NCBI RefSeq assembly: GCF_012912005.1
Contig: NZ_JABBEA010000009.1
Location: 62,001-126,000, forward strand
DNA: 64,000 nt
Direction of reading: 5' to 3'
Source: Paenibacillus sp. SZ31
GTDB taxonomy: Bacteria > Bacillota > Bacilli > Paenibacillales > Paenibacillaceae
This document shows, one piece after another, positions 1 to 64,000 of this stretch. The position numbers and the translations under genes are program-made. How positions within the stretch are numbered: position 1 is the first letter of the stretch; every line of letters begins with the position of its first letter. The notes beneath the pieces were generated by a model. The model was given only the letters and a program-made list of their open reading frames with translations, searched no databases and was not told where the DNA came from.

Positions 1-1349
1 AGCACGGAAGCAGCTGCGGACGTCAGCAGTATTATTAAAACAGAGCTTTTGCTGTTTTTGATCAGACTGCGCAGGCCGATTACTAAAGAGATAGGCAGTC
101 GACCAAACGAGCCCGCATTTGCGAGCGGTGAATTCATTCGTCGCGCCATGCGTACATTGTCGCTCTCCGACATACCGTACCGAATGGCCTGAACAGGCTC
201 GATCATACGAGCTTTTCTGGCGTATAACACGACAAATGCAATAACCAAGACGAGTAACAGCAGCCCTACAACAATAGCAGCTCCAATGCCCTCAATTGGA
301 AGATCACCCTGGCCAGTCCGCAGGGACGATACGGAGATGTTGATGATGAATTTGGAGACGAATACGCTAAGTACCAGCCCGGGAAGAACAGCGATGATGG
401 ACAGCAGGGCATATTGAATGACGTAGGTACCAATGGTGACCCGGGAAGTGAGTCCCAGCGATTTAAGGATACCTATCGTTTTGTAGTTGGCCAGAATGGC
501 ATCGGATATGGTGAAGCCAATCGTAATGAGGGCAATAATCATCATGACGGCCCCTAAGAAAATCATAATGAACCCGACGATCTGATTGATGATCAGATAA
601 AAGGATGAGATACTTTCAAATTCCATTTTGGTTTCCAGAAATGGGGCACCCGTCTCGCTTGTATACCGATCCCAGTAGCTGGAGTTCGTACTGTAATCAT
701 CAAAATGGATGCCCATCATGTGAATATCTTTTCCTGCAAGCGTACTAAAATCATTTTGGTAATCCATACTATTCATCCAAATTCTTGCCGTATTGGTGAA
801 CGGTGCTCCATAAGGAACATCCACAACAATAGCTGAGACTGCGAGGTCAAGTGTGGTAGATCCAGTTTTGAATTGAATGGTATCACCGACAGCGATGTTA
901 TAGCCATTCGCCATGGAAGTTGGGATCCATACGCTTCCTTGTTCAGGAGCCGAATGCTGTGTACCACTTGCAAATACAAGTTCATCTACACTCCACGGAG
1001 GAGGCGGGGTATTCATCATGTACAGATAAAGGTTAGGGATGTCAGTGCCGCCAAAAGTGATGCCCGACAAGATGCGGTAAGTAAGCAAAGGTGAGACTTG
1101 AACACCGTTCTGGGCAGCCCACCAGTCATGCACAGTTGGGGGATCATTCAGTCCTTTGTCGAACGTCAAGATCTGATGGGACCCGTTGGTCCGACTATGC
1201 ATTTCCTTGAACTGGTTACCCGTATTGGCCAGAATGATGACAGATGTGGACACCAGTAGTGTAGACAGCAAAATAAGCAAGGTGATAAACAAATTTTGGA
1301 TTTTATTTTTACTCAGATACGACAAGCTAAGTTTAAACATGACCGCCAT
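1..1349 (-). CDS. ABC transporter permease, FtsX/MacB type (C-terminus outside window)
   Basis: The frame is open from 1349 to the window edge, so about 449 N-terminal residues are present and the C-terminus is missing. Residues about 10-35 form one membrane segment. About 200 extracytoplasmic residues follow, then a cluster of three hydrophobic helices typical of an FtsX core, and then the start of a second half (GLRSLIKNSKSS). The ATG at 1349 has a GGGGAAGGA Shine-Dalgarno six bases upstream and lies 2 bp after the stop of the ATPase gene, so the two are translationally linked. With that ATPase it should form a MacB/LolCDE-like exporter or mechanotransmitter. The substrate is unknown. The adjacent two-component system suggests response to cell-envelope stress or an antimicrobial peptide, which is inference. 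Confidence 0.85.
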   Translation of the reverse strand, partial: MAVMFKLSLSYLSKNKIQNLFITLLILLSTLLVSTSVIILANTGNQFKEMHSRTNGSHQILTFDKGLNDPPTVHDWWAAQNGVQVSPLLTYRILSGITFGGTDIPNLYLYMMNTPPPPWSVDELVFASGTQHSAPEQGSVWIPTSMANGYNIAVGDTIQFKTGSTTLDLAVSAIVVDVPYGAPFTNTARIWMNSMDYQNDFSTLAGKDIHMMGIHFDDYSTNSSYWDRYTSETGAPFLETKMEFESISSFYLIINQIVGFIMIFLGAVMMIIALITIGFTISDAILANYKTIGILKSLGLTSRVTIGTYVIQYALLSIIAVLPGLVLSVFVSKFIINISVSSLRTGQGDLPIEGIGAAIVVGLLLLVLVIAFVVLYARKARMIEPVQAIRYGMSESDNVRMARRMNSPLANAGSFGRLPISLVIGLRSLIKNSKSSVLIILLTSAAASV

Positions 1350-1351
1350 CG

Positions 1352-2110
1352 TTATTCCTTCCCCGTAACTAAAGCGAAGATGATCGCTTCACGATCTTGA
1401 ATTTGATGATCGTCATAGGTATTGAACTCAAGGATTCCGCCTATCTTGCCGTCCTGAATGTAGATCAGGCGATCTGCCCGGCAGGCGGCTTTAATATCAT
1501 GCGTAACCATAACTACGGACTGTCCTTTTCGATGGATAGCCGTGAGGATATCCAGAACGGCTGTGCCGTGTTCCAGGTTCAGGCTTCCGGTCGGTTCGTC
1601 CGCAAAGATGATATCTGGCGAGTTGATCAAAGCCCGTGCAATGGCTGCTCGTTGCTGTTGTCCTCCGGAAGTTTGGGAGGGGAGGCGGTTACGCTGTCCA
1701 TCAATATCCATGGCATTCATCAGCTCAGCAGCCCTGGATTGGATGTCCTTCTTTTTGTTTCCAGCGATATATCCCGGTAAAGCAATGTTCTCTTTGATGG
1801 AAAGGTCCGGGACCAGATTGATGCTCTGATAGATATAACCGATTCGGCGGGTGCGGAAGTGGGACATTTCTCCTTCACTGTAAGCGTCAATCCGTTGGTC
1901 ACGAAAATAAACCTCACCTGTTGTGATCTGATCCAGTCCGCTTAGCAGATATAAAAGAGTTGATTTGCCAGAGCCAGAGTTACCCATGATCACCGTGAAT
2001 TCCCCTTCATAGATATCGAGATCGACATTACGGATGGCATGATGTTGCTCACTTCCGCTGTTGTACGTCTTGCACAGATTCTGTGCATGGATAATCACTT
2101 TTTTGGACAA
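1352..2110 (-). CDS. ABC transporter ATP-binding protein, MacB/LolD family
   Basis: This 252-residue ATPase has Walker A GNSGSGKST (residues 43-51), Q-loop YQ (about 94-95), a signature reading TSGGQQQR (147-154) rather than LSGGQ, Walker B IIFADE (167-172) and an H-loop histidine in VTHD. The length is normal for LolD/MacB-like subunits. The permease starts 2 bp after its stop, so they form one unit. A 146-bp gap separates it from the upstream kinase gene, so it may have its own promoter controlled by the response regulator. It should energise the FtsX-type permease at the inner face of the membrane. The family is clear; the substrate cannot be read from the sequence. Confidence 0.93.
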   Translation of the reverse strand: MSKKVIIHAQNLCKTYNSGSEQHHAIRNVDLDIYEGEFTVIMGNSGSGKSTLLYLLSGLDQITTGEVYFRDQRIDAYSEGEMSHFRTRRIGYIYQSINLVPDLSIKENIALPGYIAGNKKKDIQSRAAELMNAMDIDGQRNRLPSQTSGGQQQRAAIARALINSPDIIFADEPTGSLNLEHGTAVLDILTAIHRKGQSVVMVTHDIKAACRADRLIYIQDGKIGGILEFNTYDDHQIQDREAIIFALVTGKE

Positions 2111-2256
2111 GTCGAATCACTCCCGAGTGCAGTATAGGATTCATTCTAGAGGAGAGATGTTGAGGAAGCCTTATCAAATAATGAATAAAGTATTACAGGC
2201 AAACGGATTGAAGCGGAAGTTAAAGGCATTTGATAAAATAGCCACGCCAGTGTGGC

Positions 2257-3705
2257 TTAGCAGATGGGCAGGTAGAACCGGAAGGTCGTACCTTGTCCTT
2301 CTTTACTAGTGAAGGAAATATGGCCTCCATGTGCTTCAATAATGCTTTGGCAGATAGAAAGTCCCAGTCCCGTGCCTTCCTGAACACGTTGGTCTGTATG
2401 ACTCACTTGGCCTCTGAAATAACGTTGGAAAACAAACGGCATATCCTGTACACGTATGCCCTGACCCGAATCGGCGATGGTCACTTTCAGGTGCCCGGAT
2501 TCCAGTTCAATGGCTATACGTATCGTGTCTCCCGGAGCTGTATGTTTGAGGGCATTGGCGACAAGATTGGAGATGACTTGTTCAATTCGAGTAGTGTCGA
2601 TAGCGATTAATACATTGGGAATGTGGTTGGGCTTGAGCCCGTCATAGATGAGGCCTCTTGTGAGTATCACATGCTCAATAGGTTTCAACATGGCGTCGAG
2701 TACAGGACCACTGTACATTTCACGGGGTTCCACTGATATCTGCCCCAGTTCCTGAAGTGCATGAACCAGCAGGTCCTCCACAAGTCGGGCTGTTTTATCC
2801 GTATGGGTTCGCATGACTCCCATGTATTCCATTAGCGTCTCCTGATCGTTGCATAGTCCTTCCTCAATAGCTTCTATGTATGCTTTTATCGTGGTAATCG
2901 GTGTCTTAATATCATGAGATATATTGGTGATGAGTTCCTTTTGTGCTTGTTCCTGCTGGATGCGTAGCTCGTGCATATGTTTGATTTCTGTACGCATCAG
3001 GTCAAACATGGCATACACTTCGCCCAGCTCATCGGTCCGGTTGTACTGAATCTTTTCTTCATAATTTCCTTTGAGGATGGATTCCGCATGCAGCTTTAAT
3101 TGATGGATGGGAGAGAGGAGCTGCTTGTTCAGTTTTCGTTTCATCCAGAATAGAAATAAGCTCAGAATCAGTGACAGGAGCATGAGTGCGCTAATCCATA
3201 TCACCGGAAAAGTCATCGATTGCTGAACCGTAACCATGGCTTGGGGGATGGAAAAGATGGCATTGCCGATCTGACTTCCCACGGGTCCGTCCATCACGGG
3301 AAACGCAATATCAAGGGATTCGTTACCGTCCGCAGCCTGCGCGGCATGATGCAGATCATAATGAAGAGCTGAACGCAGGTTAACTTGAGTTCCTTCAGAG
3401 GTAGGGACGGAGGACAGAGTTACTGTTCCATCCAAGTTCACATAGGTAAGCAGAACCCCACTTTCGCTGGCGATGGCCCGTATATCTTCATGAATATTTT
3501 GTTCACCCAGAAGCTGATGATTTTGCTCCAAAGCGAGCAAAATTGGATTGATCTTGAGGCGAACCTGATTCATGGACAGGTTGGATTGTTCAGAATTTCG
3601 ATTTTGGAATAGCATTATCGACAGCGCGAGGATACTTAAAACCATAATAATCAGAAGGCCAAGTGTTGTTAACAACCAGCGTCTGGACCAGATGTTCAAT
3701 GACAT
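2257..3705 (-). CDS. Sensor histidine kinase with HAMP domain
   Basis: This is a 482-residue membrane kinase. TM1 is at about 11-33, followed by an extracytoplasmic sensor of about 130 residues and TM2 at about 166-188. A HAMP linker comes next, then the H-box NISHDIKTP with phospho-acceptor H264. The N-box (NLVANALKHT), G1 (ADSGQGI), an F-box (VFQRYFRG) and G2 (GTGLGLS) are all intact. It lies 20 bp downstream of the response-regulator gene, so the two are co-transcribed. The kinase autophosphorylates and passes phosphate to the OmpR-type partner. The ABC exporter downstream is the likely target. The signal is unknown, and the large sensor domain separates it from the small intramembrane kinases of Bce systems. 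Confidence 0.93.
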   Translation of the reverse strand: MSLNIWSRRWLLTTLGLLIIMVLSILALSIMLFQNRNSEQSNLSMNQVRLKINPILLALEQNHQLLGEQNIHEDIRAIASESGVLLTYVNLDGTVTLSSVPTSEGTQVNLRSALHYDLHHAAQAADGNESLDIAFPVMDGPVGSQIGNAIFSIPQAMVTVQQSMTFPVIWISALMLLSLILSLFLFWMKRKLNKQLLSPIHQLKLHAESILKGNYEEKIQYNRTDELGEVYAMFDLMRTEIKHMHELRIQQEQAQKELITNISHDIKTPITTIKAYIEAIEEGLCNDQETLMEYMGVMRTHTDKTARLVEDLLVHALQELGQISVEPREMYSGPVLDAMLKPIEHVILTRGLIYDGLKPNHIPNVLIAIDTTRIEQVISNLVANALKHTAPGDTIRIAIELESGHLKVTIADSGQGIRVQDMPFVFQRYFRGQVSHTDQRVQEGTGLGLSICQSIIEAHGGHISFTSKEGQGTTFRFYLPIC

Positions 3706-3725
3706 GTGGGTGCCTCCAATCTCGC

Positions 3726-4427
3726 TTATTCATAATTGAATTTGTAACCGACACCCCATACCGTCTTCAGAACGGTCGGATGTGAGGCATCTGCCTCGAT
3801 CTTTTCTCGTAGTCTGCGAATGTATACGGTTACGGTGTTTTCATCCCCATAGGTTGCATATCCCCAGATGGCGTCGAGTAACTGGGCTTTGGAGAAAACT
3901 TGATTCTTATGGCTTGCCAGATAATGAAGTAATTCGAATTCCTTGGCAGACAGGGAAACTTCCGATCCGTTCACTGTAACTTTATAGGCTTTTTTATCAA
4001 TCACAAGGTTTCCAAGACGCAGTAGATCTGTTCTGTCCTGATCCAATGTCATGCTGTCATAACGTCTAAAGTGGGCATTGATCCGTGCTAACAGTTCGCT
4101 CAGAGAGAAAGGTTTGGTCATATAATCGTCTGCTCCAAAACCAAGGCCAAGTACCTTATCGGTATCACTACCTCTGGCACTTAGAATGAGAATGGGGATA
4201 TTATTACGCCGTCTAATCTCTCGGCACACCTCGATTCCGTCCATGTCTGGAAGCATAATGTCCAGAATGATGTAATCCGGTTGAATAAGCTCCATGATCT
4301 GAAGTCCATCTTGACCAGTCGCTGCCACGGCGGCTTCATATTGATTTTTGGTCAGATAATCTCGGAGAATGCGTGAAATATCCGGTTCATCCTCGATGAT
4401 GAGGACTTTGCGCTGGTGGGTTAACAT
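3726..4427 (-). CDS. OmpR/PhoB-family response regulator
   Basis: This 233-residue protein has an N-terminal receiver with the acidic pair E12/D13 (IIEDEPD), phospho-acceptor D56 (ILDIMLPD) and conserved K in MTKPFS. A C-terminal winged helix carries the RRLREKIE recognition region and the VGYKF terminus. It is first in a unit with the kinase, and an FtsX-type ABC exporter follows. It probably activates that exporter. The start at ATG 4427 has a weak GGAG six to seven bases upstream. Family assignment is firm; the regulon is inferred from context. Confidence 0.94.
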   Translation of the reverse strand: MLTHQRKVLIIEDEPDISRILRDYLTKNQYEAAVAATGQDGLQIMELIQPDYIILDIMLPDMDGIEVCREIRRRNNIPILILSARGSDTDKVLGLGFGADDYMTKPFSLSELLARINAHFRRYDSMTLDQDRTDLLRLGNLVIDKKAYKVTVNGSEVSLSAKEFELLHYLASHKNQVFSKAQLLDAIWGYATYGDENTVTVYIRRLREKIEADASHPTVLKTVWGVGYKFNYE

Positions 4428-4659
4428 ATGTATCGCTCCAGTATTAGAGTATCTATATAAGATGTTTGGTTGGTTGAAACTGTAAGAAAATCTATGGTTT
4501 TAACTATACAGGTTTGATGTGGATGAGTCATGAGGGAGGTGAGTAAGTTACTATAATGTGTAGAAAATAAAACTCAAGAGCCTTCTCTTTTTACTCGCGG
4601 CTGATGAACTAAGCCAAATAGTTGAACGAGAGGCCCTCCAGTATTATCAATCATTCAAT
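4428..4659. other. 232-bp spacer between the response regulator and the RT gene
   Basis: No open frame with a ribosome site is seen. On the minus strand, the 3' flank of the RT-nitrilase gene contains several short complementary stretches between about 4558 and 4640. These include an AGAG/CTCT hairpin followed by TTTTATTTT, and a GCCTCTC segment that can pair with GAGA-A-GGC. This could be a terminator for the RT gene or a small structured RNA. A TATAGT box near 4550 (minus) could be the -10 of the two-component unit. None of these can be settled by eye. Confidence 0.35.
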
Positions 4660-7600
4660 CTATCTTCCTTCGAATCCCGCAGGTGAAGTTTTAACTTTTT
4701 TTCCACTTGTTGCTTTGACTTTTGATTTGTTTTTAAACATTGTAGGATCAATATCAAACATACTAATTGCAAGTTGATTACCACCATGAACGTGTGCGAT
4801 TAACTTGTCATGCCCTTTAAAAGGAGCATAAGCTGCGGAACCACCGAACTCACCTGTATTAGCTAAAATGACAGGTTGGTACATATGATAGTTTAAAGCT
4901 GTAATCATGTTATCAAAAGTATCTACATCTTGATTTAGTGCAGAAATAACATACATATCAGAAATATCTCGGAGATCCGCGGCTTGCTCAAGGTCAGTAG
5001 AATCATAACAAATGGCACCTGCTACTCGAATCCTTCTGTTTCCTGATTTTTGAAACTCTACTAGTAACTGATAAGGGCGGTGTCCTTGAATCTCCATGGA
5101 CTCTTCATAAACAGTCATATTTTTTTTACCTTGCCATACGGTAACATCAGGGTCATCGTCAGAGTATAGAATCCATATAGCTTGGTTAACCAATACTTTA
5201 TCTGTAGTTCTTTCTTGAAAGCAAACACCTGCGAATATACTAGCTTTAGTCTGTCTTGATAATCTTTTTAGATAATCGATATCATCTGCGTGAACCGAAA
5301 GTTCTGGGAAAACAATGAGATCAACAGCATTTGCAGCTTCTCGTTTATTAACGACTGAATTTGATGATGCAGCTTGCCATGCAGCTAAATGTTTATTTAC
5401 TAGATGGCAAACATCAGCGATATGTCCACGGTGTTTCCTCCTAAATTCAGGTGTCCAGTAAATGGGGTTTTTCAAATTGAAATCTGACATGTTAGGAAGT
5501 AGAGATTGAACAATAACAGCCCTAAATTGATTATCTTCTTCTCTCTTTTTGTTGATAACTGGTAACACATACACTGGAGTATTTGAAAGCTTACCGTAAA
5601 GCTGCTGTTGTGTCTTTTTTCGACCTTTTATAATCTTCATTAATTCGACGCGTGTGGGTGCTTCACTAAAGTTTTTAAGGTGTCTATCGAAATAATGAAT
5701 ACCAGGCCACTGAAGCATGCGAAGAAGGAGTTCACTTAGCCAAGGTGATAGGGGTAATGGTTCTGTGAAAACACCTTGAGCAAACACAGACATACCAAAA
5801 CGTCGGGTAAACCATGTTGATTTCAATCCTTTGTAGCCGTAAGAGATCGAATGATCTTGTCTAATCAAATATGAGTGTGTTGTAAAGTCATATTCTCCAG
5901 TAATACAAGAGCGTATAATGCTTCCTAGATTATAGAGCCAAAAGTACTCTTCTTTGACCCAAGGCTTATCATATAAACGATCTAATGAAAGTGTAGAATT
6001 ACTACTACTGGAAAGTGTGAGAGTAAAAGAATCCTTTATACTCGGATTTTGTATAGAATCAAATTGCTTGAACTTAATTTGTACATCTTCAAGTGAAAGT
6101 CCGCTTTTAGAATTCAATCTATTATAGAAGGTAGGATCTAATAATTTTTCAATTAAAATCAGCAGTGCATTCTCCTGTTGGAAAGGATTATCGGGACTAC
6201 TGATAATAGTTGCTAGGTTATAACTAGTTTTATTTGTTGATTTTTGTGACAATACTTTTTTGATATTGTCTCTGTAAGCGATAGAAGAAAGCTCTGGTGC
6301 TTCGTTCAGTACCTCTTTTTCTATTTTAATATGTTTGAAAACTTCATGCACCAAATCGGGTCGATTTATGGATAAAACCTTTAATGTTGTGATTTTTAAA
6401 TCCATGCTCAATAAGTTGTAGAATTCAGAAATCCAAAGTGCAAATCTAGTCACATTTGGTTTGAGTTGTTGCACGACTAGACTTGTCACAAGTCGATCTT
6501 CAATTTTCTGTATATCTACAGGTTCAATAGTTTCATAAAGCAAAGACTGATGAAGAGCAACATAATGTTCCATTGCTTTTAGACTTTCCCAGTTTTTAAA
6601 TGCATATGGTTGATCCAGTGAAGCTAGATATAGTGCAGCCTGCTGGTTTAGGTACCATGAGCATTGAGTAGCATTTTTTAATATTTTTCGAGCAAAAAGA
6701 GCGAGTGTCTCGCGAAATGCTTGAACATCTATATTTTGCGGATAGTCCTGTTTATGGCGATATCCTATCCAAACTGCACTTGAACATAGGAGATCGGCTG
6801 CTACATATTCCATTGCAAATTTATGTTTTTTTTCATTGTTATTAATTAAAAAAGAAAAAGGAAGAATAAATATTTTAGATTCTAGAGCATCAATAACTAA
6901 ACTTAAAAGAGACGGGTCGGGATAGAGATCTAGTCCGAATTTAAGTAAAGAGGAAAGAGCTGGATTCCTTGACCAAATGGAAATCAATTTGCGTGAATAT
7001 AGTTCAAGATCATGATCAATACTTGCAACATTTCCACTTGTCTGTTGCGATGTATTCACAAAATCTTCTTCAGGAATGTTAATTCCTTTCTGTGTTCTCA
7101 GAGCATCAACTAGTCGCTTTGCAGCGAAACGTTTAAGTGTATCTGAGTTGACATCTACGTTTAATACAGAGATTCTTGATAGAGCGAGAGTATTGAAACT
7201 GTTTTTTGGCTTCTCATCAAGGTGTTCCGAAAGCTGCAATAGACTATCTAAATCACTTATGATCTGTCTAATTGAGTCTATATCAGGAGTACCACTGATT
7301 ACATTTTGAAGCATATTCATACGAGCTGACAACTCATTTTGGCTAGATATCTCCTGATAGCTTTGAATTTTTGTTTTGTCTTCATTGATGCACAGGGGTT
7401 CACTATGTTTAGTAACTTTCATTGAACTGAGATGTGTAGATAGACATAAGCCGACTTCCTTAGTAATTACGCTTATGAGTTCTTGAGGCAATATATCATC
7501 GCTTGCTTCAATAACTAAACGCATGTCATCTACATATCTACAATAATCCCGAATTCTAATCTTGTTTGATAAGTTTTCAGTTTTAATTTCTTTATGTAAA

Positions 7601-8577
7601 AGTTCACCAACTTTTTTATCGAATCCCATCATATATATATTTGAGAAAAATCCTCCAGCTACAAGACCCTGAGGCAAGCCTTCTGGTAAACTTTCAATCT
7701 CAAATATTTCCATTGATTTCATTTTATCATCAGGATCCCATTTCCATGAGAATATGTTCTTGAGACTTTTCCAGAATGAATTGTCATTTCTTAAAGAAAG
7801 ATCAGTAATTTGGTATTTAGAAGCATAATCCTCGTATAAACGCTTTGTTTCGTTAATCAAAGCTGTTCTGTCTATTCGATCATAGAATTTCTTAAGATCA
7901 AGCGTAATTACATACTGCTTCATACTAGGTTGTGCTATTGAATTATAGTACTGGCACATAAATTTTGGCCTTTTTAAGAATTGTTGATAGTCTTCATAGT
8001 ACATTCGATAACTTTTAGAATTTCCCCAGCCAAATGTTGCCTTGTTTTTTCCGTCCATAGAATCCCAGTGACAGTGCAGACGATTTCCATAACTAAAAAC
8101 ACTTTGTTCTTGTGCTTCGACGAAATTATCACCGTCAGTAGGTCCCTGTAGAGTTTCAATTGCATCAGCCAAGCACAACATTGCTGCCGTAGCAATGGAT
8201 TGGTCCCGAATTCCTATGTGTGCTAACGGGCGTAGACTAAAGTCCTCTTCAATATCAATATCTAAATCTGAAGTCTTATCTGTAGGTTTCCAGTAAACAT
8301 TCCCATCTTTAGGAAACTCCCAAGTAGAGGTTTTGGGCGCAGGTACCAGCATTAAATTATCGGGTTTGTACACATCAGTTTCTAGTTGCTCTGCCCAAAG
8401 AGTAAGATTTTTTTCCAAAGTAATAGTTGATAGATCAAGTTCTAACACATCTGCATACCAGTTATGTCGCCTGATGTAACTGTGAGATTTTTTCCAAGCT
8501 TGCGCTAAGATAACAGGATCGACTAAGTATTCTTTTCGTGGAGATAAGGCCAGGTACTTTTCATTAATGATTGTCAT
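4660..8577 (-). CDS. UG1-type reverse transcriptase fused to a nitrilase-like domain (DRT type 1 antiphage protein)
   Basis: This 1305-residue protein has two recognisable modules. The RT is N-terminal: motif A DLKKFYDRID (227-236), motif B LPQGLVAGGFFSN (301-313), motif C YVDD (348-351) and a motif D-like NEDKT (398-402). The last 230 residues match the carbon-nitrogen hydrolase fold, with a possible Glu-Lys-Cys triad: E1092 in FPELS, K1151 or K1152 in KKNMT, and C1190 in GAICYD. About 600 residues between them look helical and match nothing I recognise. RT plus C-terminal nitrilase is the UG1 class of 'unknown group' RTs, known as DRT type 1, a single-gene phage-defence system. The ATG at 8577 follows GGAGGAATT. 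The gene is markedly more AT-rich than its neighbours, has its own promoter and no partner gene. All catalytic residues are present, so it is probably functional. Its template, product and nitrilase substrate are unknown. Confidence 0.93.
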   Translation of the reverse strand: MTIINEKYLALSPRKEYLVDPVILAQAWKKSHSYIRRHNWYADVLELDLSTITLEKNLTLWAEQLETDVYKPDNLMLVPAPKTSTWEFPKDGNVYWKPTDKTSDLDIDIEEDFSLRPLAHIGIRDQSIATAAMLCLADAIETLQGPTDGDNFVEAQEQSVFSYGNRLHCHWDSMDGKNKATFGWGNSKSYRMYYEDYQQFLKRPKFMCQYYNSIAQPSMKQYVITLDLKKFYDRIDRTALINETKRLYEDYASKYQITDLSLRNDNSFWKSLKNIFSWKWDPDDKMKSMEIFEIESLPEGLPQGLVAGGFFSNIYMMGFDKKVGELLHKEIKTENLSNKIRIRDYCRYVDDMRLVIEASDDILPQELISVITKEVGLCLSTHLSSMKVTKHSEPLCINEDKTKIQSYQEISSQNELSARMNMLQNVISGTPDIDSIRQIISDLDSLLQLSEHLDEKPKNSFNTLALSRISVLNVDVNSDTLKRFAAKRLVDALRTQKGINIPEEDFVNTSQQTSGNVASIDHDLELYSRKLISIWSRNPALSSLLKFGLDLYPDPSLLSLVIDALESKIFILPFSFLINNNEKKHKFAMEYVAADLLCSSAVWIGYRHKQDYPQNIDVQAFRETLALFARKILKNATQCSWYLNQQAALYLASLDQPYAFKNWESLKAMEHYVALHQSLLYETIEPVDIQKIEDRLVTSLVVQQLKPNVTRFALWISEFYNLLSMDLKITTLKVLSINRPDLVHEVFKHIKIEKEVLNEAPELSSIAYRDNIKKVLSQKSTNKTSYNLATIISSPDNPFQQENALLILIEKLLDPTFYNRLNSKSGLSLEDVQIKFKQFDSIQNPSIKDSFTLTLSSSSNSTLSLDRLYDKPWVKEEYFWLYNLGSIIRSCITGEYDFTTHSYLIRQDHSISYGYKGLKSTWFTRRFGMSVFAQGVFTEPLPLSPWLSELLLRMLQWPGIHYFDRHLKNFSEAPTRVELMKIIKGRKKTQQQLYGKLSNTPVYVLPVINKKREEDNQFRAVIVQSLLPNMSDFNLKNPIYWTPEFRRKHRGHIADVCHLVNKHLAAWQAASSNSVVNKREAANAVDLIVFPELSVHADDIDYLKRLSRQTKASIFAGVCFQERTTDKVLVNQAIWILYSDDDPDVTVWQGKKNMTVYEESMEIQGHRPYQLLVEFQKSGNRRIRVAGAICYDSTDLEQAADLRDISDMYVISALNQDVDTFDNMITALNYHMYQPVILANTGEFGGSAAYAPFKGHDKLIAHVHGGNQLAISMFDIDPTMFKNKSKVKATSGKKVKTSPAGFEGR

Positions 8578-8667
8578 ATAATTCCTCCATGCTTATTTGT
8601 TAAAGGCAGATAAATTTGTTCATTTACATTAATTATTTATATTTGTAAAAGATGCGGCTTGATTTTC

Positions 8668-8700
8668 ATTATACTATATTGAAAAATAGTCTATAAAAAT
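8668..8700 (-). promoter_or_regulatory. Probable promoter of the RT-nitrilase gene
   Basis: On the minus strand a perfect TATAAT (8668-8673) lies in a very AT-rich stretch. It would start transcription near 8660 and give a leader of about 80 nt before the GGAGGA/ATG of the RT gene. The -35 is weak (a TTTATA-like hexamer about 18 bp upstream). No extended hairpin is obvious in the leader. Confidence 0.45.
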
Positions 8701-8773
8701 GGTTTAAGAAAGAGAAGGTACTTAGAAATTAATAAAGTGATTGAAAAGCACATAATCAAAAATTATAAGCACG

Positions 8774-9604
8774 TCATACATGCTCCAGATCATCGATCGG
8801 CTCATGCTGCTTCGATTTGAGATATTCCGCCGGAGACACACCAAAGTGCGCCCGGAATACCCGATGGAAATAGGAATAGCTTGCAAAACCGCAGGATTCG
8901 GCAATATGCTCCAGTGTCATTTCACTGTATTTCATACGTTCCAGTGCTGCATTCAGACGGATCTCAATCGCGTATTGAATCATGGTCTGGTTGTAGTGCT
9001 CCTTGAATAAACGGACTGCACGTGACAGGCTGAGTCCGGCATAACGTGCGGCTTCTTCAAGTTTAAAGGTAACCGTGGCATGCTCCTCAATAAAGCGTTT
9101 TAACTTTAGCGCAGAGGAAACTGCCCGATCCGTCTGAATATTCTCGGTGATTGCCCGGTCGATATATAGACATAATCCGCGTAGTAACGCATCCTTTAGC
9201 TCCGCATTTTCCTCAAGAGGTCCACGACGCTTCTCCAGTAGCATATTTCGCCATAGGCTGATCAGCTTATCATCCAGTCCAATTCGGCTTACGGTAGCTC
9301 GTTGCTGCCGTTTCCACCAGTGATCGATCCAGCTGCCTTCGCAGAATAGATAATAATCTCCACTGGACAAACGTCCTTCCTTATGTGGTTCATCGACCAC
9401 GAGATGATAGTCGTCGCCAGGCTTCAAGAGTAACAAATCCCCGCTGGTCATCCTGAATTCTTCATCCTGTACATATACTTTGCACGAGCCTTCGGTCTGC
9501 AGGCGGAACAGATAAGTTTGCAGCTCGCCCTTCATATTATGAGTGAACGCCTTATAGTGGTATGAGTAGTCACAGATCAGCACAGATGTCTCTAATGTAT
9601 CCAA
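8774..9604 (-). CDS. AraC-family transcriptional regulator (cupin sensor)
   Basis: This 276-residue protein has an N-terminal cupin-like sugar-sensing region (about 20-110, including LLLLKPGDDYHLVVDE). The C-terminal double helix-turn-helix has a second helix with the AraC signature (IAESCGFASYSYFHRVFRAHFGVSPAEYL, split as IAESCGFASYSYF and FRAHFGVSPAEYL). It is transcribed away from the isomerase and dehydrogenase genes at 9980 and 10812, so it probably controls them from the 375-bp shared intergenic region. The inducer is likely a sugar or polyol, but nothing in the sequence names it. The start at 9604 has a GGGGGA about 12 bases upstream, which is long; an alternative start cannot be excluded. 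Confidence 0.88.
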   Translation of the reverse strand: MDTLETSVLICDYSYHYKAFTHNMKGELQTYLFRLQTEGSCKVYVQDEEFRMTSGDLLLLKPGDDYHLVVDEPHKEGRLSSGDYYLFCEGSWIDHWWKRQQRATVSRIGLDDKLISLWRNMLLEKRRGPLEENAELKDALLRGLCLYIDRAITENIQTDRAVSSALKLKRFIEEHATVTFKLEEAARYAGLSLSRAVRLFKEHYNQTMIQYAIEIRLNAALERMKYSEMTLEHIAESCGFASYSYFHRVFRAHFGVSPAEYLKSKQHEPIDDLEHV

Positions 9605-9979
9605 AGATGAAATCCCCCAATATGTTCATCCTTTTACATCATAAGTTTAACTTAACATTTACACGAAAACGGAGAGGACAGAAAGAACCTGAAGAAACGA
9701 AGTGTTCGCCTTTATCTCCGGATTTTATCCTTTTGAAAAGGAAATCAAGAAAATCTGGGGATAACAGCGATCGGAAGGTTGTTCTGTCATCGGAGTGCCA
9801 GTGTAAATATCTTCAGTTGAAATTATCTACATTCAATAGATGCAAAATGATGGAAATAAAATTTGATCAGATAGTTCATGTTCTGACTATATTGTATATG
9901 TTCATTCTAGCCTGTTTTGCGTTAGGATGATACCAGATAGAGCAATGAAAGCAAATTTGAGAACAGAGGTGTATCCTAC
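9605..9979. promoter_or_regulatory. Divergent intergenic region, AraC gene / isomerase gene
   Basis: This 375-bp gap has no convincing gene. It holds a 15-bp palindrome with arms TCCTTTT and AAAAGGA around a single G (9728-9742), a possible operator. The right end carries AGAGGTG before ATG 9980. A long plus-strand frame from 9562 has no ribosome site and no protein-like composition, so the region is read as divergent regulatory DNA. Confidence 0.4.
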
Positions 9980-10756
9980 ATGAAGAAACTTAATATTGGT
10001 TTGCAATTGTTTACACTCCGTGATGAAACTGCAGCAGATTTTCGTGGTACGTTGCGTAAAGTAGCTGCCCTTGGATATGAAGGCGTGGAGTTTGCCGGAT
10101 ATGGTGACATTCCAGCCGAAGAAATGAAAGCGCTACTAGATGAACTTGGACTGAAAGGATTCAGCAGCCACGTTTCACTACATGCGATGCGTGAAGACTT
10201 GCAAAAACAGATCGATTACCTAAAAACAATTGGTGCACAATATATCATTTGCCCTTACCTAATGCCAGAAGATCGTCCTGAGAATGAAGAAGGCTGGACC
10301 AAGCTGTTCGCTGAGTTACAACAATATGGAGCTGAAGCGGCGAAGCAAGGATTGATCTTCGGATACCATAACCATGACTTTGAATTCCACGGCCAGGTTG
10401 GCGATGCCAATGCCTTTGATGCCATGTTCGCTCAAACATCACCGGAAGCGGTAAAAGTGGAAATGGACGTATGTTGGGTACAATTTGCGGGACAAAATCC
10501 GATCGAGTATATTAAACAATATGCGGGTCGTTTGCCGCTGCTTCATCTGAAGGACTTCAGCAAAGACGAACAGGGCCAGATGAAAACACTGGAACTGGGA
10601 CAAGGTTCAGTTGACCTGCCAGCTGTTATTGAAGGCGCTACGAATGCAGGCGTGGAGTGGTTGATCGTGGAGCAAGACGTATGTCAGAATCCTCCACTTG
10701 AGAGCGTATCCAATAGCTACAACTGGCTGAAGCAGAACTATTTGAACCAATTCTAA
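9980..10756 (+). CDS. Sugar phosphate isomerase/epimerase, xylose-isomerase-like TIM barrel
   Basis: This 258-residue protein belongs to the AP-endonuclease-2/xylose-isomerase TIM-barrel superfamily, as do IolE, IolI and hydroxypyruvate isomerase. Typical features are LQLFTLRDE at the first strand, YHNHDFEF (metal-ligand histidine and glutamate region), VEMDVCWVQFAG, LLHLKDF and a late VEQD. Enzymes of this group isomerise, epimerise or dehydrate sugars and inosose with a divalent metal. The gene is followed 55 bp later by a Gfo/Idh/MocA dehydrogenase, the usual pairing in inositol-like or oxidised-sugar catabolism. AGAGGTG supports the start. The exact substrate is unresolved. Confidence 0.9.
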   Translation: MKKLNIGLQLFTLRDETAADFRGTLRKVAALGYEGVEFAGYGDIPAEEMKALLDELGLKGFSSHVSLHAMREDLQKQIDYLKTIGAQYIICPYLMPEDRPENEEGWTKLFAELQQYGAEAAKQGLIFGYHNHDFEFHGQVGDANAFDAMFAQTSPEAVKVEMDVCWVQFAGQNPIEYIKQYAGRLPLLHLKDFSKDEQGQMKTLELGQGSVDLPAVIEGATNAGVEWLIVEQDVCQNPPLESVSNSYNWLKQNYLNQF

Positions 10757-10811
10757 TGGACCATCGAACCATGAAAAATGCTAATCTATTTGTCAAAGGA
10801 GACTTATGTAC

Positions 10812-11831
10812 ATGAGTAAAATTAAAGTTGCTGTATTCGGCTGTGGAGCCATTGCCGAGCGCAGACATATCCCAGAGTACGCTGCCAATGAGAACGTAGA
10901 GCTTGTCGCTTTTGCCGATCCAATTGTGGAGCGTGCGGAGAAGATGGCCGAGACTTATGGAGGTAAAGCGTACTCCAGTTACGAAGAATTGCTTGCAAAC
11001 GAAACGGTTGATGCCGTTAGTGTGTGTACACCGAACTATCTGCATGCACCAATGGCGATTGCTGCTGCAAATGCAGGCAAGCATGTATTGGTTGAGAAAC
11101 CAATGGCAGTATCCACTGAAGAAGGCGAGCAAATGATCGAAGCTGCTAAGAAAAATGGCGTGTATCTGATGGTTGGACACAACCAGCGCCTAATGCCTCC
11201 TCACGTGAAAGCAAAAGAAATTCTCGACTCCGGCAGACTGGGAAAAGTCCTGAATTTCCGTACTTCCTTCGGTCACCCGGGCCCGGAAGCATGGAGTGTG
11301 GACGGAGCGGAAAGCTGGTTCTTCCGTAAAGAAGAAGCGATTATGGGCGCCATGGGCGACCTGGGCGTGCACAAATCAGACTTCATCCGTTACTTGCTGG
11401 ATGATGAAGTATCTGAAGTGGCTGGTTTCATCAGCACACTGCACAAGGAAGGCACTAAAGTTGACGACAACGCGACTTGCTTGCTGCGCATGAAGAGTGG
11501 AGCGATCGGAACGCTGGTAGCGAGCTGGACACAATACAGAGCCGGAGACAACAGTACAGTTCTATGGTGCGAGAATGGTGTTATGAAGATCGGAACAGTC
11601 GAAGGCGATGAAGTTATTGTTGAGCTGACCAATGGTACAGTTGAGACGTACAAAGTCGGAGCCATGGCTACCAACGAGAAACAAGTGCCGAGTGGCGTAA
11701 TTGATGCTTTTGTAGAGTCGATTGTGACCCAAACACCTCCAGCGATTTCTGGAGAAGAGGGCTTGCGTTCCCTGCAAGTTATCTTGGCAGCTTTCGAATC
11801 CGAGAAGACAGGTCAGATCATTAAGCTGTAA
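10812..11831 (+). CDS. Gfo/Idh/MocA-family NAD(P)-dependent oxidoreductase
   Basis: The N-terminal Rossmann fold begins KVAVFGCGAIAERRH. The family EKP motif occurs in LVEKPMA, and a C-terminal alpha/beta domain contains the GAMGDLGVHKSDF active-site region with the conserved histidine. Such enzymes oxidise sugar or cyclitol hydroxyls (inositol, glucose-fructose, 1,5-anhydro sugars). AAAGGAG at 10795-10801 could serve ATG 10806 (4-base spacing) or ATG 10812 (10 bases). The later start gives the usual MSKIKVAVFG N-terminus and was chosen. It is co-directional with the TIM-barrel isomerase and is probably the second gene of that unit under the AraC regulator. Confidence 0.9.
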   Translation: MSKIKVAVFGCGAIAERRHIPEYAANENVELVAFADPIVERAEKMAETYGGKAYSSYEELLANETVDAVSVCTPNYLHAPMAIAAANAGKHVLVEKPMAVSTEEGEQMIEAAKKNGVYLMVGHNQRLMPPHVKAKEILDSGRLGKVLNFRTSFGHPGPEAWSVDGAESWFFRKEEAIMGAMGDLGVHKSDFIRYLLDDEVSEVAGFISTLHKEGTKVDDNATCLLRMKSGAIGTLVASWTQYRAGDNSTVLWCENGVMKIGTVEGDEVIVELTNGTVETYKVGAMATNEKQVPSGVIDAFVESIVTQTPPAISGEEGLRSLQVILAAFESEKTGQIIKL

Positions 11832-11889
11832 TTCAACCGAATGACAGTGCAATTTCTAACATTTTATATGTACTAATCTATGATATAAG

Positions 11890-11922
11890 GGACTTATCTC
11901 AGAGAAGTGTTCTGGGGTAAGT
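11890..11922 (+). terminator. Possible hairpin after the dehydrogenase gene
   Basis: GGACTTA near 11890 can pair with TAAGTCC near 11916-11922, followed by a pyrimidine-rich but not T-only tract (TTCTCTATTTC). It is a weak candidate for the end of the isomerase/dehydrogenase transcript. Confidence 0.35.
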
Positions 11923-12021
11923 CCTTCTCTATTTCTTCCCAGGCAAGTGTGGGAAAGTGAACAGTGTATATGGTAATTCGTGCAACAAGGTTAAAACATC
12001 TGATCGCTTGTGCAGAACAGA

Positions 12022-12063
12022 AAGAGGCTGACATTTCACGCTATCGCGGAATATCAGCCTCTT
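12022..12063 (-). terminator. Terminator of the aldo/keto reductase unit
   Basis: A perfect 10-bp stem (AAGAGGCTGA, 12022-12031, with TCAGCCTCTT, 12054-12063) closes a 22-base loop about 40 bp past the reductase stop. On the minus strand it is followed by a T-rich stretch. It lies between two convergent units and may serve both. Confidence 0.6.
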
Positions 12064-12101
12064 GGAGTCATTAAATTAAATGATAGAATGTTTAACTTTC
12101 T

Positions 12102-13049
12102 TTAGATGCCAGCTGGCACATTACTGCCCAGATCCAGCCATGCGATTTCAGCTGGAGTCAGCGTGATACGTGACCCTTCGTCACAGGAGAGCAGTTCTGC
12201 CTGATTCTGGGCTCCGATCAGCGCACAGGTTGGGAACGTCTGATTCAATACATAAGCAAGCGCAATCTGGATTGGTGTTGTTTTCTTGGAATTCGCCAAT
12301 TGTTCAGCCCGGCGCAACCGTTCCCAGTTGCCATCACTGTAGAATACACGCACCAGATCTTCGTTATCCCGAACTTCAGGTGTGAATCGTCCAGTGAAGA
12401 AACCACGCGCTTGGGAGGACCAGGATAGCAATGGAAGCTTGGTTTGATCATGCCATGCCAGCGTCTCTGCATCTGCTGATACACAGCCTTCCCAGAAAGG
12501 TTCGTTTGCTTTGGCGAGACTGAGATTCGGACTGCTGAAGGTGAAGCCCTTCAGGCCATTCGCCGCAGCGTACGCATTGGCTTCCTCCAGGCGCTGCCAG
12601 GTCCAGTTGGAGGCACCGATCGCGCCGATTTTGCCGGAATCAATGTGTTCGTTCAGTGCTTCGAGAATAACACTGACTGGGGTATTGGGATCATCCCGGT
12701 GCAAGGCATACATCTCTACGTGATCTGTCTGCAGACGCTCCAGACTTTCCAACAAGTCACTACGGATGGAAGCAGCGTTAACACGTGGTCCATTCTGGTC
12801 ATGATGCGCGCCTTTGGTGAGAATGACGATCTGGTCGCGGTTACCACGTTCCTTCATATAACGACCAAGGACTTCTTCACTCTGTCCACCACAATAGATA
12901 TGTGCTGTATCTACAGTGTTACCGCCAATGGATAGAAATGCATCCATATTCGTAGCTGCTTTATCGTAGGCATCATGCACGAAATAATCGGTTCCTTTAA
13001 TCAATCTGGAGACGGGTTTAACTGCACCAGCAATTTCGATATATTCCAT
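12102..13049 (-). CDS. Aldo/keto reductase family oxidoreductase
   Basis: This 315-residue protein has AKR TIM-barrel landmarks: GGNTVDTAHIYCGGQSEE with the catalytic D and Y (VDTAHIY), the lysine in LTKGAHH, histidine in ALHRDDP, GASNW, and a late cofactor-binding region (GAQNQAELL). It is probably an NADPH-dependent reductase of a sugar or aldehyde. It lies 20 bp after a Gfo/Idh/MocA gene on the same strand, so both form one unit. The divergent AraC regulator at 14193 is the likely controller. The start at 13049 follows GAGAGGATGAA. Confidence 0.9.
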   Translation of the reverse strand: MEYIEIAGAVKPVSRLIKGTDYFVHDAYDKAATNMDAFLSIGGNTVDTAHIYCGGQSEEVLGRYMKERGNRDQIVILTKGAHHDQNGPRVNAASIRSDLLESLERLQTDHVEMYALHRDDPNTPVSVILEALNEHIDSGKIGAIGASNWTWQRLEEANAYAAANGLKGFTFSSPNLSLAKANEPFWEGCVSADAETLAWHDQTKLPLLSWSSQARGFFTGRFTPEVRDNEDLVRVFYSDGNWERLRRAEQLANSKKTTPIQIALAYVLNQTFPTCALIGAQNQAELLSCDEGSRITLTPAEIAWLDLGSNVPAGI

Positions 13050-13069
13050 AAGTCAGTTCATCCTCTCGA

Positions 13070-14074
13070 TTATAGTGTAATTCGTGTACGTTGTTCCGCT
13101 GAACGAAGGCAAGCTTCCAGTACTTTCATATTAGCTACCGCATCGGAAGGAGCGAAGCGCAGATCTTTGCCCTGAAGTACGGCACGTGCCATATCATCTC
13201 CCTGCAAAGAGTAGTGGTTCACTTGTTGGACTTCAATCTCTCTGCGTTCACCGCCAGCCGTTACATAGAAGTTCGAACTGTTGTCTTGCTGGCTGACAAA
13301 TGCGGAAGGGACTTCAATAATGCCCTCGGACCCCAGTACCTCCAGCGTGTTGCGGAAGGCTGCCCACATGCTGCTGTCAAACGTCACGCCAACGTGATTA
13401 TCGAATTCCAGCAGTCCGGATGCCATCATATCGACTTGATCATGCTGCGGGGAGAACATGCCAATCACGGTAGCTGCACTTGGTTCTTGACCAAGCAACA
13501 GACGTGCTACGCTGATGGAATAACATCCGATATCATACAGTGCACCGCCGCCCCAATCCCGCCGAAAGCGGACATTGCCGGATGCATTGGAATTATTGAA
13601 CGAAAATGTACTATGAATACCGCGGATCTCACCGATCTCACCGCTGGCGATGATATCCCTGATCTGCTCGTAACGTGGATGATGGCGGTACATGAATGCT
13701 TCAGCCAGCTGCACACCTGCATCTGCACAAGCTTGAACCATTTCCTGAGCTTCCTGCTCAGTCAGAGCCAGTGGTTTTTCGCACAAAATATGTTTGCCTG
13801 CCTCAGCGGCCCGGATCGTCCATTCCCGATGCAGATGATTCGGTAGCGGGATATATACGGCATCGATGGAATCATCTGCGAGCAAAGCTTCATAACTGCC
13901 ATAAGCCTTGTCGATCCCCAGTTGCTTGGCCGTCTGCTTGGCTTTATCTTCGTCCCGACTGGCGATCGCGGTTACTTCATTTAACTCGGATTGCTGCAAG
14001 CCTGGAATGACAGATTCTACAGCAATGCTAGCGCTACCAAGAATGCCCCAACGCAATTTTTGAACTGAATTCAT
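13070..14074 (-). CDS. Gfo/Idh/MocA-family oxidoreductase
   Basis: This 334-residue protein has a Rossmann N-terminus (WGILGSASIA), the EKP motif in LCEKPLA and a C-terminal substrate domain (GALYDIGCYSISVARLLLG). The length and order match the family. It is the first gene of a two-gene unit with the aldo/keto reductase. It shares its upstream region with a divergent AraC-type gene, so regulation by that protein is likely. It oxidises or reduces a sugar-like substrate with NAD(P); the precise substrate cannot be told. AGGAGGAT upstream of ATG 14074 is a strong ribosome site. Confidence 0.91.
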   Translation of the reverse strand: MNSVQKLRWGILGSASIAVESVIPGLQQSELNEVTAIASRDEDKAKQTAKQLGIDKAYGSYEALLADDSIDAVYIPLPNHLHREWTIRAAEAGKHILCEKPLALTEQEAQEMVQACADAGVQLAEAFMYRHHPRYEQIRDIIASGEIGEIRGIHSTFSFNNSNASGNVRFRRDWGGGALYDIGCYSISVARLLLGQEPSAATVIGMFSPQHDQVDMMASGLLEFDNHVGVTFDSSMWAAFRNTLEVLGSEGIIEVPSAFVSQQDNSSNFYVTAGGERREIEVQQVNHYSLQGDDMARAVLQGKDLRFAPSDAVANMKVLEACLRSAEQRTRITL

Positions 14075-14192
14075 GTGTTGTATCCTCCTGTGTATAAATG
14101 TATATTGTGATTATAAGGAATAGATGAATGAATTAAAATGATAATATATTGAAGTTAGTTAACACAATATTGTTCAGTAAGGAGAAGTCGTT

Positions 14193-15032
14193 ATGATGAG
14201 GCAAACCGTATTGCTAACCCTGCAGGATATTCCATATTTTTGTTACCCGGAATCGGTCGGACATTATATGGAACATCCCCAGCATTCCGTATTACGGGAG
14301 GCAGGTGTACTGAACAATTTTAATATTCACTATGTCGCTGCAGGCAAGGGATACGTGGAAGTGGACGGGGTGGTGCATGAGCTTCGTGCAGGTCAGGCCG
14401 TGCTTTATTTCCCGCAGCAACAACAGCATTATTATAGCAGTGATGATGATCCATGGGATGTACGATGGGTTCATTTTTATGGTGAACGTCTGCATGATTA
14501 TATGATTGAGCGGGGGTTACATCGTAATCTGCTGTGGACGCTACGGCAGCGTAACTCATGGGAAGAAGCTCATCTGGCTTTGCTGACTGAAGCGGAACAG
14601 AACACCATGCTGCGTCCTGCTCAGCTATCCACACTGACCTATGCCGTACTCGCTGAGTTCGTGCAACATGCGGTACCTTTAAAGAGCACACGCACCACAA
14701 GTAAGGCGGAGAGTCGGGTTCTTGCACTGCTTCCGCAGATGCAGCAGGAGGCCTGCCAACCTTTCCTTTTACAGGACTGGGCGGATCTCGCAGGTGTGAG
14801 TTCGTATTATTTTTGCAAAATGTTCAAGAGTGCTGTGGAGATGACACCTATGGAGTTTATCACTCGTTCACGGCTACAGATGGCAAAGCAATGGTTGCTG
14901 GAAAGGCCTGCGGCCAACATTGGACAGATCGCTGAGGAAGCGGGGTATCCCAATGCCAGTTATTTTAACCGCCAGTTCATGGCCCATGAGGGGATGACAC
15001 CTACGGATTACCGCGGATTGTATCACAATTAA
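14193..15032 (+). CDS. AraC-family transcriptional regulator
   Basis: This 279-residue protein has an N-terminal cupin (about 20-100, with GKGYVEVDG and RAGQAVLYFPQQ) and a C-terminal AraC DNA-binding domain (WADLAGVSSYYFCKMFKSAV, then IAEEAGYPNASYFNRQF and GMTPTDYR). AAGGAG lies eight bases before ATG 14193; a second ATG follows at once. It is divergent from the dehydrogenase/reductase pair and probably activates it in response to a sugar-like ligand. The short 118-bp divergent region contains AT-rich promoter-like DNA. Confidence 0.9.
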   Translation: MMRQTVLLTLQDIPYFCYPESVGHYMEHPQHSVLREAGVLNNFNIHYVAAGKGYVEVDGVVHELRAGQAVLYFPQQQQHYYSSDDDPWDVRWVHFYGERLHDYMIERGLHRNLLWTLRQRNSWEEAHLALLTEAEQNTMLRPAQLSTLTYAVLAEFVQHAVPLKSTRTTSKAESRVLALLPQMQQEACQPFLLQDWADLAGVSSYYFCKMFKSAVEMTPMEFITRSRLQMAKQWLLERPAANIGQIAEEAGYPNASYFNRQFMAHEGMTPTDYRGLYHN

Positions 15033-15074
15033 CCCAGATCCTTTCGATGTTGCCAATGCATAAAGTGCAGCGGT

Positions 15075-15103
15075 TTGACAGAGAGCTTAATCAAGTCTAT
15101 TAT
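15075..15103 (+). promoter_or_regulatory. Sigma-A promoter of the Rrf2 gene
   Basis: TTGACA (15075-15080), a 17-bp spacer and TATTAT (15098-15103) form a near-consensus vegetative promoter 35 bp before the Rrf2 start. A GGAT/ATCC inverted pair just downstream (about 15103-15118) could be an autoregulatory site. Confidence 0.7.
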
Positions 15104-15138
15104 GGATAAATTAAATCCGTGTATAATGAGGTGCCCTC

Positions 15139-15546
15139 ATGAAATATTCAAAAGCGACAAATTATGCTTTGCATACGATGCTTCATCTTGTAAGCACTGC
15201 CCCCGAACAGCTGGTTAGTGTACACCAACTTGCAGAACTGCAGAAGGTGTCACCAACCTATCTGTCCAAAATACTGACCAAATTGGTTAAGGCGGGCATG
15301 ATCGAATCTACATCCGGTGCCAATGGTGGCTATCGGCTTAGTCGTAAAAATCCTGATCCTTCTTTTCTGGAGATCATTCATGCGATTGAAGGTCAGGCGT
15401 CTCTGTTCGAATGTTCCCAGAATCATAACGCAGGTTGTTTGATCCAGCAGGTGATGGTGCAGGCAGAAGAAGAGATGGAAAGTTTTTTGAACAATAAGAA
15501 AATGTCAGAACTGGCTTCTCAGATGAAGGGTGCACATTCCCTGTAA
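15139..15546 (+). CDS. Rrf2-family transcriptional regulator
   Basis: This 135-residue protein begins MKYSKATNYALHTM, as Rrf2 proteins do. It has a winged helix (QLAELQKVSPTYLSKILTKL, wing SGANGGYRL) and a C-terminal dimer helix. Iron-sulfur Rrf2 members have three clustered cysteines. Only two are seen here, C92 and C99 (FECSQNHNAGC), so cluster binding is uncertain; the pattern resembles the NsrR/YwnA-like subset. It has its own promoter and terminator, so it is monocistronic and probably autoregulated. The next gene (SnoaL-like) is a possible target. Confidence 0.9.
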   Translation: MKYSKATNYALHTMLHLVSTAPEQLVSVHQLAELQKVSPTYLSKILTKLVKAGMIESTSGANGGYRLSRKNPDPSFLEIIHAIEGQASLFECSQNHNAGCLIQQVMVQAEEEMESFLNNKKMSELASQMKGAHSL

Positions 15547-15609
15547 CTTGCACTAGAAGTGAAGTTTCGATGGAAGCTGTTAACTCGTCTGGCACATAGG
15601 TATATCCAG

Positions 15610-15650
15610 ATCTTTCCCCAACCTCGTGAGAGGTAAGGAAAGATTTTTTT
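15610..15650 (+). terminator. Rho-independent terminator after the Rrf2 gene
   Basis: The outer stem is ATCTTTCC/GGAAAGAT (15610-15617 with 15637-15644) and the inner stem ACCTC-gtga-GAGGT, followed by seven T. It is a strong, directional terminator. Confidence 0.88.
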
Positions 15651-15828
15651 GTATTGTAGGTATTTTGTTGCATGGGGACGCTCCAAGAGTAAGTGAAATG
15701 GTAAGTATTCAAACGTATAATATGTCGTTGTACCTAATAGATGTCGAATGGTACAATAAGGAAGGTATAGTTGCATACATATTCGATCCAATCTTATATC
15801 ACATTTTACATCTATGGAGGGACAACAC

Positions 15829-16278
15829 ATGAGCCAATCAACGATTACAGGACTGGAACAATTGCTCGCATTGGAAAACATTCGGAACACCAAGGCGCGC
15901 TATTGCCGCTATATTGATACCAAACAATGGGATACCTTGGGTGACGTGTTCGCTCCGGATGCAATCGCCGATTTCAGTACAGAAGGCAATCCGATTCCGG
16001 TATTAACAGGCCGTGATACGATCGTACAAGTATTCCGTGATCTGGTGGATGTTGCCGTAACCGTGCACCATGTACATAGCGCCGAAGTTGAATTTGTATC
16101 CGAGAACGAAGCGAAGGTCATCTCCCCAATGGAAGATTGGGTAACGTTCCCGGAGGGCAATGAGAACAAATCGTTCCACGGATTTGGGCACTACCACGAG
16201 ACTTTTGTCAAAATCGATGGCCAGTGGTACATCAAACATACGAGTCTGAAACGTCTTCGTCTGGACCTGTTTGAATAG
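15829..16278 (+). CDS. SnoaL/NTF2-like protein
   Basis: This 149-residue protein has the cone-shaped SnoaL/NTF2-like fold signature. An N-terminal helix (LLALENIRNTKARYCRYID) is followed by WDTLGDVFAPDAIADFS, a mid TGRDTIVQVF helix and a last strand set VKIDGQWYIKHTSLKRLR. Such proteins include ketosteroid isomerases, scytalone-dehydratase-like and aromatic-ring enzymes as well as pure binding proteins. An earlier ATG at 15814 lies within the GGAGGG ribosome site of ATG 15829, so the later start was taken. It stands alone between two terminators. The function is not known. Confidence 0.88.
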   Translation: MSQSTITGLEQLLALENIRNTKARYCRYIDTKQWDTLGDVFAPDAIADFSTEGNPIPVLTGRDTIVQVFRDLVDVAVTVHHVHSAEVEFVSENEAKVISPMEDWVTFPEGNENKSFHGFGHYHETFVKIDGQWYIKHTSLKRLRLDLFE

Positions 16279-16325
16279 TATAATCCGTATAGAAGAATAG
16301 AGAAGTTGGTAAACAATAGAATAAT

Positions 16326-16367
16326 AGCCCCGAAGAGCGTGATGAACGCATCCTTGGGGCTTTTTTG
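16326..16367 (+). terminator. Terminator after the SnoaL-like gene
   Basis: AGCCCC (16326-16331) pairs with GGGGCT (16356-16361). The inner loop holds AGCG/CGCA-type pairing, and a T6 tract follows. Confidence 0.8.
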
Positions 16368-16414
16368 TGTTTGTGGGAGAGGGGCAGCTGACAGATGCAT
16401 AGAAAATGGGATAG

Positions 16415-16456
16415 AAAAAAGCCAGGTTCAGAACCCGAGGGTCCCTTCCTGACTTC
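16415..16456 (-). terminator. Terminator of the MFS gene
   Basis: On the minus strand AAGTCAGG (16455-16448) pairs with CCTGGCTT (16426-16419), including one G-T pair. It is followed by a T6 tract ending near 16415. It faces the terminator at 16326. Confidence 0.75.
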
Positions 16457-16474
16457 TTTTGGTTAAATGAGATG

Positions 16475-17854
16475 TTAGATCCGGCTACTTGTTTCCGTGA
16501 CTTTCCGTGACTGCATTCTCAGATACACCTGAGAGAAAATAACCGATGCGAGTGCGACCACAGTCATTCCCCAGAAAATATTGGTGTACGCTGAGGACAG
16601 CGGCATATTTTGCATCGCCGTCAATGCTACACCAGTAACAGCAACACTGAAAGCACCGCTGAAGAATTGACTGAGTTGGAACAGCCCCATACCTGCACCC
16701 ACCTGATCCATGGTCAGATTGCCTGACAATTCATTGGACACGCTGGTGGTCAGGGAAGAGAAGCCAACGCTGAGCAGGACATAGACAGCCATAATGGCGT
16801 AGATGTTATTGTCTGCAAATAAGGCGAATAGCCCGGCAGCTGCCAGTAGCAGCCATGGTGCAAATTTCAATAGCAACGTATTGCCGTGTCGGTCAATCAT
16901 GCGGCCGATGCGGTTGGAGAGCAGCATAGACACGACTGCACCCGGGAAGATGACAAGCCCGGATTGAGCAGGTGTCAGCCCATACAGATGCGCCAGAATC
17001 TGCGGTAACAGGAACAACGTTGAGAAGTTATTGATGTAGGATACAATCCCCAGCGAGCTGAGCATCATATATTTTTTGTCTTTGAACAAAGCAGGTTGGA
17101 CAAATGGATCTGCCGCGCGCCGAATTCGGAGCCAGAACAGAAGCAGTGCAGCAGCACCGATGACAAGCGTGAACCACTGACGGGAAGTCAGGAATAACAG
17201 CACACCGGTAGTACCGATGGCGAGAAGAATGGCACCCAGCAGGTCAAATGAACCTTTTTGCGGTGTTTCCCGCGGGAGCAGTTTGAAGAATACAGGAATC
17301 AAGAATAACGTTAGTCCTGTAACGATAAACAGATCGTGCCATCCCAGAAATTGTGTAATACTTCCGCCGATGACGGGACCGAGCCCAAGACCCAGTGAAC
17401 TGGCGGACATGATGACAGCCATCGATTTACCCCGGCGATCATTCGGAATGTACCGGGTAATCAGCACAATGGCAAGCCCCGGAACCGATGCAGCACCCGC
17501 AGCCTGAATCAGACGTGCAATGAGCAATATGATGAAGTGATTACTGAAGAATCCTAGAACGGATGCAGCACCAAGTAAAGTCAGCCCAGTCGTGAATAAT
17601 GTACGGATAGGTATGAAATCGGATAGACGTGAGAACGTAATCGAGGAAATGGCAAAGACAATGGAATACCCTGTAACAATCCAAGATGAAGCGACGGATG
17701 TAAGCATAAATTCGGCTGCAATTTTAGGCAAAGCCAGATTAAACATCATTGTATTCATAACAACGAGTACAACGGTGAATCCGAGCAAGCTTACAATTAA
17801 ACCTTCCTGTATTCCGGTCCGTTCCCCTGATGATGCGGTTGCGGTGTTGTTCAT
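16475..17854 (-). CDS. MFS drug-type exporter (DHA2-like)
   Basis: This 459-residue membrane protein has about 14 hydrophobic helices. The MFS motif-A-like SRLSDFIPIR loop sits between TM2 and TM3, and a motif-C-like SLGLGLGPVIGGSI in TM5 marks antiporters of the drug:H+ group. The overall form resembles TetA(L)/Bmr3-type exporters. An ArsR-type gene is divergent at 18060 with inverted repeats in the gap, so a repressor-controlled exporter is the likely arrangement. The substrate is unknown. AGGAGG precedes ATG 17854. Confidence 0.9.
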   Translation of the reverse strand: MNNTATASSGERTGIQEGLIVSLLGFTVVLVVMNTMMFNLALPKIAAEFMLTSVASSWIVTGYSIVFAISSITFSRLSDFIPIRTLFTTGLTLLGAASVLGFFSNHFIILLIARLIQAAGAASVPGLAIVLITRYIPNDRRGKSMAVIMSASSLGLGLGPVIGGSITQFLGWHDLFIVTGLTLFLIPVFFKLLPRETPQKGSFDLLGAILLAIGTTGVLLFLTSRQWFTLVIGAAALLLFWLRIRRAADPFVQPALFKDKKYMMLSSLGIVSYINNFSTLFLLPQILAHLYGLTPAQSGLVIFPGAVVSMLLSNRIGRMIDRHGNTLLLKFAPWLLLAAAGLFALFADNNIYAIMAVYVLLSVGFSSLTTSVSNELSGNLTMDQVGAGMGLFQLSQFFSGAFSVAVTGVALTAMQNMPLSSAYTNIFWGMTVVALASVIFSQVYLRMQSRKVTETSSRI

Positions 17855-17905
17855 AAAAACCTCCTAAAGTGATGTGTATTTCGCAACATTTCAGAAACGG
17901 TGTGT

Positions 17906-17994
17906 AACATTTGCAAAATGTAGTATGATGTTAATCCCGTGCCTGACAGCAGGGGATACATAACGAAATCATTAAAGTTCGATTAGTGTCGAAC
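17906..17994. promoter_or_regulatory. Operator-like inverted repeats between the MFS and ArsR genes
   Basis: Two inverted repeats lie in the 205-bp divergent gap: ACATTT-n3-AAATGT (17907-17921) and GTTCGA-n6-TCGAAC (17977-17994). Either could be the site of the ArsR-type protein encoded at 18060. The second lies close to that gene's own start. Confidence 0.5.
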
Positions 17995-18059
17995 ATTAGA
18001 AATATATCATGGATCTGTGTTAAAATACAATGGATAGTCTGAAAAAAGGAGACTACAGT

Positions 18060-18383
18060 ATGAAAATTTTACACCATCCACAAGTATCAGATATTGAACT
18101 TTCCTCCGTATTGTATGCATTAAGCGACCCGACCCGTCTTGGGATTGTTGCGGAAGCAGCGAGAAGCGGGGAGCAGCCGTGCAGTCATTTTCATGCACCT
18201 GTTGTGAAGTCAACGATGTCGCACCACATTCGGACCCTGCGGGAAGCTGGAGTTATTCGGGTCAGAGTGCAGGGCACACAGCATTTTCTCACCCTGCGGT
18301 CCGAAGATCTGGAAACACGCTTTCCAGGACTCTTGCAACCATTATTGCAGGCCGCGGCTCAGACGAGCACAGATCTTTCCTAA
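18060..18383 (+). CDS. ArsR-family transcriptional regulator
   Basis: This 107-residue winged-helix protein has LSDPTRLGIV in the first helices and the recognition segment VVKSTMSHHIRTLREAGVI, followed by the wing VRVQGTQHFLTLR. The usual ArsR metal motif ELCVCDL is absent; the region reads QPCSHFHAP, with one cysteine and two histidines, so metal sensing is not assured. AAAAGGAG before ATG 18060 decides against the upstream ATG at 18030. It probably represses the divergent MFS exporter and itself. Confidence 0.9.
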   Translation: MKILHHPQVSDIELSSVLYALSDPTRLGIVAEAARSGEQPCSHFHAPVVKSTMSHHIRTLREAGVIRVRVQGTQHFLTLRSEDLETRFPGLLQPLLQAAAQTSTDLS

Positions 18384-18387
18384 ATGT

Positions 18388-18421
18388 TGTCCTTTCTTCA
18401 GGTCGAAGAGGGGACATTTTT
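18388..18421 (+). terminator. Terminator after the ArsR gene
   Basis: A 12-bp stem with two G-T pairs (TGTCCTTTCTTC with GAAGAGGGGACA) closes a 5-base loop and is followed by TTTTTATTTT. Confidence 0.85.
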
Positions 18422-18433
18422 ATTTTCTGAATT

Positions 18434-18465
18434 GAAAAAAAACCTAAACAAGTTAATCATTTAGG
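18434..18465 (-). terminator. Terminator of the FAD monooxygenase gene
   Basis: On the minus strand CCTAAA (18465-18460) pairs with TTTAGG (18448-18443), followed by a run of eight T. The stem is short but the T tract is good. Confidence 0.7.
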
Positions 18466-18510
18466 GGATTACGGTTTAAGATCAATTAACTTCAATTCGA
18501 GAAGTTACAC

Positions 18511-20085
18511 TCAACGTGGCGGGGTAACCATGCTGACTACATTCTCAAATTCCGCCTGCCAGTCGCTCTTGATGATGCTACCGATGTAACCATCGGGTCG
18601 AATAAGTATCAGTGTGTCGCTGTTAATGCCGTAGATGTCAGTCAGTTTTTGGGTGGTGTCGTTGATAACATTCTGTTCGGCTTCATTACCAGTACTGACG
18701 ATGTATCTGTGCAATTCGGCACCACTATCCGGCCAGATCAGGTCAGGGAGGATATGAGCGGCATTGGCTCCAAAAGCAAGCAATGTGAATTGTGGTCCAC
18801 GGAGAATTTCAAAAAGTCGTCTTACCCCGCCTGGGCCGATGCATGGAGCATCGGGTGCTCGATCTCCGACCTGAAGTGACTTGGTCGCTGATGCATTCTC
18901 AGAGCTAAGTTGACCACCATGATACGATAGTGTGAGCTGACGTTCTTCGTCACCGCGTTTGAGACTGGCGAGACGTTTATTATCGAGCTTGGCATACAAC
19001 TCGCTGGATTTTCCAAGAACGCGTGCGGCTATTGGTTGACGTTCGGCTTCGTAACTGTCAAGCAGGCGATCAGGTGCACCAGCAATGACCTGACCTATCT
19101 TCCAACCGAGGTTGTAAGCATCCTGTACACCGGTATTGAGTCCTTGCGCACCGGCTGGAGTATGAACGTGGGCCGCATCGCCTGCAAGGAAGATTCGGCC
19201 TGACCGATAATACTCAGCAAGTCGTACGTTGGGTCGGAATACGGAACTCCAGGTAATATCGTAGAGTCGTAAACCAGTGAGCTTGTGGAACTGAGCGGCA
19301 AGTACAGCCTCGTTCAGGTCTGGGTTCTCGTCTGTTCCCAACCTGATCATGACCTGGAACTGTTCGGAGTGAGGCAATGGGCATGCTCCGACAAATTTAC
19401 CTTTTGTGCGTGGCCACATATGCCAACGATTGCGAGACAAGCCATCGATGGTTCCGTCGATGATAAGCATACGATCCGATTCGTTGGTCTCTCCGACAAA
19501 TCGAATTCCAACACCTTTACGAACGGTGCTTGAACCACCGTCTGCCCCCACCAGAAATCTGCTGCGAATCTTCTCCCCTGAAGAGAGCGTCACCGTCACA
19601 CCATCGGTATCCTGTTCAAAAGAATCTACCGCGTTGTTAAATTCAATATTTAGCCCCTGACGTTCGAGTAGGCGGTGCAGGATGGCATCCGTACGGTGTT
19701 GAGCCAGCAGAAGAATATTCGGATAAGGTAAATCCGGTGTAGGTTTATTTCGCTGTTGCATGCGCCATGGCACAGTGATCGGCCCGAGATGAATACCTGC
19801 GAGAGGATAAGTGCTTCCCTCCGCATGAGCATCACTCAGCACGCCGAGGTCCTCCAAAACCTCCTGGGTTCGCGGCTGTACTCCCTTGGCACGAGAACCT
19901 TTGAAGGCGTGGGGAGCCTTGTCGACCAGTCGGACACGAAGGCCGCGGCGCAAAAGATCTGCTGCTAATGTAGAGCCGGTCGGGCCAGCGCCTGCAACCA
20001 ATACGTCAATATCGTAATCTTCCCTCGATGGACTCACATTTGGTTGATGCTTCTCTTGAGCTGGATTGGATCGTATATCTGTCAT
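18511..20085 (-). CDS. FAD-dependent aromatic hydroxylase (PheA/TfdB-type class A flavoprotein monooxygenase)
   Basis: This 524-residue protein has the three group-A flavin monooxygenase fingerprints: GxGxxG in VLVAGAGPTGS (about 29-38), the DG motif FLVGADGGSSTVRK (177-190) and the GD motif RIFLAGDAAHVHTP (297-310). The C-terminal thioredoxin-like domain usual in phenol hydroxylases and antibiotic-modifying relatives is present (GDRAPDAPCIGP onward). It uses NAD(P)H and O2 to hydroxylate an aromatic or polyketide-like compound. It is divergent from a MarR gene, with two strong palindromes in the gap. Detoxification of a phenolic or antibiotic is likely. AGAGAGGA lies eight bases before ATG 20085. 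Confidence 0.92.
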   Translation of the reverse strand: MTDIRSNPAQEKHQPNVSPSREDYDIDVLVAGAGPTGSTLAADLLRRGLRVRLVDKAPHAFKGSRAKGVQPRTQEVLEDLGVLSDAHAEGSTYPLAGIHLGPITVPWRMQQRNKPTPDLPYPNILLLAQHRTDAILHRLLERQGLNIEFNNAVDSFEQDTDGVTVTLSSGEKIRSRFLVGADGGSSTVRKGVGIRFVGETNESDRMLIIDGTIDGLSRNRWHMWPRTKGKFVGACPLPHSEQFQVMIRLGTDENPDLNEAVLAAQFHKLTGLRLYDITWSSVFRPNVRLAEYYRSGRIFLAGDAAHVHTPAGAQGLNTGVQDAYNLGWKIGQVIAGAPDRLLDSYEAERQPIAARVLGKSSELYAKLDNKRLASLKRGDEERQLTLSYHGGQLSSENASATKSLQVGDRAPDAPCIGPGGVRRLFEILRGPQFTLLAFGANAAHILPDLIWPDSGAELHRYIVSTGNEAEQNVINDTTQKLTDIYGINSDTLILIRPDGYIGSIIKSDWQAEFENVVSMVTPPR

Positions 20086-20160
20086 TTGTAATGTTCCTCT
20101 CTTAATTGGGTCTAAAATAATTTTTGATTCTCATCACTAACAGACTATGATGCTCACAAC

Positions 20161-20245
20161 TTATTGTTTCTGAGAAACAATAAGTTTCCTTGCAACAATA
20201 GTAGTTTAAATTCTGTTCTTTTGTCAATATTGTTTCCTAGGAAAC
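20161..20245. promoter_or_regulatory. Twin MarR-type operators between monooxygenase and MarR genes
   Basis: Two palindromes share a GTTTC/GAAAC core. The first is TTATTGTTTC-TGA-GAAACAATAA (20161-20183), with 10-bp perfect arms. The second is the 14-base perfect palindrome GTTTCCTAGGAAAC (20232-20245). They lie 76 and 62 bp inside the two divergent starts, as expected for a repressor controlling both genes. Confidence 0.8.
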
Positions 20246-20307
20246 TTTAATTGTAGACCTGTCCTTGATATACTGAGATGAAGTTCATTAGTGTTGGAGG
20301 AAAAAGG

Positions 20308-21024
20308 ATGATCAAGCCATCAGATAATCACAATAAAGAGCACTTAATCAATGAAGTGCTGGAAGCTGTGAAAGATATACAGATTAAATTCCAAGCGGAA
20401 GATGACGAAGAGAAGGAGTGGCTACTCCAGAATAGCCCTAATCCGGAAGTTCAGGAGTTAGTCGAAGAAATGACAGTTACCATGCTGCATGTGCTGGATG
20501 CCATTGGAACACTTGAGCCTGTAAATGGCATAACCATTTCGAAGCAATTCGGCTTTTCCAAAGGCACGGTTTCGAAAATCACCAAAAGGCTGGTACAGAA
20601 AAATATCATTCTGCCTGAATACCTGCCTGATAATAAAAAAGAAGTATTGTTTCGCATGACAGAACGGGGTCAAGACATCTATCGTTTACATCAAGCCATG
20701 CATCAACAAATTGATCTTGGCGCAAATCGTTTTTTGCAGCGATATACCGAAGAAGAATTGCAGTTCTTAGTGCATGCTCTCCGTGAAACCGCGCAGGCCT
20801 CATGGTTCCATTCGGAAAAAGATGGGCCATCCATCGTTTCTAGTGAGGGGATGCCCTATGCCGATGAAGCTTCAAGCGATAACGATAATGAGAATACGGA
20901 AGCAGTGACCATTAACGAGGAAATGAATGAAATTATAGGGATGCTTGATATGCTGAATTCCCGTGATTTGAAGAAGGCCAAGGCCGTTCTTGAGGATGTT
21001 TTTTTTACGAAATATGAGGATTAG
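20308..21024 (+). CDS. MarR-family transcriptional regulator with acidic C-terminal extension
   Basis: This 238-residue protein starts at ATG 20308 behind GGAGGAAAAAGG; an upstream ATG at 20278 lacks a ribosome site. The winged helix covers about 60-135 (ISKQFGFSKGTVSKITKRL, wing LPDNKKEVLFRMTERG). Typical MarR proteins have about 140-160 residues. This one adds about 60 residues, acidic and polar (DEASSDNDNENTEAV), ending in a helix rich in Leu and Lys. It probably represses the divergent FAD monooxygenase and itself through the twin palindromes, and releases on binding a phenolic ligand. Confidence 0.9.
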   Translation: MIKPSDNHNKEHLINEVLEAVKDIQIKFQAEDDEEKEWLLQNSPNPEVQELVEEMTVTMLHVLDAIGTLEPVNGITISKQFGFSKGTVSKITKRLVQKNIILPEYLPDNKKEVLFRMTERGQDIYRLHQAMHQQIDLGANRFLQRYTEEELQFLVHALRETAQASWFHSEKDGPSIVSSEGMPYADEASSDNDNENTEAVTINEEMNEIIGMLDMLNSRDLKKAKAVLEDVFFTKYED

Positions 21025-21098
21025 CGTACGTAAGCTGCTGAGTATGCTCATATTCATCTCGGCATGTGACGTCGTTTTGGAAAAGAGATAAACGCTAT

Positions 21099-21132
21099 AA
21101 AACCGGACAGGCCGTGGCCTATCCGGTTTATT
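21099..21132 (+). terminator. Terminator after the MarR gene
   Basis: AAACCGGACAGGCC and GGCCTATCCGGTTT form a 14-bp stem with one mismatch around a GT loop (21100-21129), followed by a short ATTT. Confidence 0.75.
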
Positions 21133-21201
21133 TGCATTGAATGTAAATGCAGATCAGGTCATGTAATTCACGCTAATCATAACTTTTACAAGAAAAAATA
21201 A

Positions 21202-21219
21202 CCAAAATTTTAATTTTGG
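21202..21219. promoter_or_regulatory. Palindrome upstream of the Spo0E-like gene
   Basis: CCAAAATT-TT-AATTTTGG is a perfect inverted repeat with a 2-base centre, so it is more likely a protein site than an RNA hairpin. It is followed by a GGGG/CCCC pair at about 21217-21236. It lies about 90 bp before the small gene's start. The binding protein is unknown. Confidence 0.35.
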
Positions 21220-21307
21220 GGTAATCCAAATCCCCTCTTGTTCCGAATATTATATTAGATGGTCTTTTTTGGATGATGGATATTTAAGGACAACAGGGGG
21301 CGGGAGT

Positions 21308-21499
21308 ATGGTACATAATCCGGAAACCATTCAGGAATGTATCGAACATGCACGGCAAAGACTCTACCAGATTGCAAATCAATACCCGGAACTGTGGCAT
21401 CCGGAGGTTATTCGCCAATCCATGGTGCTGGATGAGTTAATTAATGAGTATAACAACGCAACTCGCGGGAGAACAATCGCGAATCAACTGAAATCATAA
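21308..21499 (+). CDS. Spo0E-like aspartyl-phosphate phosphatase
   Basis: This 63-residue protein is short and helical and contains SMVLDELINEY (about 39-49), the SxxLD signature of the Spo0E family. Members remove phosphate from Spo0A-P and so delay sporulation. The length is typical. The start at ATG 21308 is preceded by GGGGGCGGGAG; an upstream ATG at 21269 has no such site. The gene stands alone. The family is clear, but whether it acts on Spo0A in this organism is inference. Confidence 0.88.
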   Translation: MVHNPETIQECIEHARQRLYQIANQYPELWHPEVIRQSMVLDELINEYNNATRGRTIANQLKS

Positions 21500-21543
21500 C
21501 CTTCTGAACAAAGAATTTCATGTAGGGATTCCTTGTGTTTGCC

Positions 21544-22422
21544 TTACTCTTTTACCGCCCCCAGCACAATCCCCTTCACGAAGAAACGCTGCAAGAACGG
21601 ATAGACGAGCAGGATTGGCAGAGCGCCAATAAAGATCTGAGCCGCGTTAACCGTACGCTGAGACATGTTCTGAAGCTGCGTTGCATCCACGTTCATATTA
21701 GAGAAATCCTGCTGAACGATAATGGTCTGCATTAACGTGGCGAGTGGATATTTGGAAGCATCATTCATATAGATCAACCCGTCAAACCAGGAATTCCATT
21801 GACCTACCATGGTGAATAAGGAGATCGTGGCAATGGCGGGCATGGAAACAGGCAGATAGATTTTGAACAGGGTTGTGATATGGTTGGCTCCATCGATAAA
21901 TGCGGCTTCTTCCAGCTCTTTTGGCACGTTGCGGAAAAAGTTCATCATGAGAATCAGGTTCCAGACAGCCACCGCTCCCGGCAAAATGAGAGCCCACATC
22001 GTATTCATCAATCCAAGCTTCTGGATCAAAATATAGGATGGAATCAATCCCCCGCTAAACAGCATCGTGAAGATGAAAAACCACGCATATAACGAACGTC
22101 CTTTAAAGTGCAGACTCTCCTTGGATAACGGATAAGCCGTTAGGAAAACAAGTGTCATACTGAGCAGTGTGCCAAGAACGGTACGTTGAACTGAAATCCA
22201 AAGCGCACTGAGAAAGTTACTGTTACCAAATGTTTTGGTATAGGCAGCCACCGTAAAATCAATCGGCCAAAGTGTCACCAGATTGGCGGATGCTGCCGCT
22301 TTACCACTGAAGGAAACCGCCAGAATATGGACCAGCGGCAGGATGCACAGGATCGAGACGGCCGCGATAAATATCAGGTTGAAGCCATTGAATATACGGT
22401 ACCCGGTTGTTTTGTGATACAC
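21544..22422 (-). CDS. Carbohydrate ABC transporter permease, LplC/YtcP type
   Basis: This 292-residue protein has six membrane segments and the binding-protein-dependent transport EAA loop (EEAAFIDGANHITTLFKIYLP, written as EEAAFIDGAN and FKIYLPVSMP), which contacts the ATPase. The C-terminus ends KGIVLGAVKE, characteristic of the LplC/YtcP group. It starts with GTG at 22422, seven bases after GAGGAGG, and lies 12 bp after the partner permease. No ATPase gene is in this cluster, so a shared MsmX-like ATPase encoded elsewhere is probable, as is usual for this family. Confidence 0.94.
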   Translation of the reverse strand: MYHKTTGYRIFNGFNLIFIAAVSILCILPLVHILAVSFSGKAAASANLVTLWPIDFTVAAYTKTFGNSNFLSALWISVQRTVLGTLLSMTLVFLTAYPLSKESLHFKGRSLYAWFFIFTMLFSGGLIPSYILIQKLGLMNTMWALILPGAVAVWNLILMMNFFRNVPKELEEAAFIDGANHITTLFKIYLPVSMPAIATISLFTMVGQWNSWFDGLIYMNDASKYPLATLMQTIIVQQDFSNMNVDATQLQNMSQRTVNAAQIFIGALPILLVYPFLQRFFVKGIVLGAVKE

Positions 22423-22434
22423 CTTGATTCCTCC

Positions 22435-23400
22435 TCAAAAAATACGGTAATTGGCGATTTTGTACGCCATCCGGTACGCAGAGATGACCAGGAACATCGC
22501 GACAAATGATTTGAATAGTCCAACGGCGGTTGCAAAGCTCATTTTGCCATTCAGAATCCCCATCCGGTAGACAAAGGTATCGATAATATCGCCTTTTTCA
22601 TATACCAGCGGATTGTACAGGTTGAAGATCTGGTCAAAGCCTGCATTCAGGATATTGCCCAGCGATAACGTACCTACCACGATAATCATCGGCACGAGTG
22701 CAGGCAGGGTAATGTGTAATGTCTGTCTAAGTCGTGTTGCCCCATCTACCTCCGAAGCCTCATACAATGCCGGGTTAATACCCGCAAGTGCTGCTAGAAA
22801 TACAATCGTTCCGAATCCAAACTCCTTCCACACATCACTGACAACTACCGTTACACGGAACCAGTCGCCATCCCCCAAAAAAAAGATCGGTTCAACGCCA
22901 GCCGCCGCTAACACCTGGTTTACCAGCCCACCTTCCGGTGATAACATGTCGAGTAATATACCACCAAGAACAACCCAGGACAGGAAATGGGGCAGATACA
23001 CCAAGGTTTGTGAGAAACGTTTGAACGTGGAGTTCCGAACCTCATTCAGCAAAATGGCGAACACCACGGGGGCCACAAGTCCGGCCACAATTTTCATGGA
23101 AGCAATCAGTACCGTGTTCCAGATGACCTGAACGCTGTCGGGATATTCGAACATGAACCTGAAGTTGTCCCAGCCTACCCATTTGGAGCCAGTGAATCCT
23201 AGCCACGGTTTGAAATCTTGAAAAGCAATGATAATGCCGCCCATGGGCACATAGGCGAACAGTAATGTAAGCAGTACAGCAGGCAGCAGCATTAGATGCA
23301 GCGGCCACGTGCGTTTGAAATTCCAGCGGGTACGTTTGCGTGGATGGGGTGTCATTTTTCGCACCGGCGTATTGGTTGTTAACGGTTGTTCCATAGCCAT
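22435..23400 (-). CDS. Carbohydrate ABC transporter permease, LplB type
   Basis: This 321-residue permease begins with a basic cytoplasmic tail, then six membrane helices. LplB-group features include FDNFRFMF-like sequence (WDNFRFMFEYP), QTLVYLPHFLSWVV and an EAA loop (YEASEVDGATRLRQTLHITLP, shown as YEASEVDGAT and LHITLPALVP). AAGGAGGG before ATG 23400 supports the start. With the downstream LplC-like subunit it forms the membrane channel for an oligosaccharide or glycoside. The divergent YesM/YesN pair and the lipoprotein receptor at 27144 belong to the same system. Confidence 0.94.
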   Translation of the reverse strand: MAMEQPLTTNTPVRKMTPHPRKRTRWNFKRTWPLHLMLLPAVLLTLLFAYVPMGGIIIAFQDFKPWLGFTGSKWVGWDNFRFMFEYPDSVQVIWNTVLIASMKIVAGLVAPVVFAILLNEVRNSTFKRFSQTLVYLPHFLSWVVLGGILLDMLSPEGGLVNQVLAAAGVEPIFFLGDGDWFRVTVVVSDVWKEFGFGTIVFLAALAGINPALYEASEVDGATRLRQTLHITLPALVPMIIVVGTLSLGNILNAGFDQIFNLYNPLVYEKGDIIDTFVYRMGILNGKMSFATAVGLFKSFVAMFLVISAYRMAYKIANYRIF

Positions 23401-23673
23401 CAGGGTCCCTCCTTTATCTCGTCCAGCTCCGGCATGATGAGGCGAGCAAGCCTCTGCACAGAGTGGAGCAACTGAATTATAGCAACGGCAAAGGGCGGAC
23501 TATAGAACAACATTTCAATGCGGATGTTGAAATATTAACTTGTTGATGGAAACAGAGGTTTTCAAGTCACAGGAAAACGGGAGAACATAAAATCATATAG
23601 AAATGTAAGGGTTTTCAATATAAAATAGGACTTCGGTGTAGAACGACTTCAAATTCAGAGACAGGGTGAAACG

Positions 23674-25434
23674 ATGAAATTCACAGTATTTGCGAAGACG
23701 GTCATTCTCTTAATCTGCCTGCTCGTACCCATTCTGCTGCTTTATACATACGCCAATCAGGCAAATGTGGATATGGTCGTTGAAGAGAAGCAGCAATCGA
23801 GTCTGAACCAGTTCAATTATTTCAGTTCCCAGGTAGATAAAAATATCGAGCAGCTCTCACTGTATGGTCTGACATTGCTGCGAGATCCGAGTATCCTGCA
23901 CTACCGTTACATGACGGATTCAACCAGCCAATATGAGAAGAACAGCATCTATCTGGATATTCTCGACAAATTATCGTTGTACCAGTCCACCAGCCGCTGG
24001 AAGAACGATATTACCATTGTGCTGCCACAAGCAGAACTTGTGTTATCCACCATGTCCAGCCGGACGGTCTACGATGAGAAGATGTTGACGTTCCCGCAAC
24101 CGGGCCAATGGCAGCTGGAGCAGGGGAGTTTTACCTACTTTTTCACGGATAACTACGAGTGGAATGAAAAACCGGTGAACACAGGCGTGCGAACGGTGAT
24201 GGAGATTAATTTTGACCCGATGAACATGGTTGCCATGTTGGATGATTTCAAAGAGACACAGGGCGGAGATCCCTTCTTGCTGGTACCAGGTAACGATCCG
24301 TTGTTGAACCGTACGGCGGACCCCGAATTGGTCGAAGCGATCATGCGTGATATGCCTTTTAACTGCCCGGAGAGGGAAGGCAATCATCAATTGGAGGTGG
24401 GCGGTAAACAATATCTGGTCAGTTACGTGCACTCCAAACAACTGCAAGCAGTATACGTGAACCCTGTGGTATTGGATGATTTGTTAACCCCGATGGACAA
24501 GAGCCGAAATATGTTTATTACCTCCATTCTGTTACTGCTTGTGCTGAGTATCGGGGCTGCACTGCTTTTGTATCGAAAAGTTCAGGTGCCCATCCATCGT
24601 TTGATGAGAGGGTTGCAACAGATTCGCAAAGGCCAGCTGTCCACACGGATTCCGGTCGATCACTCTCGTGATGAATTCGCGTATCTCACCCAGAGCTTCA
24701 ACCATATGGCAGAGCAGATTCAGGAACTGATCGAGAAGGTATACGAGGAACGTATTCGCTCGCGGGAAGCAACATTGAAACATCTGCAATCACAGATCAA
24801 TCCGCATTTCCTGTACAATTGCCTGTTTTATATCAAAAATATGACCCAGCTCGGCAACCGTGAAGCCGTTATTGCCATGTCGCTAAGTCTGGGAGACTAC
24901 TATCGCTACATTACGCGGGGCGAGAATGATATGACGACAGTAGAGGAAGAAATCCGGCTGCTGGACCATTATTTGTCCATTCAACAGATGCGGACCAACC
25001 GGCTGACCTACGAGATTGCCGTACCGCAGCAACTGATGTTGCTTCACATTCCGCGACTGCTCATTCAACCCATCGTAGAGAATGCGGTGATCCACGGCAT
25101 TGAGCCGATGGAGGGTAGTGGGCATGTCGTCGTAACGGGGATGGCGGTACCCGAACATATTGAGGGACGAAAATATACAAGATATAGCCTGTTTGTAGAC
25201 AATGACGGTGTCACGCTGACAGCGGAAGAGATTGCGGAATTGGAACGGGAGATCAATGAACCGATGGGTGAGGAGATTGGAACAGGCACGTGGAATGTGC
25301 ACCAGCGTCTTGTTACGCGATATGGGCTGTCGTCGGGGCTTCATTTTGGAGCGATTCCCTATGGTGGGCTTAGTGTAGAAATTCGATGGTTTGAGGAGGA
25401 ACAACCGCATGATGAATCTGATGGTCGTGGATGA
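23674..25434 (+). CDS. Sensor histidine kinase, YesM type
   Basis: This 586-residue kinase has TM1 at about 7-27, an extracytoplasmic Cache-like sensor of about 250 residues, TM2 at about 285-302, and HAMP (VPIHRLMRGLQQIRKG). The His_kinase domain follows, with H378 in SQINPHFLYNCL. The ATPase part is degenerate in the usual YesM manner (QPIVENAVIHG as N-box). The response-regulator gene overlaps its 3' end by 26 bp. Such pairs sense extracellular sugar directly or through the solute receptor and induce the nearby importer. AGGGTGAAACG precedes ATG 23674. Confidence 0.94.
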   Translation: MKFTVFAKTVILLICLLVPILLLYTYANQANVDMVVEEKQQSSLNQFNYFSSQVDKNIEQLSLYGLTLLRDPSILHYRYMTDSTSQYEKNSIYLDILDKLSLYQSTSRWKNDITIVLPQAELVLSTMSSRTVYDEKMLTFPQPGQWQLEQGSFTYFFTDNYEWNEKPVNTGVRTVMEINFDPMNMVAMLDDFKETQGGDPFLLVPGNDPLLNRTADPELVEAIMRDMPFNCPEREGNHQLEVGGKQYLVSYVHSKQLQAVYVNPVVLDDLLTPMDKSRNMFITSILLLLVLSIGAALLLYRKVQVPIHRLMRGLQQIRKGQLSTRIPVDHSRDEFAYLTQSFNHMAEQIQELIEKVYEERIRSREATLKHLQSQINPHFLYNCLFYIKNMTQLGNREAVIAMSLSLGDYYRYITRGENDMTTVEEEIRLLDHYLSIQQMRTNRLTYEIAVPQQLMLLHIPRLLIQPIVENAVIHGIEPMEGSGHVVVTGMAVPEHIEGRKYTRYSLFVDNDGVTLTAEEIAELEREINEPMGEEIGTGTWNVHQRLVTRYGLSSGLHFGAIPYGGLSVEIRWFEEEQPHDESDGRG

Positions 25435-27001
25435 TGAACATTCAGCAGTAGAGTCGATCGCTGTCTCGATACCGTGGAGAGAACACGGGATTGGTCAGGT
25501 ATTCAAAGCCTATTCTGTCAAAGAAGCCTTGGAACATATGGCATCACATCAGGTCCATATTATTATCACGGATATCCGAATGCCGGGTATGTCCGGTCTG
25601 GATCTGGTCAGTCTTATCCGCCAAAAGTGGGAACAGACCAAATGTATTATTTTATCGGGGCATGCTTCCTTCGATTATGCGAAGCAGGCGCTCAAACACG
25701 GGACAGTCAGTTATCTGCTCAAGCCGGTCCGGGATGAAGAACTGATCGAATCCGTACAGCAGGCCGCAGTACAGATTCGCCTGGAGGGTGAGAAACAATT
25801 GCTGCATCAGCGGGCCATGTATTCGGTGAGGGAACATCTGCCCGAGAAGCGGGCGGAGCTGATGAAGGATGTACTTTTAGGGCATAAATTTGCGGATGCT
25901 GAACTCGAAGGCAAGCTAGAGCAATTTGAGATCGGTTTCCGTCCACAGGATAAAATGCAACTGTTGCTCATCCGGTATGATGACCATCAACCCACACATA
26001 AAGCGTTTCGATTGATGAAGTACGCCATCTCAAATGTGGTGGAAGAGATCTACGGCAGTACCTATCACCTCTGTCATACGGATGACGCCTACGATGATCT
26101 GGTCTTCATGGCTAGTCCCAAACAAACCCAAGCCGAACCGGAAATGCTAATGGGCCGACTTGGAGAGCGGTTGATCCACAGTGTGAGGCAGTATCTGAAC
26201 GCGACCATTTCCCTATCTGTTAGTCGTGTGGGGCGTTTCCCAGATCAGGTGCCGCAGCTATATCATCAGGCCGTGAGTGCACTTCGCAAGCAGGTCGAGG
26301 CGGGCAAAGGATTACATCTGAATGCGGCGGCAGGAACCAATGGGGCCACGTTGAAGTCTCTTGCAGCGCTGTATGAACCACCGGGTCTAACGACGTTACT
26401 GGAAGCCGGGCGCATGGAGGATGCACACCGTAAGATTGATCAGATCTTTGCCGAACTGTCGAACAGTGTGTTCCCGGAGCATGTGTATGTGGCTTTTCAT
26501 TATTTGGCGGCGGCATTTTCCTATATGGCTCATCGGGAAGGAAGGCAGTTGGCCGAAGTGCTTGGTGAGCAGTATCAGCAGTTGCTCAAAGACGGCTATG
26601 GTATCTCGCTGCGTAGTCTGGAAACGTGGACTCGGTCTGTAATACAGCAGTGGGCAGAGAGTGTGAGCGATGCGGGACAGGATGCCGGATCAACGCTGAT
26701 CCGGCAGGTGCAGCAATGGATCGACCAACATCTGGGCGAGGATCTATCGTTGCAGGTCATTGCCGGAGAGGTGCATCTGCACCCGGTATATCTGTCGAAA
26801 ATGTACAAACAATCCACAGGTGAAGGCATTAGTGATTATATTATCCGTTCCAGAATGGAACGTGCGGTCCATTTGCTCAAGCATACGGCGATGAAGATCT
26901 ATGAAGTTGGTCAGGAAGTGGGGTACAACAACACCCCTTATTTCATTCAGGTGTTCCGTAAACATTATGGACTGACCCCGCAAGATTTTCGGAACGGTTA
27001 A
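25409..27001 (+). CDS. Response regulator with AraC-type output, YesN type
   Basis: The receiver domain is N-terminal (VVDDE at 6-10, phospho-acceptor D55 in ITDIRMPG, lysine in LLKPVRD). A central linker of about 270 residues is followed by a C-terminal AraC double helix-turn-helix (VHLHPVYLSKMYKQSTGEG, then VGQEVGYNNTPYFIQVF and YGLTPQDFR). The start at ATG 25409 is eight or nine bases after GAGGAGG; the frame is open upstream but only through a TTG inside that site. It should activate the permease genes and the receptor gene at 27144. 530 residues is normal for the group. Confidence 0.93.
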   Translation: MMNLMVVDDEHSAVESIAVSIPWREHGIGQVFKAYSVKEALEHMASHQVHIIITDIRMPGMSGLDLVSLIRQKWEQTKCIILSGHASFDYAKQALKHGTVSYLLKPVRDEELIESVQQAAVQIRLEGEKQLLHQRAMYSVREHLPEKRAELMKDVLLGHKFADAELEGKLEQFEIGFRPQDKMQLLLIRYDDHQPTHKAFRLMKYAISNVVEEIYGSTYHLCHTDDAYDDLVFMASPKQTQAEPEMLMGRLGERLIHSVRQYLNATISLSVSRVGRFPDQVPQLYHQAVSALRKQVEAGKGLHLNAAAGTNGATLKSLAALYEPPGLTTLLEAGRMEDAHRKIDQIFAELSNSVFPEHVYVAFHYLAAAFSYMAHREGRQLAEVLGEQYQQLLKDGYGISLRSLETWTRSVIQQWAESVSDAGQDAGSTLIRQVQQWIDQHLGEDLSLQVIAGEVHLHPVYLSKMYKQSTGEGISDYIIRSRMERAVHLLKHTAMKIYEVGQEVGYNNTPYFIQVFRKHYGLTPQDFRNG

Positions 27002-27143
27002 CAAATCAATATGAACATTGAAATTGTGATATATGTTTGCCTCCCCGGCTGCACTATCCTTTTCATGTAAGGTGCATAATGCCACATGCAGAGGTGCGTT
27101 TGGCACATAAGGGTATCCAAGTTACCTGAGGAGGGGTTAGTTT

Positions 27144-28796
27144 ATGTATAGAAAAATGATGACGGCATTGCTCGCAATCACGATGGTTGCCGTAACGGCA
27201 TGTAGTTCGGGGGCCAAGGAAGAACCAACGAAGGAAGCCGCTACACCACTTGCTCTGCAAGACGGGAAGTATGAACCGGCGGTACAGATGAGTTATTTGC
27301 GGGCCTGGAATGATGATACGAAGTTCAAGAACGGGGAGACGGCACAAAACAATGTGCATACCAAATGGGCCAAGGAACGACTTGGCATCGATTTGACCAC
27401 ACCGTGGGCCGTATCGGTGACCAATGATGCATTTTACACGAAATTGCGCTTGTCCCTGTCGGCTAACGAGGAACTGCCGGATATCGTCTCCATTCGGGGA
27501 GACTACAATCTGGTAAGGGAATTAATCGAGTCCGGCAAATTTGCCAATGCTGGCGAGTTATTTGACCAATATGCTTCGGACACATGGAAACAGGCATCTG
27601 AATCGGCACCGGAGGAATGGTATCCATACATGTATGAGGGCGAGCGTTATGGCATTCCAATCTTTGATTATGCCTACAATGGTGATTCGGTCATGTTCAT
27701 TCGGGAAGACTGGTTGAAGAAGCTGGGACTGGAAGAACCAAAAACCATGGATGAGCTGGTTACGGTCATGGATGCTTTTACGAATCAGGACCCGGATGGG
27801 AACGGCAAGAAAGATACGTATGGTTTGACTGTCGGCATGAAGAATGCGCTCAATACCTGGATGACGGAATCCGGCTGGATTTTCGGCATGTACAACACGA
27901 TGCCTGGACAGTGGAATGATGCCGGAGACGGAACACTGCAATATGGCTCCATTCAGCCAGGTGTGAAGGAAGGCCTTGCGACGATGAAAGATTGGCTGTC
28001 CAAAGGTTACCTGCCCAAAGAAGCGGGCGTATATGACGAGATCAAGGCAGCAGAACTGTTCACCGCAGGTAAAGCAGGCATTATCGTTGGGCCACACTGG
28101 ATGCCAAACTGGCCGATTGATGATGTGAAGAAAAATGTGGACGGTGCCACGTACAAGGCCATTGCATTACCTACTGGGCCAACAGGCGAGAGCCACCAAC
28201 ATGGATCTGGTGCAAGTAACGGGGTGGTACTGATTAACAAAGACATGGCGAACCCGGAGATTTTCTTCACGTATCAAAATTATCTGTTCGACAACTTTGC
28301 CAATCCAGAAGTGGGCAGCGAGTTCGAACATGGATTTGCGCAAGGATATGACTATGACATCGTGGACGGCAAAGTCGTTGGTGAAGCTGAAGTGAAGGAC
28401 GGTGTATCACCACTCAAATATACGATTACGTATGATGGTGCACGGATCCCGAATCTGATGATGGATACGCTGGCGGAACTTGCGAAGGGCAAAGAGCCGG
28501 AGACCCCTTTTGAGAAAAATACGAAGATTGCCAACAAACCGGAAGTATTTACGGCCGCTGAAGTGGTCGTTGCGAATAAAGATAACGCGATTAAGAACAA
28601 ATTCACGGGAGCACCAACCGAGACGATGAAAATGAAGAAGGACGCGATCGACAAGCTGGAGAAGGATACGTTCAGCAAGATCATCTATGGTCAGGTGGGC
28701 ATTGAGGAATTTGATGCGTTTGTGACGAAGTGGAAGTCCATGGGCGGCGATGATATTACAGCCGAAGTGAACGAGTGGTATAAGACAGTAAATTAA
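27144..28796 (+). CDS. Extracellular solute-binding lipoprotein, LplA-like
   Basis: This 550-residue protein has a lipoprotein signal peptide with lipobox VTAC (C20). The mature part is a large family-1-like solute receptor (IREDWLKKLGLEEPKTMDELV, split as IREDWLKKLG and EPKTMDELV, is typical of LplA). It contains DPDGNGKKDTYGL, a common calcium-loop-like segment of this group. It binds an oligosaccharide outside the membrane and hands it to the LplB/LplC permeases. Its gene lies 142 bp after the response regulator in the same direction, so it is a probable YesN target. GAGGAGGGG precedes ATG 27144. Confidence 0.94.
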   Translation: MYRKMMTALLAITMVAVTACSSGAKEEPTKEAATPLALQDGKYEPAVQMSYLRAWNDDTKFKNGETAQNNVHTKWAKERLGIDLTTPWAVSVTNDAFYTKLRLSLSANEELPDIVSIRGDYNLVRELIESGKFANAGELFDQYASDTWKQASESAPEEWYPYMYEGERYGIPIFDYAYNGDSVMFIREDWLKKLGLEEPKTMDELVTVMDAFTNQDPDGNGKKDTYGLTVGMKNALNTWMTESGWIFGMYNTMPGQWNDAGDGTLQYGSIQPGVKEGLATMKDWLSKGYLPKEAGVYDEIKAAELFTAGKAGIIVGPHWMPNWPIDDVKKNVDGATYKAIALPTGPTGESHQHGSGASNGVVLINKDMANPEIFFTYQNYLFDNFANPEVGSEFEHGFAQGYDYDIVDGKVVGEAEVKDGVSPLKYTITYDGARIPNLMMDTLAELAKGKEPETPFEKNTKIANKPEVFTAAEVVVANKDNAIKNKFTGAPTETMKMKKDAIDKLEKDTFSKIIYGQVGIEEFDAFVTKWKSMGGDDITAEVNEWYKTVN

Positions 28797-28801
28797 TTTA
28801 C

Positions 28802-28848
28802 AAAGCAGGGGAGAACTGATGAGTTCATCAGTCTACCCTGCTTTTTTT
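28802..28848 (+). terminator. Terminator after the solute-receptor gene
   Basis: AAAGCAGGG (28802-28810) pairs with CCCTGCTTT (28836-28844). The inner ACTGATGA/TCATCAGT pair extends the hairpin, and a T7 tract follows. Confidence 0.9.
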
Positions 28849-28919
28849 GTCTCGAATAACATTTATGGAAAAATAGAGCCTTTGGAGTTATAACTATTAA
28901 TCTATATCGTACAGATCGA

Positions 28920-29162
28920 TTATGACTCGCAACGGACAAAGGTAACGTTTTTTCCTAGAATCACATTCTCAACCTTCCATCCGGCATTTAACCAGGATAG
29001 TGCCTGTGTATGATTATTGGAATTATTCACCCACCATTGTTCGCGATTATACGCTGTAGGGGGTAACTTAAATCCAAGAATCTCCTCAAGCTCTGCGTAT
29101 GTAAGGGTGATTGAAACTTGATTCAAATAGTTTTCTAAGGGGAAGTATTTGCTGTAGCTCAT
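28920..29162 (-). CDS. Small DUF7662-like protein
   Basis: This 80-residue protein reads YAELEEILGFKLPPTA, then WWVNNSNNHTQALSWLNAGW and a VTFVR end. The spaced pattern (LxxxLG-LP-A, WW-N, H, A-xWLxAGW-V) matches a widespread small bacterial domain that I recall as DUF7662; the number is from memory and unchecked. The ribosome site AGGAGGT eight bases before ATG 29162 shows it is a real gene. The conserved W, N and H residues suggest a nucleic-acid or small-molecule binding fold, but no function is established to my knowledge. It stands alone. Confidence 0.72.
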   Translation of the reverse strand: MSYSKYFPLENYLNQVSITLTYAELEEILGFKLPPTAYNREQWWVNNSNNHTQALSWLNAGWKVENVILGKNVTFVRCES

Positions 29163-29444
29163 TTAGTCGGACCTCCTAAAAAGGAATACAATGATTATAC
29201 AACGTGGGGATGATGATAGCGAGAGCATACATAGATGTGAAAGCGATCCGTAGATCTCCTTGACTAGCAAACAACCGTGCGTAAGCCTTATTGTTCCGAT
29301 TGTACGTGAGAGAGTAAAATAATAGGTAATATACGAACGTTAATACGTATTTATAACATAGATACCTCGGACTAATCCGGGATGAATAGAGGTTCAAGTG
29401 TGGTTGATGAACATCATAAGATGCATGGGAAGGCAGGAGATTAG

Positions 29445-31160
29445 ATGAGTACACTTTATGATCAGGCGATGGAAGAGATGATGACGACGCTCCATGAATG
29501 GTTTGATGAACAGGAAAAGCGGGATGACTTGGAAAGTGTTGTGAAGCGAACTACGCTGCAAATGGGCATTTTCAATGATATTGTACTGGATTACAAACCT
29601 GGACGGACCACGGTAGACAGCCTGGATCTGGGTTTGGATGATGATGTGCAATCGAAGCAGGCAGAAGCTTTTACCGAGGAACAGGTACGGAACGAGATCG
29701 GGCCTAAGCTTGTAGAGGTTGTTCAGGGAAGATTGGACAAGCTGGCAGATACTCCGTTGATTGACTACCGCTTCACCTTGCGAGGGAAATTCCCAACAAC
29801 CGAAGGTAAGCTGCAACTGACTTTATTGGAATGGATAAACGAAGAGAAAAGAAAGCTGCTCCTTGATCGTATTCATACCTATGTAGACAAGAATCTGGAG
29901 AACAGTACATATCCAACGAAGCCATTGGAATCCTTCTTTTTGACGAGTCATCTGCTCGATCCAAAGCTGTTCTCGGAGTTGGATGTAGCATGGACGATCA
30001 GGCAGTATGATCGGATTCAAGAGTTGAATCAGGGGCGTCCGGAGGCACTTGCGGAACATCGTGGTGAGATAACTCGTGCGGTGACGGCATGGGCAGAGAA
30101 TCAGTTTTTGCCACAGTATTATGATGTACAGTCTTCGCCTTATCGTACCAATGAGTATTCACTAAAACCAGGAGCAATGCTGGAGTCGAACGTTGAGACA
30201 CAGGCAGGCAAACATTCGGACGAGCATGAGAAGGCGCAAACAGCCGGGACTCAACCAATCGATCTGCTGTTATACGCGGCGGTCATGATTCTACGTTTTG
30301 AGCCGAGTTATAGCAAACCCAAAGGTCTGACTTTCTTGGAGCTCGCGAAGCAACTCGGTAGCAAACGTGCGGCACGTATGATGACAGAAGGTAGCGGGAC
30401 GTATGCGAAGGACGATATTCATGTGAAAACGGAAGAAGTGGAATGCAAAGCGAATGATGTATTTGCTCTGATGACCATTCACATTCGTAAGGAAGAGGCT
30501 GGTGCCTATCAGCAGGCACTTACCTTTATTATTCATTTATTGAAGCAGGGCTTTCCGAAAAGTTATAAGATCAAGCTCAAATCTACCGTAAAGCAGTATT
30601 TGCCGATCAAAGGGCTCGCGAAGTCGGATACCCACCGATTCTTTGCCAATGCACTGGAGTACCCGGAGTTGCATCCACTTCTGGAAGAGTATGCACGTGA
30701 GGCTATCCAGGAGTTTGAGTTCTACGAAGATACCGAGGGGGAGAAAAGCTGTATGCCGGGCAGTTATGCAACCTTTGGATTGGGGCTCGTGGATGAGCGA
30801 TATTTCCCGCTGGTTAAACATTACATGGGTGAAGTGGATGATGAGCATCATTTGATTCAGGATAAGTTCATTGCGGCATTTGTAGAACAACAGGGTGTAA
30901 CGGCTCAATCCATACCTGCGTTAGTCGCCAGCTTGCGTCGTTCGACCGATAGTCTGAAGCTGAAGATTCAACCCGAACTGGAGAATGAGGAAATACTCGA
31001 ACTGTTGGTTAGACAGATTCAAAAACTTGAGCATTATGAAGCGGAACGTGTACTCTATCCAATCTTTGGCAAGGTGGAGAAGCTCTCAACGCTTGCTCGC
31101 AAAGCGGAGGGAAGACGGAAGGAATTATTGCTGGAACTGTTGCAGGCTGCAGGGAAGTGA
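29445..31160 (+). CDS. Uncharacterised 571-residue cytosolic protein (possibly DUF6138)
   Basis: I do not recognise a catalytic motif. There is no signal peptide or membrane segment. The protein is mostly charged and helical, with an N-terminal YDQAMEEMMTTLHEWFDEQE helix, a central LLLYAAVMILRFEPSYSKPKGLTFLELAKQLG block and a C-terminal leucine/lysine helical tail (RRKELLLELLQAAGK). It may belong to the family catalogued as DUF6138; that is recollection, not a search. GGAG lies six bases before ATG 29445. It is followed after 88 bp by another unusual gene in the same direction, and the two may form a unit. Confidence 0.75.
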   Translation: MSTLYDQAMEEMMTTLHEWFDEQEKRDDLESVVKRTTLQMGIFNDIVLDYKPGRTTVDSLDLGLDDDVQSKQAEAFTEEQVRNEIGPKLVEVVQGRLDKLADTPLIDYRFTLRGKFPTTEGKLQLTLLEWINEEKRKLLLDRIHTYVDKNLENSTYPTKPLESFFLTSHLLDPKLFSELDVAWTIRQYDRIQELNQGRPEALAEHRGEITRAVTAWAENQFLPQYYDVQSSPYRTNEYSLKPGAMLESNVETQAGKHSDEHEKAQTAGTQPIDLLLYAAVMILRFEPSYSKPKGLTFLELAKQLGSKRAARMMTEGSGTYAKDDIHVKTEEVECKANDVFALMTIHIRKEEAGAYQQALTFIIHLLKQGFPKSYKIKLKSTVKQYLPIKGLAKSDTHRFFANALEYPELHPLLEEYAREAIQEFEFYEDTEGEKSCMPGSYATFGLGLVDERYFPLVKHYMGEVDDEHHLIQDKFIAAFVEQQGVTAQSIPALVASLRRSTDSLKLKIQPELENEEILELLVRQIQKLEHYEAERVLYPIFGKVEKLSTLARKAEGRRKELLLELLQAAGK

Positions 31161-31248
31161 AAATGTAAACAACACAAGTAAGTTTGCTGTTCCAGCCAGT
31201 AAATTATTTTAGTGAAGAGAAAGTGTATAAGGAAAGGTGGGGGAAGTT

Positions 31249-32301
31249 GTGGAGGCATTGAGACGAGACATGTGGCAGGCGTTGAATGCTCAGGACAAAG
31301 AGGCTTGGATGCGTAAGCTTGTTCGTCAGTTACCAGACGGTATGGTATATGAGGGGCTCGAGACATTTGAACGATTCGGTCAGCGGATGGAGACGGCTGT
31401 ATTTACGGAGGATGGGCTGAGATTTGTGTTTGTGCCTGGGGATCAAGTAACACTCGGCTGGGATCGTTGGCAGCATGGAATGAACGAAGAGACATCAGCC
31501 GACCTGCATGAAACAGTCAGTGAGTATGGTGTGGAGGACGTGGATTCGTTTCTGGCGAGTCAGATGTCACCTGTGAGAGAAGTGGTTATTGGGCCAATGC
31601 TCGTGGAATGTGAACTGATCTCGCTTGGCTGGATTGAAGTGTCTGAGGAGGAAGCACATGCGCAAGAAGATCCTGATTTCCCGTCAGCACTGGAGCAGTT
31701 TAAGCAGTCGGAAATACGTGAATATGAATTGCATCAACAATTTCGTCTGATTCGCCAAAGTGAGAATGAAGTCCGAATTCTGTGGTTCAACGAAGGAATA
31801 GAACTGGAAGACGTTGTGAGGGAGGAAGCTGCGGCGGGCTTTGGTTTGCTGACTGAAGACGAATGGGAGTATATCTATGGTGGAGGTTGTCGTACGTTAT
31901 TTCCCTGGGGTGACAGCTTCGACTATACGATGAGATTGAAGCACTTTGGAAGTCTGGAAGGCGTGGATGAAATTGTGGATGGATCGGTAGAGATGGCCTC
32001 TTCATGGGGTGAAGAAAAGGATGATCGTCCTTATGATCTGGAATTGCCGAATTTTTTCGGAGTGCAATTTGCGGGTGATCCCTACAAGTATGAGCTTACG
32101 CTCGATTCGGCTGGAGACGTGATGCCCAAAGGCGGAGACGGTGGGAGCCTGATATGTGGTGGAACAGGGCCGTTGGTCGGGTTCTTGCCTGCTGCTTCGG
32201 TCTATTATCGAGACGTTAATGCCAGTGAACTCGAATGGGAGGATTTGATGGATGCGATGGTTTATCGCAGGGTTATTCGTTTGGCTGAACTAAAGGTTTG
32301 A
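31249..32301 (+). CDS. Degenerate formylglycine-generating-enzyme-like protein
   Basis: The order of motifs follows the SUMF1/FGE-sulfatase fold: FVFVPGDQVTLGWD near the N-terminus (compare IPGGxFxMG), then LLTEDEWEYIYGGG and LFPWGD (compare TEAEWEYAARGG and FPWGD), LPNFFGVQFAGDPYKYELT (compare NxFGLYDMxGNVWEWT) and GGDGGSLICGG (compare RGGSW). The paired catalytic cysteines of true FGE are not seen; the only cysteine of that region is in LICGG. It probably uses the fold for binding. No ATG is available. GTG 31249 is five or six bases after AAGGTGGGGG and was chosen over GTG 31237, but the start is uncertain. No function can be stated. Confidence 0.75.
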   Translation: MEALRRDMWQALNAQDKEAWMRKLVRQLPDGMVYEGLETFERFGQRMETAVFTEDGLRFVFVPGDQVTLGWDRWQHGMNEETSADLHETVSEYGVEDVDSFLASQMSPVREVVIGPMLVECELISLGWIEVSEEEAHAQEDPDFPSALEQFKQSEIREYELHQQFRLIRQSENEVRILWFNEGIELEDVVREEAAAGFGLLTEDEWEYIYGGGCRTLFPWGDSFDYTMRLKHFGSLEGVDEIVDGSVEMASSWGEEKDDRPYDLELPNFFGVQFAGDPYKYELTLDSAGDVMPKGGDGGSLICGGTGPLVGFLPAASVYYRDVNASELEWEDLMDAMVYRRVIRLAELKV

Positions 32302-32523
32302 TGGGTTAACCGAAACAGCTATTAAGCGGTAGCATCCCATACGTAGAAATAGATTTAGTGAATTCTAAAGTGACAGCTGACAGATAAATGATACATTCGT
32401 CTCTGTCCTTTGGGATGTTCCATTAGGAGCAGAAGATGGAAGAAAAAGTAATGAATATTTAGATCAAAAGTTCTATACTTAACGAGTCTCAACCAAATTC
32501 ATTACACAGAGAAGGAGTTAAGT

Positions 32524-34482
32524 ATGTCCAGAGTATCCAAATGGCTCATCGTCAGTTTAGTTTCAATTTTTATACTTAGCATGTCGGAATTCACAGTCTC
32601 AGCGTCCACTTCAATAGTTCAAATCGCACAGAACGCAGAGCGATCCATTTCATCCAAAGATCGGGTGCAACATAACATTCGTTTTGCAATAAGAGGCACG
32701 GAGGTGGCCGTGACTACGCTTCGAACAAGTTTTGATACTGGTGAAATCAAAGAAAATGAGTACCATTTTACCGTTCCAGCTATCCTTCCTAGGATACATA
32801 CCGGTCTGACGACAACTTCCCATCACTATGATCCTATTGTTAGTGACACACCAGCAGGATTAAAAGGATACATAACTTATTATGCCACGGATGATAAGCA
32901 ACATTATTACGTTTTGTATGAATATGACTATAGCTCGAACACACTTCGCAAGGTCCATGAGGGCGAAAACCGTATCCACTTGGAACCACAAATCGGAATA
33001 TATTATACGATCTATGAGAAAAACGTACCTAAATCCAACTACTATTCCATGGTCACAGGAAAAAAAGTATACACTCGCGGAAAGCTTTTGCTGGAAAGGG
33101 ATTTTACAGATACCAAATATGTGGTATCACCGATTCCACAAACCCGTAATTTTGGGGTTTATTGCACAGATACTTTAGATTGTCACTACCTTGAATATGG
33201 CGGTATAAAGGGGAAGAAGGCCAAAGTAAGCGACTTGTGGATGAAGCCCGACCAGAAGACAGGCTTGTCTACTAAAGCTTTTCAGGTAAGTGCAGATGTT
33301 CATCTAAATGTTTCTCAAGGCAACACGAGGGATCGGAAATCAGACTGGACTGTGGTTGTAACCAAAAATGGCAAAAAAACTACACTGATTAAAGAGCGAG
33401 TGGGCTATGTGCAATCATTTATCTCACCCGAAAGAAAAACATTGGTTCTGGTCACAGAGAGCGGTCTGGATAGTAAAATGGAGTCGTCCAAGGTACAAGT
33501 TTATGATCTGAAGACCCTTAAACGGATTCGTTCCTATGATTCTCCTTATCGCGCTCGTACCGAAAGTATCCAGTGGATTACTGAGGATGAGTATATTATT
33601 GAACAGTACTTTTCCAATCCGGGCTCTTATCCGCCATCCTTATATGTTATTTCAGAAAATAAACATCTTAAATTGAATTATAGTACGTACAGTGATTGGA
33701 AAAAATATTGGAATTCTTTTCAGTTCTCTAATGTGTTTTTCCCGATGGAACCTGTAGCTATTAAGTCTGATCAGGGTGTATTGGAGTATAAAGGGCAGCC
33801 CACCTTCTATATGGAAGGGCAGCATTATGTTCCTTTAGAAGAATTCACTAAAGCATTTCATATTCAATATAATCTTGGCAAGGATCGGATCACCTTCACT
33901 CGTGGACAGCGTTCTTCCAGTGTGAATCAACCTTCAAAACAATTGTTGACGCTATACAATCAGACCTTTATTCCTTTGGGTCAGTGGAGTAAGGACTTGG
34001 GGCTTAAAGTATCGGAGACAAAAGCAAGTGGTTACAACAAACAATTAATCATGAGCGATGAAGAAAAGGGTACTGATCTAGCAATGGCACCTAGAACTCT
34101 TCCGTTTTATGCAAAGGCACTGCGAATAGATCGGGTTGGAGATGTGTACAAATTAGATCCAGTAAACACAAGACCGTTGGAATCAGCTGTGCCAGACCGA
34201 ATTGATGGTGTAGTGCTGAATTTTGATCGAACATTGACCATTTCCTCCTCTAAAGATTCAATTACAGAGTTGCTGTTCACCAATCCAGACTACACTTCGG
34301 TGCTCGGGAAAGTATCTTTAAGGGACATACCTGAGAGGAAGTGGGGATTTAGCACAGCCAAGATTCCAGAAAACATGTTACAAGATGGCGTGCTTAATAT
34401 GATTTTTCCCGTGAAAGAAGGAAAATCAACGCTGGTGTACTCCTTGAAGCTTCCAGAACCATTTGATAAAAATAAATTCTAA
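32524..34482 (+). CDS. Secreted protein with C-terminal stalk (copper amine oxidase N-like) domain
   Basis: This 652-residue protein has a signal peptide (hydrophobic 8-22, likely cleaved near SAS-TS at about 27). A region of about 390 residues is rich in beta-strand and Tyr/Thr and looks like a propeller- or WD-like repeat array without clear motifs. Residues about 415-520 resemble one or two stalk domains (YMEGQHYVPLEEFTKAF, then TFIPLGQWSKDLGL). Stalk domains anchor or space secreted proteins at the Paenibacillus surface. The ATG at 32524 follows AGAAGGAG. It is less GC-rich than the flanks. The biochemical role is unknown. Confidence 0.8.
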   Translation: MSRVSKWLIVSLVSIFILSMSEFTVSASTSIVQIAQNAERSISSKDRVQHNIRFAIRGTEVAVTTLRTSFDTGEIKENEYHFTVPAILPRIHTGLTTTSHHYDPIVSDTPAGLKGYITYYATDDKQHYYVLYEYDYSSNTLRKVHEGENRIHLEPQIGIYYTIYEKNVPKSNYYSMVTGKKVYTRGKLLLERDFTDTKYVVSPIPQTRNFGVYCTDTLDCHYLEYGGIKGKKAKVSDLWMKPDQKTGLSTKAFQVSADVHLNVSQGNTRDRKSDWTVVVTKNGKKTTLIKERVGYVQSFISPERKTLVLVTESGLDSKMESSKVQVYDLKTLKRIRSYDSPYRARTESIQWITEDEYIIEQYFSNPGSYPPSLYVISENKHLKLNYSTYSDWKKYWNSFQFSNVFFPMEPVAIKSDQGVLEYKGQPTFYMEGQHYVPLEEFTKAFHIQYNLGKDRITFTRGQRSSSVNQPSKQLLTLYNQTFIPLGQWSKDLGLKVSETKASGYNKQLIMSDEEKGTDLAMAPRTLPFYAKALRIDRVGDVYKLDPVNTRPLESAVPDRIDGVVLNFDRTLTISSSKDSITELLFTNPDYTSVLGKVSLRDIPERKWGFSTAKIPENMLQDGVLNMIFPVKEGKSTLVYSLKLPEPFDKNKF

Positions 34483-34493
34483 AGATTCAAAAC

Positions 34494-34557
34494 AAACACA
34501 CATCAAATCAGCCCAAGCTTATATAGTGGGACCGAAATGATGTGTGTTTATTTTTTT
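34494..34557. terminator. Shared terminator between convergent secreted-protein genes
   Basis: A perfect 12-bp stem AAACACACATCA (34494-34505) with TGATGTGTGTTT (34538-34549) is followed on the plus strand by ATTTTTTTG. The minus side has an A/T-rich flank too, so it may stop both transcripts. Confidence 0.85.
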
Positions 34558-34559
34558 GT

Positions 34560-35669
34560 TTATTTCACTTTTTGTACGGAGACCGCCATTTGCTCCAGTT
34601 GAGTGTGAGTCAATTGGTTATTCGGTGAGCTGAGTGTTACATAACGATCATCCAGCTTGAATGTGAGCATATCCGTTTGATCTGGTGTATACCATTTGGC
34701 TGATACGCCATTAGGTAGTTTTACCGTTTTACCATCATAGCTGAACGAGTAATCTTTAGGGGATACCGTTACATTCATACGATTGAAAACAAAGTTTACA
34801 CCATCACCGCCCGCACCTACGCTTTTGAACGTATCTCCGGCAACCATATGTTGTGGGGCATAGGCTGTTGTGAACCCGTCAAACTTCGCAAATGCTTTGC
34901 GAATGTTATCCAATTGTTGTTTGCTATAGTTCACATCTGCGAATGCAGTGATCCCTTGATCGTTGTTGCTATTTGCTTTCTGAACAGAGACAGCGACTTG
35001 TTGCAGCTGGGCTTGACTCAGCTTATGATCCGGCGTGCTAAGGGTAACGTAACGATCATCCAATTGGAACGTGAGCATGCCCGTTTGATCTGGTGTGTAC
35101 CATTTGGCGATCACGCCATTGGACAGTTTCACGTCTTTGCTCGTATAGCCGTCCGAATAATCTCTTGGAGACACATCCACTTTCATATGATTGAAGACAA
35201 AGCTGACTCCGTCGCCACCCGCACCTACACTTTTGAACGTGTCACCTGCAATCATCTGCTGAGGTGCATAAGCTGTCTCGAAACCATCGAATTGTGCAAA
35301 AGCCTTTTGAATGGCCTCTTTTTGTGCTGCGCTATACGTTACATTCGTCATGGCTGATGGATTGCTTGTTGCTTGGCCAATAATGACCTGTCCTTTTTTG
35401 CCGTCATAGGATACAGGCACATGCAGTGCATCGGCAAGCGCTCGTACGGGCAGGTAAGTAGAGTTGTTATAAGTAATTGGCGCAAGTTTGTTGCCATTGC
35501 CATCCGTTGGTGAGTAAGCCGCGCCATCGACATTAAAGCTGATTCCATGGTTAAGGTATGCAGAGATTTTCTCCAACTGCGTTCCGGCGAATACGCCCGT
35601 TGCTCCTGTTAATGTCATGCCCAGCACCATCATCGTTGCTACGGATTTCTTCATGTTTTTTTTCATCAT
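34560..35669 (-). CDS. Secreted stalk-domain protein with two tandem 120-residue repeats
   Basis: This 369-residue protein has a signal peptide (positive MMKKNMKK start, cleavage near VFA-GT at about 29) and one stalk domain (about 45-100, YNNSTYLPVRALADAL). Two near-identical repeats follow at about 111-231 and 247-367. Each contains APQ(Q/H)M(I/V)AGDTFKSVG and AKWYTPDQT, then LDDRYVTLS. The start at ATG 35669 is six bases after AAGGAGAG; the reading frame extends to a TTG at 35684 inside that site. The repeated domain is not one I can name. The protein is probably exported and surface-associated. Confidence 0.88.
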   Translation of the reverse strand: MMKKNMKKSVATMMVLGMTLTGATGVFAGTQLEKISAYLNHGISFNVDGAAYSPTDGNGNKLAPITYNNSTYLPVRALADALHVPVSYDGKKGQVIIGQATSNPSAMTNVTYSAAQKEAIQKAFAQFDGFETAYAPQQMIAGDTFKSVGAGGDGVSFVFNHMKVDVSPRDYSDGYTSKDVKLSNGVIAKWYTPDQTGMLTFQLDDRYVTLSTPDHKLSQAQLQQVAVSVQKANSNNDQGITAFADVNYSKQQLDNIRKAFAKFDGFTTAYAPQHMVAGDTFKSVGAGGDGVNFVFNRMNVTVSPKDYSFSYDGKTVKLPNGVSAKWYTPDQTDMLTFKLDDRYVTLSSPNNQLTHTQLEQMAVSVQKVK

Positions 35670-35859
35670 ATATCTCTCCTTCAAGTTGGGGGTTGTTATG
35701 TTTTTATGGGCTCGCTGTCCCTTATGGCTTTATATTAAACCCCGAACATATCGAGAATAATTCTGAATTATCTCCAACTTGTAAACATGTGCATGTAGAC
35801 AGGAGACTAGCATCTGTCTGTTGAATAGATCGCTTAGGATCAGGAAACGAGGTGAAGGC

Positions 35860-36735
35860 ATGACAATTATTCATTACGTGGCAGTTCATTATGATATTGG
35901 GAATATTGTAGGATTTAATGCTATAGAACACGGTAATAGTTCTAAAGCGATGCTGATCGAGTCGACACAAGGTAAGTTCGTTTTACGTAAACTGAGGAAC
36001 GAACAACAGGCGTGGATTGAGTATGAAATGGTTCAGGCATTGGCATCGGTAAACATTTCACCATCCATGGTACAGACAAAATACAAGATTCCGTATATTA
36101 CATATAATAATGAGATTTATAATTTGCAGATCTACATAGAGGATTTGCTTCCGCGTTCCCAAAGTAACATTGACTTTGTTCGGTTAGGTCAGGTGATCGG
36201 CCTTTTTCATCGTATGACGAATCATATTAAGGTTGCTGGTATGGAAGATCGTTTCGAGTTATCTCAATTATGGCGTGAGGTTTCCAATGTAGTGTTAGCC
36301 TCGTCATCTGAACAAATTCGTACGTTAGCCCAGCTTACAGAGGAGTGTCTGGAATATCGCAAGACGAACCATTCAGTCATTCATGGGGATCTGGGCATGT
36401 GGAATTTGTTGTTTACAAAAGAGTCCATCTACATTATTGATTTCGGTGAAGTAAGAATGGACGATCATCATTTCGATCTGGCAGCTGTACTGATTTCTAC
36501 AATTCCCTCGTCAACACATAGGCAAGAACTTGGAAAGATTATGGCTGACTTTGAAGATGGTTATGTGCAGGAGAATGCTGATTTTAACAGGAAGCAGCTT
36601 TACGAACGGTTACAAGTATGGATGTTACGCGGATTTTTGGCAGTAATCAGGGAGAGGGGAGGTGGCCCCTCAACCATTGGATATGTAGAACGAAACCTGA
36701 AGTTGCTTGGCATGGTTGAGAGTATTCTTTGCTGA
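35860..36735 (+). CDS. Aminoglycoside phosphotransferase / choline-kinase-fold protein
   Basis: This 291-residue protein has the phosphotransferase core VIHGDLGMWNLLF (Brenner motif, catalytic D177, N182) and the metal-binding IIDFGE (D194). An N-terminal ATP-lobe (SKAMLIESTQGKFVLRKL) carries the lysine. The family includes antibiotic kinases, homoserine kinase ThrB2-like, spectinomycin and CotS-type spore proteins. The sequence does not decide the substrate. CGAGGTGAAGG puts the start at ATG 35860, not at the TTG 35821. It ends 12 bp before a convergent small gene. Confidence 0.88.
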   Translation: MTIIHYVAVHYDIGNIVGFNAIEHGNSSKAMLIESTQGKFVLRKLRNEQQAWIEYEMVQALASVNISPSMVQTKYKIPYITYNNEIYNLQIYIEDLLPRSQSNIDFVRLGQVIGLFHRMTNHIKVAGMEDRFELSQLWREVSNVVLASSSEQIRTLAQLTEECLEYRKTNHSVIHGDLGMWNLLFTKESIYIIDFGEVRMDDHHFDLAAVLISTIPSSTHRQELGKIMADFEDGYVQENADFNRKQLYERLQVWMLRGFLAVIRERGGGPSTIGYVERNLKLLGMVESILC

Positions 36736-36746
36736 ATCGAAACATT

Positions 36747-36953
36747 TTAGTTAAAAAGATAAAGGATTAGTCCGCCAAAACCAAGTACAATCGCACCAAC
36801 GTATACATAGGAAAGTTTGCTGAGGTTTTGCTTTGTGCGGCGATCATAGTCGGGATTACTGGTCTGATTGGCTTTGGAGTTTCCGATGATCATGGTAGCA
36901 ATGCCTCCAAATAAGGCGATACCCACAATTAAAACATAAGGCAACCAGGTCAT
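36747..36953 (-). CDS. Small two-helix membrane protein
   Basis: This 68-residue protein has two hydrophobic helices (WLPYVLIVGIALFGGIATMI and YVYVGAIVLGFGGLILYLF) joined by a charged loop with YDRRTKQNLSK. AAGGGGG seven bases before ATG 36953 supports a real gene. No family is recognised. It is convergent with the kinase-fold gene. Confidence 0.7.
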   Translation of the reverse strand: MTWLPYVLIVGIALFGGIATMIIGNSKANQTSNPDYDRRTKQNLSKLSYVYVGAIVLGFGGLILYLFN

Positions 36954-37282
36954 GAATGGACCCCCTTCACGAGTGATATGATTCTCTTCATTGTACTTCA
37001 GGATAACCTTTGATGTAAGCTTTAACTGAGAAATAAAGGGAAATGAAGTGCCTATCTTACAGAAGGTATGTAGTCTCGGATCGGAAAGATCACTACAATT
37101 TTATATTTTTTTAATTCTAAAAAACCTTGATACAACAGGCATTCGCAGCTTTCTTTACTGAAGGATGCGAATTTTTTTTGCCCACAGAGTGATCCAGAAT
37201 AGAGAACCCTGCGTTACACCCTATGAAGACGACGACGAGGAAAGAAATTATACACAAAACATAATCGAGGAGTGAATACGTA
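36954..37282. other. 329-bp intergenic region with an isolated plus-strand terminator
   Basis: No gene is seen. An AT-rich block (about 37095-37130) with TTGATA could hold a promoter. It is followed by a hairpin with a T8 tract at 37141-37179, about 104 bp before the next start. The terminator has no plus-strand gene directly upstream, so it may end the transcript of the kinase-fold gene (antisense to the small membrane gene) or act in the leader of the gene at 37283. Confidence 0.45.
37141..37179 (+). terminator. Terminator-like hairpin upstream of the stalk-protein gene
   Basis: ATTCGCA (37141-37147) pairs with TGCGAAT (37166-37172), followed by T8. The inner loop has a weak TTC/GAA pair. 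It is plainly oriented for plus-strand transcription. Confidence 0.7.
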
Positions 37283-38911
37283 ATGAAAATGAAAATGAAG
37301 AAGTTTATCGCACCTGTACTTAGCTTGACACTATTGATGCCGGGGATCGCTGGAGCAGCTTCCGCACCACAGACACCGATGACCATGATGAAAGCATCCG
37401 TGAACACACCTGCGGCTGACCTGAGAGCGAACCTGGACCACCTGTTGTCCGAGCACTTTGCACTCGCAGTAACCGCAATGGCTAAAGCATATGATGGAGC
37501 AAAAGACGCAGACGCAGCTTACAAAGCACTCGACCAAAATGCACTGGATATGCAACCGGCAATCGCTTCCCTATATGGTGATGCAGGTGCCAAAGAATTC
37601 GAACGCATCTTCCGCGCTCATAACAAATACACAGATGATCTTGTAAAAGCAACCAAAATGGGTAACCAGGCTGGCATCAAACAAGCACAGGATAACATCA
37701 ACGGATTCGTGGAAGAGTTCTCCACATTCCTGAGCACAGCAACCGAAGGCAAATTGCCAAAAGCAGCAGCCAAACAGGCGCTGAAAGTACATGAAGATCT
37801 CGTGCAAAAAGTATTCGATGAGTATGTAGCTGGAGATTATGCTGATGCATACAAGGCTTACCGTGAAGGGTTCAAAGAAATGTTCGACGTAAGTAAAGCA
37901 CTCTCCACGGCCATTACTACACAAATGCCTGAGAAATTCGAAAATACCAAAGCGGATACAAAAGCAGCTGATCTGAGATCTGCACTCAACCACCTGGCTT
38001 CCGAGCACTTTGCGCTCTCGGCTCTGCAAATGCAAGAGGAATTCGATGGACGCACAGCAGCTTCCAACGCATTGGTTACAGCTGAAGCTGGAAACACAGC
38101 TGACTTCAAAGCAGCAATTGCTTCCGTTTACGGTAACGACGGTGCCAATGCTTTCGAGAAAATTTGGGTAACGAACCACGTTAACGCACAAAGCGACTAT
38201 GTAAAAGCTGTTAAAAACAACGATGCTACCGCTCGTGCAGCAGTAGAGAAACGTATTGATGGGTTTACAACAGAGTTCGCTACATTCCTGGATTCTGCAA
38301 CAGCTGGCAATCTGCCAAAAGCAGCAGGACAACAAGCTCTGACAACGCATGAAAATCAAGTACAAAACGTATTGGATCAATATGCAGCAGGTAACTATGA
38401 TGCTTCTTACACAACGAATCGCGAAGGCTTCAAAGTGATGTTCGGTGTAGGTCAAGCTCTGGGTAACGCCATCGTGACTCAATTCAATGACAAATTCCAA
38501 GAGCCAACAACACCTGCACCAGCGCCAGTAATGACAACGGTGTGGATGCAATTGAACAGCAAAATGCTGAAAATTAACGACAAAACAACCAACATGGACA
38601 CAACACCAGTACTTTGGAAAAACACAACATACATTCCACTGCGTTTCCTGAGTGAAGGTATTGGTGCAACAGTGAAATGGGACAAAAAAGCACAACAAGT
38701 AACGGTAATGGCTGGCGATGATACCCTTGAATTCTGGGTGAACAACAACGTTATGGAAGTGAACGGCGTGAAGAAAAACGTGGGTGCAACTGTATTTGTA
38801 AACAAAGATGGACGTACGCAAGTACCCCTGCGTTTCATTGCTGAACTTCTGAACTGGGACGTGAAATGGGCACAAAAAGATGGTTCCATTACGCTGACTA
38901 AATCGATGTAA
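37283..38911 (+). CDS. Secreted protein: two helical repeats plus a C-terminal stalk domain pair
   Basis: This 542-residue protein has a signal peptide (cleavage near AGA-AS at about 26). It has two homologous helical repeats at about 45-219 and 228-405, both starting AADLR and containing L-(D/N)HL-(L/A)SEHFAL and LPKAA. A Pro-rich linker (TTPAPAPV) precedes the stalk region (about 420-540, NTTYIPLRFLSEGIGATVKW and RTQVPLRFIAELLNW). The codon use is strongly biased, as in highly expressed surface proteins. The helical repeats, rich in His and Glu/Asp, could bind metal; that is inference. GAGGAG precedes ATG 37283. Confidence 0.9.
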   Translation: MKMKMKKFIAPVLSLTLLMPGIAGAASAPQTPMTMMKASVNTPAADLRANLDHLLSEHFALAVTAMAKAYDGAKDADAAYKALDQNALDMQPAIASLYGDAGAKEFERIFRAHNKYTDDLVKATKMGNQAGIKQAQDNINGFVEEFSTFLSTATEGKLPKAAAKQALKVHEDLVQKVFDEYVAGDYADAYKAYREGFKEMFDVSKALSTAITTQMPEKFENTKADTKAADLRSALNHLASEHFALSALQMQEEFDGRTAASNALVTAEAGNTADFKAAIASVYGNDGANAFEKIWVTNHVNAQSDYVKAVKNNDATARAAVEKRIDGFTTEFATFLDSATAGNLPKAAGQQALTTHENQVQNVLDQYAAGNYDASYTTNREGFKVMFGVGQALGNAIVTQFNDKFQEPTTPAPAPVMTTVWMQLNSKMLKINDKTTNMDTTPVLWKNTTYIPLRFLSEGIGATVKWDKKAQQVTVMAGDDTLEFWVNNNVMEVNGVKKNVGATVFVNKDGRTQVPLRFIAELLNWDVKWAQKDGSITLTKSM

Positions 38912-38937
38912 TACAAAGATCTTCATATGAATTAAGC

Positions 38938-38967
38938 AAAAGAGCTGCCCCATACGGCAGCTTTTTT
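38938..38967 (+). terminator. Terminator after the stalk-protein gene
   Basis: AGCTGCC (38943-38949) pairs with GGCAGCT (38956-38962) around a short loop, followed by T6. Confidence 0.9.
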
Positions 38968-39100
38968 GCATTCACCCAAAAGTTCCAAATATTTGGTATA
39001 ATCAACGAGTAATGACCTACATAACAGCTTGAATAGCCGATGGAGTCTAGAATGAGGTATGATAATTTGGCATAAGCAAAATGAAGAGGGGGACAGAGGA

Positions 39101-39550
39101 ATGAGTACATCATCAAAATCGGAGCGTCCAGCGAAAAGTGTGGATACCCGGTTATTTGTTGCCTGGGCCGTTTCCGTTATTGCAACAGGGGGCAGTCTCT
39201 ATTTCAGTGAGATCAAGGGCTTTCTTCCATGTGATCTGTGCTGGTACCAGCGCATATTCATGTATCCACTAACGATTTTGCTGGGCATTGCCTACTTTAA
39301 GGATGACGTGGGCATCACGAAATACGTACTCCCACTTAGTTTTATCGGTGGCGGCATTTCGTTATATCATGTAACGATTCAGCGTATTTTTTCGGCTACA
39401 GGCAATGCCGTGGCATGCGGTAAGGTTCCATGTTATACCGACTATTTGAACTGGTTTGGTTTTATCACCATCCCATTACTGGCACTGATTGCATTTATTA
39501 TCATCATCGTGATGCTGTGGGGTATCGGCAAAACACCAAAATCTTCTTAA
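39101..39550 (+). CDS. bdbC: DsbB-family disulfide oxidoreductase BdbC
   Basis: This 149-residue membrane protein has four membrane segments. It carries the two DsbB/BdbC cysteine pairs: CDLC in FLPCDLCWYQRI after the first segment, and CGKVPC in the second outer loop. It reoxidises a thioredoxin-like partner (BdbD) and passes electrons to quinone, making disulfides in exported proteins. AGGGGG lies eight bases before ATG 39101, which excludes the upstream ATG at 39059. A lipoprotein gene follows after 13 bp. The partner bdbD is not in this window. Confidence 0.93.
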   Translation: MSTSSKSERPAKSVDTRLFVAWAVSVIATGGSLYFSEIKGFLPCDLCWYQRIFMYPLTILLGIAYFKDDVGITKYVLPLSFIGGGISLYHVTIQRIFSATGNAVACGKVPCYTDYLNWFGFITIPLLALIAFIIIIVMLWGIGKTPKSS

Positions 39551-39563
39551 TAAGAAAGGATAG

Positions 39564-40013
39564 ATGGTGATGAGCGGACAAGCTCGTTGGTTCATGCCCT
39601 TTCTGGTGCTAATCCTTTTGGTCGCTGGCTGCTCCTATGAGGAACAGTCTGCTTCCGGTGAGATGCCGGAGATGATCCGGGTGAAACTCATGATGCCGGA
39701 TAAGGCGAAAGTGAATGAAGAGGTCGCCTTGCAGATCAAGCTGACACAGGGAGAGCAACCTGTAAATGATGCGGATCATGTACAGTTTCAGGTATGGAAT
39801 GAACAGGATGAACCCGAAGCACCTTCATTTGATCAAGGAATGATGAGTGCCGAAGAGCTTGAATCTCGGGGAGCGACGAAGGCTGTATCTATAGGCGATG
39901 GTATATATGAAGTAAAACATGCGTTTCAGGAACCCGGAGTGTATGTCGTTCAGGCCCATGTAACCTCAGGAGCGATGCATACCATGCCTCGAACAAAGGT
40001 AACCGTAGAATAG
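39564..40013 (+). CDS. YtkA-like lipoprotein
   Basis: This 149-residue protein has a lipobox LVAGC (C23) after a short hydrophobic stretch. The mature part is a beta-sandwich domain of about 110 residues like YtkA/FixH (VKLMMPDKAKVNEEVALQIKLT, shown as KAKVNEEVALQI; GDGIYEVKHAFQEPGVYVVQAHV, shown as GIYEVKHAFQEPGVY). The late methionine/histidine cluster GAMHTMPR could bind copper, as in related copper-handling proteins; this is inference. It is 13 bp after bdbC and probably co-transcribed. ATG 39570 is an equally possible start. Confidence 0.85.
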   Translation: MVMSGQARWFMPFLVLILLVAGCSYEEQSASGEMPEMIRVKLMMPDKAKVNEEVALQIKLTQGEQPVNDADHVQFQVWNEQDEPEAPSFDQGMMSAEELESRGATKAVSIGDGIYEVKHAFQEPGVYVVQAHVTSGAMHTMPRTKVTVE

Positions 40014-40031
40014 TCATTTGTAGTCACCCGA

Positions 40032-40078
40032 TGAATATACCGTACAACTCCATTCGTGTTGCATATAGGGTATATTCA
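40032..40078 (+). terminator. Hairpin after the YtkA-like gene
   Basis: TGAATATACC (40032-40041) pairs with GGTATATTCA (40069-40078), with further pairing inside. The downstream tract is only GTTTTAAT, so it is a possible but imperfect terminator. Confidence 0.5.
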
Positions 40079-40140
40079 CCTGGTGTTTTAATGTACTTAT
40101 ATTGGCCTCATTTATCGAGTTTTCGTTCATATATTCAACC

Positions 40141-40172
40141 TTGACCTTGAAGTATACTTCAAGGTTTATTCT
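40141..40172 (+). promoter_or_regulatory. MerR-type promoter/operator of the hydrolase-merR operon
   Basis: The -35 TTGACC (40141-40146) and -10 TATTCT (40167-40172) are 20 bp apart, too long for sigma-A alone. The spacer is filled by a perfect 22-bp palindrome with CCTTGAAG arms around TATA (40144-40165). This is the classic layout for MerR regulators, which twist the DNA to realign the two boxes. The merR gene is second in the operon. Confidence 0.9.
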
Positions 40173-40202
40173 TTTTTTATCAAGAATATTGGAGGCTGAA
40201 TA

Positions 40203-41690
40203 ATGAGAATTTTAGAATGGGTTTTAGTATTGGTAACCGTAGCTGCTACGTTACTCATGCTGGTGTTTCCGAAGCGCAGGGCAATGACAGTGGGTATACT
40301 TTCAGTTCTGGTCCTGGCAGTATTTCTGCATGGCTTAATCAATTCATTTCGCGTGCAGATGATACTAACGTATCTTGTTGGATTTGTATTATTCATAATG
40401 TTAATTATTCAACTCATGAAATCATACCGCAGTGGCCGTTATGTTCAGAGCGCGCAGAAATCCAACCGTCGTTCATGGATTAAGATGACGCTGGCATCGA
40501 TTCTGGTTCTGGCTTTCAGTGCGGGTTCAATCATACTGACTTGGCTGTTACCTGTCTTTACGATGCCTGAACCTACCGGCACATCTGCGATTGGCACGTT
40601 CTCTCAACACCTGGTGGACGAATCTCGTGAAGAGACCAAAACACCCGAGGCTGGAGACAAGCGTGAACTTATGATTAATGTGTGGTACCCAGTAGATCAA
40701 AAGGCCGCTCAAGGGCTGCCACTGGAGCATTACTCGAGTGAACTGGGAGAAGCGATTAGTCTGGTGTTTGGCATTCCGTCTCAGGTGTTCAGTTATCTGG
40801 ATACCATTCCAACACATGTGGTGCAAGGAGCTGAGATGTCCACCGTCCAGAGCAAGTATCCGGTACTGCTATTCTCACCGGGTATCCGCTCAGCCCGTTT
40901 TCAGAGTATGACAATGATTGAGGAGCTGGTAAGTCACGGTTATATTGTGGTGGGTATAGATCACCCGTATACGTCAGCACGAGTGACTTTCCCTGACGGA
41001 CGTGCAGTCTCCTATGAGGCCGACCCTGATTTTGCAACGTCAGAGGAATTGTATCAATATAATGTAGAAGGCATAGGTATCCGTGCAGCTGATGCAAGAT
41101 TTGTGCTTGATAAGCTTACCCAGTGGAATTCACATGACCCGAATCAATTGATCGAAGGCAAGCTTGATTTGGATCATGTAAGCATCATGGGTCACTCCTA
41201 TGGTGGGGCAACGACAGCGGAAGCACTGGCGCAGGATGAGCGATTCCAAGCAGGACTTAGTCTGGAAGGCGGATTCTGGGGAAAAGTATCCACGACAGCC
41301 CTGAAACAGCCGTTTATGTATATCATGTCGGGTGGAACGGCCAAAAGCTTCGATCCGAATGCTTCGTCCAAAGATAAAGTGTTTTACCCCGAGTTTGAGC
41401 CGGATCTGGATCGAGTGATGACGAGCAGTCTGAATGATACCTATTATCTGACGGTGGAGAATTTCTTCCATCAGAGCTTTACGGATATTTCGTTAATTTC
41501 ACCAAAAATGTTTGCCAGAGGCATGACGCCAGAACATAATGTGAATATAACAAGATCTTATACGTTGGCATTCTTTGACCGTTATCTCAAAGGGGAAGAG
41601 CAGCCGTTGCTGCAAGGGTCTTCGGCGAAATTCCCCGAGGCCACCTATGATGCCCAATATACCAAGATACGCAACGAACAAGCACAATGA
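40203..41690 (+). CDS. Membrane-anchored alpha/beta hydrolase (PAF-acetylhydrolase-like)
   Basis: This 495-residue protein has four N-terminal hydrophobic segments (about 3-21, 28-45, 52-72 and 95-118). An extracytoplasmic alpha/beta hydrolase domain follows, with nucleophile elbow GHSYGG (330-335, S332), oxyanion region FSPGIRS and a late histidine in FFHQSF. The domain resembles platelet-activating-factor acetylhydrolase II and other lipases. The operon has a MerR-type promoter and ends with the merR gene. The substrate is perhaps an oxidised lipid or ester. TTGGAGG precedes ATG 40203. Confidence 0.9.
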   Translation: MRILEWVLVLVTVAATLLMLVFPKRRAMTVGILSVLVLAVFLHGLINSFRVQMILTYLVGFVLFIMLIIQLMKSYRSGRYVQSAQKSNRRSWIKMTLASILVLAFSAGSIILTWLLPVFTMPEPTGTSAIGTFSQHLVDESREETKTPEAGDKRELMINVWYPVDQKAAQGLPLEHYSSELGEAISLVFGIPSQVFSYLDTIPTHVVQGAEMSTVQSKYPVLLFSPGIRSARFQSMTMIEELVSHGYIVVGIDHPYTSARVTFPDGRAVSYEADPDFATSEELYQYNVEGIGIRAADARFVLDKLTQWNSHDPNQLIEGKLDLDHVSIMGHSYGGATTAEALAQDERFQAGLSLEGGFWGKVSTTALKQPFMYIMSGGTAKSFDPNASSKDKVFYPEFEPDLDRVMTSSLNDTYYLTVENFFHQSFTDISLISPKMFARGMTPEHNVNITRSYTLAFFDRYLKGEEQPLLQGSSAKFPEATYDAQYTKIRNEQAQ

Positions 41691-41716
41691 ATCCACAGAA
41701 AGGTGGAGGGGTAGGC

Positions 41717-42118
41717 ATGGAAACCATGACAAGAGGAACGTTGGCCAAACGTACTGGTGTGAGTATGGCAACCCTCCGTTATTATGAGGATAGCGGGATT
41801 TTGCCTGCTCCCCGTCGTTCCTCCAACGGATATCGGGTGTATACCGAGGATTATTTGGTCAAAATTAAGTTCATTAAGGATGCCCAGCTGTTGGGTTACT
41901 CCTTAAAGGAAATACAAGAGACCCTGCAACTTCTCAGCCAGGAAGATATGGAGAGTGATACGCTGAAAACCCTCGTCTCTGACCGAATCGCTGATATTCA
42001 GAAGCATATCGATCACCTGGAACAAATGCAGATTCATCTGGCCAGATTGCTCAAGACGCCAGAAGATGATATCCACAACTATATTGAGTCGTTCAGGGTG
42101 ATAAAAAAAGAGCCGTAA
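41717..42118 (+). CDS. MerR-family transcriptional regulator
   Basis: This 133-residue protein has an N-terminal winged helix (TLAKRTGVSMATLRYYEDSG, RRSSNGYRVYTEDYL) and a dimerisation helix rich in Leu/Gln/His. There are no cysteines at all, so it is not a thiol or soft-metal sensor of the CueR or NmlR kind. It starts 26 bp after the hydrolase at ATG 41717, behind GGTGGAGGGG. It almost certainly controls its own operon through the palindrome at 40144. The stop codon is inside the terminator hairpin. Confidence 0.92.
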   Translation: METMTRGTLAKRTGVSMATLRYYEDSGILPAPRRSSNGYRVYTEDYLVKIKFIKDAQLLGYSLKEIQETLQLLSQEDMESDTLKTLVSDRIADIQKHIDHLEQMQIHLARLLKTPEDDIHNYIESFRVIKKEP

Positions 42119-42133
42119 TCACGGCTCTTTTTC
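42109..42133 (+). terminator. Terminator overlapping the merR stop codon
   Basis: AGAGCCGT (42109-42116) and ACGGCTCT (42121-42128) form an 8-bp stem around AATC, followed by T5. The merR stop (42116-42118) lies within the hairpin. Confidence 0.9.
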
Positions 42134-42249
42134 TGTTTAGGAGAAAACAAGCATTAACTAACGAGCAGGGAATTGGAAGTTTTAAACGAATACATAGTGA
42201 AGTTTTCCAAAATATAGTGGTTAACGAAATTTCAACATTCCAATAATGA

Positions 42250-42663
42250 AACTGTGTACATGAAGGCGCGGGGGCGATCAAGTCATCTCTTCACGATATG
42301 TGTTTATTTGTACAGGCCAATCTGAATGAAGATCATCCGCCAGCCTCTGCAATACAACAAAGTCACATTCCTGTAATGATTGGAGATTCGACCCATCATT
42401 ACGCTTGGTTTAGTGATCATATCTCAGATCAGAATATACTCTGGCATGACGGTAGCACATTTGGTTTCTCCAGTTATTTGGCTATAAATAAGCAACAGGG
42501 GATAGGCGTCGTGTTATTGTCCAATTATTGTTTTGGATCAGCCTCTATTGTGGATGAGTATCTGGATGCGATATTCAAGTTTATAACTAAAAAAGACCTT
42601 TATCTCCTCATGCCGCTAGACCCTGTGGGTAATAAAATACTGGAAGCCATGATGCAGAGATAA
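42250..42663 (+). pseudogene. C-terminal remnant of a beta-lactamase-family serine hydrolase
   Basis: The frame is open from 42250 after a TGA. It reads GAGAIKSSLHDM (compare AGGLxSTxxDM) and, further on, LWHDGSTFGFSSYLAINKQQ and GVVLLSN (compare HGGxTxGFSSxLxIxPxxxxGVVVLSN). These are the last conserved blocks of AmpC/PBP4*-like proteins. The SxxK and YxN catalytic blocks, about 250 residues, are absent. The homology begins 16 codons before the first ATG (42298), and no ribosome site precedes either. It is therefore a truncated gene, not a small complete one. No insertion element is seen at the break. Confidence 0.82.
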
Positions 42664-42708
42664 ACGCAGAAGTGTTATTAGAGTAATGGAAATGAGGAAC
42701 AAAATTTA

Positions 42709-42768
42709 ACACCTCGAACAGAGAGCCCTGAGGATGTACTTCGGGTGCTCTCTGTTCGAGGTTTCTTT
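42709..42768. terminator. Strong hairpin between the hydrolase remnant and the aspartoacylase-like gene
   Basis: A 16-bp perfect stem (42711-42726 with 42747-42762) has loop-side extension CCC/GGG and a following TTTCTTTT on the plus strand. It can serve the converging transcripts in both directions. Confidence 0.88.
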
Positions 42769-42791
42769 TAGTTCTATCTTCATGATCTCAA

Positions 42792-43469
42792 TCATGACAT
42801 ACCCGCTTCACGCAGAAAATGATGCACAATCTCCGTCTGATACTTGATACGGGTCGCGCGTTTCAGACTCCAACAGGTCTCCACCGTAACAGAACGAGCT
42901 TGCAATAGCCTTGAAGCCGCTGTACGGGCAGATCCCGGTAATTCATGCTGCTTGAGGTTAAAATGACGATCACGAATCGAAATCGACCGATTCATACGTT
43001 CGATAATTCTTCGGCAAGCCGGAATTGTCCGACTGCCGGGATTGGTAATCAGCGTCTGTCCGAGCACTCGCGAACTAAGCTGCGATAGGCCGTTGGCTTC
43101 ATGCAGATCGAGAAACCAATCGGCCCGATGTTCACGGGCCAGCTGAAAAACCGCCGCAGCCAATGGATGCTTGGACTTGCCCGACATACGGCGTGGAAAC
43201 GTACGATTCAGATCTGGCTTGCCTCTGATTTTCTTTGCGTAGGCTTTTTGGTTCACGCGTGGCACGATAATCAGCAGCCCTCGCTGAATGACACGACGAC
43301 CCGTCGCACAATCATCTGCGAGCTTTTGTGCAGCGGCCATACTCGCCGTTTCATTCCCGTGAACCCCGGATGTAATGAACATCACCGGTCCCGGCATCAT
43401 GCCACGTACGATGTAATAGGGAGTAGCGTGTGCGCTGGATGCTGCCAGTACATGTTTGGTCACAAGCAT
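42792..43469 (-). CDS. Succinylglutamate desuccinylase/aspartoacylase-family zinc hydrolase
   Basis: This 225-residue protein has the zinc-binding HGNE (H37, E40), DLNRTFP (substrate arginine region), DLHE (H123, third zinc ligand) and a late VETCW, where the glutamate is the usual general base. It is an M14-like amidohydrolase of the AstE/AspA/peptidoglycan-amidase-like group. It is a little shorter than typical aspartoacylases. It stands alone on the minus strand, 95 bp from the ABC-2 cluster. The natural substrate (N-acyl amino acid or peptide) is unknown. Confidence 0.88.
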   Translation of the reverse strand: MLVTKHVLAASSAHATPYYIVRGMMPGPVMFITSGVHGNETASMAAAQKLADDCATGRRVIQRGLLIIVPRVNQKAYAKKIRGKPDLNRTFPRRMSGKSKHPLAAAVFQLAREHRADWFLDLHEANGLSQLSSRVLGQTLITNPGSRTIPACRRIIERMNRSISIRDRHFNLKQHELPGSARTAASRLLQARSVTVETCWSLKRATRIKYQTEIVHHFLREAGMS

Positions 43470-43564
43470 GACGCTTCACCTCCGCTATTACAGTACGTCA
43501 TGTCCCTCTTTCATGTAACGGCAGAAGAACAGGTCTTGATCCAATTTCATCACAAAAGGGCCAA

Positions 43565-44539
43565 TTAATAGACCCGATGAATGATATCTTCAAAATCGGG
43601 TTCTTTCATCTCTACATCTTCAATCTGACCCCATTGCTCCAACTGTTTCAGAATGTCCATTGTGCTCCATTCCTTCCGGTTCACCTCAATGGTGACGATC
43701 TGTCCTTCCACTGTTGTAATCTGTATCGCGGACGATATAACATCCGGGATGTGAAACGCTCCCCGGAACGTTACCCGAATCAACGTAGGAAGTCCGATGG
43801 TTTCGCGAAGCGATGAGATTGTACCGTCATATGTCAGTTGACCATGGTTAATCACCATGACCCGGCTGCATAACTGCTCAATGTCGTCCATATCATGTGT
43901 GGTCAACAGAATCGTTTTGCCAAACGTTTCATTTAATGTACGTAGAAATTGGCGAATGTTCCGCTTTGCGTTCACATCCAGTCCGATCGTCGGTTCATCG
44001 AGAAAAAGCAATTCCGGATCATGCAGCATGGAAGCTGCGAGATCCGCACGCATGCGTTGTCCAAGCGAAAGCTTGCGGACAGGCGTGGTCCAGAACGATT
44101 CAAGGTCCAGCAGCTCGGCGAACTGGGACAGCCGTTTCTTTTTATCCTCGGCACGCACGCCGTACATCTCGGCCAGAATATCATATGAATCTTTCACGGG
44201 CAGATCCCACCAGAGCTGGCTGCGCTGTCCAAACACAACGCCCAGTCGACCAACGGTTCTGCGCCTGTCCTGATGTGGATTCATACCGTCAAGCCTTACT
44301 TCACCCGAGGTTGGGTGCAGGATACCTGTCAACATTTTGATCGTAGTAGACTTGCCAGCCCCGTTCGGACCGATGTAACCCACAAACTCACCTGGGCCGA
44401 TATCAAAACTGATATCGCGTACCGCTTCCTTGGACACATATTCACGTGAAAATAACGTACGTAATCCAGAGAAACGTCCTTCGCGAATAACAGGAGTTTT
44501 AAATTCCTTTTGCAGATGCCGTGCTGTGATCATGTTCAT
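43565..44539 (-). CDS. ABC-2 exporter ATP-binding protein
   Basis: This 324-residue ATPase has Walker A GPNGAGKST (57-65), signature LSLGQRMR, Walker B LLFLDEPT and H-loop TTHDMDD. An extended N-terminus (FSGLRTLFSREY) and a C-terminal domain of about 100 residues mark the COG4586-like group, always found with two ABC-2 permeases. It is third in the order permease-permease-ATPase, 16 bp after the second permease. It powers export of an unknown compound. ATP-binding function is certain; the family label is from motif and context. Confidence 0.93.
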   Translation of the reverse strand: MNMITARHLQKEFKTPVIREGRFSGLRTLFSREYVSKEAVRDISFDIGPGEFVGYIGPNGAGKSTTIKMLTGILHPTSGEVRLDGMNPHQDRRRTVGRLGVVFGQRSQLWWDLPVKDSYDILAEMYGVRAEDKKKRLSQFAELLDLESFWTTPVRKLSLGQRMRADLAASMLHDPELLFLDEPTIGLDVNAKRNIRQFLRTLNETFGKTILLTTHDMDDIEQLCSRVMVINHGQLTYDGTISSLRETIGLPTLIRVTFRGAFHIPDVISSAIQITTVEGQIVTIEVNRKEWSTMDILKQLEQWGQIEDVEMKEPDFEDIIHRVY

Positions 44540-44555
44540 GATTCGTTTCGCCTCC

Positions 44556-45356
44556 TTAGCTACCTGTACTTTGATATTTGGTCATACCGAATTGCCAGAA
44601 ACGCAGACTTGCAGCCAAGCTCAGTACGGCAACCGCCGCAACAACTACAAGGACCCACGCTCCTCCTTCACCACGCAGCAGGTAGAGTGACGGAATGTAG
44701 TTGACGAATCCTACCGGAATCACCGTTAGCAGAATGCCAGACATCCATTTGGGATATAACGTTAGCGGATATTGGGCAGCCGTTCGTGCTGCATCTTCCG
44801 TGATCGTCTGTAATTCCTCGATGCGGGTGGTCCAGAATCCGAGTGTAGCGGTAGCGAGTCCGATGGAAAAGAGAATGACTGCCCCCGTCAGGATAATGAA
44901 CAGGGAGAATGGAATGGCAGTCCAGCCGATCTGTCCGCTGTGCATCATGCCTGCCAAAGACCAGCAGAGAATGAACCCACCTTGCAAGACTTCCCCAGCC
45001 ATAATGCGAAAGTTTTGCGGAAGCAGTGCCAGCAATACGGGCATGGGACGGGTTAACAGTTGATCAAGCTCACCGCCCACCAAATATTTTTCCAGATGGT
45101 GAACTTCGTTGCCGAATGTGCGGTACAGTGTTTTGGATAACGTCATGATGGCGAAGAGATAACCGATCTCATGGAGTGACCAGCCTTTAATCGCTCCGAA
45201 TTTGTGCAGCACGAGAGCAACCATCAGAAACTCGGAGATCTGAATTAAAGCGGCGAGTACGGAACCCATGATGAAATTGAACTTGTATTGCATCCGGCTG
45301 CGGATGCTTGTTCGAATGAGCATTTTATATAAATTGAACCAGGAAGTTCGTTTCAT
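44556..45356 (-). CDS. ABC-2 family transporter permease (COG3694-like)
   Basis: This 266-residue protein has about six membrane segments and an N-terminal RTSIRSRMQYKFNF segment just before TM1, as in the ABC-2 permease pair that accompanies COG4586 ATPases. Its ATG overlaps the upstream permease stop by 4 bp, so the two are translated together. It is probably a heterodimer subunit of the exporter. The substrate is unknown. Confidence 0.9.
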   Translation of the reverse strand: MKRTSWFNLYKMLIRTSIRSRMQYKFNFIMGSVLAALIQISEFLMVALVLHKFGAIKGWSLHEIGYLFAIMTLSKTLYRTFGNEVHHLEKYLVGGELDQLLTRPMPVLLALLPQNFRIMAGEVLQGGFILCWSLAGMMHSGQIGWTAIPFSLFIILTGAVILFSIGLATATLGFWTTRIEELQTITEDAARTAAQYPLTLYPKWMSGILLTVIPVGFVNYIPSLYLLRGEGGAWVLVVVAAVAVLSLAASLRFWQFGMTKYQSTGS

Positions 45357-46129
45357 CCGCCTTGCACCTCCACTTTACGACGTAACACTTGGGTGATTGC
45401 AAGACAGATCAACGTCATGAAGACACACCAAAGCAAGGTTCCCCATAGTAAGGAGCCATCTTCGAAACCAAGGTAGATTCGGGTAGGTACATAGAGTAGG
45501 AAAGGGTAGGGTGATAGCCAGGCAAGTTGTTGAAGCCAGTCAGGTAGCCATTCCAGCGGAATGAAGAAACCGGCCAGCAGATTCATCATGGCGTGATTGC
45601 CCCAGTGAAGCCAGGAAGACTCCGTGGTCCACATCGACGTAGCACCAATGATGTAGTTCATGCAGATGGACAAGTAGGCGGCGCTGGCAAGACCAAGTGC
45701 GGCATAGAACAGTGTTGAAACGTCTGAAGGCCAATCCAGGGAAAAGACAATGGAGAAGAGCAGGTAGATCGGAATACTTTTGTACACGAACTGGTAGGCG
45801 ATCTGCCCCCATTCGCGTGCCATCAGGTGGGTGAACAGATGAACCGGCCTCATCAGATCCAGTGCAATCTGCCCTGTCCTGACGGTTAAGGGGATACCCA
45901 ATCCGTTCGTGAGAAAACCCGAGATCCAGAGAGAGGATTGCGTGAACGCAATGTAACTGATCATCCCCTGTGTCCCGTATTCCCCGAGCGTGTGGTCGGC
46001 CCCGATGCCGATCCAAAGGCAGGCGTACATGTAACCGAACATGGCGCTAGCCAGGTTATGTACCATGTGTGCCCCTCGGTATTGCAGATTCCGGGAGTAG
46101 GCTTTGGAAGCCAGCGTGAAATAAAGCAT
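45353..46129 (-). CDS. ABC-2 family transporter permease (COG4587-like)
   Basis: This 258-residue protein has six membrane segments. It opens MLYFTLASKAYSRNLQYRGA, the usual start of this family. GGAGGTG seven bases before ATG 46129 decides the start; the frame extends 17 codons further without a ribosome site. It is the first gene of the three-gene exporter unit and shares the 306-bp upstream region with degV. Confidence 0.9.
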   Translation of the reverse strand: MLYFTLASKAYSRNLQYRGAHMVHNLASAMFGYMYACLWIGIGADHTLGEYGTQGMISYIAFTQSSLWISGFLTNGLGIPLTVRTGQIALDLMRPVHLFTHLMAREWGQIAYQFVYKSIPIYLLFSIVFSLDWPSDVSTLFYAALGLASAAYLSICMNYIIGATSMWTTESSWLHWGNHAMMNLLAGFFIPLEWLPDWLQQLAWLSPYPFLLYVPTRIYLGFEDGSLLWGTLLWCVFMTLICLAITQVLRRKVEVQGG

Positions 46130-46435
46130 GTGACACCTCCGATAAGTGGATTGAACGGCATTTCCGTTCACTTCAGTCAAGGCGAAAAAAGAGAGAAGGA
46201 CAACAGCATACCAATTTATTCCTTCACAGGCAAGACATTTTTTTAGCTAAAAATGGAATTAATAGGGTTGTTCATGATTGCGCCACAAGACAACGGTATG
46301 TCCGTTCCTTTATAATTGAGAGGTAGTATCGCAAACGTTTACAATATGAAATATTCAAATTTTAAATAAACCGCCGGGCTTGTGCCTGACGATTGAGGAT
46401 ACAGAACGAACAATCCGGCAAGAGAGAAGGATGTC
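46130..46435. promoter_or_regulatory. Divergent region, ABC-2 exporter / degV
   Basis: This 306-bp region has no gene. A TATAAT box at 46311-46316 (plus), with a poor -35 about 17 bp upstream, could start the degV transcript. A GCAAACGTTTAC element (46331-46342), with an AAACGTTT core palindrome, resembles a CcpA cre half-match and lies just downstream. No clear minus-strand promoter was seen. Confidence 0.4.
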
Positions 46436-47287
46436 ATGAAGAAAATTGCATGGGTCACCGATAGTACCAGTACACTGGATCCCGTTTTTGCGGAGCAAAA
46501 TCATATCTACATCGTACCGCTGCGCATCGTATTTGGAGAAGAATGTTACCGGGAAACCGATGACATCACATCTGAAATGTTCTATGAGAAACTTGCGGAG
46601 GCTTCACGTGCGAGCAGTTCGCAGCCACCCATTGGCGAGTTCATTGAACTGTATGAGTCGCTCAAAGACAAGTACGATGAGATTATTACGATTCATTGCT
46701 CTACTGCACTTAGCGGAACGCTGCATACTTCTATGCAGGCTGCAGAGATTGCAGGAGTGACGGTGACCGCAATTGATTCAAAGGCAGGTGCCTATCCTCA
46801 CCGTGAGATGATTATGCAAGGACTAGAATGGCAGAAACAGGGATGTTCGGCTGCCGAGATCAAAGTAAATATTGAACAGATGATTGATAACATGTCTTTT
46901 TACCTCATACCGGCCAGTCTTCAGCATCTTCACCGCAGTGGGCGGGTGTCGGGCACACAGCTGATCATCAGTCAACTGCTCAAGATCCATCTGTTGCTTC
47001 GATTCGAAGAGGGCAAAGTGGTTGTGAATGAGAAGATTCGCACGTTCAAGCGGACGAAAGAGCGCATGCTGGATATGCTCAAGCTGGATGTGGAGAAAGT
47101 AAAGCATGTGTGCATAATGCATGCAAACAATCAGGAAGAAGCTGTCACAATCAAAAAACAGATTGCTGCTCTGCTGCCTAGATTAAAGACCGAAATCATG
47201 CCGTTTATTCCTGTGGTGAGTATCCATGCAGGTGCAGGAACCATTGGACTGTGCTGGATACACAGCGAGAACGGATATAGAGATTAG
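46436..47287 (+). CDS. DegV family fatty-acid-binding protein
   Basis: This 283-residue protein has the DegV N-terminal VTDSTSTLDP with the conserved Ser/Thr of the acyl-binding site, then ASSSQPPIGEF, HCSTALSGTLHTSMQAA and a C-terminal GAGTIGL. DegV/FakB proteins bind a fatty acid and present it to the kinase FakA for phosphorylation. Here fakA is not adjacent. AGAGAAGGATGTC precedes ATG 46436. Size and domain order are typical. Confidence 0.94.
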   Translation: MKKIAWVTDSTSTLDPVFAEQNHIYIVPLRIVFGEECYRETDDITSEMFYEKLAEASRASSSQPPIGEFIELYESLKDKYDEIITIHCSTALSGTLHTSMQAAEIAGVTVTAIDSKAGAYPHREMIMQGLEWQKQGCSAAEIKVNIEQMIDNMSFYLIPASLQHLHRSGRVSGTQLIISQLLKIHLLLRFEEGKVVVNEKIRTFKRTKERMLDMLKLDVEKVKHVCIMHANNQEEAVTIKKQIAALLPRLKTEIMPFIPVVSIHAGAGTIGLCWIHSENGYRD

Positions 47288-47319
47288 ACGCACAAGCCTT
47301 CATCTATAGTCGCTCATAG

Positions 47320-47372
47320 ACCTGGCAGGAAACACACTTTATACCAAAGTGGTGCTCCTGTCGGGTTTTTTC
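47320..47372 (+). terminator. Terminator after degV
   Basis: A long interrupted hairpin with ACC-GGCAGGA against TCCTGTC-GGT and an inner CACTTT/AAAGTG pair, followed by T6. It lies just ahead of the next operon. Confidence 0.85.
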
Positions 47373-47440
47373 GTATGTCATTGCCAATTCAAACAAACTG
47401 TGAGGTAATAAAGAAAAATGTTCATGTTGGAGGGGAACTT

Positions 47441-48157
47441 GTGTCAAGTCAACGCTTATTACTTGTTGAAGATGATCGTTCAATTAGTGAGATGGTCGGA
47501 CCTTATCTGGAAAAAGAGGGATACGACGTCACGTATGCATATGACGGATTAGAAGCAGAGCGTCAGTTCAGCCAATCACAACCTGGGTATGACCTGGTTA
47601 TTTTGGATTTGATGCTGCCCCGCAAGAGTGGGATGGATGTGCTGCAGACCATTCGGGCGGTCAGTTTGGTGCCTGTGCTTATTCTGTCTGCGAAGGATGG
47701 GGAGGTGGACAAAGCACTGGGTCTGGGTTTTGGCGCTGACGATTATTTGAGCAAACCCTTCTCATTAATCGAGCTGACTGCCCGTATTAAAGCTGCGATT
47801 CGCCGCGCCAATTATACCGCACAGCCTGTGGCTGAAGTGACTAAAGATCAGCGTATTCACCTCGGAGGACTTGTGGTCGACATGGAGACATACGAGGTGG
47901 AGCGTGAAGGTACACCCGTCAAGCTGACCTCCAAGGAATTTGGCATTCTGAAGCTATTGGTTACTCATCCCGGCAAAGTGTTCACGAAGGCCCAAATCTA
48001 CGCTTCGGTCTGGAATGATCATTATTATGGAGACGAAAATATCATTAACGTACATATGCGTCGTCTGCGTGAAAAATTGGAGGTGGACCCTTCGGCTCCC
48101 CAGTATATCAAGACACTCTGGGGCATCGGATATAAGCTGGAGGCGGAGCAGACATGA
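47441..48157 (+). CDS. OmpR-family response regulator
   Basis: This 238-residue regulator has a receiver domain (LLLVEDD, phospho-acceptor D56 in LVILDLMLP, K in LSKPFS) and a winged-helix output (MRRLREKLE, IGYKLE end). The frame is open upstream, but GTG 47441, five bases after TTGGAGGGG, gives a normal receiver start. The kinase gene overlaps its stop by 4 bp and an ABC exporter follows. It probably regulates that exporter. Confidence 0.93.
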   Translation: MSSQRLLLVEDDRSISEMVGPYLEKEGYDVTYAYDGLEAERQFSQSQPGYDLVILDLMLPRKSGMDVLQTIRAVSLVPVLILSAKDGEVDKALGLGFGADDYLSKPFSLIELTARIKAAIRRANYTAQPVAEVTKDQRIHLGGLVVDMETYEVEREGTPVKLTSKEFGILKLLVTHPGKVFTKAQIYASVWNDHYYGDENIINVHMRRLREKLEVDPSAPQYIKTLWGIGYKLEAEQT

Positions 48158-49086
48158 CACTGATTTTTGCCAGTACAACAGTTATTCTAGTCATTGTGGT
48201 CATTGGAATGTGGATGAGATTGCGGAAACGCAGCCAACACCTGTCTTATATTCACGAGAAAATATCCGCTATTTTGGATCAAGGCACCTTTGAGCGTTTG
48301 CTTGTATTCAACAGTGATGATCAAGTTAGCCAACTTCTGAAAGACATGAACCAGCTGCTGGACCATGCGCACCGTGCGACGGCCGGTTATGCGAACCAGG
48401 AGAAGGAGATGCGCAATATGCTCTCCAACATCTCGCATGATCTGAAAACGCCGCTTACGGTTGTGCTGGGCTATAGTGAGACCTTGCTGCACAGTCCATC
48501 ATTGACCGATCAGGAACGAAAGATTATGACGGAGAAAATACAAGATAAGGCGCAGGAAGTGCTACGTCTGATTCATTCCTTTTTCGATCTGGCGAAGCTG
48601 GAATCTGGAGACACTGAGCTAGTGCTTAGTCGAGTTAATATAAGCGAATTATGCCGGTTGAAGATGATCTCCTTTTATGAAATGTTGACCAATCTCGGGT
48701 TGCATGTGCAGTTGGAGATACCTGACGGGGATATCTTCGTGCAAGCGAATGAAGAAGCAATGGACCGTGTGTTGGATAATCTCATTACCAATGGGATGAA
48801 GTATGGAGCAGAGGGTAAGGTGCTGGGGCTAACGCTCGAACATTCGACAGGTGGACCTGTGACGCTACAAATCTGGGACCAAGGGAAGGGAATTCCTGAA
48901 AGTGAGCATAGCCGTGTGTTCGAACGTATGTATACACTGGAGGATTCTCGCAATCGACTCTATCAGGGCAGCGGCCTTGGGCTGACGATCACGAAGCGGC
49001 TAGTTGAGCGGATGGGTGGAAGTATTCATTTACATAGTGTGCCACATCAACGGACTGTATTTTCGGTTACCTTAAAGGCCAGGTAG
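48154..49086 (+). CDS. Sensor histidine kinase with a single N-terminal membrane segment
   Basis: This 310-residue kinase has just one hydrophobic segment (about 2-21) and no extracytoplasmic domain. The H-box is NMLSNISHDLKTP (H95), the N-box region LDNLITNGMKYG, with G1 WDQGKGI and G2 GSGLGLT. Kinases without an outer sensor usually read the state of the partner transporter, or sense inside the membrane. The BcrAB-like ABC genes immediately downstream make that likely here. The first ATG overlaps the regulator stop. Confidence 0.92.
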   Translation: MTLIFASTTVILVIVVIGMWMRLRKRSQHLSYIHEKISAILDQGTFERLLVFNSDDQVSQLLKDMNQLLDHAHRATAGYANQEKEMRNMLSNISHDLKTPLTVVLGYSETLLHSPSLTDQERKIMTEKIQDKAQEVLRLIHSFFDLAKLESGDTELVLSRVNISELCRLKMISFYEMLTNLGLHVQLEIPDGDIFVQANEEAMDRVLDNLITNGMKYGAEGKVLGLTLEHSTGGPVTLQIWDQGKGIPESEHSRVFERMYTLEDSRNRLYQGSGLGLTITKRLVERMGGSIHLHSVPHQRTVFSVTLKAR

Positions 49087-49212
49087 AGCCTGTTTTGGCA
49101 TTTTCGGTCAAGCTTAAGGTTTTTGTAAGATTTGATTAATAAAAAAGCAGACTTTTCTCTTTACAATACAGATATAGGAACCCGGACAGGGGACGTAAAG
49201 GAGAACAAGACG

Positions 49213-50136
49213 ATGACTTATATCGCACGAACGATAGATGTGACCAAAGTATATGAAGGGGTCGAGGTTGTATCCAACGTCAATATGAGTATTAAGCAAG
49301 GTGAGATCTATGGGTTTCTCGGTCCGAATGGTGCAGGCAAAACAACCATCATGAAGATGCTGACCAATCTGATTAAACCAACAACAGGAGAGATTGAACT
49401 GTTTGGGGAGAAGCTTACACCTACGTCCTATGAAGTGTTGAAACGAATGGGCAGCATTATTGAATATCCTTTTTTCTATGATAGGCTGTCTGCTCGCGAG
49501 AATCTGGAGCTTCATTGTGAATACATGGGATTTCACAACAAAAAGATCATCGACAACACGATGGAAACGGTAGGGCTGAAGGATACGGGCAAGAAACCGG
49601 TCAAGGACTTCTCCCTGGGTATGAAACAGAGGCTGGGATTGGCTCGTGCACTCATAACCACACCAGAACTGCTCATTTTGGATGAACCGATCAACGGATT
49701 GGACCCTGTAGGGATCCGGGAGATGCGAGATTTGTTCAAGCGCCTTAGCAATGAGTATCGCATTACCCTGTTGGTCTCTAGTCACATTCTTGGCGAGATA
49801 GAACAGATTGCTGACACGGTTGGTGTCATTCGCGGCGGTCGCTTGGTGGAGGAAGTATCGATGGAGAGCATTCGTGGAAGTCAAAATGAGTACATCGAGT
49901 TACAGGCGGTAGATATCCGCAAAGCGACTTATGTCATTGAACACCAGCTTGGTTTGAGTAATTATAAACTGGTCGATGACCAAACGTTACGAATCTATGA
50001 TCCGGGAATCATTCCATCGGAACTGAACACCAAGCTGATTCAACACGGCATTGAGATCGAATCGATATCCAAACGGGCTCATTCCCTGGAAGAACACTTC
50101 ATGAAGTTGGTAAAAGGGGATGAAGACGTTGCTTAA
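49213..50136 (+). CDS. ABC-2 exporter ATP-binding protein (BcrA-like)
   Basis: This 307-residue ATPase has Walker A GPNGAGKTT (37-45), signature FSLGMKQR, Walker B LLILDEP and a C-terminal domain of about 90 residues as in bacitracin-resistance-type BcrA and lantibiotic immunity LanF. AAAGGAG about nine bases before ATG 49213 excludes the frame extension. The permease gene overlaps its 3' end by 17 bp. With the preceding two-component pair this forms a peptide-antibiotic-resistance-like module; the specific drug cannot be inferred. Confidence 0.93.
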   Translation: MTYIARTIDVTKVYEGVEVVSNVNMSIKQGEIYGFLGPNGAGKTTIMKMLTNLIKPTTGEIELFGEKLTPTSYEVLKRMGSIIEYPFFYDRLSARENLELHCEYMGFHNKKIIDNTMETVGLKDTGKKPVKDFSLGMKQRLGLARALITTPELLILDEPINGLDPVGIREMRDLFKRLSNEYRITLLVSSHILGEIEQIADTVGVIRGGRLVEEVSMESIRGSQNEYIELQAVDIRKATYVIEHQLGLSNYKLVDDQTLRIYDPGIIPSELNTKLIQHGIEIESISKRAHSLEEHFMKLVKGDEDVA

Positions 50137-50827
50137 ACTAATCAGACTTGAGATGCGGAAGCACCGCTTTGCACGTAATTTTGCAGGTGCAGGTATTGCC
50201 AACATAGCCATTCTTCTTTTCCTGATTATGATTGGATTCATGGATGTGGGAGCAGAAGATTATGCCTATGCCGATTACCAGACCGCCTTTATAATTATCG
50301 ATACATTTGTGAGAGCGACCTTCATCATATTTGCAGGAGCTTTATTATCCAAGCTGGTGATCAGTGAGTATCGAAATAAAACCATGAACGTCATGTTCAC
50401 CTATCCCATCCAGCGTCATAAAATCATCGCGGCCAAATTGGTTATTGTGTTTGGTTTTACATTTGTGATGATTATGGTTACCGATTTGTTGATGGGTTCA
50501 CTGCTGTTGATTGTTAATCAATTCTACTCCTTCATTCCTGAATCACTGAGCAATCGGGATATGTTGGGACTTCTGGTGAAGTACAGTATCAGTTCTTTAT
50601 CGGCTGCGTGTATGGCACTCATTCCCCTATTCTTCGGTATGCGTAAGCATTCTGTTACAGCGACAATGGTCTCGTCCATTTTGCTAGTTTCGATTGTCTG
50701 CTCCGGATTCAACGGGTCGGAAGTTTCCATTCATTCGCTTATTGTTATCCCGCTGACCCTTGGAGCTGTAGGTATATGGATTGCTTCGATGTCCATGGTT
50801 CGTTTGGAGACCAAAGATGTGAATTGA
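50120..50827 (+). CDS. ABC-2 family permease (BcrB-like)
   Basis: This 235-residue protein has six predicted membrane helices, with EYRNKTMNVMFTYPIQRHKI between the second and third, the typical ABC-2/BcrB conserved loop. It starts inside the ATPase gene, so the two are translationally coupled. It is probably a homodimeric export channel for a peptide or lipid-linked antibiotic. The substrate is unknown. Confidence 0.9.
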   Translation: MKTLLKLIRLEMRKHRFARNFAGAGIANIAILLFLIMIGFMDVGAEDYAYADYQTAFIIIDTFVRATFIIFAGALLSKLVISEYRNKTMNVMFTYPIQRHKIIAAKLVIVFGFTFVMIMVTDLLMGSLLLIVNQFYSFIPESLSNRDMLGLLVKYSISSLSAACMALIPLFFGMRKHSVTATMVSSILLVSIVCSGFNGSEVSIHSLIVIPLTLGAVGIWIASMSMVRLETKDVN

Positions 50828-50932
50828 TTCATTCGGAAAACCATGCTCTGTGTGGCTTCAGATGCCATTGACATCCGCTCGTACAAGGGATAGGATAATG
50901 TCAACTGAGACACAAAGGAGAATGCAACTACC

Positions 50933-51745
50933 ATGACGATTCCAAAGACATTAACAATAGCTGGTTCGGATACGAGCGGCGGTGCAGGGATTCAAGCGGA
51001 TTTGAAAACTTTTCAGGAGCTGGGTGTGTATGGCATGACCGTACTGACTACGGTTGTGGCAATGGAGCCCGATACATGGGATCACCAGGTCTTTCCTGTG
51101 GAATTAAATGTAGTAGAAGCTCAGCTTCGCACTGTTCTTGATGGCATCGGTTTTGATGCAATGAAGACAGGTATGCTCGGTTCTGTAGATATTATTGAAC
51201 TGGTAGCGAAGCATATTCGCCGCAGTGGTCTGCCACAGATCGTGATCGATCCGGTAATGGTCTGCAAAGGTACGGACGAAGTACTGCAACCGGAAAATAC
51301 GGAAGCGATGATCGAATTCCTGTTGCCAGGTGCCGATCTGGTTACACCTAATCTGTTCGAAGCATCCCAACTGGCGAAGAGTGGACCGATTCGCTCTAAA
51401 GAACAGATGGAAGCAGCGGCAGCAGCAATTCATGCTCATGGCTCAAAGCATGTCCTGATCAAAGACCGAGGTGTGATTAACCCGGGTAAAGCAATGGATC
51501 TACTCTATGATGGAACCAACTACGAATGGTTTGAAGCCGATGTTGTCGGCTCCGGATATACGCATGGTGCGGGCTGCACGACATCTGCGGCGATTACCGC
51601 AGGACTGGCTCGTGGTCTTTCAGTGAAAGAGGCTGTTCGTGAAGGTAAAGCATTCGTGACCAAAGCGATTGCTGGCGGATTCCCGCTGAACCGTTTTGTT
51701 GGCCCGACACTGCATGTGGCACACCGTCTGGAGCACCAACGCTAA
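50933..51745 (+). CDS. pdxK: Pyridoxine kinase (PdxK, ThiD-like ribokinase fold)
   Basis: This 270-residue protein starts TIAGSDTSGGAGIQADLKTF, the ThiD/PdxK glycine-rich substrate motif. The late GSGYTHGAGCTTSAAI holds the anion hole and catalytic region, with the cysteine typical of the Firmicutes pyridoxine kinases. It phosphorylates pyridoxal, pyridoxine or HMP with ATP. No thi or pdx genes are nearby, so the choice between PdxK and ThiD rests on resemblance to Bacillus PdxK (NxWDHQVFP-like WDHQVFP). AAAGGAG is 11 bases from ATG 50933, a little far. Confidence 0.88.
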   Translation: MTIPKTLTIAGSDTSGGAGIQADLKTFQELGVYGMTVLTTVVAMEPDTWDHQVFPVELNVVEAQLRTVLDGIGFDAMKTGMLGSVDIIELVAKHIRRSGLPQIVIDPVMVCKGTDEVLQPENTEAMIEFLLPGADLVTPNLFEASQLAKSGPIRSKEQMEAAAAAIHAHGSKHVLIKDRGVINPGKAMDLLYDGTNYEWFEADVVGSGYTHGAGCTTSAAITAGLARGLSVKEAVREGKAFVTKAIAGGFPLNRFVGPTLHVAHRLEHQR

Positions 51746-51809
51746 GTGTTACCAGTGAGCGCGCAATAGCGTATCATTTCTGGATAACACACTTCGATTT
51801 CATTCAAGT

Positions 51810-51853
51810 AGCTGTCAATGAGCAGGAGATTGCTCGTTGATGGCTTCTTTTTT
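51810..51853 (+). terminator. Terminator after pdxK
   Basis: AGCTGTCAATGAGCA pairs with TGCTCGTTGATGGCT (15 pairs including three G-T) around a short loop, followed by TTTTTTG. Confidence 0.85.
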
Positions 51854-51995
51854 GTGCGAATTTTGATAAAAATTAGTAACTTTTGGCTTATATTAATCGT
51901 ATATATCATGGGGTTCATTCCAAAACATGTCTGGACACATGAACGACACATGGAATAGGTATGTTATCATCAGAAATCGAAAAGGAGATTCGGCC

Positions 51996-52676
51996 ATGAT
52001 CAGAACAGTGCTTCTGGTGGAAGATGAAAGCCGCATTCGTGAGATTGTGGCCGATTATTTCATAAAAGAACAATGGAACGTCATAGAAGCAGAACATGGA
52101 GTACAGGCATTGGAACTATTGGCTCTGCATGAGGTGGATCTGGTTATTCTGGATGTTTTGATGCCTGAAATGGATGGATGGACATTATGCGGGCATATTC
52201 GCTCCCAATCCACCGTACCTATTATCATGCTGACTGCAAGGTCCGAGGATGACGATAAAATTCATGGATTCCAGCTCGGAGTAGATGATTATGTCACGAA
52301 GCCATTCAGTCCACGTGTGCTGGTTGCACGTGCGGAGACATTAATGAAGCGGGTTGAAGGGTCATTTGGACGAGAGCAGGGTGTGATTCGCTTCGGACAG
52401 GTAACCCTTGATCCATGGGCTCGGCGACTGGAGAAGGACGGCATTGAAGTGGAGCTTGCGCCGAAAGAGTATGATCTGTTGCTCTATTTGGTACGAAATG
52501 CAGGTATTGTATTGTCCCGGGATGCCATCCTGAATCGGATATGGGGATTTGATTTTGAAGGGGATTCACGTGTTGTGGATACTCACATTAAGAAGCTGCG
52601 CAGCAAATTGGGTGATGAAGCCAAGTGCATTCGGACTGTGATTGGCACAGGATATCGTTTCGAGGCAGAAGCATGA
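51996..52676 (+). CDS. OmpR-family response regulator
   Basis: This 226-residue regulator starts MIRTVLLVEDES. Phospho-acceptor D53 is in VILDVLMPE, K is in VTKPFS, and the winged helix reads VVDTHIKKLRSKL, ending GYRFEAEA. AAAAGGAG before ATG 51996 fixes the start; the frame is open upstream. It leads a four-gene unit with a kinase, pssA and a DedA gene, all within 25 bp of each other. Regulation of membrane lipid genes is a reasonable inference. Confidence 0.93.
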   Translation: MIRTVLLVEDESRIREIVADYFIKEQWNVIEAEHGVQALELLALHEVDLVILDVLMPEMDGWTLCGHIRSQSTVPIIMLTARSEDDDKIHGFQLGVDDYVTKPFSPRVLVARAETLMKRVEGSFGREQGVIRFGQVTLDPWARRLEKDGIEVELAPKEYDLLLYLVRNAGIVLSRDAILNRIWGFDFEGDSRVVDTHIKKLRSKLGDEAKCIRTVIGTGYRFEAEA

Positions 52677-54421
52677 GAAGAAATGGCGTAACGATGAAGC
52701 TTTTCTTGGTCATGGCAGGATGTCTGGTTCTCCTATACGGAACGACGGTATTAGCCCAGTTGGTCTGGTTTCCCGACTTCTATCAGCATCAGAAGGTTAG
52801 CAGTATGAAGAAAAAGCTGTCCAAGTTCGAACAGCAATATTCCAATGGACATTGGAATGATTTGCAGCTTGCTAAGGAAACCGGGAAATTTATGCGTCAG
52901 AATCAGTCCCATCTGGTCATTCTGACGAATACCGGAAGACTGGTTAATGACCCGTTCCACATTACGCTGCTTCAGGAGGACGGGAGTCACGTGAAGGTGT
53001 CCTTGTCCTTGTTTATCAATAGTGAGAATGCAGGCTGGATTACATCCCATTTGAAATATGGGCAGGAGTTGACGGTGAGAGGCCCGGCAAGCGAATCCAT
53101 GGTCTACCCATTCAAAATCCAGGATGCCAATTCTGCCGCATGGGGAACAGAAAGCTTTCAGGAATCAATTGAACCGGTAAAGGAATGGTCAGGCGTATTG
53201 ACCGAGGTAGTTCTTCCTAATCTGGCAACGTGGAGTCAGAGACAGGGACTGCTGGTGCAGGCACTGGATAGCCGGTTCCCTTTGTCCACGGAAGACCAAC
53301 TTGCTTTGGCGAATGGCAAAATGCTCAATGAAGAATGGACGGATAGTTGGAGCGGTGTTCGGAACGTCATCACCATTGCTCCAGTGCATCGTTCCGGGCC
53401 CGAGCAACAACTGATCTTCTCGCTTACCTCTCTACAGGAGATGAGGGAAGCGAACGAGGCAACACGTTTGTTCTATGGGTATTTTGGTATTGGCGCATTT
53501 ATATTGATTCTGTTACTGGCATTGCTTCTGTCTCGAATCGTAACAAAGCCGCTGCTGGCTCTGAACCATGTCGCCAAGAAAATGTCTACGCTGGATTTCA
53601 CGGTGAAATCACCCATCCGGCGTAATGACGAAATCGGTAGTCTGTCCAATAGTCTGAATGCATTATCAGGGACCTTGGGTCAGACATTGGAAGAGCTGAG
53701 GCAGGCCAACACGCAGATGCGTACGGATATGGAAATGAAGCAGCAGATTGAACAGCGTCAACGCAAGTTTTTTGCCGATGCATCACATGAACTCAAGACA
53801 CCAATCAGCATTATTAAGGGTTATTCCGAAGGGCTGAAGGATGGCGTGAGTGAGAGCAAGCGGGAGCGTTACATTGAGATCATCGCCGATGAGACGATCA
53901 AAATGGAAACGATGGTTGAAGAGATGTTGGATCTGGTGCGACTGGAATCTTCTGCGGTTCAGTTGAATACGGATGCTGTTGCACTGGCTGACATGATTGA
54001 AGATATCGCTGGCCGTCTGGGTCCGCAGCTGAAGGACAAAGGATTGGATGTGGTGCTTGTATCCACAACAGAGCAGACGGTGGAGGGTGACCGGAGCAAG
54101 CTGGAGCAAGTTATTTTCAATATCATGATGAATGCTATACGTCATGCGATACCACATACCGATATAACTATTGAGATCAGTAGACGCGACGGTTTGGTTC
54201 ACATTTCCATTGAGAACAAGGGCGAGCAGATTGCTGAAGCTGAGCGGCAGTTTATATGGGAGAGGTTCTATCGGGTCGAGCGTTCACGTAATCGCAAAAT
54301 GGGGGGAACCGGGCTCGGCTTGGCCATTGCGAAGCAGATACTTGATCTGCATGGATGCAATTATGGAGTGGAGAATACACCGGATGGAGTCCGTTTTTAT
54401 ATTATTTTTCCTAAAGCCTAG
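52673..54421 (+). CDS. Sensor histidine kinase with large extracytoplasmic domain
   Basis: This 582-residue kinase has TM1 at about 10-30, an outer sensor of about 235 residues, TM2 at about 267-288, and HAMP (ALNHVAKKMSTLDF). The H-box is FADASHELKTP (H372), followed by N-box VIFNIMMNAIRHA, an F-box FIWERFYRVERSR and G2 GTGLGLA. Its ATG overlaps the regulator stop (ATGA), and pssA begins 21 bp after. The outer domain is not one I recognise. It probably senses an envelope signal. Confidence 0.93.
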   Translation: MRRNGVTMKLFLVMAGCLVLLYGTTVLAQLVWFPDFYQHQKVSSMKKKLSKFEQQYSNGHWNDLQLAKETGKFMRQNQSHLVILTNTGRLVNDPFHITLLQEDGSHVKVSLSLFINSENAGWITSHLKYGQELTVRGPASESMVYPFKIQDANSAAWGTESFQESIEPVKEWSGVLTEVVLPNLATWSQRQGLLVQALDSRFPLSTEDQLALANGKMLNEEWTDSWSGVRNVITIAPVHRSGPEQQLIFSLTSLQEMREANEATRLFYGYFGIGAFILILLLALLLSRIVTKPLLALNHVAKKMSTLDFTVKSPIRRNDEIGSLSNSLNALSGTLGQTLEELRQANTQMRTDMEMKQQIEQRQRKFFADASHELKTPISIIKGYSEGLKDGVSESKRERYIEIIADETIKMETMVEEMLDLVRLESSAVQLNTDAVALADMIEDIAGRLGPQLKDKGLDVVLVSTTEQTVEGDRSKLEQVIFNIMMNAIRHAIPHTDITIEISRRDGLVHISIENKGEQIAEAERQFIWERFYRVERSRNRKMGGTGLGLAIAKQILDLHGCNYGVENTPDGVRFYIIFPKA

Positions 54422-54442
54422 TACGAAAGGGAGTCAAATCTT

Positions 54443-54988
54443 ATGAAGTCTTTACCATCGATTTTAACCTTGGGGAATCTGAGTTCAGGCATGCTGGCAG
54501 TCATTATGGCTATTCATGGTGAATTCGCCCTGGCTGTGATGATGATATGGGTAGCGATGTTCTTTGATCTGTTTGATGGGTTTGCGGCCCGCAAATTGCA
54601 TTGTGAGGGTGAGTTCGGCAAAGCCCTAGATTCGCTTGCAGATGTAGTTTCGTTCGGAACAGCTCCTGTGCTGATTCTGTACCTAAATTCCATGAATGAA
54701 GTGAGCGTGCTGGGAATGGCACTGACTGCATTGTTTCCGGTATGCGGTGCATTACGACTCGCTCGTTATAATTGTCAGAAGACAGCAAGCAGTGGTTTTG
54801 TCGGGATGCCGATTACATTTGCAGGGGGGCTGATGTCCTTTTTCGCACTTTGGAGTCCTTATTTCACGCATGGTGTAGCTTATCTTGTCATTATTGTACT
54901 ATCTGGTCTCATGGTGAGCCAAATCCGATTCCCATCACTAAAACAAGTGCTAGCCTCTCATGAGAAGGATATTGTGGAACCGAAATAA
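54443..54988 (+). CDS. pssA: CDP-diacylglycerol-serine O-phosphatidyltransferase
   Basis: This 181-residue membrane protein has the full CDP-alcohol phosphotransferase signature D42-x2-D45-G46-x2-A49-R50-x8-G59-x3-D63-x3-D67 (FDLFDGFAAR, then EFGKALDSLAD). It transfers phosphatidyl from CDP-diacylglycerol to serine, giving phosphatidylserine, the precursor of phosphatidylethanolamine. The start MKSLPSILTLGNLSSG is typical for the small Gram-positive PssA. It lies between a sensor kinase and a DedA gene, 21 and 13 bp away. GAAAGGGAG precedes ATG 54443. psd is not in this window. Confidence 0.93.
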   Translation: MKSLPSILTLGNLSSGMLAVIMAIHGEFALAVMMIWVAMFFDLFDGFAARKLHCEGEFGKALDSLADVVSFGTAPVLILYLNSMNEVSVLGMALTALFPVCGALRLARYNCQKTASSGFVGMPITFAGGLMSFFALWSPYFTHGVAYLVIIVLSGLMVSQIRFPSLKQVLASHEKDIVEPK

Positions 54989-55001
54989 GGAGCGAGTCAG
55001 T

Positions 55002-55487
55002 ATGGAATTTGCTAAAGAATTTATTGGTCAATATGGATATTTCGCAATATACGGACTACTGGCTCTTGGTGTCATTGGCATGCCGATTCCGGATGAGGTG
55101 ATGATGACGTTTGTCGGATATCTCGCCTCTATCTCGGTATTGAACTATTCCGTATCCATCGCCGTCAGTTTCGGTGGCGCATTTACCGGGGGACTGCTCA
55201 GCTATATGATCGGCAAGAAGGCGGGCAGGCCGCTGGTTGAAAAATACGGCAAGTGGGTCGGCGTCAACGCCAAACGATTCAGCAGGGTGGAGTCGTGGTT
55301 CCTCAAATATGGATATTGGTCCATCATCCTGGGTTACTTCATTCCAGGCATTCGTCATCTAATGTGCTGTTTCTCCGGGATTAGCAAGATGGCAATGGGC
55401 AGGTACGTTCTCGTATCGGGCATTGGTGCATTTGTATGGTGTGTTGTCTTTATCTCGATTGGTTTTTATGTCGGTGTGTTAACTTAA
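55002..55487 (+). CDS. DedA/SNARE-associated family membrane protein
   Basis: This 161-residue protein has four or five membrane segments. The DedA features are GMPIPDEVMMTFVGYLA (the re-entrant E/D-P loop) and YFIPGIRHLMCCFSG (the F-x3-R-x2 segment after the amphipathic helix). DedA proteins act as lipid carrier or undecaprenyl-phosphate flippases (PetA/UptA group) and influence membrane integrity. AAGGAGCG before ATG 55002 sets the start. It is 13 bp after pssA, so it is probably co-transcribed. Confidence 0.9.
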   Translation: MEFAKEFIGQYGYFAIYGLLALGVIGMPIPDEVMMTFVGYLASISVLNYSVSIAVSFGGAFTGGLLSYMIGKKAGRPLVEKYGKWVGVNAKRFSRVESWFLKYGYWSIILGYFIPGIRHLMCCFSGISKMAMGRYVLVSGIGAFVWCVVFISIGFYVGVLT

Positions 55488-55523
55488 AATGGGACAGCCT
55501 GTTGCAACAACGGGCAAAGATCG

Positions 55524-55556
55524 AAGACCTCTTGAGTGTAAGGTGGTCTTTTTTTG
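55524..55556 (+). terminator. Terminator of the pssA/dedA operon
   Basis: AAGACC (55524-55529) pairs with GGTCTT (55545-55550), and T7 follows. The stem is short but the T tract is strong. Confidence 0.75.
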
Positions 55557-55616
55557 TTTTTTACGAGTTTAGCGAACTTGAGTGAGTAACGGGTACGGAC
55601 GGCTAATTTTGTGAAA

Positions 55617-55680
55617 ATACAAAAAGCCGCTCTGACCATTTCCAACCTTCGCGTTGAAGGAAAGAATGGATCAAAGCGGC
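55617..55680 (-). terminator. Terminator of the antiporter gene
   Basis: On the minus strand a long stem with GCCGCT, ATCCATT and CCTTC segments pairs with GAAGG, AATGG and AGCGGC around a GCG-type loop, ending in TTTTTGTATTTT. It lies about 90 bp after the antiporter stop. Confidence 0.8.
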
Positions 55681-55767
55681 GTGTGCTTCACGACCAACAT
55701 ATTGCATATCTAAATCAAGTATAGCTTTAAAAGCAGAATGATTTCAATACCTTTCAATTAACTACAG

Positions 55768-56958
55768 TTACCCACTTAAATGAGATTCTTCAATTCCTCG
55801 TTCAACTCGCTTTTCCCCTTTTTGGCGAGCAAAGGTGATTTTGAGGAGTGGTGGAGTGACCAGTGTAGTTACAATGACCATGATCACGACGCTCGTGAAG
55901 TATTCCGGATCAAGTAATCCGGAAGCAAGTCCGGTTGAAGCGATAATGAGCGCAACCTCACCTCTTGAAATCATTCCTGAGCCAATGGCTAATGAAGATG
56001 CCATATTAAATCCGGTCAGTCGTGCACCGGCTCCTCCACCGATAAGTTTGGTTACAATGGCGATGAGGCTTATAACGATAATAAACCAAATCTGTGAACC
56101 TACACCATCAAAGGTGACATTTAAGCCGATACTGACAAAAAACACCGGAACAAAAATTCCGTAGGCAATCGGTTCCAGTTTTGTTTCGACTTCATGTTTG
56201 AAGTTAGTTTGAGAGATGGCGATACCAGCGGCAAATGCACCAATGATTCCAGCAACACCCATCCACTCTGCAAAGTAGGAGAATCCGAAACAAATGATTA
56301 GTCCCGCAGTAATGACGGTTTCGGTTACCTTCAGTGGTGCCATCCACTTCATGATGCGTGGAACAAGGAACCAGCTGGCAGCGATGATGATCACAAAGAA
56401 TAACAGCTTTTTACCAATGAGCAGAGTGATTGAAGTGTCTCCTCCACCTGTACCTAACAAGCTCATCATAACGGCGAGAATAACGACGACCAGGACATCA
56501 TCGACGACAGCTGCACCAAGGATTGTTGTACCCTCACGAGAGCTGAGTTGATCCATGTCTTTCAGTGTCTGAACCGATATACTGACGGATGTGGCACAGA
56601 ATAAAAGTCCGAAGAAAAGCGCGTGTGTCTGCGACATGCCGAAAGCCAAGGCTGAACCGTATCCCCCGACAAAAGGTAAAATAACACCACCGACGGCCAC
56701 AGCAAAGGCAGCCTTCCAGTTTTTTTTCAATTGCTCCAGATCGGTTTCCAGTCCGGCGATGAACATCAACAACAGTACCCCGATCTCGGCCATATAATGC
56801 ACGAAATCACTTTGTTGAACCCAACCGAGCAGCGCAGGTCCGAGGATGACACCGACAATCAGTTTCCCCAATACCGAAGGTTGACCCAGTCTCACGGACA
56901 GATCTCCGGCAAGTTTGGTAAAGATCAAAATAAGTGCAAGAACCAATATAAATTCCAT
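55768..56958 (-). CDS. Cation:proton antiporter, CPA2 (KefB/NapA-like)
   Basis: This 396-residue membrane protein has about 12 membrane helices, with the CPA2 core GPALLGW near TM2, the TM5-like VVDDVLVVV (Asp-Asp pair for ion binding) and a late RGEVALIIAS. The length fits a NapA-type antiporter without a C-terminal TrkA-N domain. It exchanges Na+ or K+ for protons. GGAGAGGAG before ATG 56958 fixes the start (the frame is open upstream). The upstream leader carries a terminator, which suggests control by attenuation. Confidence 0.92.
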   Translation of the reverse strand: MEFILVLALILIFTKLAGDLSVRLGQPSVLGKLIVGVILGPALLGWVQQSDFVHYMAEIGVLLLMFIAGLETDLEQLKKNWKAAFAVAVGGVILPFVGGYGSALAFGMSQTHALFFGLLFCATSVSISVQTLKDMDQLSSREGTTILGAAVVDDVLVVVILAVMMSLLGTGGGDTSITLLIGKKLLFFVIIIAASWFLVPRIMKWMAPLKVTETVITAGLIICFGFSYFAEWMGVAGIIGAFAAGIAISQTNFKHEVETKLEPIAYGIFVPVFFVSIGLNVTFDGVGSQIWFIIVISLIAIVTKLIGGGAGARLTGFNMASSLAIGSGMISRGEVALIIASTGLASGLLDPEYFTSVVIMVIVTTLVTPPLLKITFARQKGEKRVERGIEESHLSG

Positions 56959-57157
56959 AGCTGAACTCCTCTCCGGCAGTAGCGTCAATAGGTTAACCTG
57001 TCCAAGGGTGAAGCATGCCCAACCAAGCTTTAAACCAATAAAAAGGCATGGAACCACTTCTAGAAGTGCCTTTCCATGCCATAAAAAACAAAGAGGGGCC
57101 CTTGGTGACAGGCTCCTCCGTTTTGAACGCGTATGTGATTAATTGCGTTAATTATAC
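56959..57157 (-). promoter_or_regulatory. Antiporter leader: promoter, leader RNA and early terminator
   Basis: On the minus strand a perfect TATAAT (57147-57152) is followed by a leader of about 180 nt. A hairpin GGCATGGAA/TTCCATGCC (57080-57072 with 57053-57045), with an inner ACTTC/GAAGT, and T5 (57044-57040) forms a terminator before the gene. Downstream, GGGCATG (about 57014-57020) can pair with the 3' terminator arm. This looks like an attenuated or ligand-sensed leader. I could not match it to the c-di-AMP (ydaO), Na+ or Mg2+ classes by eye. Confidence 0.55.
57040..57080 (-). terminator. Leader terminator upstream of the antiporter gene
   Basis: The stem of nine bases has an inner stem and a T5 tail on the minus strand, located between the presumed start point near 57140 and ATG 56958. 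No T tract is on the plus side, so it acts only in the antiporter direction. Confidence 0.7.
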
Positions 57158-57335
57158 CACAAATGAAGGATTCGGTAAATGGGAGCCGGATCGGATTTGA
57201 TTGAAAATGGCCGCAAAGGGGCATTTTATAGGGGAGTGCAGCGGTTTTTGTTCAGAGTGTTGTCACTTAACAGCCCGGAATTGCCGAGATATAATGATAT
57301 AGAACATAGAAGTAGGATATGAGGAGGATTTTGCA

Positions 57336-57908
57336 TTGGGCAAAAATAACAAAGGGGAGCCGAACATTCCATCCCCGACGAGCAATAAAAATTTCGCAGG
57401 CATCATTATCACGATTTCCATTCTTGCTAATGTCATTATTTTATTGTTGTTCTTCGCACCATCGATTGGCTACAAAGGTGATGTAACCTTTGATATTACG
57501 GTGTTGCCACGGTTTAATGCCGTGTTTAACAGCTTTACCTTCATCTTCCTGCTCGCAGCGCTTATTGCTATTATCAAGCGGAATGTGAAGCTGCACAAAC
57601 GATTTATTCTTGCTGCATTCTCAACGACACTTTTATTCCTCGTGACATATCTGACGTTTCATTATCTTTCACCAGAGACGTCCAAATACGGCGGCGAGGG
57701 CATCATTCGGTCCATCTATTTCTTCATTCTGATCACCCATAGTCTACTGGCAGCCCTCATTGTTCCATTGGCGTTGTTCACACTCGTGTGGGGTTGGACG
57801 AATCAATTGAAGAAACACCGCAAAATTGCACGTTGGACTATGCCAATCTGGCTGTATGTCAGCTCTACAGGTGTCGTAGTATACCTGATGATGGCACCCT
57901 ATTATTAA
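57336..57908 (+). CDS. DUF420 membrane protein (YozB-like)
   Basis: This 190-residue protein has about five membrane segments: NFAGIIITISILANVIILLL, FNAVFNSFTFIFLLAALIAI and others. The LPRFNAVFNSFTF and LHKRFILAAF/HSLLAALIVPL histidine motifs are characteristic of DUF420, proteins often encoded with cytochrome oxidase assembly genes. It starts with TTG at 57336, eight bases after GAGGAGG. It stands alone. The role is unproven, but a link to haem-copper oxidase assembly is plausible. Confidence 0.88.
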   Translation: MGKNNKGEPNIPSPTSNKNFAGIIITISILANVIILLLFFAPSIGYKGDVTFDITVLPRFNAVFNSFTFIFLLAALIAIIKRNVKLHKRFILAAFSTTLLFLVTYLTFHYLSPETSKYGGEGIIRSIYFFILITHSLLAALIVPLALFTLVWGWTNQLKKHRKIARWTMPIWLYVSSTGVVVYLMMAPYY

Positions 57909-57970
57909 TGTGATGAAGCATATCTAGTTGGATTTACGGGTAATGTTTCCATGGAAGGAGGTTCACGTTT

Positions 57971-58714
57971 ATGTACAGAGTTGTTTTGATTCGCCATGGA
58001 CAGAGCATGTGGAATGTGGAGAATCGATTTACCGGTTGGACAGATGTGGATCTGACGACGGATGGTTACGCAGAAGCTCGTAAAGCAGGGAAGATCATGA
58101 AGGAACAGGGGTTTGATTTTGATTACGCCTATGCATCTGTGCTGAAACGTTCTATTCGAACACTCGATATTGCGCTGGATGAGATGGACCTCATGTGGAT
58201 TCCCATTACGAAGACCTGGAAGCTGAATGAACGCCATTATGGTGCACTGCAAGGACTGAACAAACAGCAGACTGCCTTGAAGTATGGCGAAGACCAAGTG
58301 AAGGAATGGAGACGCTCCGTTAGCGTATCTCCTCCCGCTTTGGACGAAACCGATGATCGATATGTGCAGGATCTGGACAAGTACAAGCGGCTCGATTGCA
58401 CGATCCCGTTTACGGAGAATCTGATGGATACATCGAAGCGTGTATTGGATTACTGGAATGCGGAGATTAAACCGATGGTGTCAGCTGGCAAAAGAGTGCT
58501 GATCTCTGCGCATGGTAATACGCTCCGTTCACTCGTCATGCATCTGGACCAATTGTCCGAAGCAGACGTGATGGCGCTCAACATCCCGACAGGCATTCCG
58601 CTTGTCTATGAGTTGGATGAAGATCTGCATCCGATCGGCCACTTCTATCTGACAGCGGATGGTTCGACCTACAAACATGAAGAAATGACTCATGTCGCAA
58701 CGCCATCCGATTAA
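57971..58714 (+). CDS. gpmA: 2,3-bisphosphoglycerate-dependent phosphoglycerate mutase
   Basis: This 247-residue protein has [11 protein letters not shown] (phospho-histidine H9), the second SAHGNTLRS histidine and [11 protein letters not shown], typical of the dPGM class. It contains the C-terminal extension expected of GpmA and absent from phosphatase-like relatives. It interconverts 3- and 2-phosphoglycerate in glycolysis. GGAAGGAGG precedes ATG 57971. It is a second, cofactor-dependent mutase in a phylum that mostly uses GpmI. It stands alone. Confidence 0.94.
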
Positions 58715-58796
58715 TGGAAATGGACGTATGTCTTGATTGTACGAAAAAAACATAATTATTTATCTCGTTCGGTTGATGTTTCAACAGGACGATTGG

Positions 58797-58838
58797 AAGA
58801 TGACCGCTGAATTTTAATTCGGAGGTCATCTTTTTTTT
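58797..58838 (+). terminator. Terminator after gpmA
   Basis: AAGATGACC (58797-58805) pairs with GGTCATCTT (58824-58832), with an inner AATT/AATT pair and T8. It is a strong terminator. Confidence 0.9.
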
Positions 58839-58932
58839 CTGCGATCAAGCTTGTACTTCGTTTCGTTTTGCTCCCACAGGGTAATGGTCAAACAAGACAC
58901 GATGTACATTTATCCTGAAGGAGGAGAAGCAC

Positions 58933-59103
58933 ATGTCTAAAAGAAGAGGAATAATTATGACGGCCCTTGGGGCAGGCGTGACTTATCTGATGAGGAACAA
59001 ACAAGCAAGAGATAAGCTGTTTAGCACCGTCTCGGGTATGATGAAAAGCTCCAATTCGTCGAATGGAAGAAGTAAAACCAGACCACGCGTGGAAGTGAAA
59101 TAG
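58933..59103 (+). CDS. Small 56-residue basic protein
   Basis: This short gene reads MSKRRGIIMTALGAGVTYLM, then RNKQARDKLFSTVSGMM, a Ser/Asn stretch and a basic end SKTRPRVEVK. It has one short hydrophobic helix (about 7-20) and a positively charged remainder. GAAGGAGGAG eight or more bases before ATG 58933 and the following terminator show it is expressed. It resembles tiny YrzQ-like (DUF3918) proteins of Bacilli in layout; that is recollection only. The function is unknown. Confidence 0.75.
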   Translation: MSKRRGIIMTALGAGVTYLMRNKQARDKLFSTVSGMMKSSNSSNGRSKTRPRVEVK

Positions 59104-59150
59104 ATTTCGATAGTTCGCCTATCGATTGAATTTAAAAATGATCATGAGAG

Positions 59151-59182
59151 ACCTGGAGATGAAGTCGTTCCAGGTTTTTTTT
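59151..59182 (+). terminator. Terminator after the 56-residue gene
   Basis: ACCTGGA (59151-59157) pairs with TCCAGGT (59169-59175), then T7. Confidence 0.88.
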
Positions 59183-59284
59183 GTGCAATCGAAAGCTACC
59201 TTTTGCTTTTGGTGAGGCATGCGATTTTTACCAATAAGAATGATACAATGGATACTTGCAGAACGTATGGAAGGAGATGCACAT

Positions 59285-60193
59285 ATGAAAAAAAATCGTC
59301 TGGGCACATCCGAACTGATGGTGTCTGAGATTGGGCTGGGCTGTATGTCGCTCGGAACCAATATGGAGCCCGCTCTAGGTCTGATTCATGAGGCTCTGGA
59401 TCACGGGGTTAATCTGCTGGATACAGCCGATCTGTATGACGAAGGGCGTAATGAAGAAATTGTAGGACAAGCTATTAAGGGACGTCGGGACCAAGTCATT
59501 GTGGCGACCAAAGTAGGTAATCGTCGTATTCCCGGCAAAGAGGGCTGGTCGTGGGACCCGTCCAAAGCCTATATCAAGCAGGCTGTACATGAAAGTCTGA
59601 ATCGGCTGCAGACCGATTATATCGACCTGTATCAGCTGCATGGCGGAACCTTGGACGACCCCATCGAAGAGACGATCGAAGCGTTTGAGGAGTTGAAGAA
59701 AGAAGGACTCATCCGGTATTACGGTATCTCTTCCATTCGTCCCAATGTAATTCGGGAATATGTGGAGAGGGCTTCCATCGTCAGTGTGATGAACCAGCAC
59801 AGTGTTGCTGACCGCAGAGCGGAAGAAGAGGTGCTACCTTTATTGGAACAAAAGGGGATCAGCGTAATTGCCCGTGGACCTGTGGCTAGCGGTGTGCTCG
59901 CCGATTCCGGATCTGCCAAGGCAGATAAAGGTTATCTGGACTATACGGCAGAGCAACTATACACCATTCGGCAAGGGCTAAGTCGTCTGGTCACGGATCA
60001 ACGCAGCATGGCTCAGACAGCTATTCGCTACGCGTTATCCCATCCTGCCGTAGCAGCAGTTGTCCCTGGTGCCAGTTCAAGAGACCAGTTGCTGCACAAT
60101 ATCGCCGCTTCGAATTCACCCGCGCTCACAGCTGCGGAAATTCAGGAAATACGGGAGCTAAGTCCCGCTAATCTGTACAAGCAGCATCGATAA
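59285..60193 (+). CDS. Aldo/keto reductase, YhdN/YqkF-like
   Basis: This 302-residue AKR shows GLGCMSLGT, VNLLDTADLYDEGRNEE with the catalytic Asp and Tyr, the lysine in VATKVG and the histidine in YQLHGGT. A C-terminal VPGASSRDQLLHN cofactor loop follows. GGAAGGAG before ATG 59285 excludes upstream starts in the same frame. It reduces an aldehyde or ketone with NADPH. No partner gene is present. It is a different sub-branch from the reductase at 12102. Confidence 0.92.
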   Translation: MKKNRLGTSELMVSEIGLGCMSLGTNMEPALGLIHEALDHGVNLLDTADLYDEGRNEEIVGQAIKGRRDQVIVATKVGNRRIPGKEGWSWDPSKAYIKQAVHESLNRLQTDYIDLYQLHGGTLDDPIEETIEAFEELKKEGLIRYYGISSIRPNVIREYVERASIVSVMNQHSVADRRAEEEVLPLLEQKGISVIARGPVASGVLADSGSAKADKGYLDYTAEQLYTIRQGLSRLVTDQRSMAQTAIRYALSHPAVAAVVPGASSRDQLLHNIAASNSPALTAAEIQEIRELSPANLYKQHR

Positions 60194-60278
60194 CGCCAAT
60201 AAGCCTATTTTCAATTGTAACTATACGAGGTACAATGAAGATCAGTCCAAAAAAGAACAACCAAAGGAGAGAAGACAT

Positions 60279-60605
60279 ATGGAAAGAATTCAAAGTGAAC
60301 AACAATATCTTGATACAATTAACTCTGATGGTTTTACCGTCATTAAATTTGATACAACCTGGTGTCCGGATTGCAAAAACCTGGATCGTTTTATCGGGGA
60401 TGTTATCGACCAGCATACGGATAAAACCTTCTATGCCCTGGATGCAGAAAAGTTCCAGCCGTTTGCCGAAGAGAATGGCGTACGCGGCATTCCAAGCCTG
60501 CTCGTTTTCCAGAACGGCAAGAAAATCGCACATCTGCACAGCAAATGGGCGAAAACACCTGCTCAAATCTCCGAGTACCTGGAGACGCTTGAATCCAAAG
60601 TTTAA
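60279..60605 (+). CDS. Thioredoxin-family protein with WCPDC active site
   Basis: This 108-residue thioredoxin-fold protein has active site WCPDC (C29, C32) and cis-proline region GIPSLLVF. The WCPDC centre, rather than WCGPC, marks the YtpP-like group of Bacilli. It may act as a disulfide reductase for bacillithiol-linked or other proteins in the cytosol. AAAGGAG precedes ATG 60279. It stands alone and has a strong terminator. Confidence 0.93.
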   Translation: MERIQSEQQYLDTINSDGFTVIKFDTTWCPDCKNLDRFIGDVIDQHTDKTFYALDAEKFQPFAEENGVRGIPSLLVFQNGKKIAHLHSKWAKTPAQISEYLETLESKV

Positions 60606-60615
60606 GCATACGAAG

Positions 60616-60649
60616 ACCCCTTCTTGTCCCGCGACAAGAAGGGGTTTTT
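60616..60649 (+). terminator. Terminator after the thioredoxin gene
   Basis: A 12-bp perfect stem CCCCTTCTTGTC/GACAAGAAGGGG around CCGC, followed by T5. Confidence 0.93.
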
Positions 60650-60781
60650 CTGTTTCAATCCAGCCCGGATGATGTGCATACGAATAAGTGAAACTGAGGA
60701 ACAGCGTTTGTTTAGAATTTGTTCAGTTCACCCATGTATACTGGTAGAACAAACTGAATATTTGGAGTGAACAAGATTCGT

Positions 60782-60964
60782 ATGAAGAATGAAATTTTTG
60801 AAGAAATGCACCAATTAAGTCACAATGATGACCGAAGATACCGATTATTGATGATCGGAGTGAAGCAGTTGCTGCAGGAACAAAAGGAGAATAGATATAA
60901 ACTGCTTGAGAGATTAAAGTATCGGAAGAAACACCGGAACATTCAAGTGAAAGAGTGGTACTAA
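60782..60964 (+). CDS. Possible 60-residue charged helical protein
   Basis: The frame reads MKNEIFEEMHQLSHNDDRRY and continues as a charged helix rich in Lys, Arg, Gln and Glu (QLLQEQKENRYKLLERLK). It has no cysteine or membrane part. TTGGAG lies 15 bases before ATG 60782, which is far; GTG 60767 in the same frame is too close to it. A promoter-like TTGTTC/TAGAAC region precedes. The protein composition is plausible, but expression is not proven. Confidence 0.5.
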   Translation: MKNEIFEEMHQLSHNDDRRYRLLMIGVKQLLQEQKENRYKLLERLKYRKKHRNIQVKEWY

Positions 60965-61160
60965 GCCAGACTGCTTTTTAGAAGTGAATATGAATCTGGT
61001 TGTCCATGATACATAGTATACCTCGTAGGTATCATCAATGACCCACCCGAGCAAAGAAGGAAGTAATGAAGAATAAGACTTCTTCTAATTACAGATATTC
61101 CTGTCTCTGAAGCAGTAACAGAATCATGAAGCAACAGAAGCATAGCTCAGGATATAAAAT

Positions 61161-61198
61161 ATGGCGGCCGCGTTCCGAAGGGAACGTGAGGCCGCCAT
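61161..61198 (-). terminator. Terminator of the uppP gene
   Basis: ATGGCGGCC (61161-61169) pairs with GGCCGCCAT (61190-61198), with an inner GTTCC/GGAAC stem. On the minus strand it is followed by ATTTTATA. Confidence 0.75.
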
Positions 61199-61233
61199 TG
61201 GTTTTACCTGTCTAATAATTTGATTTGTAGTGA

Positions 61234-62043
61234 TTACATCAAAATAATAAAGAAGACAGCTGCCAAGACGAAGCGATATACAGCGAAGACGGTCAGGCTC
61301 AATTTTTTCAAAATGGACAAGAACGTCTTGATCGCCAGCATGGCGACGATGAACGCAGCGATGAATCCAATCGCGAAGATCGGGAAATCACTGCCGTTCA
61401 GGTGATCGATACTCTTGTACAGGTCATATCCAGTAGCACCAATCATAATCGGCACAGACACGAGGAATGTGAACTCGGCGGCGGCTACACGGCTTACCCC
61501 TGCAAAGAGACCACCTGAGATCGTTGACCCGGAACGGGAGAAGCCTGGCCACAACGCCAAGATCTGAAATAGTCCTACCACGAATGCCTGTTTGTAGGAA
61601 ATATCATCGACATCATGGGTAGTAATCCGTGCACTCTTGCGACTCCAGCGTTCGGCTACAATCATCAATATACCACCAATTACGAGGCTGTACAGCACTG
61701 TCTCCGGACCAAATAAATGTGCTTTGATCCAGTCGCGGAATACAAGTCCGATGACTACGGCAGGAACCATCGCCAGGAAGATATGTCCCAGATTGAGGCG
61801 GCGGGAATACGACCTTGTCCCACCGGTGAAGCGGAACATATCAATGAATTTGTTCCAGTACAGTACTACAACAGCAAGTACAGCTCCGAGTTGAACAACC
61901 ACCTCAAACGTTTTGACTGACTCGTTGTCCTCCGATAAACCCAGCAAGTGGGCAGTCAGAATCATGTGTCCAGTAGAGGACACGGGCAAAAACTCAGTCA
62001 AACCTTCGATGATGCCCATAATAATGGATGATATAATGTCCAA
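61234..62043 (-). CDS. uppP: Undecaprenyl-diphosphatase
   Basis: This 269-residue membrane protein has the BacA/UppP signature LTEFLPVSSTGHM (15-27) and the second motif GFSRSGST, with eight or so membrane helices. It converts undecaprenyl diphosphate to the monophosphate carrier, and extra copies raise bacitracin resistance. The start is TTG 62043, seven bases after AAGGAGG. The frame continues upstream but without ribosome site or family similarity. It is divergent from a TetR gene. Confidence 0.94.
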   Translation of the reverse strand: MDIISSIIMGIIEGLTEFLPVSSTGHMILTAHLLGLSEDNESVKTFEVVVQLGAVLAVVVLYWNKFIDMFRFTGGTRSYSRRLNLGHIFLAMVPAVVIGLVFRDWIKAHLFGPETVLYSLVIGGILMIVAERWSRKSARITTHDVDDISYKQAFVVGLFQILALWPGFSRSGSTISGGLFAGVSRVAAAEFTFLVSVPIMIGATGYDLYKSIDHLNGSDFPIFAIGFIAAFIVAMLAIKTFLSILKKLSLTVFAVYRFVLAAVFFIILM

Positions 62044-62186
62044 TTCTCTTCCTCCTTGAAATGCAGGTGACAGCACAGGCTGTCCTGCTTGACCATGCCT
62101 GTTCATCTGAACAAGACTATCACCTATTATGATCACAAATGCACTCAACTTCAACTTATGCTTGTAACCATTTGTTTAAAACTATA

Positions 62187-62244
62187 TTGACAAAAACCTA
62201 GTTATCCCATAGGATATTAATTAACTGACTGACTGATCAATCGG
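62187..62244 (+). promoter_or_regulatory. Promoter and operator of the TetR gene
   Basis: TTGACA (62187-62192), a 17-bp spacer and TAGGAT (62210-62215) make a good promoter. An imperfect inverted repeat CTGACTGA/TCAATCGG (62229-62244, six of eight pairs, centre TGATCA) lies just downstream, as expected for autorepression by a TetR protein. Confidence 0.6.
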
Positions 62245-62257
62245 GAGGGTTACATGA

Positions 62258-62890
62258 ATGACCAAAATTAACAGTTTGGAACCCGGTGAAGAACGCCGGG
62301 ACCAGATAATTCGCATAGCGATGGAGCGGTTTGCGACTCAAGGCTACCATCAGACGAAAATTTCCGATATCGTCCGTGAAGCTGGTGTTGCGCAAGGAAC
62401 GTTCTACTGGCACTTCAAGAGTAAAGAAGCCATTGCTTCGGAGATTGTATTAACGGGCAAGGAGAAGTTGCTTGAGGCAATTGGGCAAGGTTACCGCAAG
62501 GATGCCGGATCAATAGAGGATATGGTGAAAGCATCGGAAAGGCTGTTCACCGACATGTTTTCCTTTGCTGCAAAGAATCGTTATTTTATGGAGTTGCTGC
62601 TCAAAGGCATCGTGACCGAAGAATCCGTACAACGTCTGGTCGAGGAGACACGTAATGGCGTCGAGACAGCGTTCCGTCACAATATGGAACGTGCCATCGA
62701 ACTCGGCATGTTGCCTCAGGACATGGATGTGCCGCTTCGGGCTGCATTGTTGGTTAGCATGATTGAGGGTATGATATCGCGCTGGTTGTTCGGCTCTGAT
62801 GAGTTGCACAGCAAGTTCTCAGCCATGACAGCTTCATCGCTGGCAGCTGAAGCAGCAAGTTTTGAGTTTTACGGACTCCTGGGCACATAA
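62258..62890 (+). CDS. TetR/AcrR-family transcriptional regulator
   Basis: This 210-residue protein has the N-terminal TetR helix-turn-helix (RIAMERFATQGYHQTKISDI, then VREAGVAQGTFYWHFKSKE). A helical ligand-binding domain and a C-terminal SMIEGMISRWLFG follow, similar to Bacillus YfiR-type and FadR-like repressors. GGGAGGG lies ahead of ATG 62258. It may regulate its own gene, the divergent uppP or the following amino-acid importer. The ligand is unknown. Confidence 0.92.
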   Translation: MTKINSLEPGEERRDQIIRIAMERFATQGYHQTKISDIVREAGVAQGTFYWHFKSKEAIASEIVLTGKEKLLEAIGQGYRKDAGSIEDMVKASERLFTDMFSFAAKNRYFMELLLKGIVTEESVQRLVEETRNGVETAFRHNMERAIELGMLPQDMDVPLRAALLVSMIEGMISRWLFGSDELHSKFSAMTASSLAAEAASFEFYGLLGT

Positions 62891-63006
62891 GATTCACATG
62901 ATTAAGCAAGTAACAGGGAATAATGGGTACAACTGCGGTTTAATGACAACGAAGTAACCCAATGTACATCAAGAGATGAATATACGAATGAGAGGAAGTT
63001 AATGTA

Positions 63007-63858
63007 ATGAACAACACATATGGATCGAAAACTCGTAAAGGCTGGTCTTTGACAGCGATTCTGCTGATGACCGTGCTGGTACTTAGCGCTTGTGGAAGTA
63101 AAGCAACAGACAATGGAGGCACGAACGGTGCACAGGCAAGCAATGAACTGGAGCAGATCAAGTCTGCTGGCGTTATCAAAGTGGGCATGATGGGCACATA
63201 CGCACCATACAACTTCCTGAACGATAAGAAAGAAATGGATGGCTACGATGCTGATATCGCACGTGAGGTTGCGAAGCGTCTGGGTGTAGAGGTTGAATTT
63301 GTATCCCAGGAGTTCTCCGGTCTGACACCAAGTCTGCAAGCCAAAAAGCTGGATGCCATCATCAGCCAGATGACCATTACCGATGATCGTAAGAAAGTAC
63401 TGGATTTCAGTGATCCGTATATTACGAACCAAGTTAAAATCATTGTCAAAGAAGACAATAACGATATTACCAAGCTGGAAGATTTCAAAGGTAAAACGAT
63501 TGGCGTAGGTCTGGGTACGAATGATGAATCATACTTGCGTAATGAAGTGTTGCCGAAAGTGGGCGACTTCACGATTAAAACCTATGACGATGTCATCTCT
63601 TCACTTAAAGACCTGAATGCTGGGCGGATTGATGCAACAATCAACAACATGTACGCACTGAAACCGATTGTGGATGCCAACGGATTAAATATCAAAGCTG
63701 TAGGTGAAGCGATTAAAAGTGACCAAGCAGGAATTGCTGTACGCAAAGACAACCCGGAACTCGTAGATGCACTGAATGATGCTCTCAAAGGCATGAAAGA
63801 TGATGGCACGTACGATACCATTTTCAAAAAATGGTTTGGTGAAGAGCCTGCGCAATAA
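63007..63858 (+). CDS. Amino-acid ABC transporter substrate-binding lipoprotein (family 3)
   Basis: This 283-residue protein has a lipobox LSAC (C29). The mature part is a family-3 solute receptor: VIKVGMMGTYAPYNF, then MDGYDADIAREVAKRLGVEV and SGLTPSLQAKKLDAIISQMT, typical of glutamine, cystine or arginine receptors. It delivers a polar amino acid to the permease that begins at 63891. AGAGGAAG precedes ATG 63007. The exact amino acid cannot be told. Confidence 0.94.
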   Translation: MNNTYGSKTRKGWSLTAILLMTVLVLSACGSKATDNGGTNGAQASNELEQIKSAGVIKVGMMGTYAPYNFLNDKKEMDGYDADIAREVAKRLGVEVEFVSQEFSGLTPSLQAKKLDAIISQMTITDDRKKVLDFSDPYITNQVKIIVKEDNNDITKLEDFKGKTIGVGLGTNDESYLRNEVLPKVGDFTIKTYDDVISSLKDLNAGRIDATINNMYALKPIVDANGLNIKAVGEAIKSDQAGIAVRKDNPELVDALNDALKGMKDDGTYDTIFKKWFGEEPAQ

Positions 63859-63890
63859 TGAACCTGCAAGGCGAAGGGAAGATTTGACCC

Positions 63891-64000
63891 ATGGAACTGG
63901 TATTTGAGAATATCCCCTTCTTTCTGAAGGGGGCTTATTATACGCTGTATGTAACTGTGATCTCCATGTTTTTTGCCTTTATCATCGGCGTGCTCGTTGC
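63891..64000 (+). CDS. Amino-acid ABC transporter permease (N-terminal fragment, cut by window end)
   Basis: The frame opens MELVFENIPFFLKGAYYTLY and continues into the first membrane helix (ISMFFAFIIGVLV) to the window edge. The LKGAYYTL segment before TM1 is typical of GlnP/HisM-type permeases. It lies 32 bp after the solute receptor. GAAGGGA is 12 bases before ATG 63891. Confidence 0.88.
   Translation, partial: MELVFENIPFFLKGAYYTLYVTVISMFFAFIIGVLV

Follow-up and report, generated by a model that had tools for sequence, protein, structure and literature searches.

What does a reverse transcriptase joined to a nitrilase-like domain in a single protein do in Paenibacillus sp. SZ31, and to which family does it belong? 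The gene lies in a 64,000-nucleotide stretch of DNA that was analysed as a whole and is called the window here. A reading made from the letters alone (the sequence-only reading) had claimed an intact frame of 1305 residues, and re-reading the open reading frame from 8577 to 4660 confirmed this, with no internal stops. The strand was missing from that claim and is now fixed as minus; plus-strand frame 1 across 4660–8577 has stops throughout. The gene, drt1 (4660–8577, minus strand), starts with ATG at 8577–8575, ends with a TAG stop, and has a likely ribosome-binding site, GGAGG, at 8584–8588 (minus strand), as read off the sequence. With a GC content of 35.9% against 45.6% for the window, the gene is AT-rich.

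Judged from its sequence, the gene is an intact, full-length DRT1 (UG1, Drt1a) and an ordinary-looking member of a known family. The sequence-only reading had placed it in this class and had named a profile search, a reverse transcriptase (RT) phylogeny and a fold prediction as ways to check the placement, and the results of all three agree with it. The PADLOC profile Drt1a (PDLC03745) matches residues 4–1302 at 1367.1 bits, covering profile positions 4–1176 of 1176, and the protein aligns end to end with the solved DRT1 structure 9YFD (E 1.7e-160). In an RT tree of 34 rows, which samples few UG classes and includes seven rows flagged for odd letter make-up, the 18 UG1 rows lie on one side of a branch with support values of 92/90, under the starred support level. 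The Paenibacillus protein is not outside UG1 in this tree and sits inside a Bacillota set (97/97). Fold comparison and alignment show a nitrilase fold carrying its Glu-Lys-Glu-Cys residues, and at the level of the fold the earlier claim is right. Structure 9YFD itself was absent among the 50 fold matches listed for the nitrilase and RT halves, and the RT half matched many reverse transcriptases at low TM-scores, DRT2 and DRT9 included, a comparison that does not separate the classes. Searches with Pfam returned RVT_1 alone, and those with NCBIfam returned other RT models alone, far under their cut-offs. A UG6 search had no match in any of the material and carries no weight. We rejected the reading of the missing CN_hydrolase Pfam match as absence of a nitrilase fold, as the fold comparison shows that fold. 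In the open-licence literature we found no study of a Paenibacillus DRT1 and met none on a Bacillota DRT1; PMC10740426, the one paper in which Paenibacillus and the full name of DRT both occur, describes DRT classes from other genera in the portion available.

To follow residue conservation we used two alignments. Relatives were collected by a contig search with an alignment as the query; a single-protein query over the same contigs found no relative. The best 80 of 190 relatives, together with locus L004, gave a pool of 81 loci, of which two, L110 (446 aa) and L131 (932 aa), were not aligned because neither has an open reading frame of more than 1000 aa. The remaining 79 loci, 9YFD and the Paenibacillus protein form alignment A (81 rows), in which two partial members were kept (L101, on a 4612-base contig and matching residues 1–1196, and L133, on a 3688-base contig and matching residues 96–1303) and in which L004 and L059 are apparently one sequence, both counted. 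Alignment B holds 121 database proteins, the Paenibacillus protein included.

All parts of the protein are read from the minus strand. The N-terminal and RT region (residues 1–409, 7351–8577) holds D227, the QG at 303–304 and D350-D351, and its fold matches reverse transcriptases. The codons of the catalytic D350-D351 of the YVDD motif (7525–7530) correspond to D324/D325 of 9YFD. Next comes the priming loop (residues 410–521, 7015–7350), which aligns with residues 382–478 of 9YFD, a stretch unresolved in that structure (PMC13275509, partial text). The alpha-helical repeat region (residues 522–998, 5584–7014) was aligned to 479–930 of 9YFD, with boundaries set in this analysis. The nitrilase domain (residues 999–1283, 4729–5583) is supported by profile, homology to 9YFD and fold, and the protein ends in a C-terminal lid tail (residues 1284–1305, 4663–4728). 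The residues D227, D350, D351, S428, E1092, K1151, C1190 and A1300 are identical in 81/81 rows of alignment A and 121/121 rows of alignment B. E1158 is kept in 80/81 and 121/121 rows, K1296 in 80/81 and 120/121, and P1299 in 80/81 rows of alignment A. The tail residues K1296 and A1300 correspond to the lid residues K1219 and A1223 of 9YFD.

In the nitrilase domain the sequence-only reading had named E1092, K1151/K1152 and C1190 as a triad. These residues are present, and the catalytic lysine is K1151 rather than K1152. In the terms of the nitrilase superfamily, we take E1092 (5302–5304), K1151 (5125–5127) and E1158, the second glutamate (5104–5106), to be the Glu-Lys-Glu. The nucleophile C1190 (5008–5010) is the equivalent of C1116 of 9YFD, the residue that carries a number among those of the nitrilase in the available text of PMC13275509. 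Between the helical repeat and the nitrilase, W957-P958-G959 (5701–5709, minus strand; W889-P890-G891 of 9YFD) is also invariant in all 81 rows.

The assignment of the priming serine depends on the alignment used. In a pairwise HMMER (phmmer) alignment, P431 and not S428 is set against S402 of 9YFD, because a GT is paired with a GT. MAFFT alignments of 122 and then 201 rows instead place a two-residue gap ahead of the serine, which yields an invariant serine, S428 (codon 7294–7296), at the position of S402. We tried and rejected the reading that the primer has been lost by replacement of S402 with proline, as in the HMMER alignment, because MAFFT yields this invariant serine. Among the serine, threonine and tyrosine residues at 400–504 of the Paenibacillus protein, S428 is the sole invariant one in the 81 rows. 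T480 is threonine in 77 rows and serine in four, so a hydroxyl is always present there, and on conservation alone T480 may be an alternative primer. The many-row alignments and the invariance favour S428 as the probable equivalent of S402.

A mechanism has been described for one DRT1 by Neville et al. (June 2026; PMC13275509), cited here and below from partial text. It reports template-free DNA synthesis primed by serine 402, DNA adducts that drive tetramers and dormant filaments, and C-terminal residues that act as a lid closing the nitrilase. Defence was lost in D324N/D325N (RT), C1116A (nitrilase) and S402A, as well as in K1219A, A1223F and tail deletions, and T4 escape mutants map to dda. 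The Paenibacillus protein is very probably a single-gene DRT1 defence system, and it is from this work that we infer its priming, oligomers, lid control and abortive infection. The RT, working without a template, would most likely add short DNA onto its own S428. The adducts would then drive assembly of a tetramer in which the nitrilase (E1092-K1151-E1158-C1190) is built, and would also drive a dormant form, with the nitrilase lidded by the C-terminal tail (K1296 to A1300) of an adjacent protomer. Phage replication would free the lid, the nitrilase would attack an essential metabolite, and the infected cell would stop.

The sequence-only reading had left open both what the RT copies and what the nitrilase cleaves. 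The former is largely answered for the family, because DRT1 uses no template and its own serine (PMC13275509, partial text). The Paenibacillus protein would carry a mechanism worked out in detail on a single DRT1 over to a distant member from a Gram-positive bacterium. Across the relatives sampled, the RT aspartates, S428, the nitrilase residues and K1296/A1300 are unchanged and the stacking contacts described below have changed freely. A Bacillota DRT1 would offer a second host and other phages for seeking the nitrilase substrate and the phage trigger.

The genomic position of drt1 was compared across the genus. The gene occupies a variable spot (4428–8773) bordered by a response regulator gene (3726–4427, minus strand) and an AraC-type regulator gene (8774–9604, minus strand), both identified from the list of open reading frames and the genus comparison. 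The two border genes lie on one contig and less than 50 kb apart in at least 41 of 75 genus genomes, a count read off by hand that uses only regulator matches longer than 100 bases and leaves out G042, G043 and G047, where nearby matches are shorter and weaker. The gap between the border matches is near-empty (<350 bp) in 28 of these genomes and larger in 13. In SZ31 it measures 4.3 kb and is drt1. Gaps of 4.2–4.4 kb in G004, G005, G033, G053 and G068 hold an ABC-transporter module plus one more conserved gene; gaps of 1.5 kb (G052) and 2.5 kb (G034, G035, G038 and G064) also occur, and a 39.9 kb gap in G048 (L051, L052) carries very large peptide-synthetase-like genes. These non-defence contents were identified by eye in the translated sequences. 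In G040, a genome of the same species, the gap holds a 20.8-kb island (L039, L040). Its BREX genes code for BrxF, BrxC (1407 bits), PglZ and BrxA; it further encodes part of an N6/N4 methylase, a WYL regulator, an AAA protein with an McrC homologue next to it, pPIWI_RE, a patatin and a GTPase of the dynamin family. Among four genomes searched for BrxC, G040 alone gave a match, and G000, G001 and G002 gave none. The spot is variable and is not solely a defence spot. Its borders are not one fixed nucleotide, because the AraC protein of G040 matches residues 1–266 and differs at its end. No direct repeats of at least 9 nt were found between 4381–4700 and 8561–8900, and the likeliest route would be an exchange through recombination within the flanks that the genomes share.

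Several other explanations of this locus can be weighed against a DRT1 defence system. An intact gene at such a spot could be silent or serve a purpose other than defence, carried as cargo, and by eye the open reading frames of the window show no other defence gene. Against this stand the long frame with every active residue kept and the defence genes that G040 has at the same spot, and we consider this explanation very unlikely. The RT might instead copy a noncoding RNA lying next to the gene, as in DRT2 or DRT9, which would agree with the RT fold matches to DRT2 and DRT9 structures and with a weak Drt2 profile match (45.4 bits). Drt2, however, is placed elsewhere in the RT tree, and Rfam, which covers described families, gave no matches in the window, either beside drt1 or to a retron RNA family. 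Comparison of 200–230 nt of flank with the flanks of fetched relatives (loci offering more than 60 nt, among them L110 and L131) returned short matches only, the best at E 0.058. Class 3 DRTs (DRT1 and DRT5) are also reported to synthesize DNA without added template and in the presence of RNase A (PMC13275509, partial text), and a templating RNA here is highly improbable. The same text compares DRT1 with retrons, in which an effector is likewise kept dormant by non-genomic DNA; DRT1 differs in its covalent serine adduct and template-free synthesis. The Paenibacillus DRT1 is not a retron member. Finally, a C-terminal nitrilase in the same protein as the RT is found in both RT classes 1 and 5 (myRT; PMC8934634, partial text), and the nitrilase part here matches the UG5-nitrilase model at 143.5 bits. 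This compares with 1367 bits for Drt1a, and in the RT tree the three UG5 rows cluster separately (100/99), which leaves membership of UG5 instead of UG1 a negligible prospect.

A further question is whether a DRT1 with the published priming and lid needs the filament seen in 9YFD. Each of the two proteins is the product of one gene, runs from RT through helical repeat and nitrilase to a lid tail, and carries the essential residues reported for catalysis, priming and the lid. They differ in length (1229 residues in 9YFD and 1305 here) and in sequence, with 376/1194 aligned residues identical, and the Paenibacillus protein belongs to the Bacillota set of the RT tree. Identity is 141/377 in the RT, 23/95 in the loop, 84/430 in the helical repeat and 128/292 in the nitrilase and tail, and the alpha-helical repeat is the least conserved of the regions compared. 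In the inter-tetramer contact segments named in the paper, 4/40 positions are identical to 9YFD; R1210 and Y1215, which make the tail contact in 9YFD, align with N and T, and E333 with S359. Compared over the 81 rows with same-length windows of their own regions, the five stacking segments fall at conservation percentiles of 21.2, 1.2, 20.5, 14.1 and 35.2, and the lid core (1219–1224) has a mean conservation of 0.825 against 0.574 for the nitrilase. The priming serine and the lid are kept across the sample and the stacking surface varies among relatives.

These values, in which the stacking segments vary more than their regional average and the priming serine, the lid core and the nitrilase residues stay invariant or nearly so, would suit a DRT1 whose dormancy does without the 9YFD filament and rests on adduct-bound tetramers by themselves or on different contacts. 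However, a single segment of the five stands out as extreme, and the alignment of the alpha-helical repeat is weak. Surfaces of homo-oligomers often drift with the assembly retained. Published contact mutants of the filament also lost little defence, E333R alone going beyond a modest effect (PMC13275509, partial text). We regard dormancy without this filament as unlikely, although a real possibility. Rather more speculative is the proposal that serine priming and a lidded nitrilase are the core of DRT1 and the 9YFD filament the dormancy of one branch, the Paenibacillus protein relying on other contacts and being triggered by something other than the Dda helicase of T4; we hold it to be doubtful.

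Full-length DRT1 was found in two of the 75 genus genomes, at the SZ31 locus and in G059. A DRT1 from Brevibacillus parabrevis is 55% identical over its full length (P0007) and is the nearest row in the RT tree (L058, 100/99); it also keeps the priming serine and the lid residues. A transmembrane partner like drt1b was considered and rejected for SZ31, where both neighbours are regulator genes. A crude hydropathy scan found an adjacent same-strand open reading frame with at least two predicted transmembrane stretches in 3/79 relative loci, two of which (L004 and L059) look like one sequence. In these two the neighbour is 297 aa long with two predicted transmembrane stretches, and may be a drt1b-like partner. 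One further DRT1 (L113, match 682–4491) lies on a 5.9-kb contig labelled as a Crenarchaeota archaeon metagenome-assembled genome, possibly through a binning error, and keeps the priming serine.
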